Part shown: one piece after another, positions 1-64,000 of the stretch | How positions within the stretch are numbered: the stretch's first letter is position 1 | Layout: the number at the start of each line of letters is the position of its first letter | Origin: Sphingorhabdus rigui | GTDB taxonomy: Bacteria > Pseudomonadota > Alphaproteobacteria > Sphingomonadales > Sphingomonadaceae | Assembly: GCF_014196595.1 (NCBI RefSeq) | Contig: NZ_JACIEA010000003.1 | Span: forward strand, 124,001 to 188,000 | DNA: 64,000 nucleotides | Direction of reading: 5' to 3' | Position numbers and translations under genes: made by a program | The notes under the pieces: model-generated | The model's database searches: none | What the model was told of the DNA's origin: nothing | What the model saw: the letters and a program-made list of their open reading frames with translations, nothing else

Positions 1-1
1 C

Positions 2-748
2 GCGCGACCACATCGGCAGGCGCTCGATTGGGGTTATCAGCGCGTTTCGGCGGGTAAGTCCGTGCTGCTGCTGGATGCAGGTCCCCCGCCACTGGCGCGT
101 CAGTCCGCGTCAGGCTGCGCCTCAACGCTTGCGTTTGAATTGTCGCACGGTGGGCAGCGCGTGATTGTTAACTGCGGTGGTGCGGCGCTTGTCGGTGCAA
201 CGATACCGGCTGCGTTGGCGCGCGGGCTTCGGACCACGGCGGCGCATTCGACATTATGCATGAATGATACCAACTCGACGGCCATCCTGCCCGGGGGCCA
301 ATTGGGCAAAGGTGTTGTCGAAGTGGGGCTCGAACGCCGCGATATTGATCAAGCGACGCGCATTGAGGCCAGCCATGACGGTTACGTCCGGACCTTTGGC
401 TATAGTCACACGCGATTGTTGATCCTGCGTTCCGATGGCATGGATCTGCGCGGAGAAGACACTTTGCTGCCCCGGGACAAACCTAAAGAAGGCGTGCCGG
501 TGCATATCCGTTTCCATCTTGGGCCAGAAATCGAAATCGTCGCTTCCGATAGCCCACAAGCGGTGTTTTTGCGGATGGCCGACGGCAGCAATTGGGCATT
601 TATGGCATCTGACGGTCAATTATCTGTGGATGACAGTCTCTGGGTTGATCAAAATGGTCGTCCCCACCCCACCCGCCAACTTGTGATTGCCACAGACACT
701 GGTACAGGCGGCCTCACCATCGGCTGGCAGCTCCGCCATTTAGGATAA
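2..748 (+). CDS. Heparinase II/III-like family protein, C-terminal part (5' end outside window)
   Basis: The reading frame is open from base 2, so the gene begins before the window and only about 248 C-terminal residues are seen. The segment reading DAGPPP, then a Ser/Ala/Gly/Cys stretch, [15 protein letters not shown] and NST(A)IL is the conserved beta-sandwich region of the heparinase II/III-like family found next to purH in sphingomonads. Family members are polysaccharide lyases or related envelope-glycan enzymes; the actual substrate cannot be told from this fragment. It ends 4 bases before purH, so the two are probably co-transcribed. Confidence 0.8.
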
Positions 749-752
749 ATTT

Positions 753-2342
753 ATGCAAGACGTCGTCATTAAGCGTGCCCTACTGTCCGTTTCGGACAAG
801 GCGGGATTGGTTGAACTTGGACATGCTTTGGCAGCGCGCCATGTCGAACTGGTCTCCACCGGTGGTACCGCCAAGACGCTGCGTGATGCAGGGCTTCAGG
901 TGAAGGACATTAGCGAGCTTACAGGTTTTCCCGAAATGATGGACGGCCGCGTTAAAACGCTGCATCCCAAAGTGCATGGCGGATTGCTTGCCGTTCGCGA
1001 CAATGCCGAACATGCAGCGTCGATGAAAGAACATGACATTGGCGCAATCGACCTTGTCGTCGTGAACCTTTATCCCTTTGCGCAAACCGTGGCGAAGGGT
1101 GCCTCGCGCGATGAAATTATCGAGAATATCGACATTGGCGGGCCGTCGATGGTGCGCAGCGCCGCGAAGAACCACGCATATGTCACGATCCTGACCGACC
1201 CATCCGATTATGACAATCTGATCGCGGAGTTGGAAGAAAGCGGCGGCAAAACAAGCTATGACTTCCGCCGTAAATGTGCGGCCAAAGCCTATTCGGCGAC
1301 CGCAGCATATGACAGTATGATCAGCCAATGGTTCGCGTTTGCAGATCAGCAGCAGCTGTTCCCGGATATGCTTGCGGTGAACGGAAATCGCCAAACCGAA
1401 TTGCGCTATGGCGAAAACCCGCATCAGCGCGCGGCGCTGTATGTGCCCGTCGGCCCGCATGGATCGGGTATTGCCCAAGCCGAACAGGTGCAGGGCAAAG
1501 AATTGTCCTATAACAACTATAACGACGCTGATGCGGCACTTGAACTGGTCAGCGAGTTTCGCGACGGACCACCTACCGTCGTCATCGTTAAGCATGCCAA
1601 CCCCTGCGGTGTGGCAACTGGCGAAACCTTAATCGACGCGTACCGCGCGGCGCTCGAATGCGACAGCGTGTCGGCATTTGGCGGTATTGTTGCGGTTAAC
1701 CGCCCACTGGATGGTGCTACTGCGGAAGCCATTACCGAGATATTCACCGAGGTCGTTGCCGCGCCATCGGCGGATGATGCCGCCAAGGCGGTGTTCGCAA
1801 AGAAAAAGAATCTGCGGCTTTTGTTGACGGGTGATCTGCCCGATCCAAAGCGCGGCGGCTTGTCGATTAAGCCGATCACGGGCGGTCTTTTGGTGCAGTC
1901 GCGCGATAACGGTCATGTTGCCGACAGCGATTTCAAAGTGGTGACCAAGCGTGCACCATCGGTGCAGGAATTGGCCGACTGCCGCTTTGCCTGGACCGTG
2001 GCCAAGCATGTAAAGTCGAACGCCATTGTCTATGCCAAGGATGGCGCAACCGCGGGTATTGGCGCAGGCCAAATGAACCGACGCGACAGCGCGCGGATTG
2101 CCGCGATTAAGGCAACCGAAGCCGCCGAAACTTACGGTTGGGAAACGCCGCGCACCGTTGGATCGGCAGTGGCGTCAGATGCGTTTTTCCCGTTTGCCGA
2201 TGGCTTGCTGGCTGCCGCTGAAGCGGGCGCAACGGCGGTCATTCAACCGGGCGGATCGATGCGTGATGACGAAGTGATCGCCGCTGCCGACGCGGCTGGT
2301 CTGGCCATGGTCTTCACCGGAATGCGCCACTTCCGCCATTGA
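753..2342 (+). CDS. purH: Bifunctional AICAR transformylase / IMP cyclohydrolase
   Basis: PurH catalyses the last two steps of IMP synthesis: formylation of AICAR by 10-formyl-THF, then ring closure. The 529 residues match the usual family length. The N-terminal part (about 1-150) is the MGS-like cyclohydrolase domain, with the [10 protein letters not shown] and DGRVKTLHP signatures. The rest is the transformylase domain, with [10 protein letters not shown] carrying the Lys-His pair, and KSNAIVYA and GIGAGQMNR near the C-terminus. The start ATG lies directly behind the heparinase-like stop codon. A strong hairpin follows the stop codon. Confidence 0.98.
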
Positions 2343-2348
2343 TGACCA

Positions 2349-2383
2349 AGCCGTCCCCCTGAACTGGTTTCAGGGGAACGGCT
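2349..2383. terminator. Bidirectional terminator hairpin between purH and the helicase gene
   Basis: AGCCGT, a mismatch base, then CCCCTGAA pairs with TTCAGGGG and ACGGCT across a 5-base loop, giving a 14-bp stem with one C/A mismatch. It sits between two convergent stop codons and would serve both strands. The T-run is poor. Confidence 0.7.
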
Positions 2384-2401
2384 CGTCGTTGTTGCTGCGG
2401 T

Positions 2402-3943
2402 TTACCCAGCGCGTTTCACGGAACCTTTGTAATTTCCGTTACCGCCCTTTTTTGGGCCATAGTTCCGCGCCGGTGCGCCCGGATCGCGACGGTTTTCGCT
2501 GCGTGCGGCAAATGCACGGTCGGCGGTAGGACGACGGTCACCGCTTGCGGCATTGTCGCTACGTGGACGCGCATCGCGGCTGCCTTCACGGCTGCCGTCA
2601 CGCGGTCCGATGGCTGGCTGCCATCCACCTTGTGGTGCATGCGTCCGGTTGCGGGTTTCGCCGTTCAAGCCAGTGCCGCCATTGTTGCCGCCCAATTTCT
2701 TGCCAGCATAGTTCGTACGACCGCCACCGGGTTGACCACCACCGCGACCGCCACGGGCCTGTTGCGGTTTCTTGTCGGCAACGGGGGGTGGCAATGCGGC
2801 AACAGCCGCACGGAAGCCCTCAGGCAAACCAAGCGTCATGGCGCGCACGCCCGTCAGACGCTCAATGTCCTTCATATAGCCACGCTCGTCACCCGCAACG
2901 AAGCTCATCGCGATGCCTTCACGGCCCGCACGCGCGGTACGGCCGATGCGGTGCACATATTGTTCGGGCACATTTGGCAGTTCGAAGTTGAACACATGGC
3001 TTACGCCGGGAACGTCGATGCCGCGCGCGGCAATATCGGTTGCGACGAGGATTTTGATTTTGCCGTCACGAAATGCCTGCAGCGCAGCGGTACGCTGGCC
3101 CTGGCTTTTGTTACCGTGAATGGCGGCCGATTGGATGCCAGCGCCAGCAAGCCCACGCACAACGCGGTCGGCGCCATGCTTGGTGCGCGTGAACACAAGT
3201 GCACGATCAATCTCTTCGCTTTGCAACTTGAGCGTTAGCAAAGTCTGCTTTTCGCGCTGTTCGACAAAGGTCACGAATTGCTCAACGCGCTCCGCAGTGG
3301 TGGACGCAGGCGCGACCGACACACGCACAGGATTGTTAAGGAAGCGGTTGCCCAATTCAGCAATCGCCTTTGGCATGGTGGCCGAGAAGAACAATGTCTG
3401 ACGCTGCTTTGGCAGCAATTGGTCAATACGCTTCAATGCGTGGATGAAACCAAGGTCCATCATCTGGTCCGCTTCATCAAGGACGAAGATTTCGACGTCC
3501 TTCAATGTCACCGCGCGTTGCTCGATCAAATCGATCAGACGGCCCGGTGTCGCGACCAAAATATCAACGCCGCCAGCAAGGCGTTTTTTCTGGCTGAAAA
3601 TGGGCATGCCGCCAAAGACGCAATCCACCTTCAGGCCAAGGAATTTGCCATAGGTGCGGAAGCTGTCGGCGATCTGTGCCGCAAGTTCGCGGGTTGGCGA
3701 CAGCACAAGCATACGGCAGCTATATTGCTGACGCGCTTTTGGCTTTGTTGCGAAATGGTGCAGCGATGGCAAAGCAAACGCCGCGGTCTTGCCGGTTCCG
3801 GTCTGTGCGATACCGCACAGGTCGCGGCCTTGCAGCAATGGCGGGATCGACTGTTGCTGGATCGGCGTTGGGGTATCATATCCCGCAGCTTCAAGCGCCT
3901 TAAGGATAGGTTGGGCAAGGCCCAGGTCTTGGAAAAAAGACAT
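2402..3943 (-). CDS. rhlE: DEAD-box RNA helicase, RhlE type
   Basis: This is an ATP-dependent RNA helicase acting in ribosome assembly or RNA turnover. The helicase core fills about residues 1-370 and shows the Q motif (TPIQQQSIP), Walker A AQTGTGKT, the DEAD box, SAT, and HRIGRTARAGREG. The remaining roughly 140 residues are a Gly/Arg/Asn-rich basic tail, typical of RhlE/CsdA-like helicases that bind RNA non-specifically. I chose the ATG at 3943 (MSFFQDLGL) rather than the longer frame to 4012, because it matches the family N-terminus and has a GAAAG element upstream. RhlE is the likeliest subgroup, but the exact orthology is not certain. Confidence 0.93.
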   Translation of the reverse strand: MSFFQDLGLAQPILKALEAAGYDTPTPIQQQSIPPLLQGRDLCGIAQTGTGKTAAFALPSLHHFATKPKARQQYSCRMLVLSPTRELAAQIADSFRTYGKFLGLKVDCVFGGMPIFSQKKRLAGGVDILVATPGRLIDLIEQRAVTLKDVEIFVLDEADQMMDLGFIHALKRIDQLLPKQRQTLFFSATMPKAIAELGNRFLNNPVRVSVAPASTTAERVEQFVTFVEQREKQTLLTLKLQSEEIDRALVFTRTKHGADRVVRGLAGAGIQSAAIHGNKSQGQRTAALQAFRDGKIKILVATDIAARGIDVPGVSHVFNFELPNVPEQYVHRIGRTARAGREGIAMSFVAGDERGYMKDIERLTGVRAMTLGLPEGFRAAVAALPPPVADKKPQQARGGRGGGQPGGGRTNYAGKKLGGNNGGTGLNGETRNRTHAPQGGWQPAIGPRDGSREGSRDARPRSDNAASGDRRPTADRAFAARSENRRDPGAPARNYGPKKGGNGNYKGSVKRAG

Positions 3944-4223
3944 ATATATACTTTCAAATAGTCGTCGCAGCCCCATGATGCAGATCCTTGAAACAGGACC
4001 GCACGGGCGCAACAGCAGGTGTTCGGGAGCAGCTTATGCTGACCCGTTGGAAACAACCCTGCGTGATATGGGAAGCCTCTAAGCTTACGCATCTTGTTCG
4101 ATTGGCGAGGCCACTTGTTGCGGCCCTCACGCTGCCAATACTGCGGCGGTATCGTCCGCTCGCCTCATGCGCTTGGCGGCCTATTGGCTTAATGGGGCAC
4201 CAAACGCAAGTTATTTGTTCTTT

Positions 4224-4255
4224 TGCGCAATAATCAGTCGCGACAGCATTGCGCA
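4224..4255. repeat. Inverted repeat TGCGCAAT-N16-ATTGCGCA
   Basis: The two perfect 8-base arms are about 85 bases upstream of the FAD oxidoreductase start. The spacing suits a dimeric regulator or a hairpin. No known operator was recognised. Confidence 0.4.
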
Positions 4256-4278
4256 TAACGACGGTTCGTAACGCCCCG

Positions 4279-4286
4279 TTAACCAT
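4279..4286 (+). promoter_or_regulatory. TTAACCAT element (CtrA half-site-like)
   Basis: TTAACCAT resembles the half-site of the alphaproteobacterial cell-cycle regulator CtrA. It lies 55 bases upstream of the start at 4341. A single 8-base match is weak evidence. Confidence 0.25.
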
Positions 4287-4340
4287 CTATTAGGGCATTT
4301 CGTTCACTGATTTCCCCAGAGCTTCTCTCAGGGGGTATTT

Positions 4341-5927
4341 ATGGCAGTGCAGGACCAGACAGCAGTAGACGTAGCAATCATCGGGGCAGGACCTGCAGGC
4401 CTAACCGCCGCCTATTTGCTGACGAAAAAAGGGTATAGCGTGACCGTCATTGAAAAAGACGAACGTTATGTCGGCGGCATCAGCCGCACGGTCGAAGTGG
4501 ATGGATATCGCTTTGATATCGGCGGCCACCGCTTTTTCTCCAAGTCGAAAGACGTTGTCGATTTGTGGAACGAGATTTTGCCCGACGACTTCATTCAACG
4601 TCCGCGCATGAGCCGGATATATTATGAAGGTAAATTCTACAGCTATCCGCTGCGCGCGTTTGAAGCATTGTTCAATTTGGGCATCATCCGGTCGACGCTG
4701 TGCATGGCGAGCTATGTGAAGGCCAAGGCCTTTCCGAATAAAAATGTCCGTAGCTTTCAGGATTGGACGGTAAACCAGTTTGGTCACAAGCTATTTTCGA
4801 TCTTCTTCAAAACCTACACCGAAAAGGTTTGGGGCATGCCGTGCGACGAAATGTCCGCCGACTGGGCCGCACAACGCATCAAAGGCCTGAGCCTCGGCGC
4901 CGCCGTTCTTGACGGGTTCAAGCGGTCCTTGGGGCTGAATAAAAATCCCAATGACGGCATGGAAACCAAAACATTGTTGGAGACATTCCGCTACCCGCGC
5001 CTTGGACCCGGCATGATGTGGGACGCCGCGCGCGACTTTGTCGTGGCGAAGGGTAACACGGTGTTGATGGGCCATAGCTTTAAGCAACTCGCGCAGGATG
5101 CAAATGGCGACTGGCGGATGTCGGCATCCAAAGCCGATGGCAGCGAGGTGGTGATTACCGCAAAGCATGTCATCAGCAGTGCGCCGATGCGCGAGCTTTC
5201 GGCACGTACCCATCCGCTTCCGCAAACATCGTTGCAGGCGAATAACCTGCGCTATCGTGACTTTTTGACGGTGGCACTGATGATCCGCTCGGACGATTTG
5301 TTCCCGGACAACTGGATCTACATTCATGACAGCAAGGTGCAGGTTGGCCGCGTGCAAAACTTCCGCAGCTGGTCACCTGAGATGGTACCCGACCCATCCA
5401 TCGCGTGCGTTGGTCTCGAATATTTCTGCTTTGAAAATGACAATCTGTGGGCGTCGACCGACGCTGACCTGATTGAACTCGCTAAGACGGAAATGGCCAT
5501 TCTCGGTTTGTGCAAAGCCGAAGATGTGGTTGGCGGCGCCGTTGTCCGTCAGGAGAAGGCATACCCGGTCTATGACGATGAATATGCCGCCAATGTTGAG
5601 GCAATGCGTTCGGAGCTTGAGGCGCGCTATCCAACGCTCCACATGGTCGGGCGCAACGGTATGCACCGTTATAACAATCAGGACCACGCGATGATGACCG
5701 CCATGTTGACGGTCGAAAATATCGCCGCAGGAAGCCGCGTCTACAATATCTGGAACGTCAACGAAGACGCCGAATATCATGAAGCGGGCGACGAAGGCGA
5801 ACAGCACGTGATTGCGGCCAAGGTTACCGAAGACCAAGCCGCTGCGCTAACGTCGGAACGCGACGTACCAAAACGGATCGCACCTATCGGCCAGCCTAAC
5901 GCCGGCGATATCAGCAAGGCAGCGTAA
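4341..5927 (+). CDS. NAD(P)/FAD-dependent oxidoreductase, UDP-galactopyranose mutase-like/amino oxidase fold
   Basis: The protein has 528 residues. Its N-terminal dinucleotide-binding motif is AIIGAGPAGL with a downstream EKD acidic strand end, followed by VGGISRTV and DIGGHRFFSK, the signature of the protoporphyrinogen oxidase / UDP-galactopyranose mutase superfamily. The C-terminal NGMHRYNNQDHAM stretch resembles the substrate/FAD-binding end of mutase-type flavoproteins. A GGGGGT ribosome binding site precedes the ATG. It is followed by a GtrA flippase and a GT-C-like membrane protein, which suggests a role in making or modifying a lipid-linked sugar. The substrate is unknown. Confidence 0.85.
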   Translation: MAVQDQTAVDVAIIGAGPAGLTAAYLLTKKGYSVTVIEKDERYVGGISRTVEVDGYRFDIGGHRFFSKSKDVVDLWNEILPDDFIQRPRMSRIYYEGKFYSYPLRAFEALFNLGIIRSTLCMASYVKAKAFPNKNVRSFQDWTVNQFGHKLFSIFFKTYTEKVWGMPCDEMSADWAAQRIKGLSLGAAVLDGFKRSLGLNKNPNDGMETKTLLETFRYPRLGPGMMWDAARDFVVAKGNTVLMGHSFKQLAQDANGDWRMSASKADGSEVVITAKHVISSAPMRELSARTHPLPQTSLQANNLRYRDFLTVALMIRSDDLFPDNWIYIHDSKVQVGRVQNFRSWSPEMVPDPSIACVGLEYFCFENDNLWASTDADLIELAKTEMAILGLCKAEDVVGGAVVRQEKAYPVYDDEYAANVEAMRSELEARYPTLHMVGRNGMHRYNNQDHAMMTAMLTVENIAAGSRVYNIWNVNEDAEYHEAGDEGEQHVIAAKVTEDQAAALTSERDVPKRIAPIGQPNAGDISKAA

Positions 5928-5934
5928 GGGGCAA

Positions 5935-5961
5935 CATGCAGGCGGCCAAGCTGCCTGCATG
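5935..5961. repeat. Perfect 9-bp inverted repeat after the FAD oxidoreductase gene
   Basis: CATGCAGGC and GCCTGCATG flank a 9-base loop immediately downstream of the stop codon. There is no T-run, so it could attenuate transcription, protect the 3' end of the mRNA, or be a protein site before gtrA. Confidence 0.5.
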
Positions 5962-5990
5962 ATTGCGGAACCCATTCAGGGGGTGCACGG

Positions 5991-6410
5991 GTGATTAAAC
6001 TGGCCAACCGATTACGCGGCAATGTCTTCCTGCGTTATGTCGCAGTCAGCATTGGTGCGCTTGCAGCCGATATGATCGTGTTCCTGCTCTTGCTGGAAAC
6101 GGGCATGCCCGGAACGGCGGCATCTGCTTTTGGTTACTCGGTCGGCATATTCGCGCATTGGATTTTATCCAGCCGCAAGGTGTTTCACGATAGGGTTTCG
6201 GAAAAGGGAAGCGCCGCCCGCACACGGCAAAAGGCAATGTTTCTGGCCTCTGCCCTCATTGGCCTTGTCCTGACCATAATTGTGGTCGGCGCTGGCACGG
6301 CATTGGGTATGGACCCGCGCGTTGCGAAAGTCGTTGCTATCGCGACGTCATTTTTGCTCACCTATCTGCTGCGCAACGTCGTCATTTTCCGGCAAGCGTC
6401 GGTGCATTAG
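5991..6410 (+). CDS. GtrA family membrane protein (polyprenyl-phosphate-sugar flippase-like)
   Basis: The protein has 139 residues with four predicted transmembrane segments. The N-terminal FLRYVAVSIGALAAD and HWILSSRKVF parts match the GtrA family. GtrA proteins are thought to move polyprenyl-phosphate-linked sugars across the inner membrane. The start is a GTG just after a GGGGGTG stretch. The next gene begins 2 bases after its stop codon, so they form one transcription unit with a likely common pathway. Confidence 0.88.
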   Translation: MIKLANRLRGNVFLRYVAVSIGALAADMIVFLLLLETGMPGTAASAFGYSVGIFAHWILSSRKVFHDRVSEKGSAARTRQKAMFLASALIGLVLTIIVVGAGTALGMDPRVAKVVAIATSFLLTYLLRNVVIFRQASVH

Positions 6411-6412
6411 TC

Positions 6413-8170
6413 ATGGCGCGCTTTATCGAAAGACATTTTGCGTGGCTGATATTTGGCATTTGGGCGTTGCGATCCCTTTCGCTTATTATCAGCAGCTGGC
6501 CCAACATCAGTTCGGGTAGCGGATGGGACCCCGACGACCAATTGCGCTTGGTCCAATCACGAGACTTTCTGAATGGCCAAAGCTGGTTCGATAACCGGCA
6601 GTACCGGCTGAACCCGCCCGATGGTGCACCGATGCACTGGTCGCGGCTTATTGAGCTGCCGTTGGCCGCGATAACTTTATTATTCACGCCGATGTTCGGC
6701 CAAACAATCGCAGAAATAGTTGCATCGACTGCGGTGCCCCTGCTGCTGTTCGGGTGCATAATCATGCTTCTGGCCCGCACCGCTTGGCACGTAGGTGGCA
6801 AAACGGCAGCTATTTCTGCAGCGATTATCGCCGCATTGTCCATCCCGCTGATCGTGCAATTGCGGCCAATGCGTATTGACCATCATGGCTGGCAAATCGC
6901 GATGGCCGTACTGGCGTTGGCATCATTATTTTATGGGCATGCGCGCACGGCAGGATTGGTTTTGGGGGCCGCACTCGCGATATGGCTCCATATATCGCTT
7001 GAAGGCGCGCCGATGTCTGCGGCCTTTTTCCTGTTCCTGGGTTGGCAATGGCTAGCCAAGCCGCACGAAGCCGCCCGCCTGTTCTGGACGATTAGCGCAT
7101 TCGCTTTGTCGTCGCTGGTGCTATTTTTTGGCACGCAGACACAGGGCCTCGGCGCAGCGATATATTGCGATACGGTTTCGCCGCCGCAGTTATTGGCAAT
7201 CCTCGCCGCCGCAGCGATCATGATCCCGGGCCTGTTTATTGCTCCGCAATCCAAGCTGGCGCGTGTAGTGATCATGGCTACTGCAGGGGGTGTCGCTGCT
7301 GCTGCACTCGTGTTGCGCGCACCTGAATGTTTGAACGGTCCGTTCAGTACTCTTGATCCGCTCGTGCGGGACTATTGGTATGTGTATGTGCAAGAAGGGA
7401 TGCCGATTTGGCATCAGGACCTGCCCATCGTCACGCTTCTGATGGCGGCACCAATTGCAGGACTTGTCAGCTGCGTAGTTCTGGCCCGTAAAATGGACAA
7501 AACGGATCGATCAAAATTATGGGTCATCGGCTTCTTCAGCCTATATGCGCTTGTCATGTCGCTATTTGTGATGCGGACGATCTCGGTGGCTGCGGCCTAT
7601 GCGGTGGTACCCGTCGCTGCGCTTATCGCGCACATCTTTGGGTTGTATCGGCAAAGCGGGGTGCCCAAGCAGCGCATTTTTTATGTCACTATGATGCTCT
7701 TTTTGTTGGCGCCTGGGTCTTTTGTGACCGCCTCCCTCGATGTCTTGCCACAACCGAAGCCTGCTGATGATGCGCGTTCAGATGCACAGTCGCTCTTATG
7801 CGAATCCGCGCAGTCAGTCGCAACATTATCCGCTCTGCCACGCGGACAATTTCTGGTTCCGTTTGATATGGCGCCAATGGTGCTGGTTCAAACCGCGCAC
7901 AGCGCTTTGGCGAGCGGCCATCATCGCAATCAAAAAGCAATGCACGATCATATCGAAATTTTCCGGTCGCGCCCCGATGTTGCCAAGCAATTGATGGCCG
8001 CGCGCGGTATCAATTATCTTGCGGTCTGCCCTGATGAGGGGGAGCTTGATCATTATGCGCGGAAAAATCCCGGCGGCCTGTGGGGACAAATTGCCAAGGG
8101 AAATGTACCGGACTGGCTTGAACCGCTGCCCGCAAAAGGCAAGGGGATCATGGTCTGGCGCGTACGTTAA
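6413..8170 (+). CDS. Polytopic membrane protein resembling STT3-type GT-C glycosyltransferases
   Basis: The protein has 585 residues with roughly 11-13 hydrophobic segments and a short soluble C-terminus. After the first segment there is WDPDDQLRL (38-46) and then NPPDG (67-71) followed by HWSRL, which is the layout of the first external loop of STT3/AglB proteins (a DxxxHLR-like acidic motif, then an NYPDG-like motif). MRIDHHGWQ (153-161) resembles the STT3 DHH motif. The WWDYG motif and the large C-terminal domain of true oligosaccharyltransferases are absent. Related sphingomonad proteins have been given misleading automatic names. It most likely transfers a sugar or glycan from a polyprenyl donor, working with the flavoprotein and GtrA upstream. 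The stop codon overlaps the convergent SDR gene by 4 bases. Confidence 0.7.
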   Translation: MARFIERHFAWLIFGIWALRSLSLIISSWPNISSGSGWDPDDQLRLVQSRDFLNGQSWFDNRQYRLNPPDGAPMHWSRLIELPLAAITLLFTPMFGQTIAEIVASTAVPLLLFGCIIMLLARTAWHVGGKTAAISAAIIAALSIPLIVQLRPMRIDHHGWQIAMAVLALASLFYGHARTAGLVLGAALAIWLHISLEGAPMSAAFFLFLGWQWLAKPHEAARLFWTISAFALSSLVLFFGTQTQGLGAAIYCDTVSPPQLLAILAAAAIMIPGLFIAPQSKLARVVIMATAGGVAAAALVLRAPECLNGPFSTLDPLVRDYWYVYVQEGMPIWHQDLPIVTLLMAAPIAGLVSCVVLARKMDKTDRSKLWVIGFFSLYALVMSLFVMRTISVAAAYAVVPVAALIAHIFGLYRQSGVPKQRIFYVTMMLFLLAPGSFVTASLDVLPQPKPADDARSDAQSLLCESAQSVATLSALPRGQFLVPFDMAPMVLVQTAHSALASGHHRNQKAMHDHIEIFRSRPDVAKQLMAARGINYLAVCPDEGELDHYARKNPGGLWGQIAKGNVPDWLEPLPAKGKGIMVWRVR

Positions 8171-8922
8171 AGATGCATGAAATCCCGGTCGAAACTTTTG
8201 AGATGCGCTCCGCCATCAACGAAGATGATTTGCCCGGTAACGTCTTGTGCTTTCGCCAAATAGACCACGGCATCGGCAACAGCGGATGGCGATGGAAGCG
8301 CGCCCAGTGGCATCATACCCGCCAATCGCACCTCTTGTTCTGCGCTATAGTCATCGGTTGATATGACGAGACCGGGTGCGACGCCATTATAGCGTGCGCG
8401 CCCTGCAAATGACGCAGCCATCGACCGAACCGACGCTGCCAGCGCTTGCTTGGAGAGCGTGTAGCTAATCTGGTCACGGTGTGGATTGGCGACGCGCTGG
8501 TCGAGGATGTTGACGATTGCTGGCCGCATATCAGCGCCCGCCGCATCGACAACGGCTTTGGCAAGCAAGAGTGGGGCAAAGAGGTTCAGCCGGAAATGCG
8601 CCTCCAGCGTTTCGACCGACATCGACTCCCAATCATCCTGCCCAAACATCGCGGCGTTATTCACCAGCAGCTGGGGTACGCGGCCAAAATGCGTTGTTAT
8701 GGTTTCAACGAGATGGGCCGGGTTGCCGATGCTCAAATCAAAGGTAAACCGATGCCATTCGCTCTCGTTTTCTTGCAGTGTCGCCAGAAGCTTTTCTTCG
8801 GGCTGTGAATCGAGATGGCTAACCAGTGCCAACGCGTAACCCGCATCCGCAAGTTTAGATGCGATTTCGGCACCCAGCCGACGCTTGCCGCCTGTAACAA
8901 TTGCAAGCGGCGCCGTTGTCAC
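8167..8922 (-). CDS. SDR oxidoreductase, pteridine/dihydromonapterin reductase-like
   Basis: This is a 251-residue Rossmann-fold enzyme. The N-terminal TGGKRRLG motif, with an Arg in the glycine-rich loop, is typical of pteridine reductases and FolM rather than ordinary SDRs. NNAAM and the catalytic YTLSK (YxxxK) are present. It overlaps the folB start by 4 bases (ATGA), so the pair is translationally coupled and a role in tetrahydrofolate or tetrahydromonapterin synthesis is likely. FolM identity is inferred from the motif and the neighbour. Confidence 0.8.
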   Translation of the reverse strand: MTTAPLAIVTGGKRRLGAEIASKLADAGYALALVSHLDSQPEEKLLATLQENESEWHRFTFDLSIGNPAHLVETITTHFGRVPQLLVNNAAMFGQDDWESMSVETLEAHFRLNLFAPLLLAKAVVDAAGADMRPAIVNILDQRVANPHRDQISYTLSKQALAASVRSMAASFAGRARYNGVAPGLVISTDDYSAEQEVRLAGMMPLGALPSPSAVADAVVYLAKAQDVTGQIIFVDGGAHLKSFDRDFMHL

Positions 8923-9287
8923 TTGCGGCTCCGCGACATTGTAATGCCAATCGATTCATTATCTTCGGCAATGGCGAGTTTTACAATTTTGACGACGAGG
9001 TGGCTGATGCGTGGGTCGTCAGCAAACAAATTATCCATGATATGATCGGCGACGGCTTCGATCAGCGTGAAGTGCACATCATTGGGCAAAAGCGTCGCGG
9101 CCTCTTTCAGCGTCATATAATTTTTCGAGGCCGACAACGGCGTGTCTGGCGCATAATGCGGAGCAATATCCAGCGTTGCGCTAATCGAAATACGCAGCGG
9201 TTGGGGCAGGTGCGTTTCCTGGCTGTAAATGCCCGTCAGCACATTGACGACAAGGTCATGTACTTCGAGAATGAGGCTATCGGTCAT
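8919..9287 (-). CDS. folB: Dihydroneopterin aldolase
   Basis: FolB converts 7,8-dihydroneopterin to 6-hydroxymethyl-dihydropterin and glycolaldehyde in folate synthesis. The 122 residues match family length. LILEVHDLVVNVLTGIYSQE is the characteristic start of the fold, and the VHFTLIEAVADHIMD region holds the conserved Glu. It lies 8 bases downstream of the methyltransferase-like gene and overlaps the pteridine-reductase-like gene. Confidence 0.88.
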   Translation of the reverse strand: MTDSLILEVHDLVVNVLTGIYSQETHLPQPLRISISATLDIAPHYAPDTPLSASKNYMTLKEAATLLPNDVHFTLIEAVADHIMDNLFADDPRISHLVVKIVKLAIAEDNESIGITMSRSRK

Positions 9288-9295
9288 ATCACTCC

Positions 9296-10174
9296 TTAAC
9301 GTGACCAGCGGGCGAAAATAGCGGTAGGCAAAAGCATGCCCCGCCCCTGTTCGCGCACCGCGAGTTCACCAAATTCAACCTTGCCACCAAGGTCGGCAAA
9401 ATGGGATTCCAGCAGCCCACCCAACGCCAGTGCAGACATGCGCACGGCGTAGACGGTCAGAAATAGAAACTTTGATTCCGCATCAAGCAACTTGCGGCAA
9501 TTGGCGATCAGTTCGGGCAGGTCCTCCTCAAGCCGCCAGACTTCGCCGTCGGGACCACGGCCATATTTGGGTGGGTCGAGCAATATGCCGTCATAGCGCT
9601 TTTCACGGCGCACTTCACGGGCAACGAATTTCGCGGCGTCGTCGACGATCCAGCGAATGGGTCGGTCGGACATGCCCGACATTTCGGCATTGGACCGTGC
9701 CTGCGCAACCGATTTCTTGGAGGCGTCAACATGCACCATCTGCGCGCCTGCTGCCGACAAAGCGAGGGTACCAACACCAGTATAGCCAAACAGGTTCATC
9801 GCAACGGGATCGGTTACCCCTGCCAATTGTCCGCGCATCCACCGCCACACCGGGTCCATATCCGGGAAAAAGCCGAGGTGACGGAATGGCGTGCACGATG
9901 CGGTAAAATGCACCTCATCATTCCATGCGAGCGGCCAACCATCCATGGGAACGGGTTTATTGTTATACCAACGTCCGCCGCCATCATCGTCGGATCCCGG
10001 AACGAATTCGGCATCTGCGGGCCATTCGTCGAGCGCAGGCGCCCACATCGCTTGCGGTTCCGGCCGGATGAAGCGGCGGTCACCGTAGGATTCATATTTC
10101 CGCCCATTACCGGAGTCGATCAGCGTGTAATCGCTGCGCGGCTCGCTGATCAGGGTGACGAAATTCTGTTCCAT
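9296..10174 (-). CDS. Class I SAM-dependent methyltransferase, RlmI/rRNA-methyltransferase-like
   Basis: The protein has 292 residues. The SAM-binding loop is NLFGYTGVGTLALS, followed by an acidic VHVDASK, and the catalytic-type motif is LLDPPKYGRG (DPPK), as in the RlmI/RlmK class of 23S rRNA cytosine methyltransferases. The N-terminal PUA domain of RlmI is not obvious; instead there are about 100 residues with a WY-rich segment. The substrate is probably RNA. It sits between thrC (3 bases away) and folB in a tight minus-strand run. Confidence 0.8.
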   Translation of the reverse strand: MEQNFVTLISEPRSDYTLIDSGNGRKYESYGDRRFIRPEPQAMWAPALDEWPADAEFVPGSDDDGGGRWYNNKPVPMDGWPLAWNDEVHFTASCTPFRHLGFFPDMDPVWRWMRGQLAGVTDPVAMNLFGYTGVGTLALSAAGAQMVHVDASKKSVAQARSNAEMSGMSDRPIRWIVDDAAKFVAREVRREKRYDGILLDPPKYGRGPDGEVWRLEEDLPELIANCRKLLDAESKFLFLTVYAVRMSALALGGLLESHFADLGGKVEFGELAVREQGRGMLLPTAIFARWSR

Positions 10175-10177
10175 ATT

Positions 10178-11584
10178 TTAGCGAACGGCGCGCGCAAGCA
10201 CATAGTCACGCACGGCGTCATACGTACCGGGCAAGACATCAAAGCGTTCTTCGCGGTCAAACAGATGCGAGACACGCGCAGGCAAAGCAGGGCGAACGCC
10301 GGTTGCGTTTTCTACTGCGTCCGGGAACTTGGCGGGGTGCGCGGTTGCCAATGTGACGATAGGCGTTTCCGGTTTGATGCCTGATGCCCGTGCCGCGTGC
10401 AGTGCGATTGCGGTGTGGGGATCGATAATCTGGTCCGCCGCGCCATAGGCCCAGCGCATGGCGGCTGCCATCTGGTCCGCATCGGCGCGCGCGCTCGACA
10501 ACAAAGCAGATTTTTTCCGCATGTCGGGCGACAGAACCATTTTGCCCATTTGTTCGAACCACTTCATCCGCGCTGCAGTGGTCGATCCATCGCGACCTTC
10601 AAGATCAAACAGCAGCCGTTCAAAATTGCTGGACACCTGAATATCCATCGATGGCGCTGCGGTCGGCGTTACGCCCAACACCGAATAGTCACCCTTTGAC
10701 AGGGCGCGATGCAAAATGTCGTTGATGTTGGTGGCGACAATCAGCTGTTCAATCGGCAAGCCCATTTGCGCGGCAACATAGCCGGCAAACACATCGCCAA
10801 AGTTTCCGGTCGGGACGGAAAACGCAATTTTGCGCTCAGGTCCGCCCAATCGAAGTGCGGCGTAGAAATAATATACCACCTGCGCCATCAGGCGGGCCCA
10901 GTTGATCGAGTTTACGGCCGATAAAGTCAGTGGGCCATTGACGTCCTTGTCACTGAACATCCGCTTTACCATGGCCTGCGCGTCATCGAAGCTGCCTTCA
11001 ATCGCGATGTTGTGGACATTGGGCGCAAGGATGGTTGTCATCTGCCGCCGCTGCACGTCAGAGACGCGGTTATGGGGGTGCAGCATGAAGATTTCGATTT
11101 GTGCGCGTCCGGCAACGGCGTCGATTGCCGCTGATCCTGTGTCGCCCGATGTTGCGCCGACAATGGTCAGTTTTTTATCCGTGCCCGACAAGAAGCGTTC
11201 AAACAATTGGCCCAGCAATTGGAGCGCAACGTCCTTGAACGCCAAGGTTGGACCGTGAAAAAGTTCAAGCAACCAGTGTTGCCCATCAAGTTGCACCAGT
11301 GGCGTTGTCGCCGAATGTGCAAATGAACCATAAGCCGTCGCACACAGACCCTTGAGCTCAGCCTCGCTCAATACACCCGCTGTAAAGGGCGCCATAACGC
11401 GCGCGGCCAACTCGACATAAGACAGGCCACGCATCGCCTTTATATCTTCTATCGAAAATTGCGGCCAATGGCGGGGGACATATAGTCCGCCATCTCGGGC
11501 CAGACCCGTTAGGGTGACGCCTGCAAAATCGAGCGCGTCCGCGTTGCCACGGGTGCTGATATAATCTGTTCCGTTAATCGTCAT
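10178..11584 (-). CDS. thrC: Threonine synthase
   Basis: ThrC is a PLP enzyme converting O-phosphohomoserine to threonine. The protein is 468 residues from the ATG at 11584. YISTRGNA at the N-terminus is the family signature. FKDVALQLLGQ contains the PLP lysine, and TSGDTGSAA is the phosphate-binding stretch. A longer TTG start at 11623 is possible but adds residues foreign to the family. It follows the GMC oxidoreductase gene by about 40 bases. Confidence 0.96.
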   Translation of the reverse strand: MTINGTDYISTRGNADALDFAGVTLTGLARDGGLYVPRHWPQFSIEDIKAMRGLSYVELAARVMAPFTAGVLSEAELKGLCATAYGSFAHSATTPLVQLDGQHWLLELFHGPTLAFKDVALQLLGQLFERFLSGTDKKLTIVGATSGDTGSAAIDAVAGRAQIEIFMLHPHNRVSDVQRRQMTTILAPNVHNIAIEGSFDDAQAMVKRMFSDKDVNGPLTLSAVNSINWARLMAQVVYYFYAALRLGGPERKIAFSVPTGNFGDVFAGYVAAQMGLPIEQLIVATNINDILHRALSKGDYSVLGVTPTAAPSMDIQVSSNFERLLFDLEGRDGSTTAARMKWFEQMGKMVLSPDMRKKSALLSSARADADQMAAAMRWAYGAADQIIDPHTAIALHAARASGIKPETPIVTLATAHPAKFPDAVENATGVRPALPARVSHLFDREERFDVLPGTYDAVRDYVLARAVR

Positions 11585-11625
11585 AGCGCGCACGCGGTTA
11601 CCCGCGACGCCGCATTTAGGCAAGA

Positions 11626-13212
11626 TTATTGCAAATCAGCCCGGACAAATTCGGCACATCTTTCACCAATCATGATGCTTGGCGCATTTGTGTTCCCGGA
11701 AACGAGGCGCGGCATGATGCTGGCATCCGCGACATAGAGCCCTTCGATGCCACGATATTTCAGGCGCGGGTCGACAACATCGTCCGCATTGGGCCCCATC
11801 CGGCACGTGCCGACGGGATGGTATACGGTATCCGCGCGATTGCGGATCAGATCATCCAAGGCGGCATCGTCATTCAGATCGACAGGATGGCGATTCTTTC
11901 CGCCATAAACGGCCAGCGCAGGTGCTTCGAAAATCCGGTGCATGGCGCGCACGCCGCTGCGCAATGTGGCCATGTCGCGGTCGTCGGTCAGAAATGCGGG
12001 GTCAATCAGCGGGGCCGTGCTTGCATCGGTTGATGCGAGGCGCACCGTGCCACGGCTTTCGGGCCGCAAGACACAGGCATGGCAACTGAACCCGTGGCCT
12101 TTCACTTTGGAACGGCCATGGTCTTCCAACATGGCGGGGACGAAATGATATTGAATGTCAGGGGCTGGCAAGCTTGCGTCCGAACGCCAAAATCCGCCTG
12201 CTTCAGCAAAGCAGGTGGTCATCACGCCTGTACGCTTGCGGCGATGTTCGATAATCGCCTTTACCATCTTTACGGTGCCGGCCAGCGAATCCCCGAAAAA
12301 GTCGTCCTTTGACTGTGTTTCAAAGCTGGAAACATAATCGATATGATCTTGCAGGTCGGCGCCGACGGCTTGTTTGTCGTGAACGACATCCACGCCAACG
12401 CTGCGCAGATGGTCGGCCGGGCCAATGCCGGACAGCATCAATATTTGCGGCGATCCAAATGCGCCTGCGGACAAAATGATAGCGCCGCGTGCCTTGATCG
12501 TGCGCTTCTTGCTTCGACCTTGGCGAATGACAACGCCTGTGGCGCGTCCGTTTTCGACGATAATCTTTTCGGTCAGTGCACCGGTGATGACTTCCATCCG
12601 GTCGCGTGCCGGTTCGACATAGGCGCGCGCGGCGGTCCAGCGTTCGCCACCCTTTTGCGTGACCTGATACAGGCCAAATCCGTCCTGCGTCGCGCCGTTG
12701 AAGTCATTATTGACCGGTAACTGCAGCTCGGCAGCCGCTTCGATGAAGGCAAGGCTGCCGGCCTGTGGCCAGCGTTGGTCAGAAACGGACAGCGGTCCGC
12801 CTGATCCGTGAAAGGCATCAGCACCGCGTTCATTGTCTTCGCAGCGTTTGAAATAGGGCAACACGTCGTCATAGGACCAGCCATCGCAACCCAATGCGGC
12901 CCAATTGTCATAATCATATTTGTGGCCACGGATGTAGACCATCGCGTTAATCGCGCTTGACCCGCCAAGGCCTTTGCCGCGCGGTTGATATCCGGTGCGA
13001 CCATTCAGGCCCTTTTGCGGAACGGTTTCATATTTATAGTTTGACCCGTTACGAATGAACGGCATGAAACCAGGCGTTTTGATCAACATATTGTTGTTGG
13101 TGCCGCCGGCTTCGATTAGGCAGACCTTATATTTGCCACCTTCCGAAAGACGGCCAGCTGCAGCGCTCCCCGCTGACCCGCCACCAATCACGATGATATC
13201 AAATTCGTCCAT
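11626..13212 (-). CDS. GMC family oxidoreductase (choline/alcohol dehydrogenase type)
   Basis: This is a 528-residue flavoprotein. The N-terminus IIVIGGGSAGSAAAGRLSE binds FAD. The two GMC signatures are visible as GKGLGGSSAINAMVYIRG and GAFGSPQILMLSGIGP. The C-terminal VYHPVGTCRMG with a His and the following SGNTNAPSIMIGERCAE form the active-site end. The family oxidises alcohols, choline or long-chain alkanols. The substrate cannot be assigned; there is no betaine pathway neighbour. Confidence 0.9.
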   Translation of the reverse strand: MDEFDIIVIGGGSAGSAAAGRLSEGGKYKVCLIEAGGTNNNMLIKTPGFMPFIRNGSNYKYETVPQKGLNGRTGYQPRGKGLGGSSAINAMVYIRGHKYDYDNWAALGCDGWSYDDVLPYFKRCEDNERGADAFHGSGGPLSVSDQRWPQAGSLAFIEAAAELQLPVNNDFNGATQDGFGLYQVTQKGGERWTAARAYVEPARDRMEVITGALTEKIIVENGRATGVVIRQGRSKKRTIKARGAIILSAGAFGSPQILMLSGIGPADHLRSVGVDVVHDKQAVGADLQDHIDYVSSFETQSKDDFFGDSLAGTVKMVKAIIEHRRKRTGVMTTCFAEAGGFWRSDASLPAPDIQYHFVPAMLEDHGRSKVKGHGFSCHACVLRPESRGTVRLASTDASTAPLIDPAFLTDDRDMATLRSGVRAMHRIFEAPALAVYGGKNRHPVDLNDDAALDDLIRNRADTVYHPVGTCRMGPNADDVVDPRLKYRGIEGLYVADASIMPRLVSGNTNAPSIMIGERCAEFVRADLQ

Positions 13213-13278
13213 GTTGCCTGCTCCTCTAACGCCAAGGTTTAAGCGGACGATTAAATACTGGCAAGAGTGTAAATAGCG

Positions 13279-14175
13279 CTAGTCGGCCTTTGCCTCTTGC
13301 GCTTCAAGCCAGCGTGCACGGATCGTGTCCGATGTTTCGCGGCTGCCATCGTGGCTCCATCCCGGTTCGCGCACAAGGTACGACAATTTATGACGCCATG
13401 GCGCCGACCAGAGGTCTTGGAATATCCCGACCCATTCGTGAAACACGCTCCACAACAGGTTGAAGGTTCCGAGTTGCCGGACAATCCCGTAGCGGATTTT
13501 CTCGCTTTCTACTTCTTCGGTAAAGGTTCCGAACATGCGATCCCAGATGATGAAAACACCCGCATAATTGCGGTCGAGATACCGCGGATTGGTCGCGTGA
13601 TGCACACGATGGTGGCTTGGGGTGTTCATCACATATTCGAACCAGCGCGGGAATTTGCCGATGGCTTCGGTATGGATCCAGAATTGATAGATGAGGTTAA
13701 ACGCGCCGACGAAAAGCAGCAGGGCCGGATGAAACCCGATGAGCGCCAACGGAATGCGGAAGATAAAGCCAAGGGCAATGAACCCGGTCCATGTCTGACG
13801 CAGCGCGGTGGAAAGATTATAATGCTGGCTTGAGTGGTGGTTTACATGGCTGGCCCAAAACCAGCGGACGCGGTGTCCGGTGCGATGCGCCCAATAATAA
13901 GCCAGATCGTCCAAAACAAAGCATAAGGGCCACGCCCACCACACCCAGCCAATGTCGAACAACCGGTTCTCGTACATCCACATCGCCAGGCTGAACACCA
14001 AAGCGCCGGTGAGTGCGCCTGCAACCGTGCTGCCGGTGCCGAGCGCGAGTGACGTCAAGGTGTCGCGCGGTTCATATTTCTCTGGCGCACGGCTGCGTGC
14101 CCACAGCATTTCTGCGATGATGAGGATGATGAACGCCGGAATGGCATAATCCACTGGGCGGAAAAGTTCAGGCAT
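13279..14175 (-). CDS. Sterol desaturase / fatty acid hydroxylase family membrane protein
   Basis: The protein has 298 residues with several transmembrane helices and the diiron histidine boxes HRTGH (HxxxH), HVNHH (HxxHH) and HHRVHH. The family hydroxylates or desaturates fatty acyl, sterol, carotenoid or sphingoid substrates. In a sphingomonad a role in lipid or carotenoid hydroxylation is plausible but unproven. Its start overlaps the end of the upstream small gene by 8 bases, so translation is coupled. Confidence 0.88.
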   Translation of the reverse strand: MPELFRPVDYAIPAFIILIIAEMLWARSRAPEKYEPRDTLTSLALGTGSTVAGALTGALVFSLAMWMYENRLFDIGWVWWAWPLCFVLDDLAYYWAHRTGHRVRWFWASHVNHHSSQHYNLSTALRQTWTGFIALGFIFRIPLALIGFHPALLLFVGAFNLIYQFWIHTEAIGKFPRWFEYVMNTPSHHRVHHATNPRYLDRNYAGVFIIWDRMFGTFTEEVESEKIRYGIVRQLGTFNLLWSVFHEWVGIFQDLWSAPWRHKLSYLVREPGWSHDGSRETSDTIRARWLEAQEAKAD

Positions 14176-14596
14176 GCGTATTTCCCATGTTATGCTGACC
14201 GTTGTTCAAATGCCGAAGGCCAGATGCCCATGACGGTGCGTGTTCACCCAAATTGAGCGTAATGATTCCAAATGTCTTCTCGCCTGTTCCTATGGTGAGG
14301 AAATTCTGGTCCAAACGCGATTCGCTGTGCCCGTCGAGCAAACGTCCTGCCCATTGCACACCGTGGCGACGGATCAGCATGTGCCTGCCCTGATCGTCAC
14401 GCAGCAGTGCCGCGATACCCGCTTTGTCGATTGCGATGTCGACGGGATTGAACCCACAGAGCGTCTCTTCGGCAATGTCACGCGCCTGCGCTTCGCTGTG
14501 GATGCGGACATCACCGCCCAATCGCCAAAACCGCGCGAGCCATGCGATAAACAAAATCGATGCAATCGACCCGGCAAGTTGCAGCAATTCTGCCAT
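14168..14596 (-). CDS. Small membrane-anchored protein of unknown function
   Basis: The protein has 142 residues from the ATG at 14596. One N-terminal hydrophobic helix (about 5-22) is followed by a soluble domain with no motif I recognise. The start codon overlaps the upstream DUF442 stop (TGATG), and its 3' end overlaps the hydroxylase start. Three coupled genes in the order DUF442 phosphatase-like, this protein, hydroxylase suggest a shared job. The soluble part resembles an anchored regulatory or sensing domain; that is speculation. Confidence 0.75.
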   Translation of the reverse strand: MAELLQLAGSIASILFIAWLARFWRLGGDVRIHSEAQARDIAEETLCGFNPVDIAIDKAGIAALLRDDQGRHMLIRRHGVQWAGRLLDGHSESRLDQNFLTIGTGEKTFGIITLNLGEHAPSWASGLRHLNNGQHNMGNTHA

Positions 14597-15027
14597 CAAG
14601 AAGCCCGTCCGCGCAACATGTCCATCATCGCCCCAACGGACGACAGATCATAACCTGCGTCAGCGGCCTGTTCCGAAAGGACGGCGGGATGGTCGCCCTT
14701 CGCCGCGCGGGCCAATGCCCATAACAACGTCGACCGGGTCCCCGACCGGCAATAGGCCAATATCTTGCCATCTGCGTTTTCAATGGCATCGGCCATCGCC
14801 GTGACCTGCCATTCGGCAAAGCCCGCATGTGTCACAGGAATGGCGACATAAGCGATGCCGGCTGCTTGCGCCGCGGCGGCGATTTCGGCGCCTGATGTCT
14901 GGTCGGCGGATTCATCTTCGGGACGGTTGTTGATGATCAACGAAATGCCCGCGGCTTTCGCCTCCGCCACGTCGGAAAGGCTGATTTGCGGTGCGGCGAA
15001 AAACGTGTCTGTTAACTTACGGAACAT
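14596..15027 (-). CDS. DUF442 / TIGR01244 family protein (dual-specificity phosphatase or sulfurtransferase-like fold)
   Basis: The protein has 143 residues. LIINNRPEDES matches the DUF442 signature and CRSGTRS is a Cx5R catalytic loop of the tyrosine-phosphatase/rhodanese type. In other bacteria this domain is linked to sulfide metabolism (for example fused to Blh-type hydrolases). I chose the ATG at 15027 with AGGA upstream over the TTG at 15033. It is the first gene of a translationally coupled trio. Confidence 0.85.
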   Translation of the reverse strand: MFRKLTDTFFAAPQISLSDVAEAKAAGISLIINNRPEDESADQTSGAEIAAAAQAAGIAYVAIPVTHAGFAEWQVTAMADAIENADGKILAYCRSGTRSTLLWALARAAKGDHPAVLSEQAADAGYDLSSVGAMMDMLRGRAS

Positions 15028-15133
15028 CAGCAAATCCTGTTATTGGACACGCGAAGCGGTCATCTGCCGTTCGCCTTATTTTAATCTGCAATCGATAACA
15101 AGAATGGACCGCGCATTGGCCAGAAACGCCCCG

Positions 15134-16900
15134 CTAAAACTGCGCGATGACCGATAGGAAATCTTCGCCATAGGCCTCCAGCTTGCGTGCGCCGACACCG
15201 CTAATCCGGCCTAAGGCGTGGATGTTGGTTGGCTTGGTCAATGCCATCTCGCGCAAAGTTGCGTCGTGAAAAATCACATAAGGCGGCACGCCCACAGCTT
15301 CGGCCAGCGCGCGGCGCTTGGCACGCAGCGCCTCGAACAACGGGTTGCCAATGGGATTGTCCGGTCGACCAGCGCGACGTTTGTTGTCCGGCTTTACGAT
15401 CGCAATCTGGATATTTTGATCGCCGCGCATAATCGCACGGGCATCGCCAGCCAGTTTCAGGCCGCCATGTTCGTTTGCCACCATTGCTCCGCGTGCCTGC
15501 AAGGCGCGAGACAAGGGCTTAAGCATCGCGGCCTCTGCCTTGCTGACAATTCCGAACACCGAAAGCTGGTCATGCCCCAATTGGGTTATGCGGTCATCTT
15601 TGCTGCCCGTCAGCACCTTTTCCAAATGGCCCATGCCGAACATCTGCCCCGTGCGATAGGCGGCGGACAAGAGCTTGCGTGACAGTTCAGTGGCGTCGTG
15701 GACATCGGGGGCATTCAGGCAATTGTCGCAATTGCCGCACGATTCAGGTGGGCTTTCCCCAAAGTGACGCAGCAGCACTGCACGCCTGCACCCGGCTGTT
15801 TCCACAAGATATGACAAAGCGGCAACGCGCGCCAACTCCGCCTCGCGCCGTTCGGGGGGGAGCTCGTTCAGGCGCATGCGGGCGCGGGTGAAGTCGCCGG
15901 CAGACCACAGCATATGTGCCACCGCCGGGTCACCATCGCGTCCGGCGCGGCCGCTTTCCTGATAATAGGATTCAATCGATTTCGGCAGGCCGGCATGTAC
16001 GACAAAGCGCACATCGGGCTTGTCGATGCCCATACCAAACGCCACCGTCGCCACCATCACCATGTCTTCGGACGACACAAACTCCGCCTGCGCCCGCGCC
16101 CGTGTCTGCGGCTCCATACCGGCGTGATAGTACAGCGCCTTGCGGCCGGTTTCTGCGATTTGCGCCGCAATCTTTTCGGTGCGGTCACGGGTCTGTGCAT
16201 AAACGATGCCCGCGCCCGGTAGGCTTTTCACCAGCGCCGCGATTCCGCTGTTCGGCGCGGCCTCGGCGGCATAGCGGATGTTGGGCCGGTCAAAACCTGC
16301 CACCATGACGCCATCGTGCGGAATGCCCAGTTGCTCGGCAATATCGTCGCGCGTGTGGGTGTCTGCGGTTGCGGTCAGCGCGAGGCGCGGCACTTCGGCG
16401 AAGTCGTCGAGCAATGGACGCAGCAGGCGATAGTCCGGGCGGAAATCATGCCCCCATTCGGAAACGCAATGCGCTTCATCAATCGCAAACAGCGCGATTT
16501 TGGTCTCACGCAACAGGTTGCGAAACTCTTGGCCCGATGCCCGTTCCGGCGCGACATATAACAGGTCGAGTTCACCAGCACGAAACCGGCTGATGGTTTC
16601 TGCGCGGTTGTCATCCGCCGATGTCAATGTCGCCGCGCGAATGCCAACGGCGTCAGCCGCGCGCATTTGGTCATGCATCAGCGCGATGAGCGGCGAAATG
16701 ACAATGCACGTGCCGTCCATGATGACCGCGGGCAATTGGTAACATAATGACTTGCCTGCACCCGTTGGCATGATGGCCAAGGTGCGTTGACCCGCAAGCA
16801 CCCGCGACACCACCTGTTCCTGCTGTCCGCGAAATTCGGGAAAACCGAAAATGCGGTGCAACACATCAGATGGGGTGGGGGACGGAGCGACGGAGGCCAT
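15134..16900 (-). CDS. recQ: ATP-dependent DNA helicase RecQ
   Basis: RecQ is a 3'-5' DNA helicase in recombination repair. The protein has 588 residues. Walker A is MPTGAGKSLCYQLPA, the DEAH box is AIDEAHCVSEWGHDFRPDY, and the Zn-binding cysteines follow around CGNCDNCL. The C-terminal HRDC domain includes NPLFEALRAKRRALAE and the GVGARKLEAYG helix-hairpin. All domains of full-length RecQ are present. It is preceded by about 80 bases separating it from the ABC exporter gene. Confidence 0.96.
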   Translation of the reverse strand: MASVAPSPTPSDVLHRIFGFPEFRGQQEQVVSRVLAGQRTLAIMPTGAGKSLCYQLPAVIMDGTCIVISPLIALMHDQMRAADAVGIRAATLTSADDNRAETISRFRAGELDLLYVAPERASGQEFRNLLRETKIALFAIDEAHCVSEWGHDFRPDYRLLRPLLDDFAEVPRLALTATADTHTRDDIAEQLGIPHDGVMVAGFDRPNIRYAAEAAPNSGIAALVKSLPGAGIVYAQTRDRTEKIAAQIAETGRKALYYHAGMEPQTRARAQAEFVSSEDMVMVATVAFGMGIDKPDVRFVVHAGLPKSIESYYQESGRAGRDGDPAVAHMLWSAGDFTRARMRLNELPPERREAELARVAALSYLVETAGCRRAVLLRHFGESPPESCGNCDNCLNAPDVHDATELSRKLLSAAYRTGQMFGMGHLEKVLTGSKDDRITQLGHDQLSVFGIVSKAEAAMLKPLSRALQARGAMVANEHGGLKLAGDARAIMRGDQNIQIAIVKPDNKRRAGRPDNPIGNPLFEALRAKRRALAEAVGVPPYVIFHDATLREMALTKPTNIHALGRISGVGARKLEAYGEDFLSVIAQF

Positions 16901-16979
16901 GCCACGCCCTAGCGTGACTGAAGTGTCAGTGACAGAGTGCAGTTGTCTTCAATCCAAGTCGCTTGTGGATAGCGCACGA

Positions 16980-18800
16980 TTATGCCGAAGGGACGGCTTC
17001 TTCTTCGGCTTCGCTTTGCTGCCTTGCCCACATTTCGGCATAGAGGCCGCCTTTGCGCAGCAGTTCATTATGCGTCCCTTGTTCGGCAACGCGCCCAGCA
17101 TCCAAAACCATAATCTGGTCGGCATCGACGATGGTCGACAGCCGGTGGGCGATGATGATGGTCGTGCGGCGTTCCGAAATGCGTTCAAGCGTCGCCTGAA
17201 TTTCGGACTCGGTGCGGCTATCCAGCGCGCTGGTCGCTTCATCAAGGATGAGGATTGGCGGGTTTTTCAGCAAGGTCCGTGCGATGGCCACGCGCTGCTT
17301 TTCCCCGCCGGACAGTTTCAGCCCGCGTTCGCCAACCTTGGCGGCATATTGCTCCGGCAATGACTCGACAAAGCCGTGAATCGATGCGCCGCGTGCGGCC
17401 TCTTCGATTTCGATCTGGCTCGATCCCTCACGGCCATAACCGATGTTATAGCCGATGCTATCGTTGAACAGCACGGTGTCCTGCGGCACAATGCCGATGA
17501 CGCTGCGCAGGCTTGATTGCGTCACGTCGCGCAGATCCTGCCCGTCGATGGTAATGCGGCCGCCGGTGATGTCGTAAAAACGGTATAGAAGGCGGGCAAT
17601 GGTCGACTTGCCTGCGCCCGACGGTCCCACCACCGCAAGCGTATGGCCGGGCTCAATTTTGAAGCTGACGCCATTCAGGATTTGTCGGTCGGGGTCATAG
17701 CCAAAGCGCACATCTTCAAACGCCACCGCGCCGCCCGATACGGCCAATGCGGGCGCACCGGGCTTATCCGTAATTTCGGCGGGCGTATCGATCAGGTCGA
17801 ACATCGCGGCCATATCCGTCAGGCCCTGACGAATGGTGCGATACACCATCCCGAGCATATCCAGCGGCCGGAACAGCTGCGCCAACAAGGTGTTCACGGT
17901 GACAACGTCGCCAGTTGTAAACTGCCCGCGCGACCAGCCCCACACAACATAGCCCATGGCACCCGCCATCATCACATTGGTGATCAGCGACTGCCCGATA
18001 TTCAGCGCGGCCAGCGAGTTTTCCGATTTAACGGCGGCATTTGCATAATGATGCACCACCTCAGCATAGCGCTGCGTTTCGCGCTTTTCAGCGTTGAAAT
18101 ATTTAACGGTTTCATAATTGAGCAGACTGTCGACCGACTTTGCGACGGTCTGCGTATCCAGCTCGTTCATTTCCTCGCGCAATTTGTTGCGCCAGTTGGT
18201 GATGACGGTGGTGTAGGCGATGTAGCTGACCACCATGATAAGCGTCGCCACAACCATGCCCCAGCCAAATTCAATTTTGAAATATGCGGAGACCAGAACG
18301 AGCTCAAGCACCGTCGGTGCGATGTTGAACAGCAGGAAATAGAGCATGATATCGATGCTCTTCGTCCCGCGTTCGATAACCTTCGTAACCGCACCTGTTC
18401 GGCGGTTCATATGAAAACGCATCGATAGATTGTGCAAATGGCTGAACACATTTTCGGCCAAGCGGCGGGTGGCTTCTTGCCCCACGCGTTCAAAGACTAC
18501 GTTGCGCAGATTGTCGAACAAGACACCGCCAAAACGCGCACCGGCATAAGCGGCTACGAGCGCAATCGCGATTGCGACGCTGTCTTCCATGCCGGGAACC
18601 ATGCGGTCGATGGCCTGGCCATAGACCCACGCCATGCTCAACTGAATAAGCTTGGACACCACCACCAGCAGCAGCGCAAATACGATGCGTGCGCGCAGGC
18701 CAGTTTCGCCCTTTGGCCATAAATATGGCAAGAACCGGCGCATCACGGCGAAATCGGGCTTGGCATCTGAACTGGGGGCTAATGGTGGCACAGGGGCCAT
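16980..18800 (-). CDS. Atm1-type ABC exporter (fused permease and ATPase)
   Basis: This is a 606-residue half-transporter. Six transmembrane helices fill about residues 25-330, and the ATPase domain has Walker A GPSGAGKST, signature LSGGEKQRVAIARTLLKNPPILILDEATSALDS split over the usual positions, and an H-loop IIIAHRLST. Long stretches such as GVLFDNLRN, ERVGQ, VIERGTKSID and DSLLNYETVKYF match NaAtm1 of Novosphingobium aromaticivorans and mitochondrial Atm1. NaAtm1 exports glutathione derivatives and metal-glutathione adducts, so a role in heavy-metal tolerance or thiol/Fe-S homeostasis is likely. Confidence 0.93.
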   Translation of the reverse strand: MAPVPPLAPSSDAKPDFAVMRRFLPYLWPKGETGLRARIVFALLLVVVSKLIQLSMAWVYGQAIDRMVPGMEDSVAIAIALVAAYAGARFGGVLFDNLRNVVFERVGQEATRRLAENVFSHLHNLSMRFHMNRRTGAVTKVIERGTKSIDIMLYFLLFNIAPTVLELVLVSAYFKIEFGWGMVVATLIMVVSYIAYTTVITNWRNKLREEMNELDTQTVAKSVDSLLNYETVKYFNAEKRETQRYAEVVHHYANAAVKSENSLAALNIGQSLITNVMMAGAMGYVVWGWSRGQFTTGDVVTVNTLLAQLFRPLDMLGMVYRTIRQGLTDMAAMFDLIDTPAEITDKPGAPALAVSGGAVAFEDVRFGYDPDRQILNGVSFKIEPGHTLAVVGPSGAGKSTIARLLYRFYDITGGRITIDGQDLRDVTQSSLRSVIGIVPQDTVLFNDSIGYNIGYGREGSSQIEIEEAARGASIHGFVESLPEQYAAKVGERGLKLSGGEKQRVAIARTLLKNPPILILDEATSALDSRTESEIQATLERISERRTTIIIAHRLSTIVDADQIMVLDAGRVAEQGTHNELLRKGGLYAEMWARQQSEAEEEAVPSA

Positions 18801-18832
18801 ATAATTAGATTAGGCGAAAGCGCAAACGTCCA

Positions 18833-19102
18833 TCAGCTGCGACCTGAAAGCAGCAACCATGTCGCGACCGCGTTAATGGCCGTATATACCCCATATGTCA
18901 GCGCGATCGCCAACGACCCGTCATTTGCGAACCACAGCGCGCCAATCAGCAACACCAGTTCTATGGCGTAGCTGCCATAGGGACTGAAATGTGGGCTGAA
19001 GTAGCGCTTGGTTTCTTCAACGAAGGGATGCCCGGATTCTGAAACTGCCTTGTGCATGGCAAAATTGGCGATGCCCATCAGGAAGCAGAAAATCAGCAGC
19101 AT
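18833..19102 (-). CDS. Small conserved-looking membrane protein, unknown function
   Basis: The protein has 89 residues with three hydrophobic segments (about 1-15, 46-60, 65-85) and a short polar loop YFSPHFSPYG. It lies 9 bases from the AI-2E gene and about 30 bases from the ABC exporter, in the same direction. I do not recognise a domain. The coding look (hydrophobic periodicity and tight spacing) supports a real gene. Confidence 0.75.
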   Translation of the reverse strand: MLLIFCFLMGIANFAMHKAVSESGHPFVEETKRYFSPHFSPYGSYAIELVLLIGALWFANDGSLAIALTYGVYTAINAVATWLLLSGRS

Positions 19103-19111
19103 AAACTTGCT

Positions 19112-20248
19112 TCATGGTCCTTCGCGGATGGCGCGTGCTTCATTGCGTTCGGATTGCCGTTCAAGCGCGACCTTAATCATCGCGATGATGGGGTCCGCCA
19201 GCGCAAGGCCCAATATTCCGAATAAAGCGCCCAACAGTATCTGTGCGCCAAGCACAAGCGCGGGCGCTAAATCGACCGCCCGCTTTGCGACCATGGGCAC
19301 AATCAGATAGCCGTCGACCATCTGAACGACGAAATATACAAAGATGGCATAGAGGCCGACATCAACACCCGCCGAAAATCCGACGAGGATGATGAGTGCA
19401 CCCGATACGATAGCGCCGATATTGGGCAAAAACGCCAACAGCCCCGTCAGCACGCCCAAAAGCGCCGCCATGGGTACGCCGCCAAGGCTGAGCAATATCC
19501 ACGTCCCAAAACCTTCTACTGCCATACCAAGCAAACGGCCCGCCATCAGGCGGCGCAATACGTTGCCCATTTTGGCGGCGGTGACGTAGAAATGTTCGCG
19601 CTCTGCCAGCGGCAACATCCATGCGACGCCGCGTTCATACATACGCGGTTCGGCGGCGATGAATATGGCGAGCACGAGCATCATCGCCATGTTGGTCACT
19701 GTGCCAACCACCGAAGAGACGGCTTCAGTTACGCGGCCGACCGAGTTCAAAATCTGCGTTCCGAAGCCTTTGACATCTTCTGCCGATATGTTGAATCCGG
19801 CAGCAGCGATGCGGTTGCCTATGGATTCAATCTGCGCTTCGACAATAGCCTGAAGACTGGCGGCCTGCGCGGCAAGCTCGGATCCCGTGAATATAAATGT
19901 CCAATACATGAAACCAAATACGGCAAGGACGACGATGGTCAGGCGGATGCTGCGCGGGATCGGTAAAACCCGGCCAAGCAAACGCGCGCCGCCATCAAAC
20001 ATCGCCGCAAGTACAAGGCCGCCCATGATGAGCAGCAGTGGCTGCGCCAGCCAGACAAACCCGACAACAAACGCGGTCATGCCAATCCAGACAGCCGCCC
20101 GTTTGATCTCGGTGCGGATTATGGGGTCGTAAAGTTCGGTTGGGCCTACTTCTTCGCGAAATCCATCCTCCTGCACCACAGGTTTTCTGCGTGAGCGCCG
20201 CGCCTTGGCGGGTTTTGCGGCCGGGGTGTCTTTCGCGATATCATTCAC
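19112..20248 (-). CDS. AI-2E family transporter (PerM/TqsA type)
   Basis: The protein has 378 residues. A basic, Ala/Lys-rich N-terminus is followed by about eight transmembrane helices and the conserved family region around LPNIGAIVSG and VVQMVDGYLIVPMVAKRAVDLAPALVL split through the middle-to-C-terminal part. Members export autoinducer-2 or act as Na+/H+ antiporters or permeases; the name does not prove AI-2 transport. The start is a GTG one base after the lepB stop codon, so it is coupled to lepB. Confidence 0.85.
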   Translation of the reverse strand: MNDIAKDTPAAKPAKARRSRRKPVVQEDGFREEVGPTELYDPIIRTEIKRAAVWIGMTAFVVGFVWLAQPLLLIMGGLVLAAMFDGGARLLGRVLPIPRSIRLTIVVLAVFGFMYWTFIFTGSELAAQAASLQAIVEAQIESIGNRIAAAGFNISAEDVKGFGTQILNSVGRVTEAVSSVVGTVTNMAMMLVLAIFIAAEPRMYERGVAWMLPLAEREHFYVTAAKMGNVLRRLMAGRLLGMAVEGFGTWILLSLGGVPMAALLGVLTGLLAFLPNIGAIVSGALIILVGFSAGVDVGLYAIFVYFVVQMVDGYLIVPMVAKRAVDLAPALVLGAQILLGALFGILGLALADPIIAMIKVALERQSERNEARAIREGP

Positions 20249-20249
20249 T

Positions 20250-21176
20250 TTAGCGGACCTTTTTGGGACGCAGACTTGTACCCGCGCGGCCGCTGCGCAG
20301 CGATGAGATCCACGTCGCCGGGTTCAAGCTCGTGCTGCCATCGACGGAGAAGGTAATGATTTCCGCACGACCGCCAATACGATCCCACGATACGGGGCCG
20401 CCAAGGCCGCCCAGCGCTTCGGGTACGCGGCTGTCCGAGCTATTGTCGCGGTTGTCGCCCATTAAGAACACATGGCCTGCGGGTATTTTTACAGGTTCCA
20501 TATCATCGGTCTCGCGCCTGCGGGCATCGATGGTGTCATATTGCACGCCATTGGGCAGCGTTTCGCGAATGATGGGCAAATGACATGTCATCACGCCGTC
20601 ATCGCCGCGCGTCAGTGCGCCCGGGAAATCATAATCATTGCATGGATTATTGGCATCGACAGGCAAAACCAGATTGGGCTGGGTCTCTTGCTTAACGGGC
20701 TTTCCGTTCAAGAAAACCTGACCTTCGCGCAGCGAGATCGTGTCACCGGGCAGGCCAATAACGCGCTTGATCCAGTCCTGATATTTGCCCTTTGGCGTCA
20801 AAATGACAATATCGCCACGGGCCGGCATTTTCCCCCAGACCCGCGTCTCGCTTTCCGGAAGCGGGACGGCCAGCGCCTCTACTTCCTCGCGCAACACCAG
20901 CCAGCGAAATATCGCGACCGGATTGGGAATGGTTGGCGACACATGGCTCCAGCCATACGGATATTTGCTCACGAACAGCCGGTCACCCACCAGCAATGTC
21001 GGCATCATCGATATCGACGGGATGTAAAACGGCTTTGCAATGAAGCTGTGAAACGCAAGAACGGCCATCAACAGCCAGAACATCCCTTTGATTTCCGCCC
21101 AAGCAGCAGAGGCCCAGCCGCGTTGTTCAGGTGCTGGAGCAGATGGGGCGGTGGGGTCGATATTGTCGGTGGTCAA
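20250..21176 (-). CDS. lepB: Signal peptidase I
   Basis: LepB cleaves signal peptides of exported proteins at the inner membrane. One transmembrane anchor is followed by PSISMMPTL with the catalytic Ser, the YQDWIKRVIGLPGD box with the catalytic Lys, and the GDNRDNSSDSR box. The start is uncertain: I prefer TTG at 21176 (AAAAGG 10 bases upstream, just after the acpS stop) over the ATG at 21233, which would overlap acpS by about 52 bases and lacks a ribosome binding site. The usual rnc-era genes do not follow. Confidence 0.93.
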   Translation of the reverse strand: MTTDNIDPTAPSAPAPEQRGWASAAWAEIKGMFWLLMAVLAFHSFIAKPFYIPSISMMPTLLVGDRLFVSKYPYGWSHVSPTIPNPVAIFRWLVLREEVEALAVPLPESETRVWGKMPARGDIVILTPKGKYQDWIKRVIGLPGDTISLREGQVFLNGKPVKQETQPNLVLPVDANNPCNDYDFPGALTRGDDGVMTCHLPIIRETLPNGVQYDTIDARRRETDDMEPVKIPAGHVFLMGDNRDNSSDSRVPEALGGLGGPVSWDRIGGRAEIITFSVDGSTSLNPATWISSLRSGRAGTSLRPKKVR

Positions 21177-21181
21177 ACTGG

Positions 21182-21592
21182 TTATGCCTTTTGCGATGGT
21201 AATGCTTCTATAATGACAAATGCCTGTGCCCATGGGTGGTCATCAGTCAGTGTCAGATGAATATGGGCTTCATAGCCCGAGGGAATCATTGCGTCGAGCC
21301 GCGCTTTTGCGCCGCCCGTCAGCGCCAGCGTTGGCGCGCCCGACGGTGCATTGACGACGCCAATATCTTTCATGAACACTCCATGCTTGAATCCGGTTCC
21401 AACAGCTTTGGAAAAAGCCTCTTTGGCTGCAAAGCGTTTGGCATATGTGCCCGCCCGGGTGAATGGCCGCTTGCCAGCTTTGGCGCGTTCGATGTCGGTA
21501 AAGACGCGCTTTTCAAACCGTTCGCCAAAGCGCTCAAGCGAATGTGTGATGCGCTCAATATTACATAGATCGGAACCAAGCCCGATTATCAC
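21182..21592 (-). CDS. acpS: Holo-[acyl-carrier-protein] synthase
   Basis: AcpS transfers 4'-phosphopantetheine from CoA to ACP. The protein has 136 residues. [14 protein letters not shown] at the N-terminus carries the Mg-binding Asp, and [15 protein letters not shown] is the second family motif with the Glu. Its ATG overlaps the pdxJ stop by 4 bases, as in many alphaproteobacteria. Confidence 0.95.
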
Positions 21593-22332
21593 CGCGCGAG
21601 GTCCATTAACGTCCGCATCTTCCGGACGCTTTCCTCCAAGCCGATGAAGATCGCCTCACCAATCAGATAGTGCCCGATGTTCAACTCGGCGAAATGGGGA
21701 ATGGCGGCGATGGGTTGGACATTTTCAAACGTCAGGCCATGGCCAGCATGCGGTTCGATACCATTTTTAGCCGCAAGCGCGGCCGCGTCCGCAATACGGC
21801 GAAGTTCTATTTCGCGTTCTTCGCCTTCGGCATGCGCATATTTACCGGTGTGGAATTCAACGACGGGCGCTTTCAGACGGATGGCCGCTTCAATCTGGCG
21901 GGCGTCGGGTTCAATGAACAAGCTTACGCGAATGCCTGCGTCCGCCAGCCGCGTAACGATGGGCGCGAGATGGTTGTGCTGACCGGCGGCATCCAGCCCG
22001 CCCTCAGTCGTACGTTCTTCGCGCCGTTCGGGGACGATGCACGCAGCATGCGGCTTATGCCGCAGCGCGATTTCGAGCATTTCGTCGGTTGCCGCCATTT
22101 CCAAGTTAATGGGCAAGCGGATTTCCCGCATAATCGCATCGAGGTCCGCATCGCGAATGTGCCGGCGGTCTTCGCGCAAATGGACGGTGATGCCATCGCC
22201 GCCTGCGGCCTCGACGATGTGCGCAGCGCGCATCGGATCAGGATGCATTCCGCCACGCGCATTTCGGATCGTCGCAACATGGTCGATATTGACGCCAAGA
22301 CGGAGCTTTTTGGGATCAAGAGTGAAAGTCAT
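21589..22332 (-). CDS. pdxJ: Pyridoxine 5'-phosphate synthase
   Basis: PdxJ condenses 1-deoxyxylulose-5-phosphate with aminoacetone phosphate to form PNP in vitamin B6 synthesis. The protein has 247 residues. [18 protein letters not shown] is the diagnostic N-terminal motif, HLREDRRHI follows, and HAGHGL near residue 200 is also conserved. It overlaps the upstream serine hydrolase by 4 bases and the downstream acpS by 4 bases, so the three are translationally coupled. Confidence 0.96.
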
Positions 22333-23429
22333 AATGGAGTACCGGTCGAGCAGAGTGCAGCGCGCATGACGTCATGGGTTATTCCGGCCTGTTGCCAGAT
22401 TTCACCATAAGCAGGCTCAGCCTCGGCGCGGTTCGATGTCATGATGATAACCATGTCCAGATCAGGCAGGATGATGTTACGCAATACGACGCCACCAATG
22501 AAGCCGCGACGCTCGATGATTCGTACGGGAACATCGCCGCAATCCTTCAAAGGCGTACTGAAGGCCCACTGGCCGAGCGCGGCCATGCCATATTCGGGCT
22601 TGCCTTCCCACATCTGTGCGCGCTGGGCTTCGGGGATGAGCTTGCCGGTCATTAGCGCGCGGTCGAAGGCGAGCAGATCATGGGTCGTGCCAAAAAGCGC
22701 GCCCGCGCCGCCGAAATTTTCGAGCCGGAACGCTGATGTTTCTGGCTTGCCCTCGCTAAAGCCCACAACGGTGGGCTCGGCGCGGGGGAACACGCCAACG
22801 CTGCTGAGACCGAGCGGCTGTGCAATCCGTGTTGCAATCAAGTCGGCGTAAGGCTTGCCGCTGGTCGCCTCGATCACCGCGGCCATCATGATGAAGTCGC
22901 AGTCACCATAAAAGAACCCGGACAGCGGCTCGCGCGTGGTTGGCCCTTCGCACCATGTCCGCCCGGTTTCGGGACTGCCGAGGTCGACAGAGTAGAAGGT
23001 TGGCCAATCGTCTCTGGCGATGGGGCCTTCTCCGGTGCGCGGCAGGCCCGAGACGTGCTGCATCAGCATGCGCGCAGTGATGCGGTTTGCAAAAGGCGCC
23101 TTGCTGTCGGGCAGGTAGCGGATGATCGGCGCGTCGAGATCGAGACGGCCAGCCGCTACTTCCTGCATCGCGATGGTCGCCGTGATCTGCTTGGTGACGG
23201 AGGCCCAACGCCAGGTCTGCCCCAATTCATGCGGCGTTTCGCTTTCCGGTGAGATTGTTCCGATTGTGCGTTCGAAAACGATTTTGTCGCCGCGCGCGAT
23301 CAGGATTGTCCCAGGCGCTTTTGCTGGATCAAGTGCAGCGGAAACAGCGGCAGCGTCGATCTTTCCCTGCGGCGGTGATTGCGTCATTAACATCAGCGCC
23401 AGCGCTGGAACCATCAAGGCATGCAGCAT
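22329..23429 (-). CDS. Serine hydrolase of the beta-lactamase class C / DD-peptidase-like family
   Basis: The protein has 366 residues with an N-terminal signal peptide ([14 protein letters not shown]). ASVTK (S77-K80) is the SxxK catalytic motif. The YxN position appears as YGD, with Asp replacing Asn, and no clear HTG/KTG third motif was found; RRGFIGG may take that place. The family includes esterases, D-aminopeptidases and beta-lactamases. The substrate is unknown and lactamase activity should not be assumed. GGAG lies 9 bases before the ATG. It is inserted between pyrE and pdxJ. Confidence 0.85.
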
Positions 23430-23440
23430 TCTCTTACTCC

Positions 23441-24019
23441 TTACTTCCTGCTACCGGGCTTTACCGCCTCGGTCGCCGCCAATTCGGGCGGCAATTCATC
23501 AGGCGCATAGGTCGGAAAGTTCAACTGAATCAGCGGGAAGAATGGTACGCCGAGGTCGACCGTGCCTGCGGAACGGTCAACAACTGCGCCAGCGGCGATG
23601 ACATGACCGCCTGCTGCTTCGATCGCCGCAATAGCCTCACGCGATGAAAGGCCAGTCGTTACGACATCTTCCATCATAAGGACTTTGGTGCCTGGTGTGA
23701 TCGTAAAGCCGCGGCGCAGACCAAAGACACCATCGGGGCGTTCCACGAACATCGCATCAACGCCAAGTGCACGACCCATTTCATGGCCGATGATCAGGCC
23801 ACCCATGGCCGGGGAAATGACGGCTTGGATCTCGTTTCGCAGCTCGCGCGGCATTTTTTGTGTCAGTGCCAAGGCAATGCGTCCCGCACGTTCGGGGTTC
23901 ATGAGCAGGCGGGCACACTGAAGATAATAAGCGCTGTGGCGGCCCGACGACAGCAGGAAATGTCCTTCGAGCAGCGCGTCGACGCTACGGAATTCTGATA
24001 GAATTTCATCTTCGGTCAT
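23441..24019 (-). CDS. pyrE: Orotate phosphoribosyltransferase
   Basis: PyrE makes OMP from orotate and PRPP in pyrimidine synthesis. The protein has 192 residues from the ATG at 24019 (MTEDEILSEFR). The PRPP-binding loop reads VLMMEDVVTTGLSSREAI. SPAMGGLIIGHEMGRAL and the FGLRRGF region carry the substrate contacts. The longer frame to 24109 adds a non-family N-terminus and is rejected. It ends 11 bases before the serine hydrolase start. Confidence 0.95.
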   Translation of the reverse strand: MTEDEILSEFRSVDALLEGHFLLSSGRHSAYYLQCARLLMNPERAGRIALALTQKMPRELRNEIQAVISPAMGGLIIGHEMGRALGVDAMFVERPDGVFGLRRGFTITPGTKVLMMEDVVTTGLSSREAIAAIEAAGGHVIAAGAVVDRSAGTVDLGVPFFPLIQLNFPTYAPDELPPELAATEAVKPGSRK

Positions 24020-24179
24020 GGTGGGGAGATTTTTCCTAGCTGGCGAATGTTGTGTTTTGCATCTTCCGTTTAGCGGATTGCAACGCAAATAGGTAGAAGA
24101 GTGGAGCAATTAAATGCTAAAAATCATGAATCGACCGCTTGAGGGTTCAGATAAGCGCGCCTATAGGTCGCGCGAGTCC

Positions 24180-24198
24180 GACCCTCCAACGGGGGGTC
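24180..24198. repeat. Short GC-rich hairpin in the leader of the cytochrome oxidase operon
   Basis: GACCCTCC and GGGGGGTC pair (one G-U pair) across a 3-base AAC loop, about 50 bases before the ctaC start. It lacks a T-run; it may influence mRNA stability or translation. Confidence 0.35.
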
Positions 24199-24247
24199 AG
24201 GCCTACGCAATATTTCTGCGTCGCACCAAGAATACGGGGCTAAATTG

Positions 24248-25363
24248 ATGATTATGTTGAAGAAATTTCTGGTTGTAGTGGCTGCCATGGCAATGCCGTC
24301 ATTGGCATTGGCGCAACCTGCGAATCCCGCGCCTGCGCCAGTCACGAAAGAAGTGGCCGCACCGGTTGTAGCAACACCAGCCGCAGCAGCACCCGCTGCC
24401 GCTGAAGCAGCAGCAGCGCCAGCCGCCGCCGCTGCGCCGAAATCGATGGATGGATCGCTTCCTGGCTACACGCCAATGCGTCCTGACTATGCCAACAGCG
24501 TTGGTATGCCGAAGGCGAAGGAAGTCGATTTTCAGGAACAGTTCAGCGACAACGGCCAATATGCGAAATGGATTAACAACGCCATTTTGTTGCCAATCAT
24601 CACGATCATTTCGATGTTCGTTCTTGGATTGCTGCTTTGGGTCATCGTCCGGTTCAATCGCCGCGCAAACCCTGTCCCTTCAAAGACGACGCACAATACC
24701 TTTATTGAGGTTGTTTGGACGTTGGTTCCAGTCCTCATCCTTCTTGGCATTGCTTACCCGTCGCTCGACTTGCTTGCCAAGCAGTTCAAGCCAGCACCGG
24801 CAGACGCGGTGACCATTAAGGCAACCGGTTATCAGTGGTATTGGGGGTACACCTATCCTGACCATGGCGGCTTTGAAGTTGTGTCCAATATGCTCAAAGA
24901 GCAAGGTGACGTCGCCAAAGGCGAGCGCTTCCGTACCGAAAATGACGGCCCCAAGTTGATGGCCGCAGACAACCGTATGGTCGTGCCAGTGGGCGTTCCG
25001 ATCCGCATTCAGACAACGGCCGCAGACGTAATCCACGCTTTCGCGGTACCATCGCTTTGGTTCAAGCTTGATGCCGTTCCCGGCCGCTTGAATGAAAAGT
25101 CGCTGACGATCACGAAGCCAGGCGTCTATTTCGGACAATGTTCGGAGCTTTGCGGTGCACGGCATGCGTTCATGCCCATCGTTGTAGAAGCCCTGCCGCC
25201 AGAAAAGTTTGCGGCATGGGTTAAGGCGCAAGGCGGCACGATGCCTGGCGCTGAAAAGCCTGCACCGGCAGCGGCGCCAGCCGTAGCTGCACCTGCAGCT
25301 GCTGCGGGAACTGCACCAACCACTGACACAGCCGCTGCGCCTGCCGCAGCGCCAACCAAGTAA
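24248..25363 (+). CDS. ctaC: Cytochrome c oxidase subunit II
   Basis: Subunit II carries the CuA centre that accepts electrons from cytochrome c. The protein has 371 residues with a signal peptide (to about 23), an Ala/Pro-rich linker, two transmembrane helices, and the cupredoxin domain. GYQWYWGY is the aromatic patch. The CuA ligands are H in ADVIHAF and C, E, C, H, M in [13 protein letters not shown]. The C-terminus is again Ala/Pro-rich and longer than usual. The start at 24248 has GGGG 8 bases upstream; TTG 24245 and ATG 24254 are alternatives. Confidence 0.96.
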
Positions 25364-25376
25364 AAAGGCCAGACTG

Positions 25377-27044
25377 ATGACCACGATTGCCGCAACAGGT
25401 ACAGACCTCCACGCGCATGACCATCATGACGCAGATCATAAGCCAGGCTTCTTCGCGCGCTGGTTTATGTCGACCAACCACAAGGATATCGGCACGCTCT
25501 ATTTGATCTTTGCGATTTTCGCAGGGATCGTCGGCGGCGCAATTTCTGGCCTTATGCGCCTTGAACTTGCTGCGCCGGGTATCCAGTATCTTCAGGGCTG
25601 GGCATCCATGATGGCCGGCAAGGAAGCGTCTTTGGACGAAGCCTATCATATGTGGAACGTGCTGATCACCGCCCACGGCCTGATCATGGTGTTCTTCATG
25701 GTCATGCCAGCCATCATCGGTGGTTTCGGCAACTGGTTCGTGCCGCTCATGATTGGTGCGCCAGATATGGCCTTCCCGCGTATGAACAATGTCAGCTTCT
25801 GGCTGACGGTTGTTGCGTTCATCATGTTGCTCGGCTCCAGCTTTGTACCCGGTGGTACGGGCCTTGGCGCTGGTACAGGTTGGACAGTGTACGCACCGCT
25901 TTCGACTTCCGGTTCCGTTGGACCTGCCGTCGATATGGCGATCTTCTCGCTTCACCTTGCTGGTGCGGCATCGATCCTTGGTGCGATCAACTTCATCACG
26001 ACCATCTTTAACATGCGTGCCCCCGGCATGACGCTGCATAAAATGCCGCTGTTTGTCTGGTCCGTGCTTGTGACCGCATTCCTTCTGTTGCTCGCATTGC
26101 CCGTATTGGCTGCTGCAATCACGATGCTTCTGGTTGACCGTAACTTTGGCGGCGCATTCTTTGATGCGGCTGCCGGCGGTGACCCTGTATTGTATCAGCA
26201 TCTGTTCTGGTTCTTCGGTCACCCTGAAGTGTACATCATGATCTTGCCAGGCTTTGGCATCATCAGCCAGATCGTTGCGACGTTCAGCCGCAAGCCCGTC
26301 TTCGGTTATCTCGGCATGGCCTATGCCATGGTCGCAATCGGTGTCGTTGGCTTCGTCGTTTGGGCGCACCACATGTTCACCACGGGCATGAGCGTTGATA
26401 TGAAGATGTACTTCACCGCGGCAACGATGGTGATTGCGGTGCCAACCGGCATTAAGATCTTCAGCTGGATCGCCACCATGTGGGGCGGTTCGGTCAGCTT
26501 CAAAACGCCGATGGTTTGGGCAATGGGCTTCATCTTCATGTTCACCGTTGGTGGCGTGACCGGTGTTGTGCTCGCGAACGGCGGTCTCGACGACAATTTG
26601 CACGACACATATTATGTTGTCGCCCACTTCCATTATGTGTTGTCGCTTGGTGCGGTCTTCTCGCTCTTCGCTGGCTTCTATTACTGGTTTGGCAAGATGT
26701 CGGGTCGTCACCTGAACGAATTTTTGGGCCATCTGCACTTCTGGGTGTTCTTCATTGGCGTGAACGTCTTGTTCTTCCCAATGCACTTCCTCGGAAACTC
26801 CGGCATGCCACGTCGCTACCCCGATTATCCAGAAGCATTTGCCTATTGGAACGGCGTTGCGTCGACCGGCTATGCCATTATGGCTGTCGGTATCCTGATA
26901 TTCTTCGTTAACGTGATCTGGTCTTTGTTGGCCGGTCGCCGCGCGGAAGACAATTATTGGGGTGAAGGTGCGACAACGCTTGAGTGGACGTTGACGAGCC
27001 CTCCACCATATCACCAGTTCGAAACGCTGCCGGTTATCAAGTAA
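25377..27044 (+). CDS. ctaD: Cytochrome c oxidase subunit I (aa3 type)
   Basis: This is the catalytic subunit with haem a, haem a3 and CuB. The protein has 555 residues and 12 transmembrane helices. [13 protein letters not shown] holds the CuB His, the D-channel Glu and the cross-linked Tyr. [11 protein letters not shown] and VAHFHYVLS hold further His ligands. [24 protein letters not shown] is the D-channel entrance, read here across two adjacent stretches. It starts 14 bases after ctaC. Confidence 0.98.
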
Positions 27045-27092
27045 CCGGCGGCGGTTCGCCGCTTCAAAGCTTTAAGGCGTTTGGATACGGAC

Positions 27093-27998
27093 ATGACAAC
27101 CGCAGCGCGTGACATATTAATGCCCGCCGAATGGCGTGACTTCTGGGCTTTAACCAAGCCCAGAGTTATGTCGCTTGTCGTATTCACCGCCTTATGTGGT
27201 CTGCTGGCCGCGCCGGGTAACATCCACCCCATCATCGCCTTTACGGCAGTCCTGTGCATTGCACTGGGCGCCGGTGCGTGTGGGTCGCTTAACCAGTGGT
27301 ACGAAGCTGATGTCGACGCCAAAATGGCGCGGACAGCACAGCGGCCATTGCCCGCTGGCCGAATGGACCGTGAGGCCGCGTTGCACTTCGGCGTCGGCCT
27401 TGCAGCCTTTTCCGTCGGCATCATGGGTGTTGCTGTAAACTGGCTGTCGGCAGGTTTGCTGGCCTTCTCGATATTCTTTTATTCTATCGTCTACACAATC
27501 TGGCTTAAGCCCAACACGCCGCAAAATATCGTTATTGGCGGTGCCGCAGGCGCATTTCCGCCGGTCATTGGTTGGGCCGCCGTCACGGGTGATGTGACTT
27601 TCCTGCCGGTCTTGCTCTTCGCCATTATATTCTTGTGGACCCCGCCGCATTTTTGGGCGCTGGCGCTGTTTATGAAGACCGATTACGGCGCAGCAGGCAT
27701 TCCGATGCTGCCAAATGTGAAGGGTCAGCGCGTCACGCGTAACCAGATATTTGGGTATAGCTTTCCCATGGCCGGCGCAGCGATATTGCCGTTCATCTTG
27801 GGCGATAGTGGCTGGCTATATGGTGCGACTTCGATGTTGTTGAGCGGGCTATTCCTTATCCTTGCATTCCGTGTCTGGCAAAATGAAGCAACCGATGCCG
27901 CGGCGATGAAGCCGGAGAAGCAGCTTTTCGCATTCTCCATCCTGTATCTGTTTCTTTTGTTCGCTCTGTTCGCAATTGACCGTATGGTGATCGCATGA
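27093..27998 (+). CDS. ctaB: Protoheme IX farnesyltransferase (haem O synthase)
   Basis: CtaB adds a farnesyl group to haem b as the first step to haem a. The protein has 301 residues and about nine transmembrane helices. [15 protein letters not shown] is the prenyltransferase Asp-rich motif, and [18 protein letters not shown] is the second conserved block. The ATG at 27093 has GGA 7 bases upstream; the TTG at 27081 has a poorly placed site. The stop overlaps the next small gene (ATGA). Confidence 0.96.
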
Positions 27999-28150
27999 CC
28001 CAGCCTGACCAATCGCCGTATACCGCCGAAGAAACCGCGCTTATCCGCAAACGCCAAGCGGCGCGGTCGCGCGTGATGGGCGTCGCCCTTGTTGGATTGT
28101 GCATATTGTTCTTCCTGATCACAGTCGCAAAAGTCGGGGTCTGGGGCTGA
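27995..28150 (+). CDS. Short membrane protein in the cytochrome oxidase operon (CoxF/CtaF-like position)
   Basis: This 51-residue frame has a charged N-terminus ([17 protein letters not shown]) and one transmembrane helix (about 29-46). Its ATG overlaps the ctaB stop (ATGA), and its TGA overlaps the ctaG ATG (TGATG), which strongly supports translation. A short membrane protein at this place between ctaB and ctaG is common in alphaproteobacterial oxidase operons and probably assists oxidase assembly. The function is inferred from position. Confidence 0.85.
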
Positions 28151-28716
28151 TGGCTATATCGAACGCGAAAACCGGACTTTTGGCGGGCGCGCTTGCGGTC
28201 TCGATGGTTGGCGTCGGCTTTGCGGCCGTTCCGCTTTATCGCCTGTTTTGTCAGGTGACAGGTTTCGGTGGTACAACGATGCGGGTTGATGCTGCGCAAG
28301 CGGCTACCGTGTCCGCTACAGACAAATCCATCGTCATCCGCTTTGACGCTAATCATCGCGGCGACTTGCCGTGGGAATTCAAGCCCGAACGCCCGACCGA
28401 TACGGTCAGCATCGGCGCGAAGGATATGTCGATCTTCTTGGCAAAAAATCTGTCGAGCGAAGCTGTGACGGGGACGGCAACGTTTAACGTCACGCCCGAA
28501 CTCGCGGGCAAATATTTCAACAAAATACAGTGCTTTTGCTTCACCGAACAGACACTTAAGCCCGGTGAACAGATTAGAATGCCGGTCCTATATTATGTCG
28601 ATCCAAAGATCATGACCGATCCAGAAACCAAAGATATCGAAGAAATTACACTTAGCTACACATTCTACCCAGTGGAAAAGCCAAACACGGTGGACCCGCA
28701 GGCGAACGGAAGCTAA
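28150..28716 (+). CDS. ctaG: Cytochrome c oxidase assembly protein CtaG/Cox11
   Basis: CtaG delivers copper to CuB of subunit I on the periplasmic side. The protein has 188 residues with one N-terminal anchor. LYRLFCQVTGFGGTT and QCFCFTEQTLKPGE contain the conserved Cys residues, including the CFCF copper motif. I chose the ATG at 28150 because it overlaps the upstream stop and gives the family N-terminus. Confidence 0.96.
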   Translation: MAISNAKTGLLAGALAVSMVGVGFAAVPLYRLFCQVTGFGGTTMRVDAAQAATVSATDKSIVIRFDANHRGDLPWEFKPERPTDTVSIGAKDMSIFLAKNLSSEAVTGTATFNVTPELAGKYFNKIQCFCFTEQTLKPGEQIRMPVLYYVDPKIMTDPETKDIEEITLSYTFYPVEKPNTVDPQANGS

Positions 28717-28753
28717 GGCAATCTTACCACGTTAAGACTACAGGGAATTGACC

Positions 28754-29641
28754 ATGGCGGGTGCCAAAAATCACGATTATCATATTCTGCCGCCGAGCAT
28801 CACACCCATATTGGGTTCGTTCTCGGCTCTGACGATGTTCTTCGGCCTCGTGATGTGGATGCATCCCGAGCAGTTCGGTTATGGTAGCCTCGTCTTTGGC
28901 CTTGGCCTGTTGGGCGTATTGTACACCTTTTTCGCATGGTGGTCCGATGTCGTGACCGAAGCCCATGCGGGCGATCATACTCCTGTGGTTCAGCTTCACC
29001 TGCGCTACGGCATGATCATGTTCATCGCGTCGGAAGTCATGTTCTTCGTGGGCTGGTTCTGGGCATGGTTTGACTTCTCGCTGTTCCCTGTGCCGCTGGA
29101 AATCGTGAAGGATGCGGAAACGCATGCATTTACGGTCACCAACCTGATCGGCCAAGAAGGCGCCGCCGCTTTGATGCAGTGGCCGCCAAAGGGCCTCGAG
29201 GTTCTCGATTCGATGAAGCTTCCTTTGCTCAACACGTTGATCCTGTTGTGCTCGGGTACCACCGTCACTTGGGCGCACCATGCGCTGATCCATGGCGACC
29301 GCGAAGGCTTGAAAAAAGGTCTGTTGGCGACGATCCTGTTGGGTCTGCTGTTCAGCTCGATTCAGGCGTATGAGTATCTGGAAGCACCGTTTCCATTCGC
29401 TGGCCTGAACTATGGCACCGCATTTTATATGGCGACTGGCTTCCACGGTTTCCACGTGATCGTCGGTACAATATTCTTGGCGGTATGCCTTGTGCGTGCA
29501 AACAAAGGCCACTTCACACCAAAGCAGCATTTCGGCTTTGAAGCTGCGGCTTGGTACTGGCACTTTGTCGACGTTGTGTGGCTGTTCCTGTTCATCGCCA
29601 TCTACATTTGGGGTGGCTGGGGCGCACCAGTTCACGCTTAA
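28754..29641 (+). CDS. ctaE: Cytochrome c oxidase subunit III
   Basis: The protein has 295 residues and seven transmembrane helices. HDYHILPPS at the N-terminus, FIASEVMFFVGWFWAW, THHAL-like WAHHALIHGD, and FHGFHVIVGTIFL near the C-terminus are typical. Subunit III stabilises proton uptake into subunit I. AGGGA lies 8 bases before the ATG at 28754. The next gene starts directly after its stop codon. Confidence 0.97.
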   Translation: MAGAKNHDYHILPPSITPILGSFSALTMFFGLVMWMHPEQFGYGSLVFGLGLLGVLYTFFAWWSDVVTEAHAGDHTPVVQLHLRYGMIMFIASEVMFFVGWFWAWFDFSLFPVPLEIVKDAETHAFTVTNLIGQEGAAALMQWPPKGLEVLDSMKLPLLNTLILLCSGTTVTWAHHALIHGDREGLKKGLLATILLGLLFSSIQAYEYLEAPFPFAGLNYGTAFYMATGFHGFHVIVGTIFLAVCLVRANKGHFTPKQHFGFEAAAWYWHFVDVVWLFLFIAIYIWGGWGAPVHA

Positions 29642-30028
29642 ATGACACCAGAGCAATCACCAGAAGGGCGGCCCAGCATATTGCGGGCTGCCCTTTTTGG
29701 TCTCTGCCCCAAATGCGGCGGCAAAACGCTGTTTGCGGGGCTGGGCCAATTTGCGGACACATGTTCGCAATGCAAACTTGATTATAGTTCGTTTAACGTA
29801 GGCGATGGCCCTGCGGCATTGCTCACCATGGTTATTGGTGCGCTGATCATTGTCTTCGCTTTGCTGCTCGATTCCGCTGTCCGGCCGCCCTTTTGGGTGC
29901 ATGTCATCATTTGGGTTCCGGTGACCGCCGCGTTAACCGTGGTCACGCTGCGGATGGCGAAAGCGGCATTGCTGGCATCCGAGTATCGCAACCGGGCACA
30001 TGAAGCCGGGAAGGACGATCTGCTATGA
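29642..30028 (+). CDS. DUF983 family membrane protein
   Basis: The protein has 128 residues. An N-terminal zinc-ribbon-like region (CPKCGG and CSQC) is followed by two transmembrane helices, the standard DUF983 layout. These proteins are regularly found between coxIII and SURF1 in alphaproteobacteria and are presumed to help oxidase assembly. It starts immediately after the ctaE stop and overlaps SURF1 by 4 bases. Confidence 0.88.
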   Translation: MTPEQSPEGRPSILRAALFGLCPKCGGKTLFAGLGQFADTCSQCKLDYSSFNVGDGPAALLTMVIGALIIVFALLLDSAVRPPFWVHVIIWVPVTAALTVVTLRMAKAALLASEYRNRAHEAGKDDLL

Positions 30029-30606
30029 AACGCTGGCCGATTATTCCAACGATCATTGTGACGATTGCGGTCGGTATCATGATTGGCCTCGGCGTCTGGC
30101 AGCTTCAGCGTAAGGCTGAAAAGGAAGCGCTGCTTGCCCATTACAACGCGGCTGATGGCCTGCCGGCGATCGCGTGGCCAGTTGCCCCCGATCCCAAGGC
30201 ATTGCCGTTATTTCGGCGCTCGACGGTCATGTGCGTCAAGGTGATTAAAATCGATTCGGTGTCAGGCAGCAATCGTGCTGGTGACGCAGGCTTTGCCCAT
30301 GTCGCGTCGTGCCAAACAGGTGGCGCTAAAGGCCATAGCGCGAAAGTTGCAATCGGTTGGTCGGAACGCCCGCAATCACCAAGCTGGAGCGGCGGACTGG
30401 TCCGCGGCATTATCGCGCCCGATGGGGTGCAGTTGATTAAGTTGGTGTCGACCGATCCCGCAGATGGCCTGCAACAGCTTGCATTGCCATCGCCAGCGCA
30501 AATCCCAAATAACCATTTCCTCTACGCCATCCAGTGGTTCATCTTCGCCGCCGCGGCGTCGATCATTTATATCCTCGCGGTGCGGAAGCGCTTGAAAACG
30601 CCTTGA
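30025..30606 (+). CDS. SURF1 family cytochrome oxidase assembly protein
   Basis: SURF1 helps insert haem a into subunit I. The protein has 193 residues, shorter than many family members (about 230-250). It has an N-terminal helix (GVWQLQRKAEKEALL, the conserved WQxxR/K region), a periplasmic domain and a C-terminal helix with NNHFLYAIQWFIFA. Start and stop codons overlap both neighbours. Confidence 0.88.
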   Translation: MKRWPIIPTIIVTIAVGIMIGLGVWQLQRKAEKEALLAHYNAADGLPAIAWPVAPDPKALPLFRRSTVMCVKVIKIDSVSGSNRAGDAGFAHVASCQTGGAKGHSAKVAIGWSERPQSPSWSGGLVRGIIAPDGVQLIKLVSTDPADGLQQLALPSPAQIPNNHFLYAIQWFIFAAAASIIYILAVRKRLKTP

Positions 30607-31358
30607 GCCTGCCCGCCGATATCTATTTCTACATCGTCGCAAGCGCTGCCGTCATATTGGTGGGGCTTGCAAAGGGTGGATTTGCAGGGCTGGGCGCCGC
30701 AGCCATGCCCATGCTTGCCTTGGTCATGGACCCAGTCGCCGGTGCGGGCATGTTACTACCCATATTGATGGTTCAGGATATTGTGAGCGTCTGGGCATTC
30801 CGGCGCGACTTTGATCGGCGGACGTTGTTACTCACCTTGCCAGGCGCAGTCGTAGGCATCTTCTTCGGATGGTTTTTGGCGACCGCGATTAATGCAGATG
30901 CGGTTCGCGGCTTTGTCGGCGTCATCGCGCTATCATTTGGCGTATACCGGTTGCTTCCGTTGTTGGGTGCCCAGCTTAAGCTGGCCGGCCCCGTACCCGA
31001 GTGGGTTGGGGTGGTCATGGGCGGGGTTGCAGGCTTCACCAGCCAAATTGCACATGCGGGCGGCCCACCGTTTCAGATTTGGGCACTGTCGCGCAACTTT
31101 CCACATCTGGTCTTTGTCGGAACGTCGTCGATATTCTTTGCGATCATCAATTGGATGAAAGTGCCTGCTTATGCGGCGCTGGGTCAATTCAACACGCAAA
31201 ACATGACGTTGACCGCCATCTTCCTGCCATTGGCTATAGTCAGCACAATGGCAGGCGTACGTTTGGTCAAGCGGGTGTCACCCGAACGATTCAATATCAT
31301 CATTCAGCTTTTGATGGTGGTCGTTGGCTCAGAGTTGATTCGCCAAGCTATTTGGTGA
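30603..31358 (+). CDS. TauE/SafE (TSUP) family sulfite/anion exporter
   Basis: The protein has 251 residues with about eight transmembrane helices arranged as two repeats; GLAKGGFAGLGAAAMPMLAL and GFTSQIAHAGGPPF are the paired repeat motifs. The family exports sulfite or sulfoacetate-type anions. The start is a TTG overlapping the SURF1 stop (TTGA). No ATG is close by in frame, except one far inside SURF1. Its place at the end of the oxidase operon may be incidental. Confidence 0.85.
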   Translation: MSLPADIYFYIVASAAVILVGLAKGGFAGLGAAAMPMLALVMDPVAGAGMLLPILMVQDIVSVWAFRRDFDRRTLLLTLPGAVVGIFFGWFLATAINADAVRGFVGVIALSFGVYRLLPLLGAQLKLAGPVPEWVGVVMGGVAGFTSQIAHAGGPPFQIWALSRNFPHLVFVGTSSIFFAIINWMKVPAYAALGQFNTQNMTLTAIFLPLAIVSTMAGVRLVKRVSPERFNIIIQLLMVVVGSELIRQAIW

Positions 31359-31365
31359 CTGTGCC

Positions 31366-31911
31366 CTATTTGGGCGACAGCACCATAAGCATTTGACGGC
31401 CTTCCATGCGGGGATGCGCCTCAACCTTTGCGGTCTCGGTCGTATCGGCCTGAACGCGTTGCAACAGGTGCATACCCAATTGTTGGTGGGCCAATTCACG
31501 ACCACGGAAACGCAAGGTGATTTTCACCTTGTCACCTTCCTCGATGAATTCCGCAACCTTCTTCATCTTGACCATATAATCATGGTCATCGATGTTTGGA
31601 CGCATCTTAATTTCTTTAATTTCCTGCGTTTTCTGACTCTTACGCGCAAGGTTGGCCTTTTTCTGGGCCTCATATTTGAACTTGCCGATGTCCAGAAATT
31701 TGCAGACTGGCGGATCAGCGTTCGGTGACACTTCCACCAGATCAAGACCGACTTCAGCGGCCTGCGCTATCGCCTCGCGGGTGTACAGGACACCCAAATT
31801 TTCGCCGTCATCATCAATGACTCGTACTTTTTCAGCTGTGATGAGATTATTGTAGCGCGGACCACTTTTAACAGGTGGGGTCATTGCGCGCCGGGTCGGC
31901 GGGGTGGCGAT
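31366..31911 (-). CDS. infC: Translation initiation factor IF-3, probable AUC start
   Basis: IF-3 controls start-codon selection on the 30S subunit. The frame from the first ATG (31884) gives 172 residues with [38 protein letters not shown] and [11 protein letters not shown]. That ATG has no ribosome binding site. In the same frame 9 codons upstream an ATC (31911-31909) sits 8 bases behind a perfect AAGGAG (31925-31920), and the extra residues (ATPPTRRA) look like a family N-terminal extension. infC of E. coli uses AUU and is autoregulated through this rare start, so AUC use here is credible. Confidence 0.9.
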
Positions 31912-31919
31912 AGTCGATA

Positions 31920-31925
31920 CTCCTT
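31920..31925 (-). promoter_or_regulatory. Ribosome binding site deciding the infC start
   Basis: AAGGAG is placed 8 bases before ATC at 31911 and 35 bases before the ATG at 31884. The spacing selects the ATC as initiator. Confidence 0.7.
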
Positions 31926-32053
31926 GTGATGTTATGCAGCGCCATTACAGCCAAATCGCTAACAGATAAAGGCCTTAGCGCCGGATTATCCGCTTTTGTT
32001 GGCGACAGTGGCTCTCGAGACACGGCGAAGCGCCCAAAGGATGCTGATCTGAT

Positions 32054-34120
32054 CTATTTCGTGAGCGCAGTCAGGTCATCGACCGTCAATATCTGCGGCA
32101 GTATCTGCGCCTCTCCATTGGGCGGGAAGTACAGATATAATGGCACGCCGGATCGTCCGTATTTCGCGAGATAGCGGGTAATGTCGGGGTCTCTGCGCGT
32201 ATAGTCGCCCACCATCACGGTCATACCCGCCTCGCGAAATGCGTTGCTGGTCTCCGTCCGGTCAATTGCCGCCTGTTCATTGACCTTACAAGTGACACAC
32301 CAGTCAGCGGTAAAATAGAGGAACACCGGCTTGCCCTCGGAGCGCAGAGTGTTCAGGCGGGCTTCGTTAAAGTTTATGCTGCCGGCCTTGGACGCCTTGG
32401 CCGCAGGCTCAATCGTCACTTTGCCGATTATCAGCGCGGCGGCGATAGCTATTCCGAACAAGGCCATCACAACCCATTTATAGGGCGAACCATCTTTCTG
32501 TTTCCGGCCGAGTGCAAACAGCGCCACGAGGATAATGAGCGCCGCCGCGCCGCCGATCATCAAACCGGTGAACCCAGCCAGTTGATATGTCAGCCACAGC
32601 AATGCCAGCGATGTCAGCGCCATGGGCAGTGCCATCCACTGCCGGAACCGCACCATCCATAGCCCGGGCCGCGGCATCCGCTTGCGTAAGGCAGGAATGA
32701 ACGCAATCGCGAGGAAGGGGAGGGCGAGACCCAATCCAAGGCCTGCAAAAATCAGCAATGCCAAACCGGTTGGCAACAAAAGCGCGGCGCCCATTGCGGC
32801 GGCCATGAACGGCCCAGTGCACGGTGTCGCGACGACCGCGGCAAGCACGCCTGTCCAGAACGAGCCAGAAAGGCCGCCCTGCCGCGTCAGCTTTTCGCCC
32901 GCACCAATGCCGCCAACTTCAAATATGCCGACCAGATTTGCCGTGACCGCGACCATCAGCAACAAAAGGATCAGCACGACCGCAGGGTCCTGCAACTGAA
33001 ATGCCCAACCCACTTCTTCGCCGGCAGCGCGCAAGGCCAGCATGATGCCGCCGAGAATGAGGCAGCTGACAATGATACCAACAGTGTAGGCAACCGCATC
33101 GCGGCGGGCTTCGCCTTCATCGCCGCCCATTTTGGCAAGGCTCAGCGCCTTCAGCCCCAATATGGGAAAGACGCACGGCATGAGGTTCAGCAACAAGCCA
33201 CCGAGCACGGAGAATGCCAATATCCACCCAAAGCCAAGCGGTGGTTGTTCTTCATCGGCAGGTGCACCTTCGCCCAAAACAGACACCGCATCGCCGCCCG
33301 ATGGCACCGCGCCCGCAACAGCGCGCACTTCAAGCCCTTGCGCGTCATTGAAGCGGAGCAGCCCGTCAATTTGGCCGTCAAAGCCCTCTTTCACCTCACC
33401 GCTGACGACCAACCAGTCACCCACACGCCGCGCGCTTTGCGGTGCTGCATAACGGAACAGCTTTTCGGTCTGCGCGAAGAACCAGACGCGTTCAGCCTTG
33501 GCACTGCGCGGATAAGGGATAGCGATTTCAATGCGCTTGCCGTCAATTTGGTAGCGCGCCGAACGATCAAGCGGCACCGGCACGGCGCTGCGCCATGCGT
33601 CAAAGCGCGCGCGGTCAGCGTTGGATATGGAGCCCGACCCGACCGTCATTGGCACGGACAATGTCGCGACCTCCGGAACACAAACCAAGTCGGAACAGGC
33701 CGACCAGCGGGCATCCACTTTGATGTTCAAGCTTTGGCCCGGTCGTGCGTCTTTGGGTATTTTGACATCCACCAGAAAGGCATGCTTTGCCTTGTAGATA
33801 TGATTCATAAACCCGCTGACGATCAGCGTCTCGGGCACTGGCGCACGCACCATTCCGGCTGTCACACCGCTTGGCAATTGCCATTCGAGCTCAAGCGGGG
33901 TGCCTGCATCGCCGGGGTTGATCCAGTAATCATGCCAGCCCGGTTTAGGGTCCATGACGATCGCAACGGTGACCATATCGCCCGGCGCGGGTTGACGGGT
34001 CTCAACATCAATGGAGGCATGGACATTTTGTGGCGACGCCGATTGTGCAGCAGCTGTGTTCGCAGCAACACTACCGAACAGGAACATTGTCAGGCAAAGC
34101 CTGCAAACATAATGCAGCAT
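32054..34120 (-). CDS. DsbD-like protein-disulfide reductase / thioredoxin-fold membrane protein
   Basis: The protein has 688 residues from the ATG at 34120. It has a signal peptide, a periplasmic DsbD alpha-like beta domain (to about 270), a transmembrane electron-transfer domain of about eight helices with the CVFPILGLKALSL and ATPCTGPFMAAAMG cysteine motifs, and a C-terminal thioredoxin-like domain with FTADWCVTCK. The architecture passes electrons from cytoplasmic thioredoxin to periplasmic thiols (cytochrome c maturation, disulfide isomerase, copper resistance). It lies 23 bases after the MATE gene. Confidence 0.9.
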   Translation of the reverse strand: MLHYVCRLCLTMFLFGSVAANTAAAQSASPQNVHASIDVETRQPAPGDMVTVAIVMDPKPGWHDYWINPGDAGTPLELEWQLPSGVTAGMVRAPVPETLIVSGFMNHIYKAKHAFLVDVKIPKDARPGQSLNIKVDARWSACSDLVCVPEVATLSVPMTVGSGSISNADRARFDAWRSAVPVPLDRSARYQIDGKRIEIAIPYPRSAKAERVWFFAQTEKLFRYAAPQSARRVGDWLVVSGEVKEGFDGQIDGLLRFNDAQGLEVRAVAGAVPSGGDAVSVLGEGAPADEEQPPLGFGWILAFSVLGGLLLNLMPCVFPILGLKALSLAKMGGDEGEARRDAVAYTVGIIVSCLILGGIMLALRAAGEEVGWAFQLQDPAVVLILLLLMVAVTANLVGIFEVGGIGAGEKLTRQGGLSGSFWTGVLAAVVATPCTGPFMAAAMGAALLLPTGLALLIFAGLGLGLALPFLAIAFIPALRKRMPRPGLWMVRFRQWMALPMALTSLALLWLTYQLAGFTGLMIGGAAALIILVALFALGRKQKDGSPYKWVVMALFGIAIAAALIIGKVTIEPAAKASKAGSINFNEARLNTLRSEGKPVFLYFTADWCVTCKVNEQAAIDRTETSNAFREAGMTVMVGDYTRRDPDITRYLAKYGRSGVPLYLYFPPNGEAQILPQILTVDDLTALTK

Positions 34121-34143
34121 AGACGACGCGCTTCGCAATTCAG

Positions 34144-35556
34144 TTACTCCACGGCCGGCCGCGGTGACGCTGCTTCGCCCATCGTCATCGGCTTTGCGGA
34201 CTTCCAACCACCATGAACATAATAGCCAATCGATAGCAGACACGAGGTGATTGAAGTCGCGATAAACGCAGCCCAAATGGCATCTGCGCCGACACTGTCA
34301 TACAGGCCAAAGCCGATGCTGAACCGCACGATGACGGCACTGAAAATCAGGATGAGCAAGGGGGCCATAACGGCGCCATTGGCGCGCACCGCGAACGTTA
34401 CAACGACCGACACACCCATTAAAATAAAGCTCCACCCGATGATGTGGTTGATATGAATGGCGATGTCGACGGCGGGGCTGCCGCCGGGCAGGAACAGTTC
34501 AAGCAAGGGGCGGGCAAAAATGGTCATCAGGCCAATCAACACACCCGACATTAAAAGATTGATGGCAATGCCTGACCAGACAATATGGCTCACTCGGCTC
34601 CATTTGTTCGCGCCGATATTCTGCGCAACCATGGCGCTAACCGCGCTACCCACGGCAACCGCGGGCATTTGCACATAACTCCAAAACTGGTTCATCACAC
34701 CGAATGCAGCCGTGGTGTCTACGCCTTCGCGATTCACGAGCCCGATCATGACCACGGCTGAGCCTGACATGATAATCATGGTGAGGCCCATGGGCAGTCC
34801 CATGCGGGCGATGGGTTTCAGGAACGCCCCGTCGGGACGCAGCCATTTGAGTTCCGCGCCGCGCAGGCGAATGGTAAGATCAAGTGCATAGATTTTGCGC
34901 AGCAATAGCGCCACGCTGATAATCCCCGCGACCACAGTGGCCAGTGCCGATCCCGCGATGCCCATGGCGGGAATGGGGCCGAACCCCAAAATGAATAGGG
35001 GATTGAGGACGATGTCCAAACCGACGTTCAAAACGGTGTTCCAGAATGGCGTCACCGAATCGCCTACCCCGCGCAGCGATGAGGACAGCAGCACCATGAC
35101 AAAGGATGTCGGCATGGTAAGGAAGATGACGCGCAGATAGGATAAAGCCAGCGGATAAGCCCTGTCGGGCGTTCCCATGAGGTGCAGCATGTGCGGCGCA
35201 AAAATCCAGCCAGCAATCGCAAAGATTATGCCCGCGATAAAGAATGTGCTGATCGCCGTGCCCATGATCCGCCGGACCGCTTCTATGTCGCGCCGCCCCA
35301 TATTCCGCGCGATCAATATAGTCGTGGCCATGGCAAAGCCGAACAGGGTCGAAAACATCAGGAACATCAAGAGGCCGGCATTGGCAGATGCGGCCAAGGC
35401 CTCTTCGCCCAAAAATCGCCCGATCCAAACCGAATTGACCGAATTGTTAATCGACTGGAGAATGTTCACGCCAAGCGAAGGCAGCGCAAACAGGAACAAT
35501 GTTTTTGCAACCGGACCAACCGTCAGGTCGCGTTGATGCGCGGGTGCGCCGCTCAC
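34144..35556 (-). CDS. MATE family efflux transporter
   Basis: The protein has 470 residues and 12 transmembrane helices in two homologous halves. [27 protein letters not shown] (split over helix 1) and [15 protein letters not shown] loops are typical of MATE proteins, which export cationic compounds with Na+ or H+. The start is GTG overlapping the valS stop (GTGA), so translation is coupled to valS. The substrate is unknown. Confidence 0.9.
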
Positions 35557-38306
35557 CCCAATCGTGCCAATGCCGCCGTCAGCCGCTCGGCCTCGGCAGC
35601 TTTTTCCGCGTGATCGGCGCGTGCCTTTTCCACGGCCTCTGGCTTTGCCTTTTCAACAAAGGATGCGTTGGACAGACGCCCTGCAAGCGCATCACGCTCC
35701 TTGGCAGCGGCTTCGATGGCTTTGGTGATGCGGCTGCGTTCGGCATCGAGATCGATGATGCCGTCGAGCGCATAGACGACCGTATCGCCACCGACCACGA
35801 TCTGCGCGATATTGTTGGTCTCGACAGGCGTAAAAGCAAAGCTGTCGATGCGGCCCAACCGCGATAGCGCCGCGGCTTGGCGTTCGATGATTGCGATCGT
35901 TGATGACTGCGGGTCGGCTATATTCGCCGTTAGCCGCGTGCCGGGTGGGATGTTCAGCTCGGCCTTGAACGAACGCGTCTTGCTGATCGTGTCAATCACC
36001 CAGTCGATTTCACGAACGGCGTCTGCGTCAACCGTTGCGATCGGCTCGGGCCATTTGGCATGGATGATGTCATAGGGGCGATCACCCAAGGCGTGCCACA
36101 ATTCTTCGGTGATGAACGGCATGAACGGATGCAGCATGACCAAAATTTGGTCGAGCACCCAGCCAGCGACGATCATGGATTCAGCATCCATCTCGCCCTT
36201 TTCACCGTCAACGAAAGCGGGCTTGATAAGTTCGAGATACCAATCGCAGAACTGGTCAAAGACCATGTGATAAATCACATCCGCCATGCCGTCGAAGCGG
36301 AATTCGGCGAAGGCCTTGTTCAGCTTCTCGACGGTGCCGACCACCTCGCCGATAATCCAGCGGTTAACCGCGAGCTCGGCTTTGGGGGCGTGGATGCTGT
36401 GCGATCCGCTGATGCCGTTGGACTGAGCAAAGCGTGCGGCGTTCCAAAGCTTGGTCGCAAAGTTGCGATATCCGGCCACGCGGCTTTCATCCATTTTGAT
36501 ATCGCGGCCCTGGCTTTCCATGGCGGCCATGAAGAAGCGCAAGGCATCGGCACCATATTGGTCAATCAGGCCAAGCGGATCGACGGTATTGCCCTTGGAC
36601 TTCGACATTTTGCTGCCGTCTGCGGCGCGGACGAGGCCGTGCAGATAGAGCGTTTTCCAAGGCACTTCTTTCATGAAGTGAATGCCCTGCATCGCCATGC
36701 GCGCATCCCAGAAGAACAATATGTCGAAACCGGAAACAAGCACGTCATTGGGATAATGGCGGGCCAGCTCTGTCGTCTGGTCGGGCCAACCCAATGTGCC
36801 AAATGGCCAAAGCGCGGATGAGAACCATGTGTCGAGCACGTCTGGATCGCGGATCAGGGTTACACTCTTAAACGGGCCGCCGACTTTGCCGAGGTCCAAT
36901 TCATGCCCTTTGTTTTCATCAATGAAGACAATTTCGGTCGAAGCGCCGTAATGATCCTTTGCAAGAGCTAAGGCGTGCTCCTCTGTTTCTGCCACGAAAC
37001 ACATTCCATCAGCGCTGAACCACGCCGGTATCTGGTGGCCCCACCATAATTGGCGCGAGACGCACCATGGCTGGATATTTTCCATCCAGTTGAAATATGT
37101 TTTTTCCCAAGATTTCGGGACAATATCGATTGCGCCCGAACGCACCGCTTCGATTGCGGGCTTGGCCAATGTTTCTGCGTCGACATACCATTGGTCGGTC
37201 AACCACGGCTCAATCACTTGGCCCGAACGGTCGCCAAAGGGTGTTTGGATGACGCGGTCTTCGACCTTTTCGAGCAAGCCCAAAGCGTCCATCGCTTCGA
37301 CCACCATCTTGCGCGCATTGGTTGGCTCGCCTTCGATGCCGAAGCGATATTGGCCGATATATTCTTGCGGAATGAGGCCATCCGACGTTTGCACAACGCG
37401 GCCTTCGCCATCGAGCATGTTGAACATCTCGCTGGCTTTGAATCCGGCGCGCTTGCCAACTTCAAAGTCATTGAAATCATGCCCAGGCGTTACCTTGACG
37501 GCGCCCGAGCCCAATTCTGGATCGGCATGTTCGTCGGCGACAATCGGGATCAAGCGGCCGGTGATTGGCAGCCGGACATTTTTGCCCACCAGATGCGCAT
37601 AACGTTCATCCGCCGGGTTTACCGCCACCGCCATATCGGCGAGCATCGTTTCGGGCCGCGTGGTCGCGACGGAGATAAACCCGCTGCCATCTTCGAGCGG
37701 ATATTTGAAGTGCCAGAACTTGCCATTGATTTCGCGCGTTTCCACCTCAAGGTCGGAGATCGCGGTTTTCAGGCCCGGGTCCCAATTGACGAGGCGCTTG
37801 TCGCGGTACAGCAGGCCTTGATTATACAATTCAACGAACACTTTGATGACGGCTTTTGAAAAGCCCTCATCCATCGTGAAGCGTTCATTTTCCCAATCCA
37901 TTGAGCAACCAAGCCGGCGCAGCTGGCCGGTAATTTCGCCGCCGCTTTCCTCTTTCCATTCCCACACCTTGGCAATGAATTCGTCGCGGGTGAAATCGGT
38001 GCGCTTTTGCTGGCGCGCGTTTAATTGCCGTTCGACCACCATTTGTGTGGCGATGCCCGCATGGTCGGTTCCCACAACCCACAGCGCATCCTTGCCCTGC
38101 AAACGCGCGTGGCGGATGAGGATATCCTGCAACGTATTGTCGAGCGCGTGGCCAATGTGCAGCGAACCCGTCACATTTGGCGGCGGGTTCACGATTGTAT
38201 AGGGCTCTGCATCGGGCCGTACGGGACGGAACGCGCCAGTGGATTCCCAATGGGCATACCATTTTGCTTCAATTGCGGCGGGGTCGAAAGTCTTGTCGAT
38301 AGTCAT
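35553..38306 (-). CDS. valS: Valyl-tRNA synthetase
   Basis: The protein has 917 residues. The class I signatures are [15 protein letters not shown] (HIGH) and [11 protein letters not shown] (KMSKS). [13 protein letters not shown] and the editing domain with [10 protein letters not shown] are present, and a C-terminal coiled coil (about 850-917) binds tRNA. No frameshift was seen. Confidence 0.98.
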
Positions 38307-38429
38307 AGGTTCGTGCCTTAACGAGCCTTACCCGAAAGGGAAACCCTCACCACACGACATGTGCTTCAACAGCCCATAAAAAGCGCAGTAGCAATGTTGC
38401 CTACTTGCCGCTGATTATTGTTGCGCCGG

Positions 38430-40478
38430 TTACTGCGCGCCTTTCAAATGCTTGGCCAGCCATGCGAACACAGTCTGGTGCCACTGGATGGAATTTTTTG
38501 GCTTCAGCACCCAATGGTTTTCATCCGGGAATACCAACAGTTTCGATTCCACGCCCTGCTGCTGCAATGCGGTGAAGGCGGCGAGGCTTTGCGAATACGG
38601 AATACGATAATCCCTCTCGCCGTGGATGACTAAGGTCGGTGTTTTCCATTTGGCGACATGGTTCACAGGGTTCCATTTTTCGGCATCGGTCCGCGTTGTC
38701 CATGGCCCGCCATTATCCCATTGGTCGAACCATAATTCTTCGGTTTCATATGCCATCGCGCGGAGGTCAAAAATGCCCGCATGGTTGACGAGGCATTTGA
38801 AACGGTCGGGCCAGTTGCCCGAAATCCAGTTCATCATATAACCGCCGTAAGATCCACCAAGCGCGCAGGCGTTTGCGGTATCAAGCTGCGTGTCGATTTT
38901 GCCAACGGCGTCCATGCCCTTTTGCAAATCTTCAAGCGGCCATCCGCCCCAGTTTTTGTTGATGCTGTCGGTGAATTTCTGACCATAGCCGGTCGACCCG
39001 TGAAAATCGATGGTGACAACGGCATAGCCTTGCGATGCCATCACCGCCGGGTTCCACCGGTAGGACCAGCTGTTGTTAAACGAACCCTGCGGTCCGCCAT
39101 GAACCAGCAGCAGCACCGGCAGTTTGCCCGTCGCATTTTGCGGCTTTACGATTTGGCCAAATACCTGGTCGCCATTGGCCCCGGCAAAATTGAATTTTTG
39201 GTAATTGACGGGATCGAGCGTTGCCAGAGCCTCCGCATTTACGTTTGTGAGCCGCGTGGTTTTGCCCTTCGCATCCATGTGCACAAGGTCCGATGGACCA
39301 GAGATGCTGTTGATGGCGTAAACGACGCCGCCATTTTTCAACGGCACGGCTTCGGCGATGCTACCGCGGTCGGTCAGCCGCGTGACTTTGCCTTTCAGGT
39401 CGACGCGATACAGCGGCGTTTCCAAAACATCTTGCGCAGTCACCAGCAAGCTTCGGCTATCCAAAGCCCATGCAAGCGACGCCACCGAACGGTCCCACTT
39501 TTCGGTCAGCGCGGTAACCTTGCCGCTCTTCACATCCATAAGCTTTACAACCAGCTGATCGGCTTCGTAGGTCGCGCGTGGCATCGACGTCCATGCCATC
39601 CATTTGCCATCGGGCGACATGGCGGGTGTCGTATCCATTCCGGCATTGTCAGCCGTCAGGTTGACCGGCTCCTTCGACTTGAGCGATACGCCATAAATTT
39701 CGAGATTGGTCGATTTGGCTTCATTTTTGTCGGCCAACCGAAGCGTGAAGGCAATACCGCTGCTGTCTGCGTTCCAGCTGATCTCTTCACCGCTGCCAAA
39801 GGGTTTGGACGGGGCATCGCCAACAAGGGTGCCGTCCATTGCGGCACCCGATGTGCCAAGCTTGCCATCAGCGCCGAGCATGACGGTGAACACGCGGCTG
39901 TAATTGCCCGGTGTTTCCCATTGGTCCCAATGGCGCACCATAAGCTGGTCATATTCGCGACCGGTGCCGGGGCCGGGCTTTGACGTGTCGCCGTCCTTTT
40001 CACAGCCAAATTCCATGCAATCGCGGGCAATATCGCCCCAGACAGCAAATTTCTGTCCATCGGGGGAAATTTTGAACCCGCTGACATCGGTCTTGAAATT
40101 GCTCGCTTGCGTGGTTGTCGCTGTCGCAATGTCGTAGCGCCAAATCTGGTCAGATCCGCTTTCATTGCTGATGTAAAAAATGCTTTTACCATCGGGGGCA
40201 AGGGCGGGGTCATGCTCATTCTTGTCCGGTTTTGATGCGAACATCATTGGCTGCGGATTGGCACCGATTTTGAGCATATAGAGGTCGGTCTTGCCTTTGT
40301 TCGCGGCTAAATCGGTCTCGCGCAGCTGATAGGCGATCATTGTCCCGTCGGGCGATGCTGTTGCACCCGAAAGGCGCTTCATTGTCGCGAGGTCGGTCTC
40401 CGTCATCGGGCGCGCAAACGCAGCGGAGGAAAGGGCGGAAGTGCCGATGATTGCGGCAAGCATGATGGTTTTTCTCAT
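38430..40478 (-). CDS. S9 family prolyl oligopeptidase-like peptidase (dipeptidyl aminopeptidase/acylaminoacyl peptidase)
   Basis: The protein has 682 residues with a signal peptide, so it acts in the periplasm or outside. The N-terminal two thirds are WD40-like repeats of a beta-propeller (SPDGQ, APDGKS, SPDGKW units). The C-terminal alpha/beta-hydrolase domain has the nucleophile GGSYGGYM, an Asp in the VIHGERDYRIP region and the His in DENHW. The ATG at 40478 is preferred over GTG at 40484, but neither has a strong ribosome binding site. Confidence 0.92.
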   Translation of the reverse strand: MRKTIMLAAIIGTSALSSAAFARPMTETDLATMKRLSGATASPDGTMIAYQLRETDLAANKGKTDLYMLKIGANPQPMMFASKPDKNEHDPALAPDGKSIFYISNESGSDQIWRYDIATATTTQASNFKTDVSGFKISPDGQKFAVWGDIARDCMEFGCEKDGDTSKPGPGTGREYDQLMVRHWDQWETPGNYSRVFTVMLGADGKLGTSGAAMDGTLVGDAPSKPFGSGEEISWNADSSGIAFTLRLADKNEAKSTNLEIYGVSLKSKEPVNLTADNAGMDTTPAMSPDGKWMAWTSMPRATYEADQLVVKLMDVKSGKVTALTEKWDRSVASLAWALDSRSLLVTAQDVLETPLYRVDLKGKVTRLTDRGSIAEAVPLKNGGVVYAINSISGPSDLVHMDAKGKTTRLTNVNAEALATLDPVNYQKFNFAGANGDQVFGQIVKPQNATGKLPVLLLVHGGPQGSFNNSWSYRWNPAVMASQGYAVVTIDFHGSTGYGQKFTDSINKNWGGWPLEDLQKGMDAVGKIDTQLDTANACALGGSYGGYMMNWISGNWPDRFKCLVNHAGIFDLRAMAYETEELWFDQWDNGGPWTTRTDAEKWNPVNHVAKWKTPTLVIHGERDYRIPYSQSLAAFTALQQQGVESKLLVFPDENHWVLKPKNSIQWHQTVFAWLAKHLKGAQ

Positions 40479-40596
40479 AGCCACACGCTAGTCAGCGCAA
40501 GGCAGGCAGGCAAGAAAATTACAGGCGGAAATCCCAAAATTGGGGTTGGGTTTTTGCAAAGCCGCCGCCCCGCCAGTTGCGTTTTATGCAATCATA

Positions 40597-40625
40597 TTGT
40601 CTACTAAATGACTTGAGTTTAAATT
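40597..40625 (+). promoter_or_regulatory. Possible sigma-70-type promoter for the 23-codon gene
   Basis: TTGTCT and TAAATT are separated by exactly 17 bases. Each matches the consensus at 4 of 6 positions. Transcription would start near 40632, giving a leader of about 90 bases. Confidence 0.4.
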
Positions 40626-40631
40626 TTTTGC

Positions 40632-40724
40632 CGGTAGGGGAGGCGCAACAACGAAAACATAAAAGGATGCCTTCCACGGGACGACCCGGCCATTTGGCTG
40701 TGCGGCAAGTAGAAGGAATGAAAT
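40632..40724 (+). ncRNA. Structured leader preceding the 23-codon frame
   Basis: CCTTC (40670-40674) can pair with GAAGG (40712-40716), which is part of the ribosome binding site. Two hairpins lie inside: CGGG-ACGA-CCCG (40677-40688) and GCC-ATTT-GGC (40689-40698). The fold would hide the ribosome binding site, suggesting translational control. It is predicted by eye only. Confidence 0.4.
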
Positions 40725-40796
40725 ATGCAGAAATTGGCTAGCTTTGTTGGCGCCATCGCGCTCAGCAGCCTGCTTTTCTCGGTCACAATGGTATAA
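40725..40796 (+). CDS. Possible 23-residue hydrophobic peptide
   Basis: The frame MQKLASFVGAIAL... ends in SVTMV and is one hydrophobic helix behind a Lys. AGAAGGA lies 8 bases before the ATG, a candidate promoter lies upstream, and a Rho-independent terminator follows 40 bases after the stop, so the whole has the form of a small independent mRNA. I do not recognise the peptide. Size and shape recall type I toxin peptides or leader peptides, but also a truncated signal-peptide-like frame. No sequence conservation can be checked here. Confidence 0.45.
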   Translation: MQKLASFVGAIALSSLLFSVTMV

Positions 40797-40835
40797 TTGG
40801 ATCTGAGAAAACAGCTTTTCAAATAAGCAACGGAT

Positions 40836-40859
40836 GGGCGGGTACTTCCCCGCCCTTTT
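40836..40859 (+). terminator. Rho-independent terminator
   Basis: GGGCGGG and CCCGCCC form a perfect 7-bp stem around a 6-base loop, followed by TTTTGTTTG on the plus strand. It ends the small transcript and lies just before the convergent amidohydrolase stop. Confidence 0.85.
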
Positions 40860-40888
40860 GTTTGTCCGAAATCGCCAGGCTGCGAAAA

Positions 40889-42163
40889 TTAGCGGACGAT
40901 TTTGCCGTCTTTCATGACGTGGGCCAGATTTTCCAACACGCGGATATCCTGAATCGGATCGCCCTTAACGGCCACCAGATCGGCAAAGCGCCCCGGCTGC
41001 ACGCTTCCTAGCGTTTCTTCTTTGCCCAACAGTTCCGCCGCGCGGATGGTCGCGCTTTGAACGGCCTGCATCGGGGTCATGCCATAGCGGACCATATACG
41101 CAAATTGCTTGGCATTATCGCCATGCGGATACACGCCGCTGTCGGTTCCATAAGCAATCTTCACGCCCATCTTCACCGCTTTGGTAAAGCCAGCGCGCTG
41201 GATATCGGTCGTCTCGCGGTTCTTGCGCAAATATTCTTCGGGCCATTTTTCGCGGGTGCCGACATCGTCAATATAATCGCCATTATAGATGTCCATGACG
41301 AGCCATGTGCCGCTTGCTTTCGCCATTTTGAGCGCTTCATCGTCGATCAGGCTGGCATGTTCGATAGAACGCACGCCAGCGCGGATGGCGCTTTTAATCC
41401 CGACCGCGCCGTGCGCATGTGCCGTCACAAATTTGCCCCGCGCCTTGGCAGTCGTCACCACTGCGCGCAGTTGATCTTCGGTCAATTCCGGCTCGCCGGG
41501 TTCAGTACCAATCGCAAGCACCGCGCCGGTGGCGATGGTTTTGATGAAATCAGCGCCTTGGTCTATTAAGAACGCGGTTTTCGCTGCGGCTTCGTCGGCT
41601 GTGCCCGCAACACCCAGACGCATGTCGGCCGGAAGCTGCTCGTTGGGAACGACACCGTTGAGTTCACCGCCGCCCTTTGGGATCGTAATATAGGCGCCAG
41701 CGACAAACATGCGCGGGCCGGGAACCTCTCCGGCATTGATGGCATCGCGCACTGCAACATCGGTTAGCCCGCGATAGGTGCCAACATCACGCACGGTGGT
41801 AAACCCCGCCGCAAGCGTGAGCCGCGCATTATGGGCGCCAATTAACGCGGTTGCCGCAGGCGACGTTTTCAGCGGAAGTGCTAAATCCGCGCTTTGGCTC
41901 GCGTCGGCCAGATGGGTGTGCAAATCGATTAAACCGGGCAGAACGGTATATGCCGACCAATCAAGCCGTTCGCTGCCCGCGGGCGTCGCGCCACAGGGGG
42001 CGACCGCGGTGATCTTGTCCGCAGCGACGCTAATGCATTGCCCTGTCAGGACTTGGCCGGCCTGAACATCCAGCAGCCTGCCTGTTTCAATATAAAGGCT
42101 TTGCGCAAATGAAGCCGTTGGCGAAACCGCCAACGCCGCCGCGAGTATCAACGCCGCGCGCAT
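40889..42163 (-). CDS. Amidohydrolase family protein (exported, imidazolonepropionase/prolidase-like)
   Basis: The protein has 424 residues with a signal peptide (ending near ASFAQ). The metal-binding motifs are DLHTHL, HAHGAVGI and EHASLID, with a late Asp in AYGTDSGVYPHGDN, typical of metal-dependent amidohydrolases with a binuclear site. Exported members often hydrolyse dipeptides such as Xaa-Pro or Xaa-Arg. The ATG overlaps the popZ-like stop (TGATG). Confidence 0.88.
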   Translation of the reverse strand: MRAALILAAALAVSPTASFAQSLYIETGRLLDVQAGQVLTGQCISVAADKITAVAPCGATPAGSERLDWSAYTVLPGLIDLHTHLADASQSADLALPLKTSPAATALIGAHNARLTLAAGFTTVRDVGTYRGLTDVAVRDAINAGEVPGPRMFVAGAYITIPKGGGELNGVVPNEQLPADMRLGVAGTADEAAAKTAFLIDQGADFIKTIATGAVLAIGTEPGEPELTEDQLRAVVTTAKARGKFVTAHAHGAVGIKSAIRAGVRSIEHASLIDDEALKMAKASGTWLVMDIYNGDYIDDVGTREKWPEEYLRKNRETTDIQRAGFTKAVKMGVKIAYGTDSGVYPHGDNAKQFAYMVRYGMTPMQAVQSATIRAAELLGKEETLGSVQPGRFADLVAVKGDPIQDIRVLENLAHVMKDGKIVR

Positions 42164-42570
42164 CAACCCTTTTTCGTAATGCGGGTGATTTCCCGCTCAA
42201 CCATCGCTTCGACGATTGGCGGCAAATGGGTATCGAGCCAATCCTTTAGCATGGGACGCAGCAATTCGCGTGTCAGACCCTCAAGCGAGGTTTCGCCTGA
42301 CCGAACGATTTGCGGTGCTACGCCGGGTTCAGAGAGGGTTTGCAGCGCTGAAAAGCTATGACGCAGGTTTTGCGCTTTGCTATCGTCCAGCAAGCGATCT
42401 TCGGAAATCGCATTTTCATCGGCTGTCGTGAGCTCGAGGACTTCTTCCTCTTCACGTGCAGCAGACTTGGCGCGTTTGGTTGCAGGACGGCTGCGGTCGT
42501 CATCGGCGATAATGCGCTTAATCGACGATAATATTTCGTCCATTGACGGTTCGCTGCGATTATCTGCCAT
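42163..42570 (-). CDS. popZ: DUF2497 protein, polar organizing protein PopZ-like
   Basis: The protein has 135 residues. The N-terminal EPSMDEILSSIKRIIADD and the C-terminal LEGLTRELLRPMLKDWLD with HLPPIVEAMVERE are the two conserved helices of DUF2497, separated by an acidic disordered stretch (EEEEVLEL). Caulobacter PopZ forms polar condensates that anchor ParB-parS. This protein is shorter than Caulobacter PopZ (177). The same role in chromosome anchoring is inferred. Confidence 0.88.
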   Translation of the reverse strand: MADNRSEPSMDEILSSIKRIIADDDRSRPATKRAKSAAREEEEVLELTTADENAISEDRLLDDSKAQNLRHSFSALQTLSEPGVAPQIVRSGETSLEGLTRELLRPMLKDWLDTHLPPIVEAMVEREITRITKKG

Positions 42571-42593
42571 AAAATTTGTCCCGCTGCGTTGGA

Positions 42594-44060
42594 TTAGCGC
42601 GTTCTACCGCCTGTAGAAATCGGCTCTATTTCTGCTTTTTGCGCCTGTGTGTCAACGGTGCGGGTCGATTTGGCGACGGGGTCAGGCTGCGATGACCAGT
42701 CGTTCCAAGCGCCATCCACCTTTTGATAGTCGGCGACGGGATCGTACAACGTTCCGCCTTCGAGACCCAAATCACGTGCCTCTGCCTTGCCCATGGCCGC
42801 AAGCAAACTGAAGCCAGCGACATATGCATTGCGGCGTGCCGCAACGAGTTGAACTTTGCTGTTCAACAATTCCTGTTCAGCATTCAAAATGTCGAGGATT
42901 GTGCGGTTGCCCACGCTGTTTTCGGCACGCGTGCCTTCTAACGACAACTCGTTTGCTGACACCGCACGTTCGGAAGCGGCAATGACCTCAAGCGCAGCCT
43001 TCCAGCTGGCATAAGATGCCCGCGTTTGTGCAATCGCTTCGCGTTCAGCCGCAATTTCCAGTTCCTGTGCCTGACCAAGGCGCGCCTGCGCCTGACGGAT
43101 TTGCGCCGCAGGCTGGCCGCCTTGATATAATGGCAAAGTTGCGCGAACGCCTGCTTGTGCATTCAGCGAACTATTGTCCGCCTGAAACCCTGGAATATTC
43201 GACGATATGGAACGCAGCGCATTGCTGTACGATGGCGACGTAAATACGCTTACGGTCGGAAGCCGCGATGCATTGGCCGCACGGCGGTCAAACCGCGCGG
43301 CTTCACGCGACTCGCGTGCCGCAATAAGGTCAGGGTTGCTTTCCAACGCAACGGTTACCGCGCTGTCGGCGGTGGCGGGCAAATTGGGCAGCGGTGGGGG
43401 CGCCTGCAATTCTCCGGGTTCGCGGCCAACAAGCTGGATATAGATTTCTTTTGAACGAATGAGGTTGGCGCGTGCCGTTTCCAAATTGCTCGTTGCCAGC
43501 GCCAGACGTGCTTCGGACTGCGCGACGTCGGTTCGGGTAAGATCACCGATTTCGAACCGGTCACGTGTGGCGTCCAGATTGACTGAGAGCACACCAACTT
43601 GGGCGCGGTTCAGGTCGACAATCGATTCGTCGCGAATGACGTCCATATATGCGCCAACCACGGCCGAGAAAATGGCGCTTTCGGTGCCACGCAGATTGGC
43701 AAATCCAGCCTCGACGCGATTTTCAGCGGCGCGTACGGCGTTTTTAATGCCACCACCTGCATAAAGCGGTGCGGAAATGGTCCCGTTGATGCTGACGCCA
43801 CGCGCTTGAACAACCGATGCGCCGCTGTCCTGAAGCACGTTTTCAACATAGGTTGGCTGAACTGTGATATCAGGGCGGCCATTGGCCTTAGCCAGCGGCA
43901 CAGCTTCGTTTGTCGCACGCTGCCCGGCGCGCGCTGCGGTCAAGTTCGGGTTGGTTTCATAGGCCGAGACCAGCGCATCGCGGAGCGTATCCGCCATGGC
44001 CGGTGCCGAACAAGCTGCCGACGCGAGCAGCGCGACAGTGATAAAATGACGCGCGCTCAA
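42594..44060 (-). CDS. tolC: TolC family outer membrane efflux protein
   Basis: The protein has 488 residues with a signal peptide and two repeats of coiled-coil/beta-barrel OEP domains. RDALVSAYETNPNL at the mature N-terminus, VRAAENRVEAG, and NAEQELLNSKVQLV are typical of the TolC type I secretion family. The start is a TTG overlapping the pcm-like stop (TTGA), and no in-frame ATG precedes the mature protein. TolC would form the outer channel for type I secretion or multidrug pumps encoded elsewhere. Confidence 0.92.
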   Translation of the reverse strand: MSARHFITVALLASAACSAPAMADTLRDALVSAYETNPNLTAARAGQRATNEAVPLAKANGRPDITVQPTYVENVLQDSGASVVQARGVSINGTISAPLYAGGGIKNAVRAAENRVEAGFANLRGTESAIFSAVVGAYMDVIRDESIVDLNRAQVGVLSVNLDATRDRFEIGDLTRTDVAQSEARLALATSNLETARANLIRSKEIYIQLVGREPGELQAPPPLPNLPATADSAVTVALESNPDLIAARESREAARFDRRAANASRLPTVSVFTSPSYSNALRSISSNIPGFQADNSSLNAQAGVRATLPLYQGGQPAAQIRQAQARLGQAQELEIAAEREAIAQTRASYASWKAALEVIAASERAVSANELSLEGTRAENSVGNRTILDILNAEQELLNSKVQLVAARRNAYVAGFSLLAAMGKAEARDLGLEGGTLYDPVADYQKVDGAWNDWSSQPDPVAKSTRTVDTQAQKAEIEPISTGGRTR

Positions 44061-44641
44061 AACACAAACTCCGGCTTGCGGGCAAATGCGGGTAAAGGCG
44101 CGATCTCGCTATCGGCGATTGATTTCAAAGCAACGTTCCCGTTCTGCACATATCCTTTTGCGAGGCGCGTCACGGCGCCTTCAACAATGCCCGTTACCAA
44201 CCGCGTACCATCCGCGGCGAGCGCGAAGAGTGCATCGGGCAGTTCTTCAGCGGCTCCATCGATAATGATGCAGGCATAAGGCGCGTTGGCGCTGGCAGCG
44301 CCGAGATTGTCTGGGGCTGCCGTGGTCAAATGCGCGGTGCGGGTTTTCAATATCGCAGCGACATATCCATCAGATTGGCCAACGAGCAGGACATTATCGT
44401 CCGCCTGCACGTCAGCAGCCTGCAACAACAATGCGGTTGAGACCGGCGGATTTAACGTCTGGCCGTTTTCCAGCTCAAGCGAGCGGTCCATATAGGCCGT
44501 TGTCTGGTGTGAAGCGGGAACAAAATCCTCGCGGGCGATGCTACCCATTCCGGCAAGCACCCAGCTTTCGGTTACACCGCTTGGACGCAGCTGGCTGTCC
44601 ACCATTGAACGCCGCATATCTTCAAATTTACCTGATTCCAT
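44057..44641 (-). CDS. Protein-L-isoaspartate O-methyltransferase-like protein with degenerate SAM loop
   Basis: The protein has 194 residues from the ATG at 44641. MRRSMVDSQLRPSGV and the REDFVP and LNPPVSTALLLQAADV stretches match the sphingomonad/rhizobial PCMT family that sits before tolC. The SAM-binding glycine loop, normally GxGSGY, reads LLVGQSDGY, so methyl transfer is doubtful. It is translationally coupled to tolC. A perfect palindrome lies just upstream. A GTG at 44677 would extend the protein by 12 residues. Confidence 0.78.
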   Translation of the reverse strand: MESGKFEDMRRSMVDSQLRPSGVTESWVLAGMGSIAREDFVPASHQTTAYMDRSLELENGQTLNPPVSTALLLQAADVQADDNVLLVGQSDGYVAAILKTRTAHLTTAAPDNLGAASANAPYACIIIDGAAEELPDALFALAADGTRLVTGIVEGAVTRLAKGYVQNGNVALKSIADSEIAPLPAFARKPEFVF

Positions 44642-44678
44642 CGGAATATTTCCATTAACCTGCTGGCCATGTGGCACA

Positions 44679-44702
44679 ACTGTATTGCAAACACAATACA
44701 GT
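44679..44702. repeat. Perfect 9-bp palindrome upstream of the pcm-like/tolC pair
   Basis: ACTGTATTG and CAATACAGT flank CAAACA. It lies 38 bases before the ATG at 44641 and resembles an operator of a dimeric repressor. It could also form a leader hairpin. Confidence 0.55.
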
Positions 44703-44914
44703 CTCTCGCTCCCGTTCTAGCTATCCGAACCCGTCCCGCCAAGCTGGATTCAGACAAACGGCCTATTTCAGGATGCAAATAGCAACTTTTCCCACGGCTT
44801 GTGGCGCACATGGCACAGCATTCCAGATTGCCGGTTGCAATGAATTCTGCAAGCCGCTAAGTGCCCGCCTTCATCACATGGCGGCATTGCTGATTAGGCA
44901 GGTTGTTGTTTAGG

Positions 44915-44988
44915 GGCCCGATGGCGGAGTGGTGACGCAGAGGACTGCAAATCCTTGCACGCCGGTTCGATTCCGGCTCGGGCCTCCA
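44915..44988 (+). tRNA. tRNA-Cys (GCA)
   Basis: The acceptor arms GGCCCGA and TCGGGCC pair perfectly, the T-arm is GCCGG-TTCGATT-CCGGC, and the anticodon loop CTGCAAA carries GCA. The discriminator base is T (U) and CCA is encoded. Confidence 0.95.
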
Positions 44989-45051
44989 TTTTTTCATATC
45001 TAATTAGACGCAACGCAATGTCTCTTACGTTCGGCGATCGCGCGACCCTTG

Positions 45052-45071
45052 GGTGCCTCGCGCACCTTTTT
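45052..45071 (+). terminator. Terminator after tRNA-Cys
   Basis: GGTGC-CTCGC-GCACC followed by TTTTT about 65 bases downstream of the tRNA. Confidence 0.65.
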
Positions 45072-45217
45072 CGTGAACCGTTTACGGCACAAGGTGTTGA
45101 AAAATTTGATGTGGCTATCTAAAATACATAAGCATCAAGGATTGCAGGTCACCGGCAAGAAGCTGACACGCACCGTTGCCGGACTGTGCGTTGCGTGACG
45201 GTTCACAAAGAAAGACT

Positions 45218-45691
45218 ATGATTATGGCAAGAGCGATGGGTGGATTACTGGTTTTGTGCGCAATGGTTTCTGCTTGCTCTGATGGTTCGGAAAGCCAAAC
45301 GGAACAGGTTGCGCCTGCAACAAAGCCTGCGGCAATAGCAGCATCAGACGTGACGACCCTCGACGGTACTGCGATAGCCAGCTTCACCGGAAACGCTGAG
45401 AATGGCAAGGCCGTGTTTGCGCAATGCCGCGCGTGCCACGCCACGGATGCAGGCGTAAACATGTCGGGCCCATCGCTACACAATATAATTGGCCGCATGT
45501 CTGGAACTGTGCCTGGCTATAATTACTCGGCCGCTAATGCCGGGGCTAAATTTGTGTGGACGAAAGAAAAGCTGTTTCAACATCTTGAAAAGCCGCAGCG
45601 CGTAATCCCGGGAACAAAAATGATGTTCTCAGGTATACAGGACGCGCAGAAGCGCGCCGATGTTATCGCTTATCTTGAAACGCCGAGCTGA
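45218..45691 (+). CDS. Class I cytochrome c, lipoprotein
   Basis: The protein has 157 residues. The N-terminus ends in the lipobox MVSAC, so it is probably lipidated and tethered to the membrane. A short linker precedes a cytochrome c fold with CRACH (haem), GPSLHNIIGR and PGTKMMF, giving His/Met ligands as in mitochondrial-type cytochrome c or c552. It lies convergent to blh and next to the rhodopsin. It could shuttle electrons to the aa3 oxidase or alcohol dehydrogenase of this window. Start alternatives are ATG 45218 and ATG 45224. Confidence 0.9.
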   Translation: MIMARAMGGLLVLCAMVSACSDGSESQTEQVAPATKPAAIAASDVTTLDGTAIASFTGNAENGKAVFAQCRACHATDAGVNMSGPSLHNIIGRMSGTVPGYNYSAANAGAKFVWTKEKLFQHLEKPQRVIPGTKMMFSGIQDAQKRADVIAYLETPS

Positions 45692-45732
45692 TACTTTATC
45701 GCTCGAAAGCAGCCGCAGTCGCCTTTCAGTTC

Positions 45733-46683
45733 CTATAGCGCATTATGATTTTTAGAAGTCATAAGATGCTCAAGGATGAAATGCGGCACCGTCAGCGTTG
45801 ATATTAGAATGAACGCAGACCGGACAATGCCCATTTCCGAAGGAACATCGCCTTGGTACAGGAACATCAAGACGCCTAACCCCAATGAAAGCGCTGACAC
45901 GGCGGCCACAATGGCTGCCTTTTTGAATTTAGAGAGGCCGCCTGTTTCACGCAGTGCGTCCGCCATATGTCGCGGCGAGTGCAGCCCGCAAAAGAAAACG
46001 GCAAATGCCACGAGCGGCGGCAGGAACAGGGCGGCTGTGATGCAGGCCAGCACTTCAAGCGCGCTTTGCGTGTCATCATGCCGGAACGCCCAATAAGCAA
46101 AGACAAGGCTGCCCAGCGCCGCCGGAACTGATGTCGCGCCAAGCAGAGCGGCGATCATTGCGCCGTTTTGGCTTCCCGTTAGCGCGGCAAATATCATGGC
46201 GACATCGTCGGGGCTGGCCAGCGCAGGCAAGGCGACCAATGCCCACCCAACCATCATAGCCAGAAACGGATCAACGCCGCCACGCCAGTCACGGCTGAAA
46301 TGGACTATAGAAATGAGCAGGAATGCAATGAGCGCCAGTTCAGGAAGCTGTAGCCATAAGACGACCATAGCCGCCGCGCAGCCCAGATAGCTGCCGATAA
46401 TCTTGGTCCTACCGGCCCAACCGTTTTGTCCAAAATGGGCGGCAGCGATTTCGACATCCAGCGTGCCGTGGGGAATGCCTGCAAGCACGATAGCCAGAGC
46501 AGCCAGCATATTGGCCTCAACGCTGTCCATGCCGCCTAGAAGGCGGTCCAGGGCAATCAGCAGCAACGTTGCTGCCGGTAACGCAAACAGGCGCAACATT
46601 TTGGACAATGTTGCGCCTGCAGAATGCGGATACAAAATAATATTCATACAGGAATGTACGCCGCCACAGCGGCGCACGTCCAC
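45733..46683 (-). CDS. blh: Brp/Blh family beta-carotene 15,15'-dioxygenase
   Basis: Blh cleaves beta-carotene to two retinal molecules, the chromophore of the rhodopsin. The protein is a 316-residue polytopic membrane protein. The conserved His residues appear in GIPHGTLD (H72), VHFSRDW (H128), GLHSPRH (H235, H239) and PHFILEH (H301, H306). It follows the rhodopsin stop by 16 bases in one operon. The GTG start at 46683 has GGAT 7 bases upstream; ATG 46647 and ATG 46599 are alternatives. Confidence 0.93.
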   Translation of the reverse strand: MDVRRCGGVHSCMNIILYPHSAGATLSKMLRLFALPAATLLLIALDRLLGGMDSVEANMLAALAIVLAGIPHGTLDVEIAAAHFGQNGWAGRTKIIGSYLGCAAAMVVLWLQLPELALIAFLLISIVHFSRDWRGGVDPFLAMMVGWALVALPALASPDDVAMIFAALTGSQNGAMIAALLGATSVPAALGSLVFAYWAFRHDDTQSALEVLACITAALFLPPLVAFAVFFCGLHSPRHMADALRETGGLSKFKKAAIVAAVSALSLGLGVLMFLYQGDVPSEMGIVRSAFILISTLTVPHFILEHLMTSKNHNAL

Positions 46684-46699
46684 TGTTTATCCGAAGGCC

Positions 46700-47446
46700 T
46701 TAGCCATATTCGGCTTGCGACTTGCGCACGGCGATCATGTAGATCAAGATGCCGACGCCTGCCTTTGCGATCAAGTCAGCGATTGTGTAGCCGACTTGTA
46801 CGCCAACGGTTACGTCAGAACCGCTCAGATTGGTGTACGGGATCATGTATACGATCGGGTAGAAACCCCATGATGCGAAGGTCAGCAAGCGTGCTTTCTT
46901 CACCAGTTCGCGTACATTTTCTGGTTGGTTGTTGATGGATGCACCGAGGCCGGCGAAAAGCTGCCACATGATGTAGACAAACGGGATTGCCGACAATGTG
47001 CCCCACAATACGCGGGTTGGAATGTCCGTTGCGATTTCACCTGGGTAACCCAAAATGATCATCAAAGCAGCGGCGCCGCCAAGCTTGAACGACTTCGAGA
47101 CGGTTTCTTCTTGGCTCAAACGCATCACGAGGATGAGTTCGATGAGAAGCAATGGCACGGTGAGCAACCAGTCGACATAGCGATAGGCATCGTTAAATGC
47201 ATAACCGCTTGCGGTCACTATGCCGTCTTTAACGGAATATGCGCCTTCCCAGCTCTCGAAAATACGGAAATAGTGATACGCAGCGATGGCGGTAACCAAG
47301 CCGGAAATGGTGAGCGCTGTCTTGTAGGCTGGGCCCACTTGCGAGCGGCCGAGCCACAAAAACAGCGTTGCTGCTGCCATGGTGGCAAATGTAAATGAGA
47401 ATGCATTATAGACCAAGGAATATTGGCCAAAAGTTAGATTTTCCAC
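46700..47446 (-). CDS. Xanthorhodopsin-like light-driven proton pump
   Basis: This is a seven-helix retinal protein of 248 residues. Helix C reads RYVDWLLTVPLLLIE with D92, T96, E103 (the DTE set of outward proton pumps). L100 at the spectral-tuning site predicts green absorption. K228 in DLIAKAG binds retinal and H58 in AYHYFR is the His partner of the counterion. GQYSLVYN, GYPGE, WGFYPI and VGYTIAD match xanthorhodopsin rather than marine proteorhodopsin. G149 in LWGTLS aligns with the Gly that makes room for a carotenoid antenna. The start is GTG with a GGGGGAG site. Confidence 0.97.
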   Translation of the reverse strand: MENLTFGQYSLVYNAFSFTFATMAAATLFLWLGRSQVGPAYKTALTISGLVTAIAAYHYFRIFESWEGAYSVKDGIVTASGYAFNDAYRYVDWLLTVPLLLIELILVMRLSQEETVSKSFKLGGAAALMIILGYPGEIATDIPTRVLWGTLSAIPFVYIMWQLFAGLGASINNQPENVRELVKKARLLTFASWGFYPIVYMIPYTNLSGSDVTVGVQVGYTIADLIAKAGVGILIYMIAVRKSQAEYG

Positions 47447-47630
47447 GTTATTCTCCCCCTTTGCGACATCATTTCGGATGACGGGCCATTTTTCATAAAC
47501 GCTGACCTGGGGACAACAACCTAACCTTTATACCATGTTTTTGCGATATTGCCCTCGACATCGCGGAACTGGAATATATAATGGTTAACGCTGAAATGCG
47601 CCTATGGGGGTACGCGGGAGGCACTGCAAT
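47447..47630. promoter_or_regulatory. Divergent promoter region between rhodopsin and LOV-HTH genes
   Basis: On the minus strand, TGGTATAAA (47535-47527) resembles an extended -10 for the rhodopsin-blh operon. On the plus strand, TCGACA (47555-47560) and TATAAT (47577-47582) with a 16-base gap resemble a promoter for the LOV gene. ATGGTTAA (47581-47588) is a reverse TTAACCAT element overlapping that -10. No regulator site was proven. Confidence 0.5.
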
Positions 47631-48245
47631 TTGGACGTAGTTGGCCGGTCTAACGAGAAACTAGACGCGCTAATCGCGAATAGCCCGATAGCGTCGGTGA
47701 TCAGCGACCCGCGTCAAAGCGGCAATCCAATCATTGCCTGTAATGCTGCGTTTCTTGAGCTGACGGGCTATGCGGAACATGAAATCATTGGACGGAACTG
47801 CAAATTCTTGGCCGGTCCAGCGACTGAACCATGGTTAACCGACACGATCAGCAATGGCGTTCAACGTCACGCCCCGGTCATGGTCGAAATTTTGAACTAC
47901 AAACGCGATGGCACACCCTTTCGTAATGCAGTGCTGGTTGCGCCGTTGTTTGACGAAGACGGTGAACTTGAGTTCTTTCTTGGTTCGCAAGTGGAAATTG
48001 AGCCCAGCGCGCCAGTGTCTTACGAGAGCCGTCACGCTGCAGCCGCGACGGCGGTCAAGGCATTGTCACGGCGGCAGCGCGAGGTGTTGGCCGAAATGGC
48101 CTTGGGCCATTTGAACAAGCAAATCGCCTTCCGGCTTGGGCTCAGCGAGCAAACGGTCAAAATGCACCGTGCGTTGTTGATGGAGCGGTTGGGCGCGGCC
48201 TCAACTGCCGAAGCCATCCGCATCGCGGTAGAGGCGGGGCTTTAA
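47631..48245 (+). CDS. Blue-light LOV-HTH transcription factor, EL222-like
   Basis: The protein has 204 residues from TTG 47631, which has GGGAGG 9 bases upstream; ATG 47604 (213 residues) is an alternative with no ribosome binding site. The LOV domain holds [20 protein letters not shown], and GRNCKFLAG with the flavin-adduct cysteine (C57), then [13 protein letters not shown] and FLGSQVE. The C-terminal LuxR-type HTH is [32 protein letters not shown]. Order, length and motifs match EL222 of Erythrobacter litoralis, which dimerises and binds DNA in blue light. It is divergent from the rhodopsin operon. Confidence 0.93.
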
Positions 48246-48329
48246 TCTGCATATGTGCTGTAACGGCGGCTCACGAGCCGCCTCGGCAAGACGTGGCGTC
48301 AAGGACGCAATGACCAGCCTCCAAGTAAA

Positions 48330-48361
48330 AAGGCCCGGCAGTCCCCCAACCGCCGGGCCTT
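48330..48361 (-). terminator. Terminator of glnA
   Basis: AAGGCCCGGC and GCCGGGCCTT form a perfect 10-bp stem with a 12-base loop; on the minus strand it is followed by TTTTTA. It can also end the LOV transcript from the other side. Confidence 0.85.
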
Positions 48362-48385
48362 ACGCTAATGATCCGATGCGTAGGA

Positions 48386-49798
48386 TCAGTAGCTGTAGTA
48401 CATGTCGAATTCGACTGGGCTTGGCGTCATTTCCCAACGGGCGACGTCTTCCATCTTCAATTCGATATAGCTGTCAATCTGGTCCTTCGAGAACACGTCA
48501 CCCTTCAACAGGAAGTCGTGATCCGCAGCCAAGCACTCCAGCGCTTCACGCAGCGAACCGGCTACGGTTGGCACTTCAGCAAGCTCTGCTGGTGGCAAGT
48601 CATAGAGATTCTTGTCCATGGCATCGCCAGGGTGGATCTTGTTCTGAATGCCGTCGAGGCCAGCCATGAACAAAGCCGCATAGCACAGATATGGGTTCGC
48701 CATTGCGTCCGGGAAGCGGACTTCAACGCGCTTCGCCTTGGCACCTGCACCATATGGAATACGGCATGAAGCCGAACGGTTGCGCGCCGAATATGCGAGC
48801 AACACTGGCGCTTCATAACCGGGCACCAAACGCTTGTAGCTGTTTGTGGTCGGGTTTGTGAATGCGTTCACGGCCTTGGCATGCTTGATGATGCCGCCGA
48901 TGAAATATAGGCACATGTCCGAAAGACCGGCATAGCCGTCGCCGGCGAAAAGCGGGGTCTTGCCTTCCCAGATCGATAGGTGGGTGTGCATACCCGAACC
49001 ATTGTCTTCCTTGATGGGCTTGGGCATGAACGTTGCGGTCTTGCCATATGCATGTGCGACCTGATGCACGACATATTTGTAGATCTGCATACGGTCCGCG
49101 GTCTGTGTCAGCGTTCCGAAAGTCAGACCAAGCTCATGCTGGGCTGCGGCAACTTCATGGTGATGCTTGTCGCAAGGCAGGCCCATTTCGAGCATGGTCG
49201 AAACCATTTCGGCACGGATGTCCACTGCGCTGTCGACGGGCGCGACGGGGAAATAACCACCCTTTGCACGGGGGCGATGGCCCATATTGCCGCTTTCATA
49301 TTTGGTGCCGGTGTTCGTTGGCAGCTCAATATCGTCGATCTTGTAATATGACGTGTTGTAGCCGTTTTCGAAACGCACATCGTCGAACATGAAGAACTCG
49401 GCTTCTGGACCGACATATACGGTGTCGCCAATGCCTGTGGTTTTCAAATAGGCTTCAGCGCGCTTTGCGGTCGAGCGCGGGTCGCGGCTGTAAAGCTCGC
49501 CCGTTGATGGCTCGACGATATCGCAGAAGATGATCATCATGGGCGTGGCGGAGAATGGATCTACGTACACGGCATCAAGATCAGGCTTCAGGATCATGTC
49601 GGATTCATTGATGGCTTTCCAGCCTTCGATGGACGAGCCGTCAAACATCAGGCCGTCTTCCAACTCGTCTTCGCCGATCACGCCAGCGCACATGGTCAGA
49701 TGCTGCCATTTGCCCTTGGGATCAGTGAAACGGACATCGACCCACTCGATCTCCTCATCTTTGATACGCTTGATAATGTCCTTAGCTGAGGTACCCAT
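48386..49798 (-). CDS. glnA: Glutamine synthetase type I
   Basis: GlnA makes glutamine from glutamate and ammonia. The protein has 470 residues. [22 protein letters not shown], the ATP loop [33 protein letters not shown] and [12 protein letters not shown] are present. The Tyr in KNLYDLPP is the adenylylation site, so activity is controlled by GlnE. I chose ATG 49798 (AGGA 8 bases upstream) over the longer frame to 49954. It follows glnB in one operon. Confidence 0.98.
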
Positions 49799-49844
49799 TT
49801 TACTTTCCTTCTTTGGCTTGTCTTTTTTGGATATTTTGGATTTT

Positions 49845-50243
<399 letters not shown>

Positions 50244-50245
50244 TT

Positions 50246-50261
50246 ATCAAGTATCGTGCCA
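50246..50261 (-). promoter_or_regulatory. Sigma-54-type promoter of glnB-glnA
   Basis: On the minus strand, TGGCACG (50261-50255), 4 bases, then TTGAT (50250-50246) matches the -24/-12 consensus TGGCACG-N4-TTGCW except for A in place of C at -12. It would start transcription about 50 bases before the glnB ATG, as known for glnBA operons elsewhere. Confidence 0.6.
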
Positions 50262-50307
50262 AAATTGACTAACACCAAAACGCGTTATTTTGGGCCATAT
50301 GGGCCAT

Positions 50308-50336
50308 GGCATCTGCCTAAATTTTAGGCAGATGCC
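50308..50336. repeat. Perfect 14-bp inverted repeat between the alcohol dehydrogenase gene and glnB
   Basis: GGCATCTGCCTAAA and TTTAGGCAGATGCC are separated by one T. A further GGCAGATGC copy lies at 50208-50216. The element follows the dehydrogenase stop codon but has no T-run. It may be a terminator, an operator or a 3' stabiliser. Confidence 0.6.
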
Positions 50337-50357
50337 AGATTCATGGGCAGCAGTTTT

Positions 50358-52550
50358 TTACTTTGCGGCCTTTTTTGCGCCACCGCTCAATGCGGCATCA
50401 TTGGCCTTTGCATAATGGGCACGGCTGACAACATAAGCGCGCATTTGCTCGGCTTCTTTCGCTGTTAACACGCTGCTAAAGCTGACCATGCCATTGCCCT
50501 TCAATATGCCGTCAATCACAACCGATTTCCACGTGGCGGCATCCGCAATCACACCAGATTTACGCAGGTCAGGCAGCACGCCGTTCCCGACCGCCCCGGG
50601 GCCATGACAGACGAGGCAATAGCGTTGGAAATTCGATCCCCCCGCCGCGATATCTGCTGGCGTACCGAATTGCGCAGGCGGTGCCCACACATGGGCTGGC
50701 GCTTTCGGCACGGGTGGCAAGGCTGTTTTTCCGCCCAGCTTTAGAACGATCAGGCGGGGGATGTTGGGAACCGCAGCGCTGGTGGAACCCGCATAACCCG
50801 ATACCAGTGGAAACGCGCCGCCCTTGCTGGTCAGGAAGGCGACATATTGTTCGCCGTCCACCATATAGGTTGATGCGCCGGACAACACGCCCGACTGAAC
50901 GTTAAGGTTCAACAGTTGCTTGCCGCTATCCGCAGCATAAGCACGGAACTCGCCCATTGCTGTGCCTTGGAAAACCAGATTTCCGGCGGTGGTCATCGTC
51001 CCGCCATTCCATGAGGCGGGGTGATCGACGGTCCATTTTGCTTTGCCGGTCTTGGGGTCGAACGCGACAAGCTTTCCGGTCGTGGCCGCTTTTACAGCCT
51101 TCACGAAATTGATGTCATCGGGAAGGTCGGCCGTCGCCATCGCGCCGCCGACGTTGAAGCCCAACGCCTTGCGCTCTTGTTCATTTGGCGCAACGGGTGG
51201 CATATACGCGCCGCCAATGTACTGCGCAGGAATGTAGACCAATCCGGTTGCCGGGTTAAAGCTCATCGGGTGCCAATTATGTGCACCCAGCGCCGAAGGG
51301 TTCGCCAAATAGAGCTTGCCGGTTTTTTCATACCGCGCTGCAGGGTTTTCGATAGGCCGCCCTGTTTTCATGTCATAGCCGGTTGCCCAGGTGATGCCGT
51401 CGATGAACGGGTTGGCTGATAACAACTTGCCGTTCAGGCGATCAATGGTGAAGAAAAACCCGTTCTTTGGCGCGTGGTAAAGAACTTTGCGTTCTTTGCC
51501 GCCGCGGGTTTCTGTTGCCAATATGATGGGCTGGGTCGCGGTATAATCCCAGCTTTCGGCGGGTGTTTCCTGATAATGCCAGACATATTCGCCCGTGTCG
51601 GGTTTCAGCGCGACGATAGACGAGAGGAACAGATTGTCGCCTTCGCCATTGGAACGAATACCATGGTTCCACGGATTTCCGTTGCCAACGCCAAGGTATA
51701 ATTGGTCCAGTTCGGCGTCATAGACGATTGCGTCCCACACGGTACCGCCGCCGCCACTTTCGCGCCAGTCACCCTTTTTGGGCTTGGAACTCCATGTTTT
51801 GGTTGCCGCTGTTTTTAAGATCTTATCGCTCGCGGCGTTGTCGGGCTCGCCCTTGGGATTGGGCGTGGTGTAAAAACGCCATGCCTGTTTGCCGGTCGCG
51901 GCGTCATATGCGGTCACATAACCGCGCGCGCCGAACTCTGCGCCGCCAAAGCCAATAACCACCTTGTCCTTTACGACCCGTGGAACGCCCGTGATGGTGC
52001 CGTTGGATTTGAGGTCAAGCGTTTGGACACTCCACAATTGCTTACCCGTGGTGGCGTCCAAGGAAATCAAACGTCCGTCGATGGTTCCGACAAAAACGCT
52101 GCCTTTCCAGAACGCGACGCCACGGTTGACCACGTCGCAGCAGGCTTTGACCCCGCGCGATTTGTCGACTTCGGGATCGAAGCTCCACAATGGTTTGCCG
52201 GTTTTGGCGTCATAAGAAAATACTTTGGACCATGCGGTCGAAACAAACATTTTGCCGTCGACAACCACGGGTGTTGCTTCCTGGCCGCGTGCGTCGGGTA
52301 AGTCAGCGAACCAGGCAATGCCCAGATCCTGCACATTGCTGTCGTTAATTTGGGTAAGCGGGCTGTGCCGTTGCTCATTATAATTGAAGCCCGTCATCGC
52401 CCAGTTTGAGCCATCGCCACCAGTTTTCAGATAATCCCCGTTAATCTTGGCGAATGCGGGCACATCGGTCGGTCCAGCTACCTTTTGGCAAGAACCCAAC
52501 AATAATGTCGCGCCAGCAAATGCGGCTGCGAACCAAAGCTTATTCGTCAT
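50358..52550 (-). CDS. PQQ-dependent quinohaemoprotein alcohol dehydrogenase, lipoprotein
   Basis: The protein has 730 residues. The N-terminus has a lipobox (LLLGSC, C21), so it is probably lipid-anchored in the periplasm. The beta-propeller with tryptophan-docking repeats binds PQQ. C137-C138 is the adjacent-Cys disulfide ring, and D335 in ESWDYTATQ is the catalytic Asp. The residue two places later is Thr, not Asp, so Ca2+ rather than a lanthanide is expected. A C-terminal haem c domain has YCLVCHGPG. It oxidises primary alcohols or aldehydes and passes electrons to cytochrome c. No PQQ synthesis genes are in the window. Confidence 0.93.
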   Translation of the reverse strand: MTNKLWFAAAFAGATLLLGSCQKVAGPTDVPAFAKINGDYLKTGGDGSNWAMTGFNYNEQRHSPLTQINDSNVQDLGIAWFADLPDARGQEATPVVVDGKMFVSTAWSKVFSYDAKTGKPLWSFDPEVDKSRGVKACCDVVNRGVAFWKGSVFVGTIDGRLISLDATTGKQLWSVQTLDLKSNGTITGVPRVVKDKVVIGFGGAEFGARGYVTAYDAATGKQAWRFYTTPNPKGEPDNAASDKILKTAATKTWSSKPKKGDWRESGGGGTVWDAIVYDAELDQLYLGVGNGNPWNHGIRSNGEGDNLFLSSIVALKPDTGEYVWHYQETPAESWDYTATQPIILATETRGGKERKVLYHAPKNGFFFTIDRLNGKLLSANPFIDGITWATGYDMKTGRPIENPAARYEKTGKLYLANPSALGAHNWHPMSFNPATGLVYIPAQYIGGAYMPPVAPNEQERKALGFNVGGAMATADLPDDINFVKAVKAATTGKLVAFDPKTGKAKWTVDHPASWNGGTMTTAGNLVFQGTAMGEFRAYAADSGKQLLNLNVQSGVLSGASTYMVDGEQYVAFLTSKGGAFPLVSGYAGSTSAAVPNIPRLIVLKLGGKTALPPVPKAPAHVWAPPAQFGTPADIAAGGSNFQRYCLVCHGPGAVGNGVLPDLRKSGVIADAATWKSVVIDGILKGNGMVSFSSVLTAKEAEQMRAYVVSRAHYAKANDAALSGGAKKAAK

Positions 52551-52621
52551 ATTTTTCTCCCCCTCGACGGAAAGGCTATGCCCTTGAATAGGCTTCGTCC
52601 AGTGGGAATTTAACTGACGGG

Positions 52622-53287
52622 TTAAATTATCTTTTTTATGGCGCTTTCCATCTCGGTCGCCGCCTTTTCATAGACGCGCGCGCGGAGGCTTGAGAGTATC
52701 GCATCAGGTGCATTCGCCGGCGTTCCGCCACTAAACGGTGGTGCCGGATCATATTCCAGCGCGAGCTGAATGGTGCGCGCAACATCTTCGCCTGCAATGT
52801 CTGAAATCAGTTCAAGCGCGAAGTCGATGCCCGACGTGACGCCGCCTGCGGTGACCAAATTGCCATCGCGGACCACACGCGCGGGGCGGTGCGTTGCGCC
52901 AAACATCGGCAACAAATGTGTGTAAGCCCAGTGGCATGTGGCTTCTTTGCTGCGCAGCAAATCGGCCGCGCCCAATATGAAGGCACCGGTACACACGCTG
53001 GTGATATATTGCGCCACGCGTGCTTGAGCGCGGACGAAATCGACGATCTGCGGGTCAGCGATCGCGTCGCGCACACCATGGCCGCCCGGCACGCAGATTA
53101 TGTTCGCCTGTGGGCAGTCTGCGAAGCTGGATCGCGGCAGAATGGAAAACCCACTATCGGTGGTAACCGCCGCGCCCGTTTTGCTGACGACATGAACATC
53201 CGCGCCCGGCAATCGCGAGAGGAATTGCACCGGCCCCGTGAAATCGAGTTGCGTGACATTGTCGAAGAGAACGAAGACGATATTCAT
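52622..53287 (-). CDS. DJ-1/PfpI family protein, isonitrile hydratase-like
   Basis: The protein has 221 residues of the class I glutamine amidotransferase-like fold. The nucleophilic Cys is in SVCTGAFILGAADLL, with the Glu/Asp region near FDNVTQLDFTGP. The pattern matches the isonitrile hydratase/AraC-N-terminal-like subgroup rather than chaperone DJ-1. No substrate can be assigned. It lies between the PQQ dehydrogenase and thiolase genes. Confidence 0.85.
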   Translation of the reverse strand: MNIVFVLFDNVTQLDFTGPVQFLSRLPGADVHVVSKTGAAVTTDSGFSILPRSSFADCPQANIICVPGGHGVRDAIADPQIVDFVRAQARVAQYITSVCTGAFILGAADLLRSKEATCHWAYTHLLPMFGATHRPARVVRDGNLVTAGGVTSGIDFALELISDIAGEDVARTIQLALEYDPAPPFSGGTPANAPDAILSSLRARVYEKAATEMESAIKKII

Positions 53288-53322
53288 GCCGCATGCTTAA
53301 CCTGCACGCGGCAAAAAACAAA

Positions 53323-53348
53323 GGGCCGCCGAATTTCTCCGACGGCCC
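53323..53348 (-). terminator. Terminator downstream of the thiolase gene
   Basis: GGGCCG and CGGCCC pair around CGCCG/TCGG-like inner bases. On the minus strand the stem is followed by TTTGTTTTTT. Confidence 0.7.
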
Positions 53349-53369
53349 AAAGGTCGCAAATTGTATCGA

Positions 53370-54557
53370 TCAGATAAGCTCGATCGCCAACGCGGTCGCT
53401 TCGCCGCCGCCAATGCACAGCGATGCCAGGCCGCGTTTCTTGCCATGGCGCTGAAGCGCGGCGACCAAGGTTGTGATGATCCGCGCACCCGATGCGCCAA
53501 TGGGATGGCCCAATGCCGTGGCGCCGCCATGAACGTTAATCTTGTCATGCGCTATGCCAAGATCGTGCATCGCAAACATCGCGACACAGGCAAATGCTTC
53601 ATTCACTTCGAACAGGTCAACGTCGGCGATGGTCCAGCCAGCCTTTGCCAAGCATTTGTTGATAGCGCCGACCGGAGCGGTGGTGAATGCTGATGGTTCC
53701 TGCGCGTGTGCCGCATGTGCGACGATACGGGCAATCGGTGTTTGCCCATTGGCGTCGGCGACCGATTGCCGCGTGAGCACAAGCGCGGCGGCACCATCTG
53801 AAATCGACGAGCTGGTGGCGGCCGTGATTGTACCGTCCTTAGCAAAGGCTGGCTTGAGCGTTGGAATCTTGTCGGGCATGCCTTTGCCGGGTTGTTCGTC
53901 GGTGTCGACGATCACGTCGCCCTTGCGTGTGGCAACGGTCACCGGAACGATTTCCGCCTTAAACGCGCCGTCTGCAATCGCGCTTTGCGCGCGGCGCAGC
54001 GATTCAATTGCGTAACCATCCTGTGCTTCGCGCGTCAGCTGATATTCGTCGGCGGTGTCTTGCGCGAAAGTGCCCATGGCGCGGCCCGCTTCATATGCGT
54101 CTTCCAGTCCATCAAGGAACATATGGTCGTAGGCGGTGTCATGACCGATGCGCGCGCCACTGCGGTGCTTTTTGAGCAAATAGGGCGCGTTGGTCATGCT
54201 TTCCATGCCGCCGGCGATGACATAATCGACTGAGCCAGCGGCGAGCGCTTCGCTGCCCATGATGACGGTCTGCATGCCCGAACCGCATACCTTGTTCACC
54301 GTCGTTGCTTGTACAGATTTGGGCAGGCCCGCTTTAATCGCGGCCTGACGGGCAGGGGCTTGGCCAAGGCCTGCCGGCAGCACACAACCCATGTAAATGC
54401 GCTCAATCGCCGCGCCGTCGACGCCAGCGCGTTCAACCGCGGCCTTCACCACAGTCGCTCCAAGGTCGGTCGCAGAAACGTCTGCCAACGCCCCTTGCAT
54501 GGCCCCCATTGGGGTACGGGCATAGGACAGGATGACGACAGGATCGGCGTTATGCAT
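53370..54557 (-). CDS. Acetyl-CoA C-acetyltransferase (thiolase)
   Basis: The protein has 395 residues. NKVCGSGMQ holds the acylated Cys, NVHGGATALGHPIG the His, and CIGGGEATALAIE the second Cys. The length and motifs fit the biosynthetic/degradative thiolase II type. It may join beta-oxidation or ketone body and PHB metabolism. The adjacent acyl-CoA ligase on the same strand supports a lipid or aromatic acid degradation role. Confidence 0.95.
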   Translation of the reverse strand: MHNADPVVILSYARTPMGAMQGALADVSATDLGATVVKAAVERAGVDGAAIERIYMGCVLPAGLGQAPARQAAIKAGLPKSVQATTVNKVCGSGMQTVIMGSEALAAGSVDYVIAGGMESMTNAPYLLKKHRSGARIGHDTAYDHMFLDGLEDAYEAGRAMGTFAQDTADEYQLTREAQDGYAIESLRRAQSAIADGAFKAEIVPVTVATRKGDVIVDTDEQPGKGMPDKIPTLKPAFAKDGTITAATSSSISDGAAALVLTRQSVADANGQTPIARIVAHAAHAQEPSAFTTAPVGAINKCLAKAGWTIADVDLFEVNEAFACVAMFAMHDLGIAHDKINVHGGATALGHPIGASGARIITTLVAALQRHGKKRGLASLCIGGGEATALAIELI

Positions 54558-54640
54558 GGGAGATTCCTTTGATTTTGATTTGCCGCCTTATAGGGCGACG
54601 CAGCATCAAAAACAAATGTGAATCCGCCGAGTGTGCTGCG

Positions 54641-56377
54641 TTAGAACAACGCCTTCAAATCGCGTTTCAGGATTTTGCCATTCGCATTGCGCGGCAGGGT
54701 ATCCTGGGTGAAGATGATCTTCACGGGCACTTTGAATTTTGCCAATCGTGCGCTGACATATTCGCGCAGTTCGTCCTCGCTTGCGGTCATGCCGGGCGCC
54801 AGATGGACTACAGCCGCGGGTTCTTCACCGAGTGTCTGGTGCGGAATGCCAATCAGCGCGGCATCGGTGACCGCGGGATGTTCGTACAAGATATTCTCGA
54901 CTTCCGACGAATAGATATTCTCGCCGCCGCGAATGATCATATCTTTGGCGCGATCAACGATGAAGCAAAAGCCTTCGTCATCCACGCGGGCAAGATCGCC
55001 TGTGCGCACCCAGCCATCGACAAATGTCTCTGCGGTTGCATCCGGACGGTTCCAATAGCCTTTGACGATTTGCGGGCCGCGTGCCCACAATTCACCGACT
55101 TCACCAACGGGCAATTCGGTTGATCCATCCTCTGACATGATTTTCACGTCCGAGACTGCAACGGCCGGACCACAGCTGTCGGGACGATTCAAATAATCTT
55201 CGGCAACATGCGAGGTAACCGTCGCCATGGTTTCGGTCATGCCCCAGCCATTGCCCGGAAATGCGCCGAATATTTCGTAGATCTTGCTGACGAGCTCTGG
55301 CGCGGATGGTGCACCGCCATAGCTTATCGCGTCGATTGAGCTGAGGTCATATTTCTCGCGGTCTGGGTGCTCGATTAACTGCCAAGCGATGAACGGCACG
55401 CCGCCCGTGGCGTTGATCTTTTCACGCTCGATAATCTCGAATGCCTTCACGGTATCCCATTTGTGGAGGAGCACGATCTTGTGCCCTGCTTGAATCGTGG
55501 GGATCATGGACGCCGAGCAAGCGGTGACATGGAACATTGGAATGACAAGCAGGCTCGCCCTTATGCTGGGTTCGGGCAAAGGATCGCCACGGCGCAATAC
55601 AGTCGCCGCGCCGGAATAGGCGCTGGAAAAGCCATTGGTCAGCAGGTTGCGGTGCGAACCCAAGGCGCCCTTTGGCTTTCCGGTCGTCCCGCTGGTGTAG
55701 AAAATGGTAGCGGCGTCATCTGGCGCAATCGCCACGTCGGGCAACGGTAGGTCAGCCAAATCGGCGTAGCTTTTTGGATCGCCAATGATGCTTTCGAGCG
55801 TGATGGCGGGCTCCGCCATTGCCGCTGTACCCGCGCGCGCGACCATGACATGCGCGAGCGCAGGCATCTCCGCTTTGTAGGGCGAAATGCGGTCCCAGCG
55901 TTCTGCGTCGCAGATCAGAACCGCTGCACCCGAATCGGCCAAACCAAAGGCAAGCTCTTCGCCTGTCCACCATGCGTTTAACGGCACGACAATCGCGCCC
56001 GCGACGGCGGCCGCAAAAAAAGCGACCGGCCATTCAGGCAGGTTGCGCATGGCGAGGGCCACGCGGTCGCCCTTTTTTACGCCACATTCTTGCAGCGCAT
56101 GGGCGAGGTTCGCGACCGCGCGGTACCAAGCCGCGTAGGTTACGCGCTCATCCTCATACACCACAAATTCGCGGTCCCCGAATGATGCGTTGGCGTGTGC
56201 GGCCAGTACCGCAAGATTGGGTAAGGCGTTTTTCCAGACGCGCGTTGGCACACCTTCAATCTCGACCGTTTCCATCTCGAACGGCATGCCAGGTGCACAT
56301 AATGCGGCCTTTACCTGATCTCGTGTCATGACGGGCCAACCCGCAGGTGGTGTCCACTTTTTACCGGCCTCAATCAT
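54641..56377 (-). CDS. AMP-dependent acyl-CoA ligase (class I adenylate-forming)
   Basis: The protein has 578 residues. The P-loop-like motif is FYTSGTTGKPKGALGSHRNL, and GWGMTET, YWNRPDATAETF, and DGWVRTGDLARVD follow. The C-terminal lysine is in RNANGKILKRDLK. The enzyme activates a carboxylic acid (fatty or aromatic) as an acyl-CoA. It sits divergent from an aldehyde dehydrogenase that would make such an acid, so the two may act in sequence. Confidence 0.9.
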   Translation of the reverse strand: MIEAGKKWTPPAGWPVMTRDQVKAALCAPGMPFEMETVEIEGVPTRVWKNALPNLAVLAAHANASFGDREFVVYEDERVTYAAWYRAVANLAHALQECGVKKGDRVALAMRNLPEWPVAFFAAAVAGAIVVPLNAWWTGEELAFGLADSGAAVLICDAERWDRISPYKAEMPALAHVMVARAGTAAMAEPAITLESIIGDPKSYADLADLPLPDVAIAPDDAATIFYTSGTTGKPKGALGSHRNLLTNGFSSAYSGAATVLRRGDPLPEPSIRASLLVIPMFHVTACSASMIPTIQAGHKIVLLHKWDTVKAFEIIEREKINATGGVPFIAWQLIEHPDREKYDLSSIDAISYGGAPSAPELVSKIYEIFGAFPGNGWGMTETMATVTSHVAEDYLNRPDSCGPAVAVSDVKIMSEDGSTELPVGEVGELWARGPQIVKGYWNRPDATAETFVDGWVRTGDLARVDDEGFCFIVDRAKDMIIRGGENIYSSEVENILYEHPAVTDAALIGIPHQTLGEEPAAVVHLAPGMTASEDELREYVSARLAKFKVPVKIIFTQDTLPRNANGKILKRDLKALF

Positions 56378-56496
56378 GTTCTCTCCAATATACGCGCCAT
56401 GCTTTGTGCATGTTGGAAATGTGGATACGCCAAAATGGTTTTCATTTGCAACGCTTCACGCTAGCAATTCATCAACTGGTTAAATGGAGAGAGAAA

Positions 56497-57918
56497 ATGA
56501 CCGCCAATATGCAGACTGTGCTCGAAAAGCAGCGCGCAGCATTTACCGCAGCGATGCCAGAATCGATGTCGGTACGCCGTGACCGTATCGACCGCGCGAT
56601 TGCGATGCTGATCGATCATGCGGAAGATTTCGCAAAGGCTGTTTCTGCTGATTTCGGCCATCGTAGCCGCGAACAAACATTGCTGACGGACATCATGCCG
56701 TCTGTGAGCGCGATGAAACATGCCAAGAAGCATTTTGAAAGCTGGGCCAAAGGTGAAAAGCGCAAGCCAACTTTCCCGCTAGGTCTGCTCGGTGCAAAGG
56801 CCGAAGTCGTTTACCAGCCAAAGGGCGTTGTCGGCGTTGTTGCGCCATGGAACTTCCCTGTTGGTATGGTGATGGTCCCGATGGCAGGTATTCTCGCTGC
56901 GGGTAACCGCGCGATGATCAAGCCGTCGGAATTCACTGAGCGCGTGTCGGCATTGTTCGAAGAGCTCGTGCCAAAATATTTCGCACAAGAAGAAATGGCC
57001 GTTTTCACTGGTGGCGCTGAAGTCGGCATGGCGTTTTCAAAGCTGGCATTCGACCATATGATATTCACCGGCGCGACGGGCGTTGGCAAGCATATCATGC
57101 GCGCGGCAGCGGACAATCTCGTGCCTGTCACGCTTGAGCTTGGCGGCAAATCACCGACCATTATTGGCCGAAGTGCCGACACGAAAAAGGCGGGCGAGCG
57201 CATTGCCCTGGGCAAGATGATGAATGCGGGTCAAATCTGCCTCGCACCGGATTATCTGTTGGTGCCCGACGACCAAGAGCATGATGTCATCGCGGCGGTG
57301 AAGGCTGGCGCAATCGCGCAATATCCCACTTTGCTGCACAATGATGATTACACTTCGGTTGTGAACGGCCGAAATTATCAGCGGCTTCAGGGCTATTTGG
57401 ACGATGCGCGTGAAAAGGGCGCTGAACTCATCGAAATCAACCCTGCGGACGAGGATTTTGTCGGATCAAACGGCAACAAAATGCCGCTGACGATTGTCCG
57501 CAATGTCACCGACGACATGAAGGTGATGCAGGAAGAAATCTTCGGGCCGATTCTGCCCGTCATGACCTATTCGTCGATGGATGAGGCGATCGATTATGTG
57601 AATGCACATGATCGTCCGCTTGGCCTATATTATTTCGGATCGGACAAGGCCGAGGAACAGCGCGTCTTGTCGCGGACCGTCTCTGGCGGCGTAACGATCA
57701 ACGACGTTGTCTTCCACAATGCGATGGAAGATCTGCCCTTTGGTGGAGTCGGGCCGTCGGGCATGGGCAATTATCACGGCGCGGACGGCTTCAAAACCTT
57801 CAGCCATATGCGTGCGGTCTATCGTCAGACCGGAGTCGATGTTGCCGGAATTGGCGGATTCAAGGCGCCTTATGGCAAAGCGACGCTGAAGACACTCGCC
57901 AAGGAACTTAAGAAATAA
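56497..57918 (+). CDS. calB: Coniferyl aldehyde dehydrogenase-type aldehyde dehydrogenase
   Basis: The protein has 473 residues from ATG 56497 (GGAGAGAG upstream). APWNFPVGMVMVPMAGILAAGN, ELGGKSP with the general-base Glu, and NAGQICLAPDY with the catalytic Cys are present. Members of this subgroup oxidise coniferyl aldehyde and long-chain or aromatic aldehydes, so calB is the closest name, not a proof of substrate. It precedes a terminator and tRNA-Leu. Confidence 0.9.
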   Translation: MTANMQTVLEKQRAAFTAAMPESMSVRRDRIDRAIAMLIDHAEDFAKAVSADFGHRSREQTLLTDIMPSVSAMKHAKKHFESWAKGEKRKPTFPLGLLGAKAEVVYQPKGVVGVVAPWNFPVGMVMVPMAGILAAGNRAMIKPSEFTERVSALFEELVPKYFAQEEMAVFTGGAEVGMAFSKLAFDHMIFTGATGVGKHIMRAAADNLVPVTLELGGKSPTIIGRSADTKKAGERIALGKMMNAGQICLAPDYLLVPDDQEHDVIAAVKAGAIAQYPTLLHNDDYTSVVNGRNYQRLQGYLDDAREKGAELIEINPADEDFVGSNGNKMPLTIVRNVTDDMKVMQEEIFGPILPVMTYSSMDEAIDYVNAHDRPLGLYYFGSDKAEEQRVLSRTVSGGVTINDVVFHNAMEDLPFGGVGPSGMGNYHGADGFKTFSHMRAVYRQTGVDVAGIGGFKAPYGKATLKTLAKELKK

Positions 57919-57936
57919 GGATGCGCTTGCATCGGG

Positions 57937-57964
57937 GCGGAGGCTCGGTTAGAGGAGCCTCCGC
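57937..57964 (+). terminator. Hairpin after the aldehyde dehydrogenase gene
   Basis: GCGGAGGCTC and GAGCCTCCGC form a perfect 10-bp stem with an 8-base loop, 19 bases after the stop codon. The T-run is short (TT). Confidence 0.75.
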
Positions 57965-57992
57965 TTCAACGGGTTCGCCCTGACGAAGATGT

Positions 57993-58076
57993 GCCCCAGT
58001 GGTGGAATGGTAGACGCGCTGGATTCAAAATCCTGTTCCGAAAGGAGTGCCCGTTCGAGTCGGGCCTGGGGCACCA
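57993..58076 (+). tRNA. tRNA-Leu (CAA)
   Basis: The acceptor arms GCCCCAG and CTGGGGC pair, the anticodon loop TTCAAAA carries CAA, and a long variable arm (GTTCCGAAAGGAGTGC region) identifies a class II tRNA. CCA is encoded. Confidence 0.95.
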
Positions 58077-58138
58077 CCATATTTTCTCAGACAGCTTGAA
58101 ATCCGTTGATCCGCAGTGCGATGCGGTATCGCTGACAA

Positions 58139-58861
58139 TCAGAATCTGATCATGATCCGCTGCGCAAGTGCGGGCGACATCGAATATACAAGCCGAAGCA
58201 GCTTCACCATGCCGACATTCGCCTCAGGCGCGTTCGTCGCAATGGCATCAACGATTTCTGCGGCACATTCCTTTGCCGACATCTTTTTGCCATTCACGCG
58301 GCCGCGCGTCATCGCGGTGTCGACGACCGGCGGTAATGCCTCGATAACATGAACGTTGGTATCGCGCAGATTGTGCCGCAGCGATTGGGTAAAGCTTCTG
58401 AGGCCCGCTTTGGTCGCGCAATAGACTGGACCACCGGCGCGCGGGGCAATGGCAAGGCCTGAGGTGACATTCACAATCGATGCCTCTGGCCGCTGCAGCA
58501 AGCCGGGCAACAAGTGCCCAATCAGGTGCAATGGCGCGTTCAGGTTCAGGAAGATCGCCTGATCAGTGAGCGCCAGATCAAGCGGCTCGCCGGGGCCGAA
58601 ATTGCCGCTCATCCCGGCATTGTTGATCAATATGTCCAGTTCGCGCCCTGCGAGCGCGGCAGCGAGGCCCGCGCAGCCCGCAGCATTGGAAAGGTCTGCC
58701 TTTATCGCCTCCAATCCTTCTTGCCGTGCAGAAGCAAGCACGTCGTCGCGGCGACCGCAGACGATAACGCTGGCGCCTTTCGCCATCATTTGGCGTGCTA
58801 TTTCCAAACCGATGCCATCGGTCCCGCCCGTAACCAATGCGGTCTTGCCCTTAAGTTCCAT
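58139..58861 (-). CDS. SDR family oxidoreductase (DltE-like)
   Basis: The protein has 240 residues. TGGTDGIGLEIA is the cofactor loop, NNAGMSGN follows, and YCATKAG is the catalytic YxxxK. The arrangement resembles DltE/YbbO-type short-chain dehydrogenases. The substrate is unknown. It lies in the same orientation as the downstream-starting quinone oxidoreductase, 44 bases apart. Confidence 0.85.
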   Translation of the reverse strand: MELKGKTALVTGGTDGIGLEIARQMMAKGASVIVCGRRDDVLASARQEGLEAIKADLSNAAGCAGLAAALAGRELDILINNAGMSGNFGPGEPLDLALTDQAIFLNLNAPLHLIGHLLPGLLQRPEASIVNVTSGLAIAPRAGGPVYCATKAGLRSFTQSLRHNLRDTNVHVIEALPPVVDTAMTRGRVNGKKMSAKECAAEIVDAIATNAPEANVGMVKLLRLVYSMSPALAQRIMIRF

Positions 58862-58905
58862 AAATCCCCCTCAATATTGTCCGAAATTAACCTTGCCGTG
58901 AATTG

Positions 58906-59880
58906 TCAGGGAATCAATATCGAAGAACCAACTGTTTTCTGTCCCTCAAGGTCGCGATGTGCCTGTGCAACGTCTTCCAGCGCGTAGCGGTGGCCGATCG
59001 TGATATCAATGATGCCTTGGCGGAACATGTCGAACACATATTCCGCACCCGCTGCCCGCTCTGCGGCATTGTGATAATAATCAAACAAGGTGGGGCGCGA
59101 GACGTAGAGCGAACCTTTTTGCGCTAAAGTGCCAAGGTTGACACCCGTCACTGGCCCGCTCGCATTGCCATAGCTGACGATCAGGCCGCGCCGCGCGGTT
59201 GCGTTTAGCGACGTTTCCCATGTGTCGCGGCCGACACCGTCGAAGGTCACTTCCACGCCTTTGCCGCCCGTCAGTTCGCGCACCTGCGCTGCGACATCTT
59301 CTTTGCCATATAAAATGACATGGTCGGCCCCCGCCGCACGCGCCAGCGCTGCTTTTTCATCGGTGCTGACTGTGCCGATGACACGGGCACCAACATGCTT
59401 CAGCCATTGCACAAGCAACAGTCCGACCCCGCCCGCCGCCGCGTGCACCAATATGTCCCATTTGGGTTGAACCTTGGCACAGCGTTCGACAAGAAACTCG
59501 GTGGTGCAGCCCTTGAGCAAGCCCGCCGCCGCGATTTCGTCGCTGATGTCGTCCGGTACCAAAAACAGGCCATGTGCGGCAATATTTCGCGCGGTGGCAT
59601 AGGCACCGATGCTTGGGCCAAAAGTGGCAACCCGGTCGCCCACGCGCCAGTCGGTCACGCCTTCGCCCACAGCCTCAATGACGCCCGCTGCCTCCATACC
59701 AAGGCCAGAGGGCAGCGCCATCGGATACAGGCCGCCACGATGATAGGTGTCAATGAAGTTCAGGCCCACGGCCAGATTGCGCATGCGGACTTCACCCGGA
59801 CCGGGCTCTGCCAGCTCAACGTCCATCCACGCAATAACGTCCGGCCCACCGGTTTGCCGAATTTGTGCTGCTCTTTCCAT
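58906..59880 (-). CDS. qor: Quinone oxidoreductase (zinc-free MDR, Qor type)
   Basis: The protein has 324 residues. GLNFIDTYHRGGLYPM, AAAGGVGLLLVQWLKHVGA and HAAAGGVG fit NADPH:quinone oxidoreductase (zeta-crystallin). The typical zinc-binding Cys cluster of alcohol dehydrogenases is absent. I chose ATG 59880 with AGGAG 9 bases upstream. It reduces quinones or activated alkenes. Confidence 0.9.
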   Translation of the reverse strand: MERAAQIRQTGGPDVIAWMDVELAEPGPGEVRMRNLAVGLNFIDTYHRGGLYPMALPSGLGMEAAGVIEAVGEGVTDWRVGDRVATFGPSIGAYATARNIAAHGLFLVPDDISDEIAAAGLLKGCTTEFLVERCAKVQPKWDILVHAAAGGVGLLLVQWLKHVGARVIGTVSTDEKAALARAAGADHVILYGKEDVAAQVRELTGGKGVEVTFDGVGRDTWETSLNATARRGLIVSYGNASGPVTGVNLGTLAQKGSLYVSRPTLFDYYHNAAERAAGAEYVFDMFRQGIIDITIGHRYALEDVAQAHRDLEGQKTVGSSILIP

Positions 59881-60010
59881 CGGGAGAACTCCTGTTTGTT
59901 GCATGCATCCTAACAGAGGCGGTGGCAGGCCGCCAACCCGCGCTGCGGAATATGGTTAAAAAGGCGTCAATAACTGTCGCAGATCGGGACAGTCGAATTT
60001 GCGTCCCTCT

Positions 60011-60018
60011 TTAACCAT
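60011..60018 (+). promoter_or_regulatory. TTAACCAT element (CtrA half-site-like)
   Basis: A second copy exists in reverse at 59952-59959, 51 bases away. Both lie between qor and the small frame at 60064. Weak evidence. Confidence 0.25.
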
Positions 60019-60063
60019 CTTTTGGCATGGCCAATATGCCTAACAAAACGTTAACGCCTGATC

Positions 60064-60255
60064 ATGATGAAAAGAAGATTAGTCGGTCACAACGAATCTA
60101 CCCGCCACCCGCTTCGGCGGATGCTTCCCCCATCACAGATGACGCACGCCGTCATCGCGCCACGCCCCACATCGTGGTGGCGCAATGAAGATACGCATTT
60201 GTTCATGCTCAGCTTCAGCGCGTTTTTTGTCGCAATAAGCAGCTTTATCGCCTGA
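60064..60255 (+). CDS. Possible small membrane protein, unknown function
   Basis: The frame has 63 residues with a basic N-terminus (MMKRRL) and one hydrophobic helix at the C-terminus (LFMLSFSAFFVAISSFIA). It fills the gap between qor and the MFS gene and ends 3 bases before the convergent MFS stop codon. No ribosome binding site is evident. The rest of the 380-base gap holds only the two TTAACCAT elements. It could be noise. Confidence 0.4.
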   Translation: MMKRRLVGHNESTRHPLRRMLPPSQMTHAVIAPRPTSWWRNEDTHLFMLSFSAFFVAISSFIA

Positions 60256-60258
60256 TTT

Positions 60259-61542
60259 TTAGGCTGCGACGGGGTCGCACGCCTTGTGCAGTTTCCACGA
60301 AATCCATGCCGAAACAAGGCAGGCCGCAGCAATCATGAACAGTGTGTCGGCAATGCCCACACCTGCGCTGACCAGAAGGCTGTAAATGACAGCACCAATG
60401 ACCATCGCGCCGGAATTCACGATGTTATTGGCAGCAATGGTGCGGGCGGTTTGCGACTTTGCGACTGTCGTTGTCAGAAACGCGTAGAGCGGGACGACAA
60501 ACATGCCTCCGGCGATGGAAATGCCAAGAAGATCGACAATCATACGCTCGCCATAGCCAAGCGTCAGAAACTGCCACCAATCTATCAGCTCTGGCCCGGT
60601 GGGTTGCCAATGGCTGACCGTCCACCAAAGATCCAGGACGAACAGACCCATTATGATGACTGAAATCGGCGCATATTTGGCGGACACCGTGCCATTCAGC
60701 ATGCGGTTGACGGCGACTGAGCCAATGGCAATGCCGATAGAGAAAAATGCGGTAAACAACGTCGCGACAGTGTTGTCGCCGCCGATAGCGTTTTTAACCA
60801 TGGGCGGAAAAATCGACCCAAGGACAGCGCCAACGCCCCAGAAAAAGCTGATGGCCATGATCGCCAAAAACAGGCGGGGTATGTGCATGGTGTCGCGCAC
60901 CAGGCGCCAGCTGCTGCGAAAGATATTCCAATCCATTTTTGCGGTTGGCGCATCGCTTTCGGGCGGTGCAAGCGGAACAGATTGCGCGGTCACGCGTCCG
61001 ATGATGGCAACGATGATAATCCCTATGCCTGCAATCTTTCCGGGAATGATCCCGCCCGCGATCGTCCCACCCAAAATGGCAAGATAGGTCCCGGCTTCGA
61101 CAAGGCCAGTTCCACCTAAAACCTCGTCTTGCTCCAAATGCTGGGGCAAAATTGCGTATTTAATTGGGCCAAAGAAGGTGGAATGCACGCCCATTGCGAA
61201 CAATGCGGCGAGCATCATCGGTATGTTGTGCAGGTAGATACCCGCCGCACCGAAGATCATGATAAAAATCTCGGCTGTCTTTACCATGCGAATGACGCGC
61301 GTTTTTTCGATGGTATCGGCCAGTTGCCCCGCAAGCGCGGAAAACAGGAAAAAGGGTAATATGAAGAGCGCGCCCGCGATGGCGTTAAAATTCGCTTCTT
61401 GGGTCGGGTCCGAATAGATCTCGTATGTCACCAAAATGACCATGGCCATCTTGTAAAAATTGTCGTTGAAGGCATTCAGGAACTGGGTGACGAAAAGCGG
61501 CAAAAATCTGCGCTTGTTCAACAGGGACATTGTCGTAGCCAT
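60259..61542 (-). CDS. MFS transporter, LplT-like (lysophospholipid transporter)
   Basis: The protein has 427 residues and about 12 transmembrane helices. RRFLPLFVTQFLNAFNDNFYK (split) and the FGPIKYAILPQHL loop are typical of LplT. In E. coli LplT flips lysophospholipids to the cytoplasmic face for the acyltransferase Aas. Here it stands alone, with no fused or adjacent Aas domain. The pgsA gene is divergent, 130 bases away. Confidence 0.85.
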   Translation of the reverse strand: MATTMSLLNKRRFLPLFVTQFLNAFNDNFYKMAMVILVTYEIYSDPTQEANFNAIAGALFILPFFLFSALAGQLADTIEKTRVIRMVKTAEIFIMIFGAAGIYLHNIPMMLAALFAMGVHSTFFGPIKYAILPQHLEQDEVLGGTGLVEAGTYLAILGGTIAGGIIPGKIAGIGIIIVAIIGRVTAQSVPLAPPESDAPTAKMDWNIFRSSWRLVRDTMHIPRLFLAIMAISFFWGVGAVLGSIFPPMVKNAIGGDNTVATLFTAFFSIGIAIGSVAVNRMLNGTVSAKYAPISVIIMGLFVLDLWWTVSHWQPTGPELIDWWQFLTLGYGERMIVDLLGISIAGGMFVVPLYAFLTTTVAKSQTARTIAANNIVNSGAMVIGAVIYSLLVSAGVGIADTLFMIAAACLVSAWISWKLHKACDPVAA

Positions 61543-61671
61543 TAGTTCTTGCAGTTCCTATGCGGACGGTATCGGAGCCTTAGCGGTCCAGCCCTATCAT
61601 GGCAAAGCGCATTTCATGTGACGGTGAAATAGCCGCGTGATTTTGCTGGCACATCGCGCTATTGCTATAGG

Positions 61672-62244
61672 ATGCTTAGCTTACCCAATATCCTGACCTT
61701 GTCGCGCATTCTTGCTGTGCCCATCCTTGTCTTTTTGCTTTGGCCCGGCGCCAAACAGATAGGCATTCAGCCAGTGCCGCTTGATTACGGCTTTGCATTC
61801 ATATTGTACTGCCTGATGGGGATTACCGATTATTTCGATGGCTATCTCGCGCGGGCGCAGGGGACAGTGTCGAAATTGGGTGTGTTTCTTGATCCCATCG
61901 CCGATAAGATCATGGTCGCCGCTGTCATTTTGATGCTGGTGTTCACGCGCGATGTCGACGGCTGGCATGTCATTGCGGCCCTCATCATTTTACTGCGTGA
62001 AATGATCGTATCGGGCCTGCGCGAATTTTTGGCTGGCCTGCAGATTTCGGTGCCTGTTTCGAAACTCGCCAAATGGAAAACGACGTTTCAACTTGTTTCG
62101 CTCGGCGGTATCATTTTGGCGGGCGCCTTGCCGGACTGGATATTGCTGAAGCAAGCGGCACTGGCGTTGCTTTGGATCGCCGCGGTGCTGACCATGATTA
62201 CCGGCTGGGATTATCTGCGCGTCGGCATAAAGCATATGGATTGA
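61672..62244 (+). CDS. pgsA: CDP-diacylglycerol-glycerol-3-phosphate 3-phosphatidyltransferase
   Basis: PgsA makes phosphatidylglycerol-phosphate. The protein has 190 residues and about five transmembrane helices. SLPNILTLSRI is the N-terminal signature, and TDYFDGYLAR...GVFLDPIADK is the CDP-alcohol phosphotransferase motif (DxxDGxxAR...GxxxDxxxD). It is followed by moaD-moaE with a 4-base gap. Confidence 0.96.
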   Translation: MLSLPNILTLSRILAVPILVFLLWPGAKQIGIQPVPLDYGFAFILYCLMGITDYFDGYLARAQGTVSKLGVFLDPIADKIMVAAVILMLVFTRDVDGWHVIAALIILLREMIVSGLREFLAGLQISVPVSKLAKWKTTFQLVSLGGIILAGALPDWILLKQAALALLWIAAVLTMITGWDYLRVGIKHMD

Positions 62245-62248
62245 CCAT

Positions 62249-62500
62249 ATGAGGCTGGTGTATTTCGCGGCGGTGCGCGAGGCCATTGGTGTGGCCTCCG
62301 AAACATGTGATCTGCCGGCACATGTGCGCAATATTCATGACGCCATTGACTGGCTGGCCGGTCAGTCATCCGGTCACGCACTGGCCTTTCAAGACAAATC
62401 GCGGCTTCGTTTTGCTTTGGACCAAGATATGGTGCCGTTGGATGCCATGCTTGGCGACGCACATGAGCTTGCAATTTTCCCGCCAGTGACCGGCGGATGA
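62249..62500 (+). CDS. moaD: Molybdopterin synthase sulfur carrier subunit
   Basis: The protein has 83 residues with a ubiquitin-like fold and the required C-terminal Gly-Gly (PVTGG), which is thiocarboxylated to give sulfur to molybdopterin. VYFAAVREAIG at the N-terminus is typical. It overlaps moaE by 4 bases. Confidence 0.93.
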   Translation: MRLVYFAAVREAIGVASETCDLPAHVRNIHDAIDWLAGQSSGHALAFQDKSRLRFALDQDMVPLDAMLGDAHELAIFPPVTGG

Positions 62501-62937
62501 AACGCGTCCTTATCAGCGGCGAGCCGATCAGCGCGGAGGTTGCACTGGCGGGGCTGAGCGATTTGGGGGGCGGTGCGGTGTCCAGTTTTACCGGCATATC
62601 GCGCGACGATGGCGGTGTGACCGCGATTGAGCTGGAGCATTATCCCGGCATGACGGAATTAAGCCTGATGCGGTTAATCGATGAAGCCTTTGGTCGCTGG
62701 GCATTGCTTGGCGCGGCGATTGTGCACCGGATTGGGCGCGTTGCCGTTGGCGAACCCGTGGTCGTTGTCGGCGCAGCGTCGCGGCACAGGGCAGACGCGC
62801 TTGAGGCCACTGCGTTTCTTATTGATCGCCTGAAAACAGACGCGCCATTTTGGAAGAAAGAGCATTATGCAGACGGAACGTCCGTTTGGGTTGATGCCAA
62901 ATCCAGCGACGACGACAGGTCTTCACGCTGGGCCTAA
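62497..62937 (+). CDS. moaE: Molybdopterin synthase catalytic subunit
   Basis: The protein has 146 residues. GAVSSFTGISRDD, HYPGMTE, HRIGRVAVGEPVVVV, and LKTDAPFWKKEH with the catalytic Lys pair are the MoaE signatures. The ATG overlaps the moaD stop. Confidence 0.95.
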   Translation: MKRVLISGEPISAEVALAGLSDLGGGAVSSFTGISRDDGGVTAIELEHYPGMTELSLMRLIDEAFGRWALLGAAIVHRIGRVAVGEPVVVVGAASRHRADALEATAFLIDRLKTDAPFWKKEHYADGTSVWVDAKSSDDDRSSRWA

Positions 62938-62960
62938 TGGTTCCGGTTGCGGTGGAGCGT

Positions 62961-63866
62961 TTAGGTCGTGTGCAATTCCCGCAGGGACTCCGCAAGCAAC
63001 TCGAACTCCTCACGGCGCGGGCTGTTGGTTCGCCAAATAAGCGCAATTTCGCGCGTCGCGTGGTCCGCATTCAATGGCCGCGCCTGAACGTCGGTTCCGT
63101 TCAATAGACCGGCCGCAACGGCCATCTCGGGAATGATGGTTAGGCCCAAGCCATTGTCCACCATCTGCACAAGCGTGTGCAGCGATGTCCCCAGCATCAT
63201 GGCCGTTGCGCGCAGTTCCGGGCGGTTACAGGCAGCCAGTGCATGGTCTTTTAAGCAATGGCCATCGACCAATAACAAAAGCCTGTTTTCATCAATCAGC
63301 TCGGGTTCAATGCTTTCGGGCGGGTCGCGCGGGTCATCCAATGGAAAGGCAACATATAACGCGTCGTTAAACAAATGCGCTTTTTCGACATCGCCCGCCG
63401 GGAAAGGAAGCGCCAGCAGAACACAGTCGACCTGACCATGGTGCAATGCTTCGACCGCAGCTGCGCTGGCTTCCTCCCGCAGGTATAACTTCAAATCGGG
63501 GTATTTCTTGCGTAATGCCGGTAGCAATTTGGGCAACAGGAATGGCGCAATCGTGGGGATGACGCTCATGCGCAAATCATCCGCAAGCGGCTTGCCTGCG
63601 GAACGAGCCATTTCGGCGAGCTCTTCCGCCTCACGTAAGATGCGGTGCGCCTTGGTCACCATCTTGTTGCCCAGCGGCGTAAAGCGGACGACGCGCCGCG
63701 TGCGTTCCACGAGCATCAGGCCAAGCAGCGACTCCAGTTCGCGTATCCCTGCGGAAAGCGTGGATTGGGTGACGAAGCACGACTCCGCGGCTTTACCGAA
63801 ATGGCCATGCTCCTGAAGCGCGACCAGATATTGCAGCTGTTTCAATGTTGGAAGATAGGTGCTCAT
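62961..63866 (-). CDS. oxyR: OxyR-type LysR regulator of peroxide response
   Basis: The protein has 301 residues. The N-terminal winged HTH is LQYLVALQEHGHFGKAAESC, QSTLSAGIRELE. The effector domain has DGHCLKDHALAAC, with C204 and C213 at the spacing of E. coli C199 and C208 that forms the redox disulfide. So peroxide sensing is very likely. A palindrome of OxyR-box form lies about 35 bases upstream. Confidence 0.93.
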   Translation of the reverse strand: MSTYLPTLKQLQYLVALQEHGHFGKAAESCFVTQSTLSAGIRELESLLGLMLVERTRRVVRFTPLGNKMVTKAHRILREAEELAEMARSAGKPLADDLRMSVIPTIAPFLLPKLLPALRKKYPDLKLYLREEASAAAVEALHHGQVDCVLLALPFPAGDVEKAHLFNDALYVAFPLDDPRDPPESIEPELIDENRLLLLVDGHCLKDHALAACNRPELRATAMMLGTSLHTLVQMVDNGLGLTIIPEMAVAAGLLNGTDVQARPLNADHATREIALIWRTNSPRREEFELLAESLRELHTT

Positions 63867-63899
63867 AAATCGACCCCGTTTATTATTATGGGCTATATA

Positions 63900-63914
63900 A
63901 TCGTTTTTACCGAT
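63900..63914. promoter_or_regulatory. Candidate OxyR operator
   Basis: ATCG-TTTTTAC-CGAT fits the OxyR half-module pattern ATxG-N-T-N3-A-N-CxAT, differing from ATAG/CTAT at one base per arm. The regulator's own gene is adjacent and a divergent target would lie beyond the right window edge. Confidence 0.45.
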
Positions 63915-64000
63915 GATTCTAGCAATATTTAGCGAAAAGGTTCATAGATTGCTGGAAATGCCGGTTTGAAAGTCTTAGCTTAGATGCTCAATGGTCCCGC

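Follow-up and report, generated by a model that had tools for sequence, protein, structure and literature searches.

A rhodopsin-blh operon divergent from an EL222-type LOV-HTH gene in Sphingorhabdus rigui, and its candidate control by blue light

EL222 of Erythrobacter litoralis HTCC2594 (PDB 3p7n and 8a5r) is a much used optogenetic part. The available portions of its descriptions (PMC10521638 among others) give DNA sequences and name no natural target operon; the rhodopsin operon described here offers a candidate. In the xanthorhodopsin-blh cluster of Sphingomonas sp. AAP5, a blue-light protein adjoins the rhodopsin and blh genes. According to the accessible parts of that report, the rhodopsin absorbs at 544 nm, its genes are almost silent in some laboratory conditions, the neighbor was named a histidine kinase, and the rhodopsin itself was proposed as a sensor (PMC7762795). 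The locus studied here has the same rhodopsin, blh, and blue-light neighbor, in a divergent layout rather than the tandem one of S. glacialis CGMCC 1.8957. In an S. glacialis genome, the rhodopsin neighbor is of the LOV-HTH type and gives no kinase match in Pfam, which offers an alternative to the published rhodopsin-sensor/kinase suggestion. Because this neighbor is a light-sensing transcription factor, the Sphingomonas rhodopsin is more likely a target than a sensor, and LOV control could explain the near silence of the AAP5 genes. LdaP-PpsR and LitR/CarH are likewise light receptors controlling phototrophy or light-dependent genes, but their protein families and targets differ. A first-pass annotation of the DNA knew of no published case of the rhodopsin/LOV-HTH pair, which is not wholly right, since Kopejtka et al. 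2020, in the part available, partly printed the linkage with the neighbor as “histidine kinase.”

Genes and promoters of the window locus

The window is the whole 64,000-nt stretch of DNA analyzed from the freshwater bacterium S. rigui (contig NZ_JACIEA010000003.1, positions 124,001 to 188,000). In it, as in its Sphingorhabdus clade, a LOV-HTH gene is divergent from rhodopsin and blh, which likely belong to the same operon. The features, in window positions, are as follows.

46700..47446, minus strand: predicted xanthorhodopsin-type proton-pump rhodopsin gene (248 aa, GTG start)
45733..46683, minus strand: blh, beta-carotene 15,15'-dioxygenase gene, 16 nt 3' of the rhodopsin gene
47631..48245, plus strand: EL222-type LOV-HTH regulator gene (204 aa from TTG 47631; longer ORF from ATG 47604)
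47517..47538, minus strand: conserved block ACATGGTATAAAGGTTAGGTTG, candidate diverged operator, overlapping the rhodopsin -35
47523..47534, minus strand: GGTATAAAGGTT, which fits RGNNYWWRGNNY, 37 nt to the -10
47514..47519, minus strand: weak -35 TTGTTG of the putative rhodopsin promoter
47492..47497, minus strand: -10 TATGAA of the same promoter, whose TA holds its position across the 24 clade promoters compared
47555..47582, plus strand: putative LOV gene promoter TCGACA-16-TATAAT, from a promoter scan
47616..47621, plus strand: putative Shine-Dalgarno sequence GGGAGG of the LOV gene

Profile matches, the match to EL222, and the adduct cysteine bore out the gene calls and coordinates that the first-pass annotation had given for rhodopsin, blh, and LOV-HTH. 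The rhodopsin matches the Bac_rhodopsin profile (E 2.2e-39), and its nearest PDB relatives are psXR, Gloeobacter rhodopsin (GR), and xanthorhodopsin (XR). Its motif RYVDWLLTVPLLLIE has Leu at the tuning site and contains D, T, and E, which we take to mark the proton-pump type. D92, T96, E103, and K228 are unchanged across 17 aligned rhodopsins, as is G149 (LWGTLS), which aligns with xanthorhodopsin position 156, and the protein has the Asp acceptor, Glu donor, and Schiff-base Lys of a xanthorhodopsin-type pump, which it is predicted to be. In the cited excerpts, the D/T/E motif is given the same meaning for the AAP5 rhodopsin (PMC7762795), and the role of G-156 in xanthorhodopsin is carotenoid fenestration (PMC13043013). 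Blh matches the BCD profile (E 2e-39) and scores 159 bits with TIGR03753, above the 95.25 cut-off, placing it in the Brp/Blh family; blh follows rhodopsin in most loci of the cross-genome locus set.

The LOV-HTH protein matches the GerE and PAS_9 profiles. Its adduct cysteine lies in GRNCKF, which contains the LOV core GRNC, and a C-terminal LuxR/GerE HTH comes straight after the LOV domain, without a kinase domain. EL222 has the same LOV and LuxR-type HTH in the same order and matches at E 7.3e-73 (247.8 bits; 92 bits for the second-best LOV chain). Because this is a match to a solved structure, the fold is settled; by its sequence the protein is an EL222-type LOV-HTH regulator, for which light-driven dimerization and DNA binding are predicted. 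As its start, the originally annotated TTG 47631 looks better than ATG 47604, since GGAGG nine nt 5' of a TTG is retained in 8/13 LOV-bearing sequences.

Promoter-like elements in both directions, also noted in the first pass, were recovered. The LOV-side promoter appears near-consensus (11/12 consensus matches; shuffles average 0.2). On the rhodopsin side, TTGTTG-16-TATGAA was not called by the promoter scanner, and the position of its TA is common to 24 clade promoters, in an alignment whose anchor included the A of that TA and not the T.

Linkage of LOV-HTH and rhodopsin genes

Conserved linkage in relatives, by which the first-pass annotation had proposed to judge its reading, was found: of 80 named loci, 48 have an intact EL222-type gene no more than 2 kb from rhodopsin, mostly in tandem, and these loci span three orders. 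The divergent arrangement did not hold up as the general layout, being confined to one clade, and the commonest order is tandem LOV, rhodopsin, blh. In a 397-genome family sample, an EL222-type gene is found within 1.5 kb in 16 of the 31 rhodopsin-bearing genomes. At E 1e-50, EL222-type genes occur in 24/31 rhodopsin genomes versus 92/366 others (Fisher 9e-9, a value that ignores relatedness), and one of the seven rhodopsin genomes lacking them, G401, has a contig-edge fragment. The LOV-rhodopsin pairing is far beyond chance. EL222 itself joins the rhodopsin-linked tandem proteins L184 and L095 in the LOV tree (100/88), then the unlinked L094; its closest relative among 118 genomes (88%) is in G062, which has no rhodopsin match at E 1e-30.

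Within the window clade, the linked-type LOV gene is present in 10 of 22 rhodopsin genomes versus none of 15 rhodopsin-less ones, and it was lost repeatedly while rhodopsin was kept. The cultured S. profundilacus (L128) carries the LOV gene in the divergent layout of the window, and S. wooponensis (L115) is a LOV-less isolate. A tree from rhodopsin only was poorly resolved and was replaced by a joined tree of rhodopsin, blh, and glnA.

An EL222-type box in tandem relatives

Of 34 tandem loci, 31 carry an EL222-type box upstream of rhodopsin, with a constant spacing to a -10-like element. RGNCYWWRGNCY occurs at 10/10 positions in 17 of the 34 upstream regions (shuffles average 0.41) and at 9/10 or better in 28 (shuffles, 8.6). 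All 31 sites have A at offset 39 from the box start, preceded by T in 22; the GTAT after the box was the selection rule for these sites, and its constancy is uninformative. At this fixed distance (38 nt) from the -10, the box occupies the place of the -35. Matrix scores beat all 1,820 simulated sequences also where the LOV gene is downstream or unlinked (L179, L135, L138, L144, L158, and L161), and 40 of the 50 matches of at least 18 bits in 884 kb fall within 350 bp upstream of rhodopsin (31 of the 40 being training sites). Before the LOV gene there is no box in the 34 tandem loci, where the matrix score never exceeds 10.1 bits, and LOV autoregulation through the box was rejected for these loci. 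For the tandem relatives, the sequence evidence that LOV controls the pump is good, because the box lies upstream of rhodopsin, in register with the -10, and not before the LOV gene. Where no LOV gene is linked, there is no clear enrichment for the EL222 consensus (at least 9/10 in 12 of 25 loci, none perfect; shuffles average 6.5, maximum 13), and 16 of 27 non-tandem loci, counted with the divergent and fragment groups excluded, have a matrix p above 0.005.

As an RNA hairpin such as a LOV terminator would, the box has dyad symmetry and begins shortly 3' of the LOV stop codon. Pairing at its inner positions holds in only 14, 19, and 23 of the 31 sequences, with the RGNCY pattern kept; the box is phased to the -10, it stands upstream of rhodopsin even where LOV does not, and no run of four T's occurs within 25 nt 3' of it in the 31 sites. 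On the pairing, the phasing, and the lack of a T run, we rejected the hairpin as scarcely credible. In LuxR-type class II promoters, the operator overlaps the -35 at a fixed distance to the -10, a place similar to that of the box. The LuxR signal is an acyl-homoserine lactone, whereas here it would be light, received by the LOV domain.

Promoter divergence and LOV loss in the window clade

Unlike these relatives, the window clade has no consensus EL222 operator. In the conserved block of clade members, that of the window's rhodopsin promoter included, the EL222 match reaches 8/10 at most; in the divergent clade, 2 of 12 promoters reach at least 9/10 (shuffles, 2.9), and matrix scores are likewise not above chance. 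The window's match, GGTATAAAGGTT, is weak alone (8/10 consensus positions, not above chance by matrix score) and lies 37 nt from the -10, compared with 38 nt in tandem loci. Canonical boxes elsewhere in the window genome were dismissed as chance (23 matches with up to 2 mismatches versus 37 for the reversed control), and the open frames at the four loci inspected (L191, L197, L198, and the window's own L203) included no convincing target.

The block ACATGGTATAAAGGTTAGGTTG stands at nearly the same promoter place as the tandem box and is unique in the genome at up to 3 mismatches, where the reversed control also gives 1 match. Its left arm, ACATGG, is intact in 12/13 LOV-bearing versus 0/11 LOV-less promoters, and a consensus -35, TTGACA, is found in 3/13 versus 11/11; both contrasts were picked after the alignment had been viewed, among genomes that share ancestry. 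The TTGACA promoters make up one clade plus L122 in the joined tree. These counts exclude L114 and L140 (no upstream sequence); duplicates in which one contig carries two locus ids; L022 and L027, which are second rhodopsin fragments; and G001 (L019), which belongs to the genus but differs in kind in its rhodopsin (79%) and upstream region. The anchor used for them required both TTG in the -35 and A at +25, so that only the remainder is free evidence; a plain GGTTG anchor, without the A demand, gives the same -10 register and misses one sequence (L117). The remainder of the block is conserved even where the LOV gene is lost, and much of it may therefore be plain promoter or another factor's site.

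The first-pass proposal that the LOV protein controls the pump is favored by linkage across orders and by the phased EL222-type operator of tandem relatives, and it finds no recognizable EL222 box in the window clade. For that reason, direct control there rests on the diverged element and the patterns of co-loss. We nevertheless think it probable that the LOV-HTH protein is an EL222-type, light-activated, class-II-type activator of the rhodopsin-blh operon that has been rewired and repeatedly lost in the window clade. As a one-component blue-light receptor and transcription factor, it would be made from its near-consensus promoter; blue light would form the cysteine-flavin adduct and free a dimer, which would bind immediately upstream of and over the weak rhodopsin -35 and recruit RNA polymerase in a class-II-type, LuxR-like manner. 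We infer that the block is the window operator and that light turns the operon on rather than off, so that in the light the cell would make both pump and retinal. The operator would be the EL222 box in tandem relatives; in the window clade the LOV gene lies inverted and the operator would have diverged, and a sub-clade whose -35 fits the consensus has lost the LOV gene several times.

The same protein might instead bind the rhodopsin promoter and repress it in blue light, so that the pump would be made when light is dim, green, or lacking in blue. Polymerase could be obstructed by the block, which overlaps the -35, loss of a repressor would also allow the strong promoter kept in LOV-less relatives, and the accessible portion of one report describes a synthetic promoter whose core carries EL222 boxes and which was designed for EL222 repression in E. 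coli (PMC10521638). However, 10 of the 13 LOV-bearing promoters have a non-consensus -35, the tandem box replaces the -35 at a fixed -10 distance, and a light-driven pump is useful in light. A non-consensus -35, or a box in its place, is the usual sign of activator dependence, and we regard repression as unlikely.

To a similar degree, we doubt that LOV and rhodopsin travel together as a light island, with a window-clade rhodopsin promoter no longer responsive to LOV and a LOV protein that controls something else or drifts to loss. The lack of an EL222 box beyond chance and the repeated loss of LOV with rhodopsin retained would fit such drift, but the open frame, adduct Cys, and recognition helix are retained in 13/13 LOV-bearing clade members, the left arm of the block is kept with LOV and not without it, and the single copy of the block leaves no other target carrying it visible in the genome.

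Of the 37 genomes of the genus, 32 carry an unlinked EL222-type gene (G000 C1:487112-487687 in the window genome). Most rhodopsin genomes that lack the linked LOV gene are among them, and in these most of the block persists. This paralogue could be the real rhodopsin regulator, alone or with the linked copy, but its recognition helix differs (TVQMHR), it is also found in rhodopsin-less genomes of the genus, and the left arm decays upon loss of the linked copy, all of which make such a role very improbable.

For the activator reading in its widest form, we put the chances at about even: EL222-type LOV-HTH proteins would serve several alphaproteobacterial orders as the dedicated light switch for xanthorhodopsin operons and would have a second common target, a fasciclin gene that often has an FAD oxidoreductase gene after it; in Sphingorhabdus the switch would have become inverted and acquired a new operator, and the sensor would have been dropped several times in lineages that gained a consensus -35, so that the light-switched pump became constitutive. 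A fasciclin gene had no match in the window genome. The Sphingorhabdus genomes form a natural experiment in which a regulator separates from its promoter. In the motif SE(K/Q)TVKMHR, the window clade has Gln where EL222 has Lys; a strict link between this substitution and the operator change was rejected, as L081 (G440) also has Gln, yet a box-like site is present in the rhodopsin promoter (L061) of the same genome.

The LOV gene beside the rhodopsin operon

Profile and structure-database matches confirmed the three genes and coordinates given by the first-pass annotation, namely, a rhodopsin (46700-47446, reverse strand), its blh (45733-46683, reverse strand), and a LOV-HTH gene (47631-48245, forward strand). 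The nearest solved structures of the rhodopsin are psXR, Gloeobacter rhodopsin, and xanthorhodopsin; Blh scores above its curated cut-off; and the LOV protein is a relative of EL222 over its full length, with the adduct cysteine present and a ribosome site well positioned for its TTG start at 47631. Promoter-like elements were recovered in both directions, as had been proposed, near consensus for the LOV gene and with a weak -35 for the rhodopsin. Outside the divergent clade (the window's clade, with inverted LOV genes), blh identity falls to ∼25 to 37% where the rhodopsins retain ∼70 to 84%, so blh is either fast-evolving or replaced. Convergent with blh lies a cytochrome c-550-like gene (45176-45691, forward strand), directly after a tRNA-Cys gene.

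The annotation had suggested looking for LOV-HTH genes within 2 kb of rhodopsins in relatives, and we found an intact one at 48 of the best 80 of 361 named loci, a selection that favors the window's close relatives. Within this set, 34 LOV genes are upstream in tandem (same orientation as rhodopsin and blh), 12 are divergent, and 2 are downstream; the rest comprise 5 loci with LOV fragments, 26 with none (including L114, which is without upstream sequence), and 1 without a rhodopsin start. Carriers of the pairing include Sphingomonas, Blastomonas, Erythrobacter, Qipengyuania, Brevundimonas, a Caulobacter bin, and a Rhizobiales bin. Across an even family sample of 397 genomes, rhodopsin was detected in 31 (E 1e-30) and an EL222-type gene in 116 (E 1e-50), both together in 24; the two lie ≤1.5 kb apart in 16 of the 31 rhodopsin genomes. 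Three EL222-type genes in genomes rhodopsin-less by match (G181 contig C1, G354 contig C75, and G393 contig C22) contain internal stop codons in the matched stretch, so the family seems to decay elsewhere too.

Named relatives, Sphingorhabdus wooponensis (L115) and Sphingorhabdus profundilacus (L128), assign the window to Sphingorhabdus. Among 37 sampled genomes of the genus, 22 have a rhodopsin match. A linked-type LOV gene (≥77% identity) is present in 10 of these 22 versus 0 of the 15 others. The remaining 12 rhodopsin genomes include 3 with LOV fragments alone beside rhodopsin (L003, L006, and L011), 6 with no LOV there, 2 interrupted by contig ends, and 1 (G001) with a different rhodopsin (79%) and an EL222-type gene located elsewhere. 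Partial second rhodopsin copies at contig ends of bins G017 and G018 (L022 and L027), with a different upstream region, are perhaps strain mixtures. An unlinked EL222-type gene (48 to 58% identity) occurs in 32/37 genomes, including the 2.47-Mb window genome:

L227, 4110-4742 (window genome contig C1, about 487109-487741): second EL222-type gene

Its recognition helix, TVQMHR, is the same in 18/29 unlinked copies, and its neighbor is presumably a UDP-GlcNAc enolpyruvyl transferase-like gene.

An EL222-type box in tandem promoters

We scored the published EL222 consensus, RGNCYWWRGNCY (PMC10521638), in the 350 bp upstream of each rhodopsin. It is perfect in 17/34 tandem loci (shuffles average 0.41, maximum 3) and matches at ≥9/10 positions in 28/34 (average 8.6, maximum 16). 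Matches at ≥9/10 were not clearly above shuffles in loci with LOV fragments (2/5; shuffles 1.4), without a linked LOV (12/25; average 6.5, maximum 13), or with LOV downstream (1/2; 0.7). The complete tandem box resembles TACGGCCTAAAGGCCGTATNG. Requiring ≥8 matches and then GTAT (itself the selection rule) retained sites in 31/34 loci; despite a variable spacer, offset 39 from the box start is always an A, preceded by T in 22/31. This -10-like element at a fixed distance argues that the box belongs to the promoter. We rejected an RNA stem or terminator, since the arms pair poorly at N and inner positions and no four-T run occurs ≤25 nt downstream.

A position matrix trained on the 31 tandem sites and applied to 884 kb of loci gave 50 hits of ≥18 bits, of which 40 fell in the 350 bp preceding a rhodopsin. 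Upstream of the LOV gene, none of the 34 tandem loci scored above 10.1 bits. Over 1,820 simulated sequences, the 95th percentile was 8.0 and the highest score was 17.4; outside the training set, this maximum was exceeded by L179, a LOV-downstream locus (21.6), and by loci with LOV unlinked in the available sequence (L158, 26.7; L144, 26.2; L161, 21.5; L135, 19.6; L138, 18.0). With the divergent and fragment groups excluded, 11/27 non-tandem loci reached p <0.005; the box is not universal, because 16/27 did not.

Our limited search of open-licence literature found no statement of EL222-type control of a rhodopsin operon. A 2024 study by Ihalainen et al. on photoreceptors of dual phototrophs may already treat the LOV-rhodopsin pairing. 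The rhodopsin neighbor in Sphingomonas glacialis CGMCC 1.8957 (L153) is a LOV + GerE protein without a Pfam kinase match, and by analogy the same would apply to Sphingomonas sp. AAP5, where Kopejtka et al. call the neighbor a histidine kinase and propose a sensory role for the rhodopsin (PMC7762795).

Promoters of the window's clade

The divergent LOV proteins form a single clade (98/95) in the LOV tree, where EL222 groups with two rhodopsin-linked tandem proteins. The consensus box in divergent promoters is not beyond chance (≥9/10 in 2/12, shuffles 2.9; not clearly above). These promoters share a block, ACATGGTATAAAGGWTAGGTTG; with up to 3 mismatches allowed, the window genome contains it a single time. 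A TA follows 24 nt after the start of its GGTTG in the 24 promoters compared. Within the block, GGTATAAAGGTT conforms to the frame RGNNYWWRGNNY at a distance of 37 nt upstream of the -10, versus 38 for the tandem box; it is a candidate diverged operator. The recognition helix has Gln in 13/13 divergent LOV proteins versus Lys or Arg in 38 tandem ones; L081, an unlinked relative, also has Gln. The proposed LOV control of the rhodopsin operon is well supported by the phased box in tandem relatives, and is plausible in the window, whose promoter has no consensus box. We infer the direction in which light would affect the operon.

ACATGG is intact in 12/13 LOV-bearing versus 0/11 LOV-less promoters (Fisher 1e-5), and TTGACA occurs in 3/13 versus 11/11 (Fisher 1.5e-4), for motifs picked after data inspection and with relatedness ignored. 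L122 aside, TTGACA promoters form a single clade (99.1/100) in the rhodopsin + blh + glnA tree. Within it, L121 and L123 retain LOV and ACATGG, and sister lineages lost both, with varied changes; at least 3 LOV losses are required if losses alone are counted. The pattern fits a LOV activator that would have become dispensable after the rhodopsin promoter acquired a good -35; LOV may instead be a repressor, or the pattern may reflect drift. On the gene tree L122 groups with the window, yet its LOV protein clusters with those of L121 and L123 (100/96) and its promoter has TTGACA. This conflict perhaps reflects an exchange of LOV gene and promoter as a unit.

Fasciclin genes as a likely second target

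The 397 genomes contain 13 instances of the strict box form, versus 3 of the reversed pattern. Five of the 13 are LOV-rhodopsin promoters, and three directly follow a LOV-HTH gene where the genome gave no rhodopsin match (G382, G148, and G294); no clear target was seen for the other strict hits. A fasciclin-domain gene follows the box in G382, the second box of G308, and seven named loci near rhodopsin (the first six below and L184).

Fasciclin genes with the box at or shortly upstream
L154, L173, L175, L176, L185, and L186: 3.2 to 4.9 kb after the rhodopsin start
L184, 3620-4372; L214; L226: other such genes

Fasciclin genes are a likely second target of EL222-type regulators; no fasciclin match was found in the window genome. 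All nine frames tested match PF02469, and in several loci an FAD oxidoreductase gene follows the fasciclin gene (one such piece tested).
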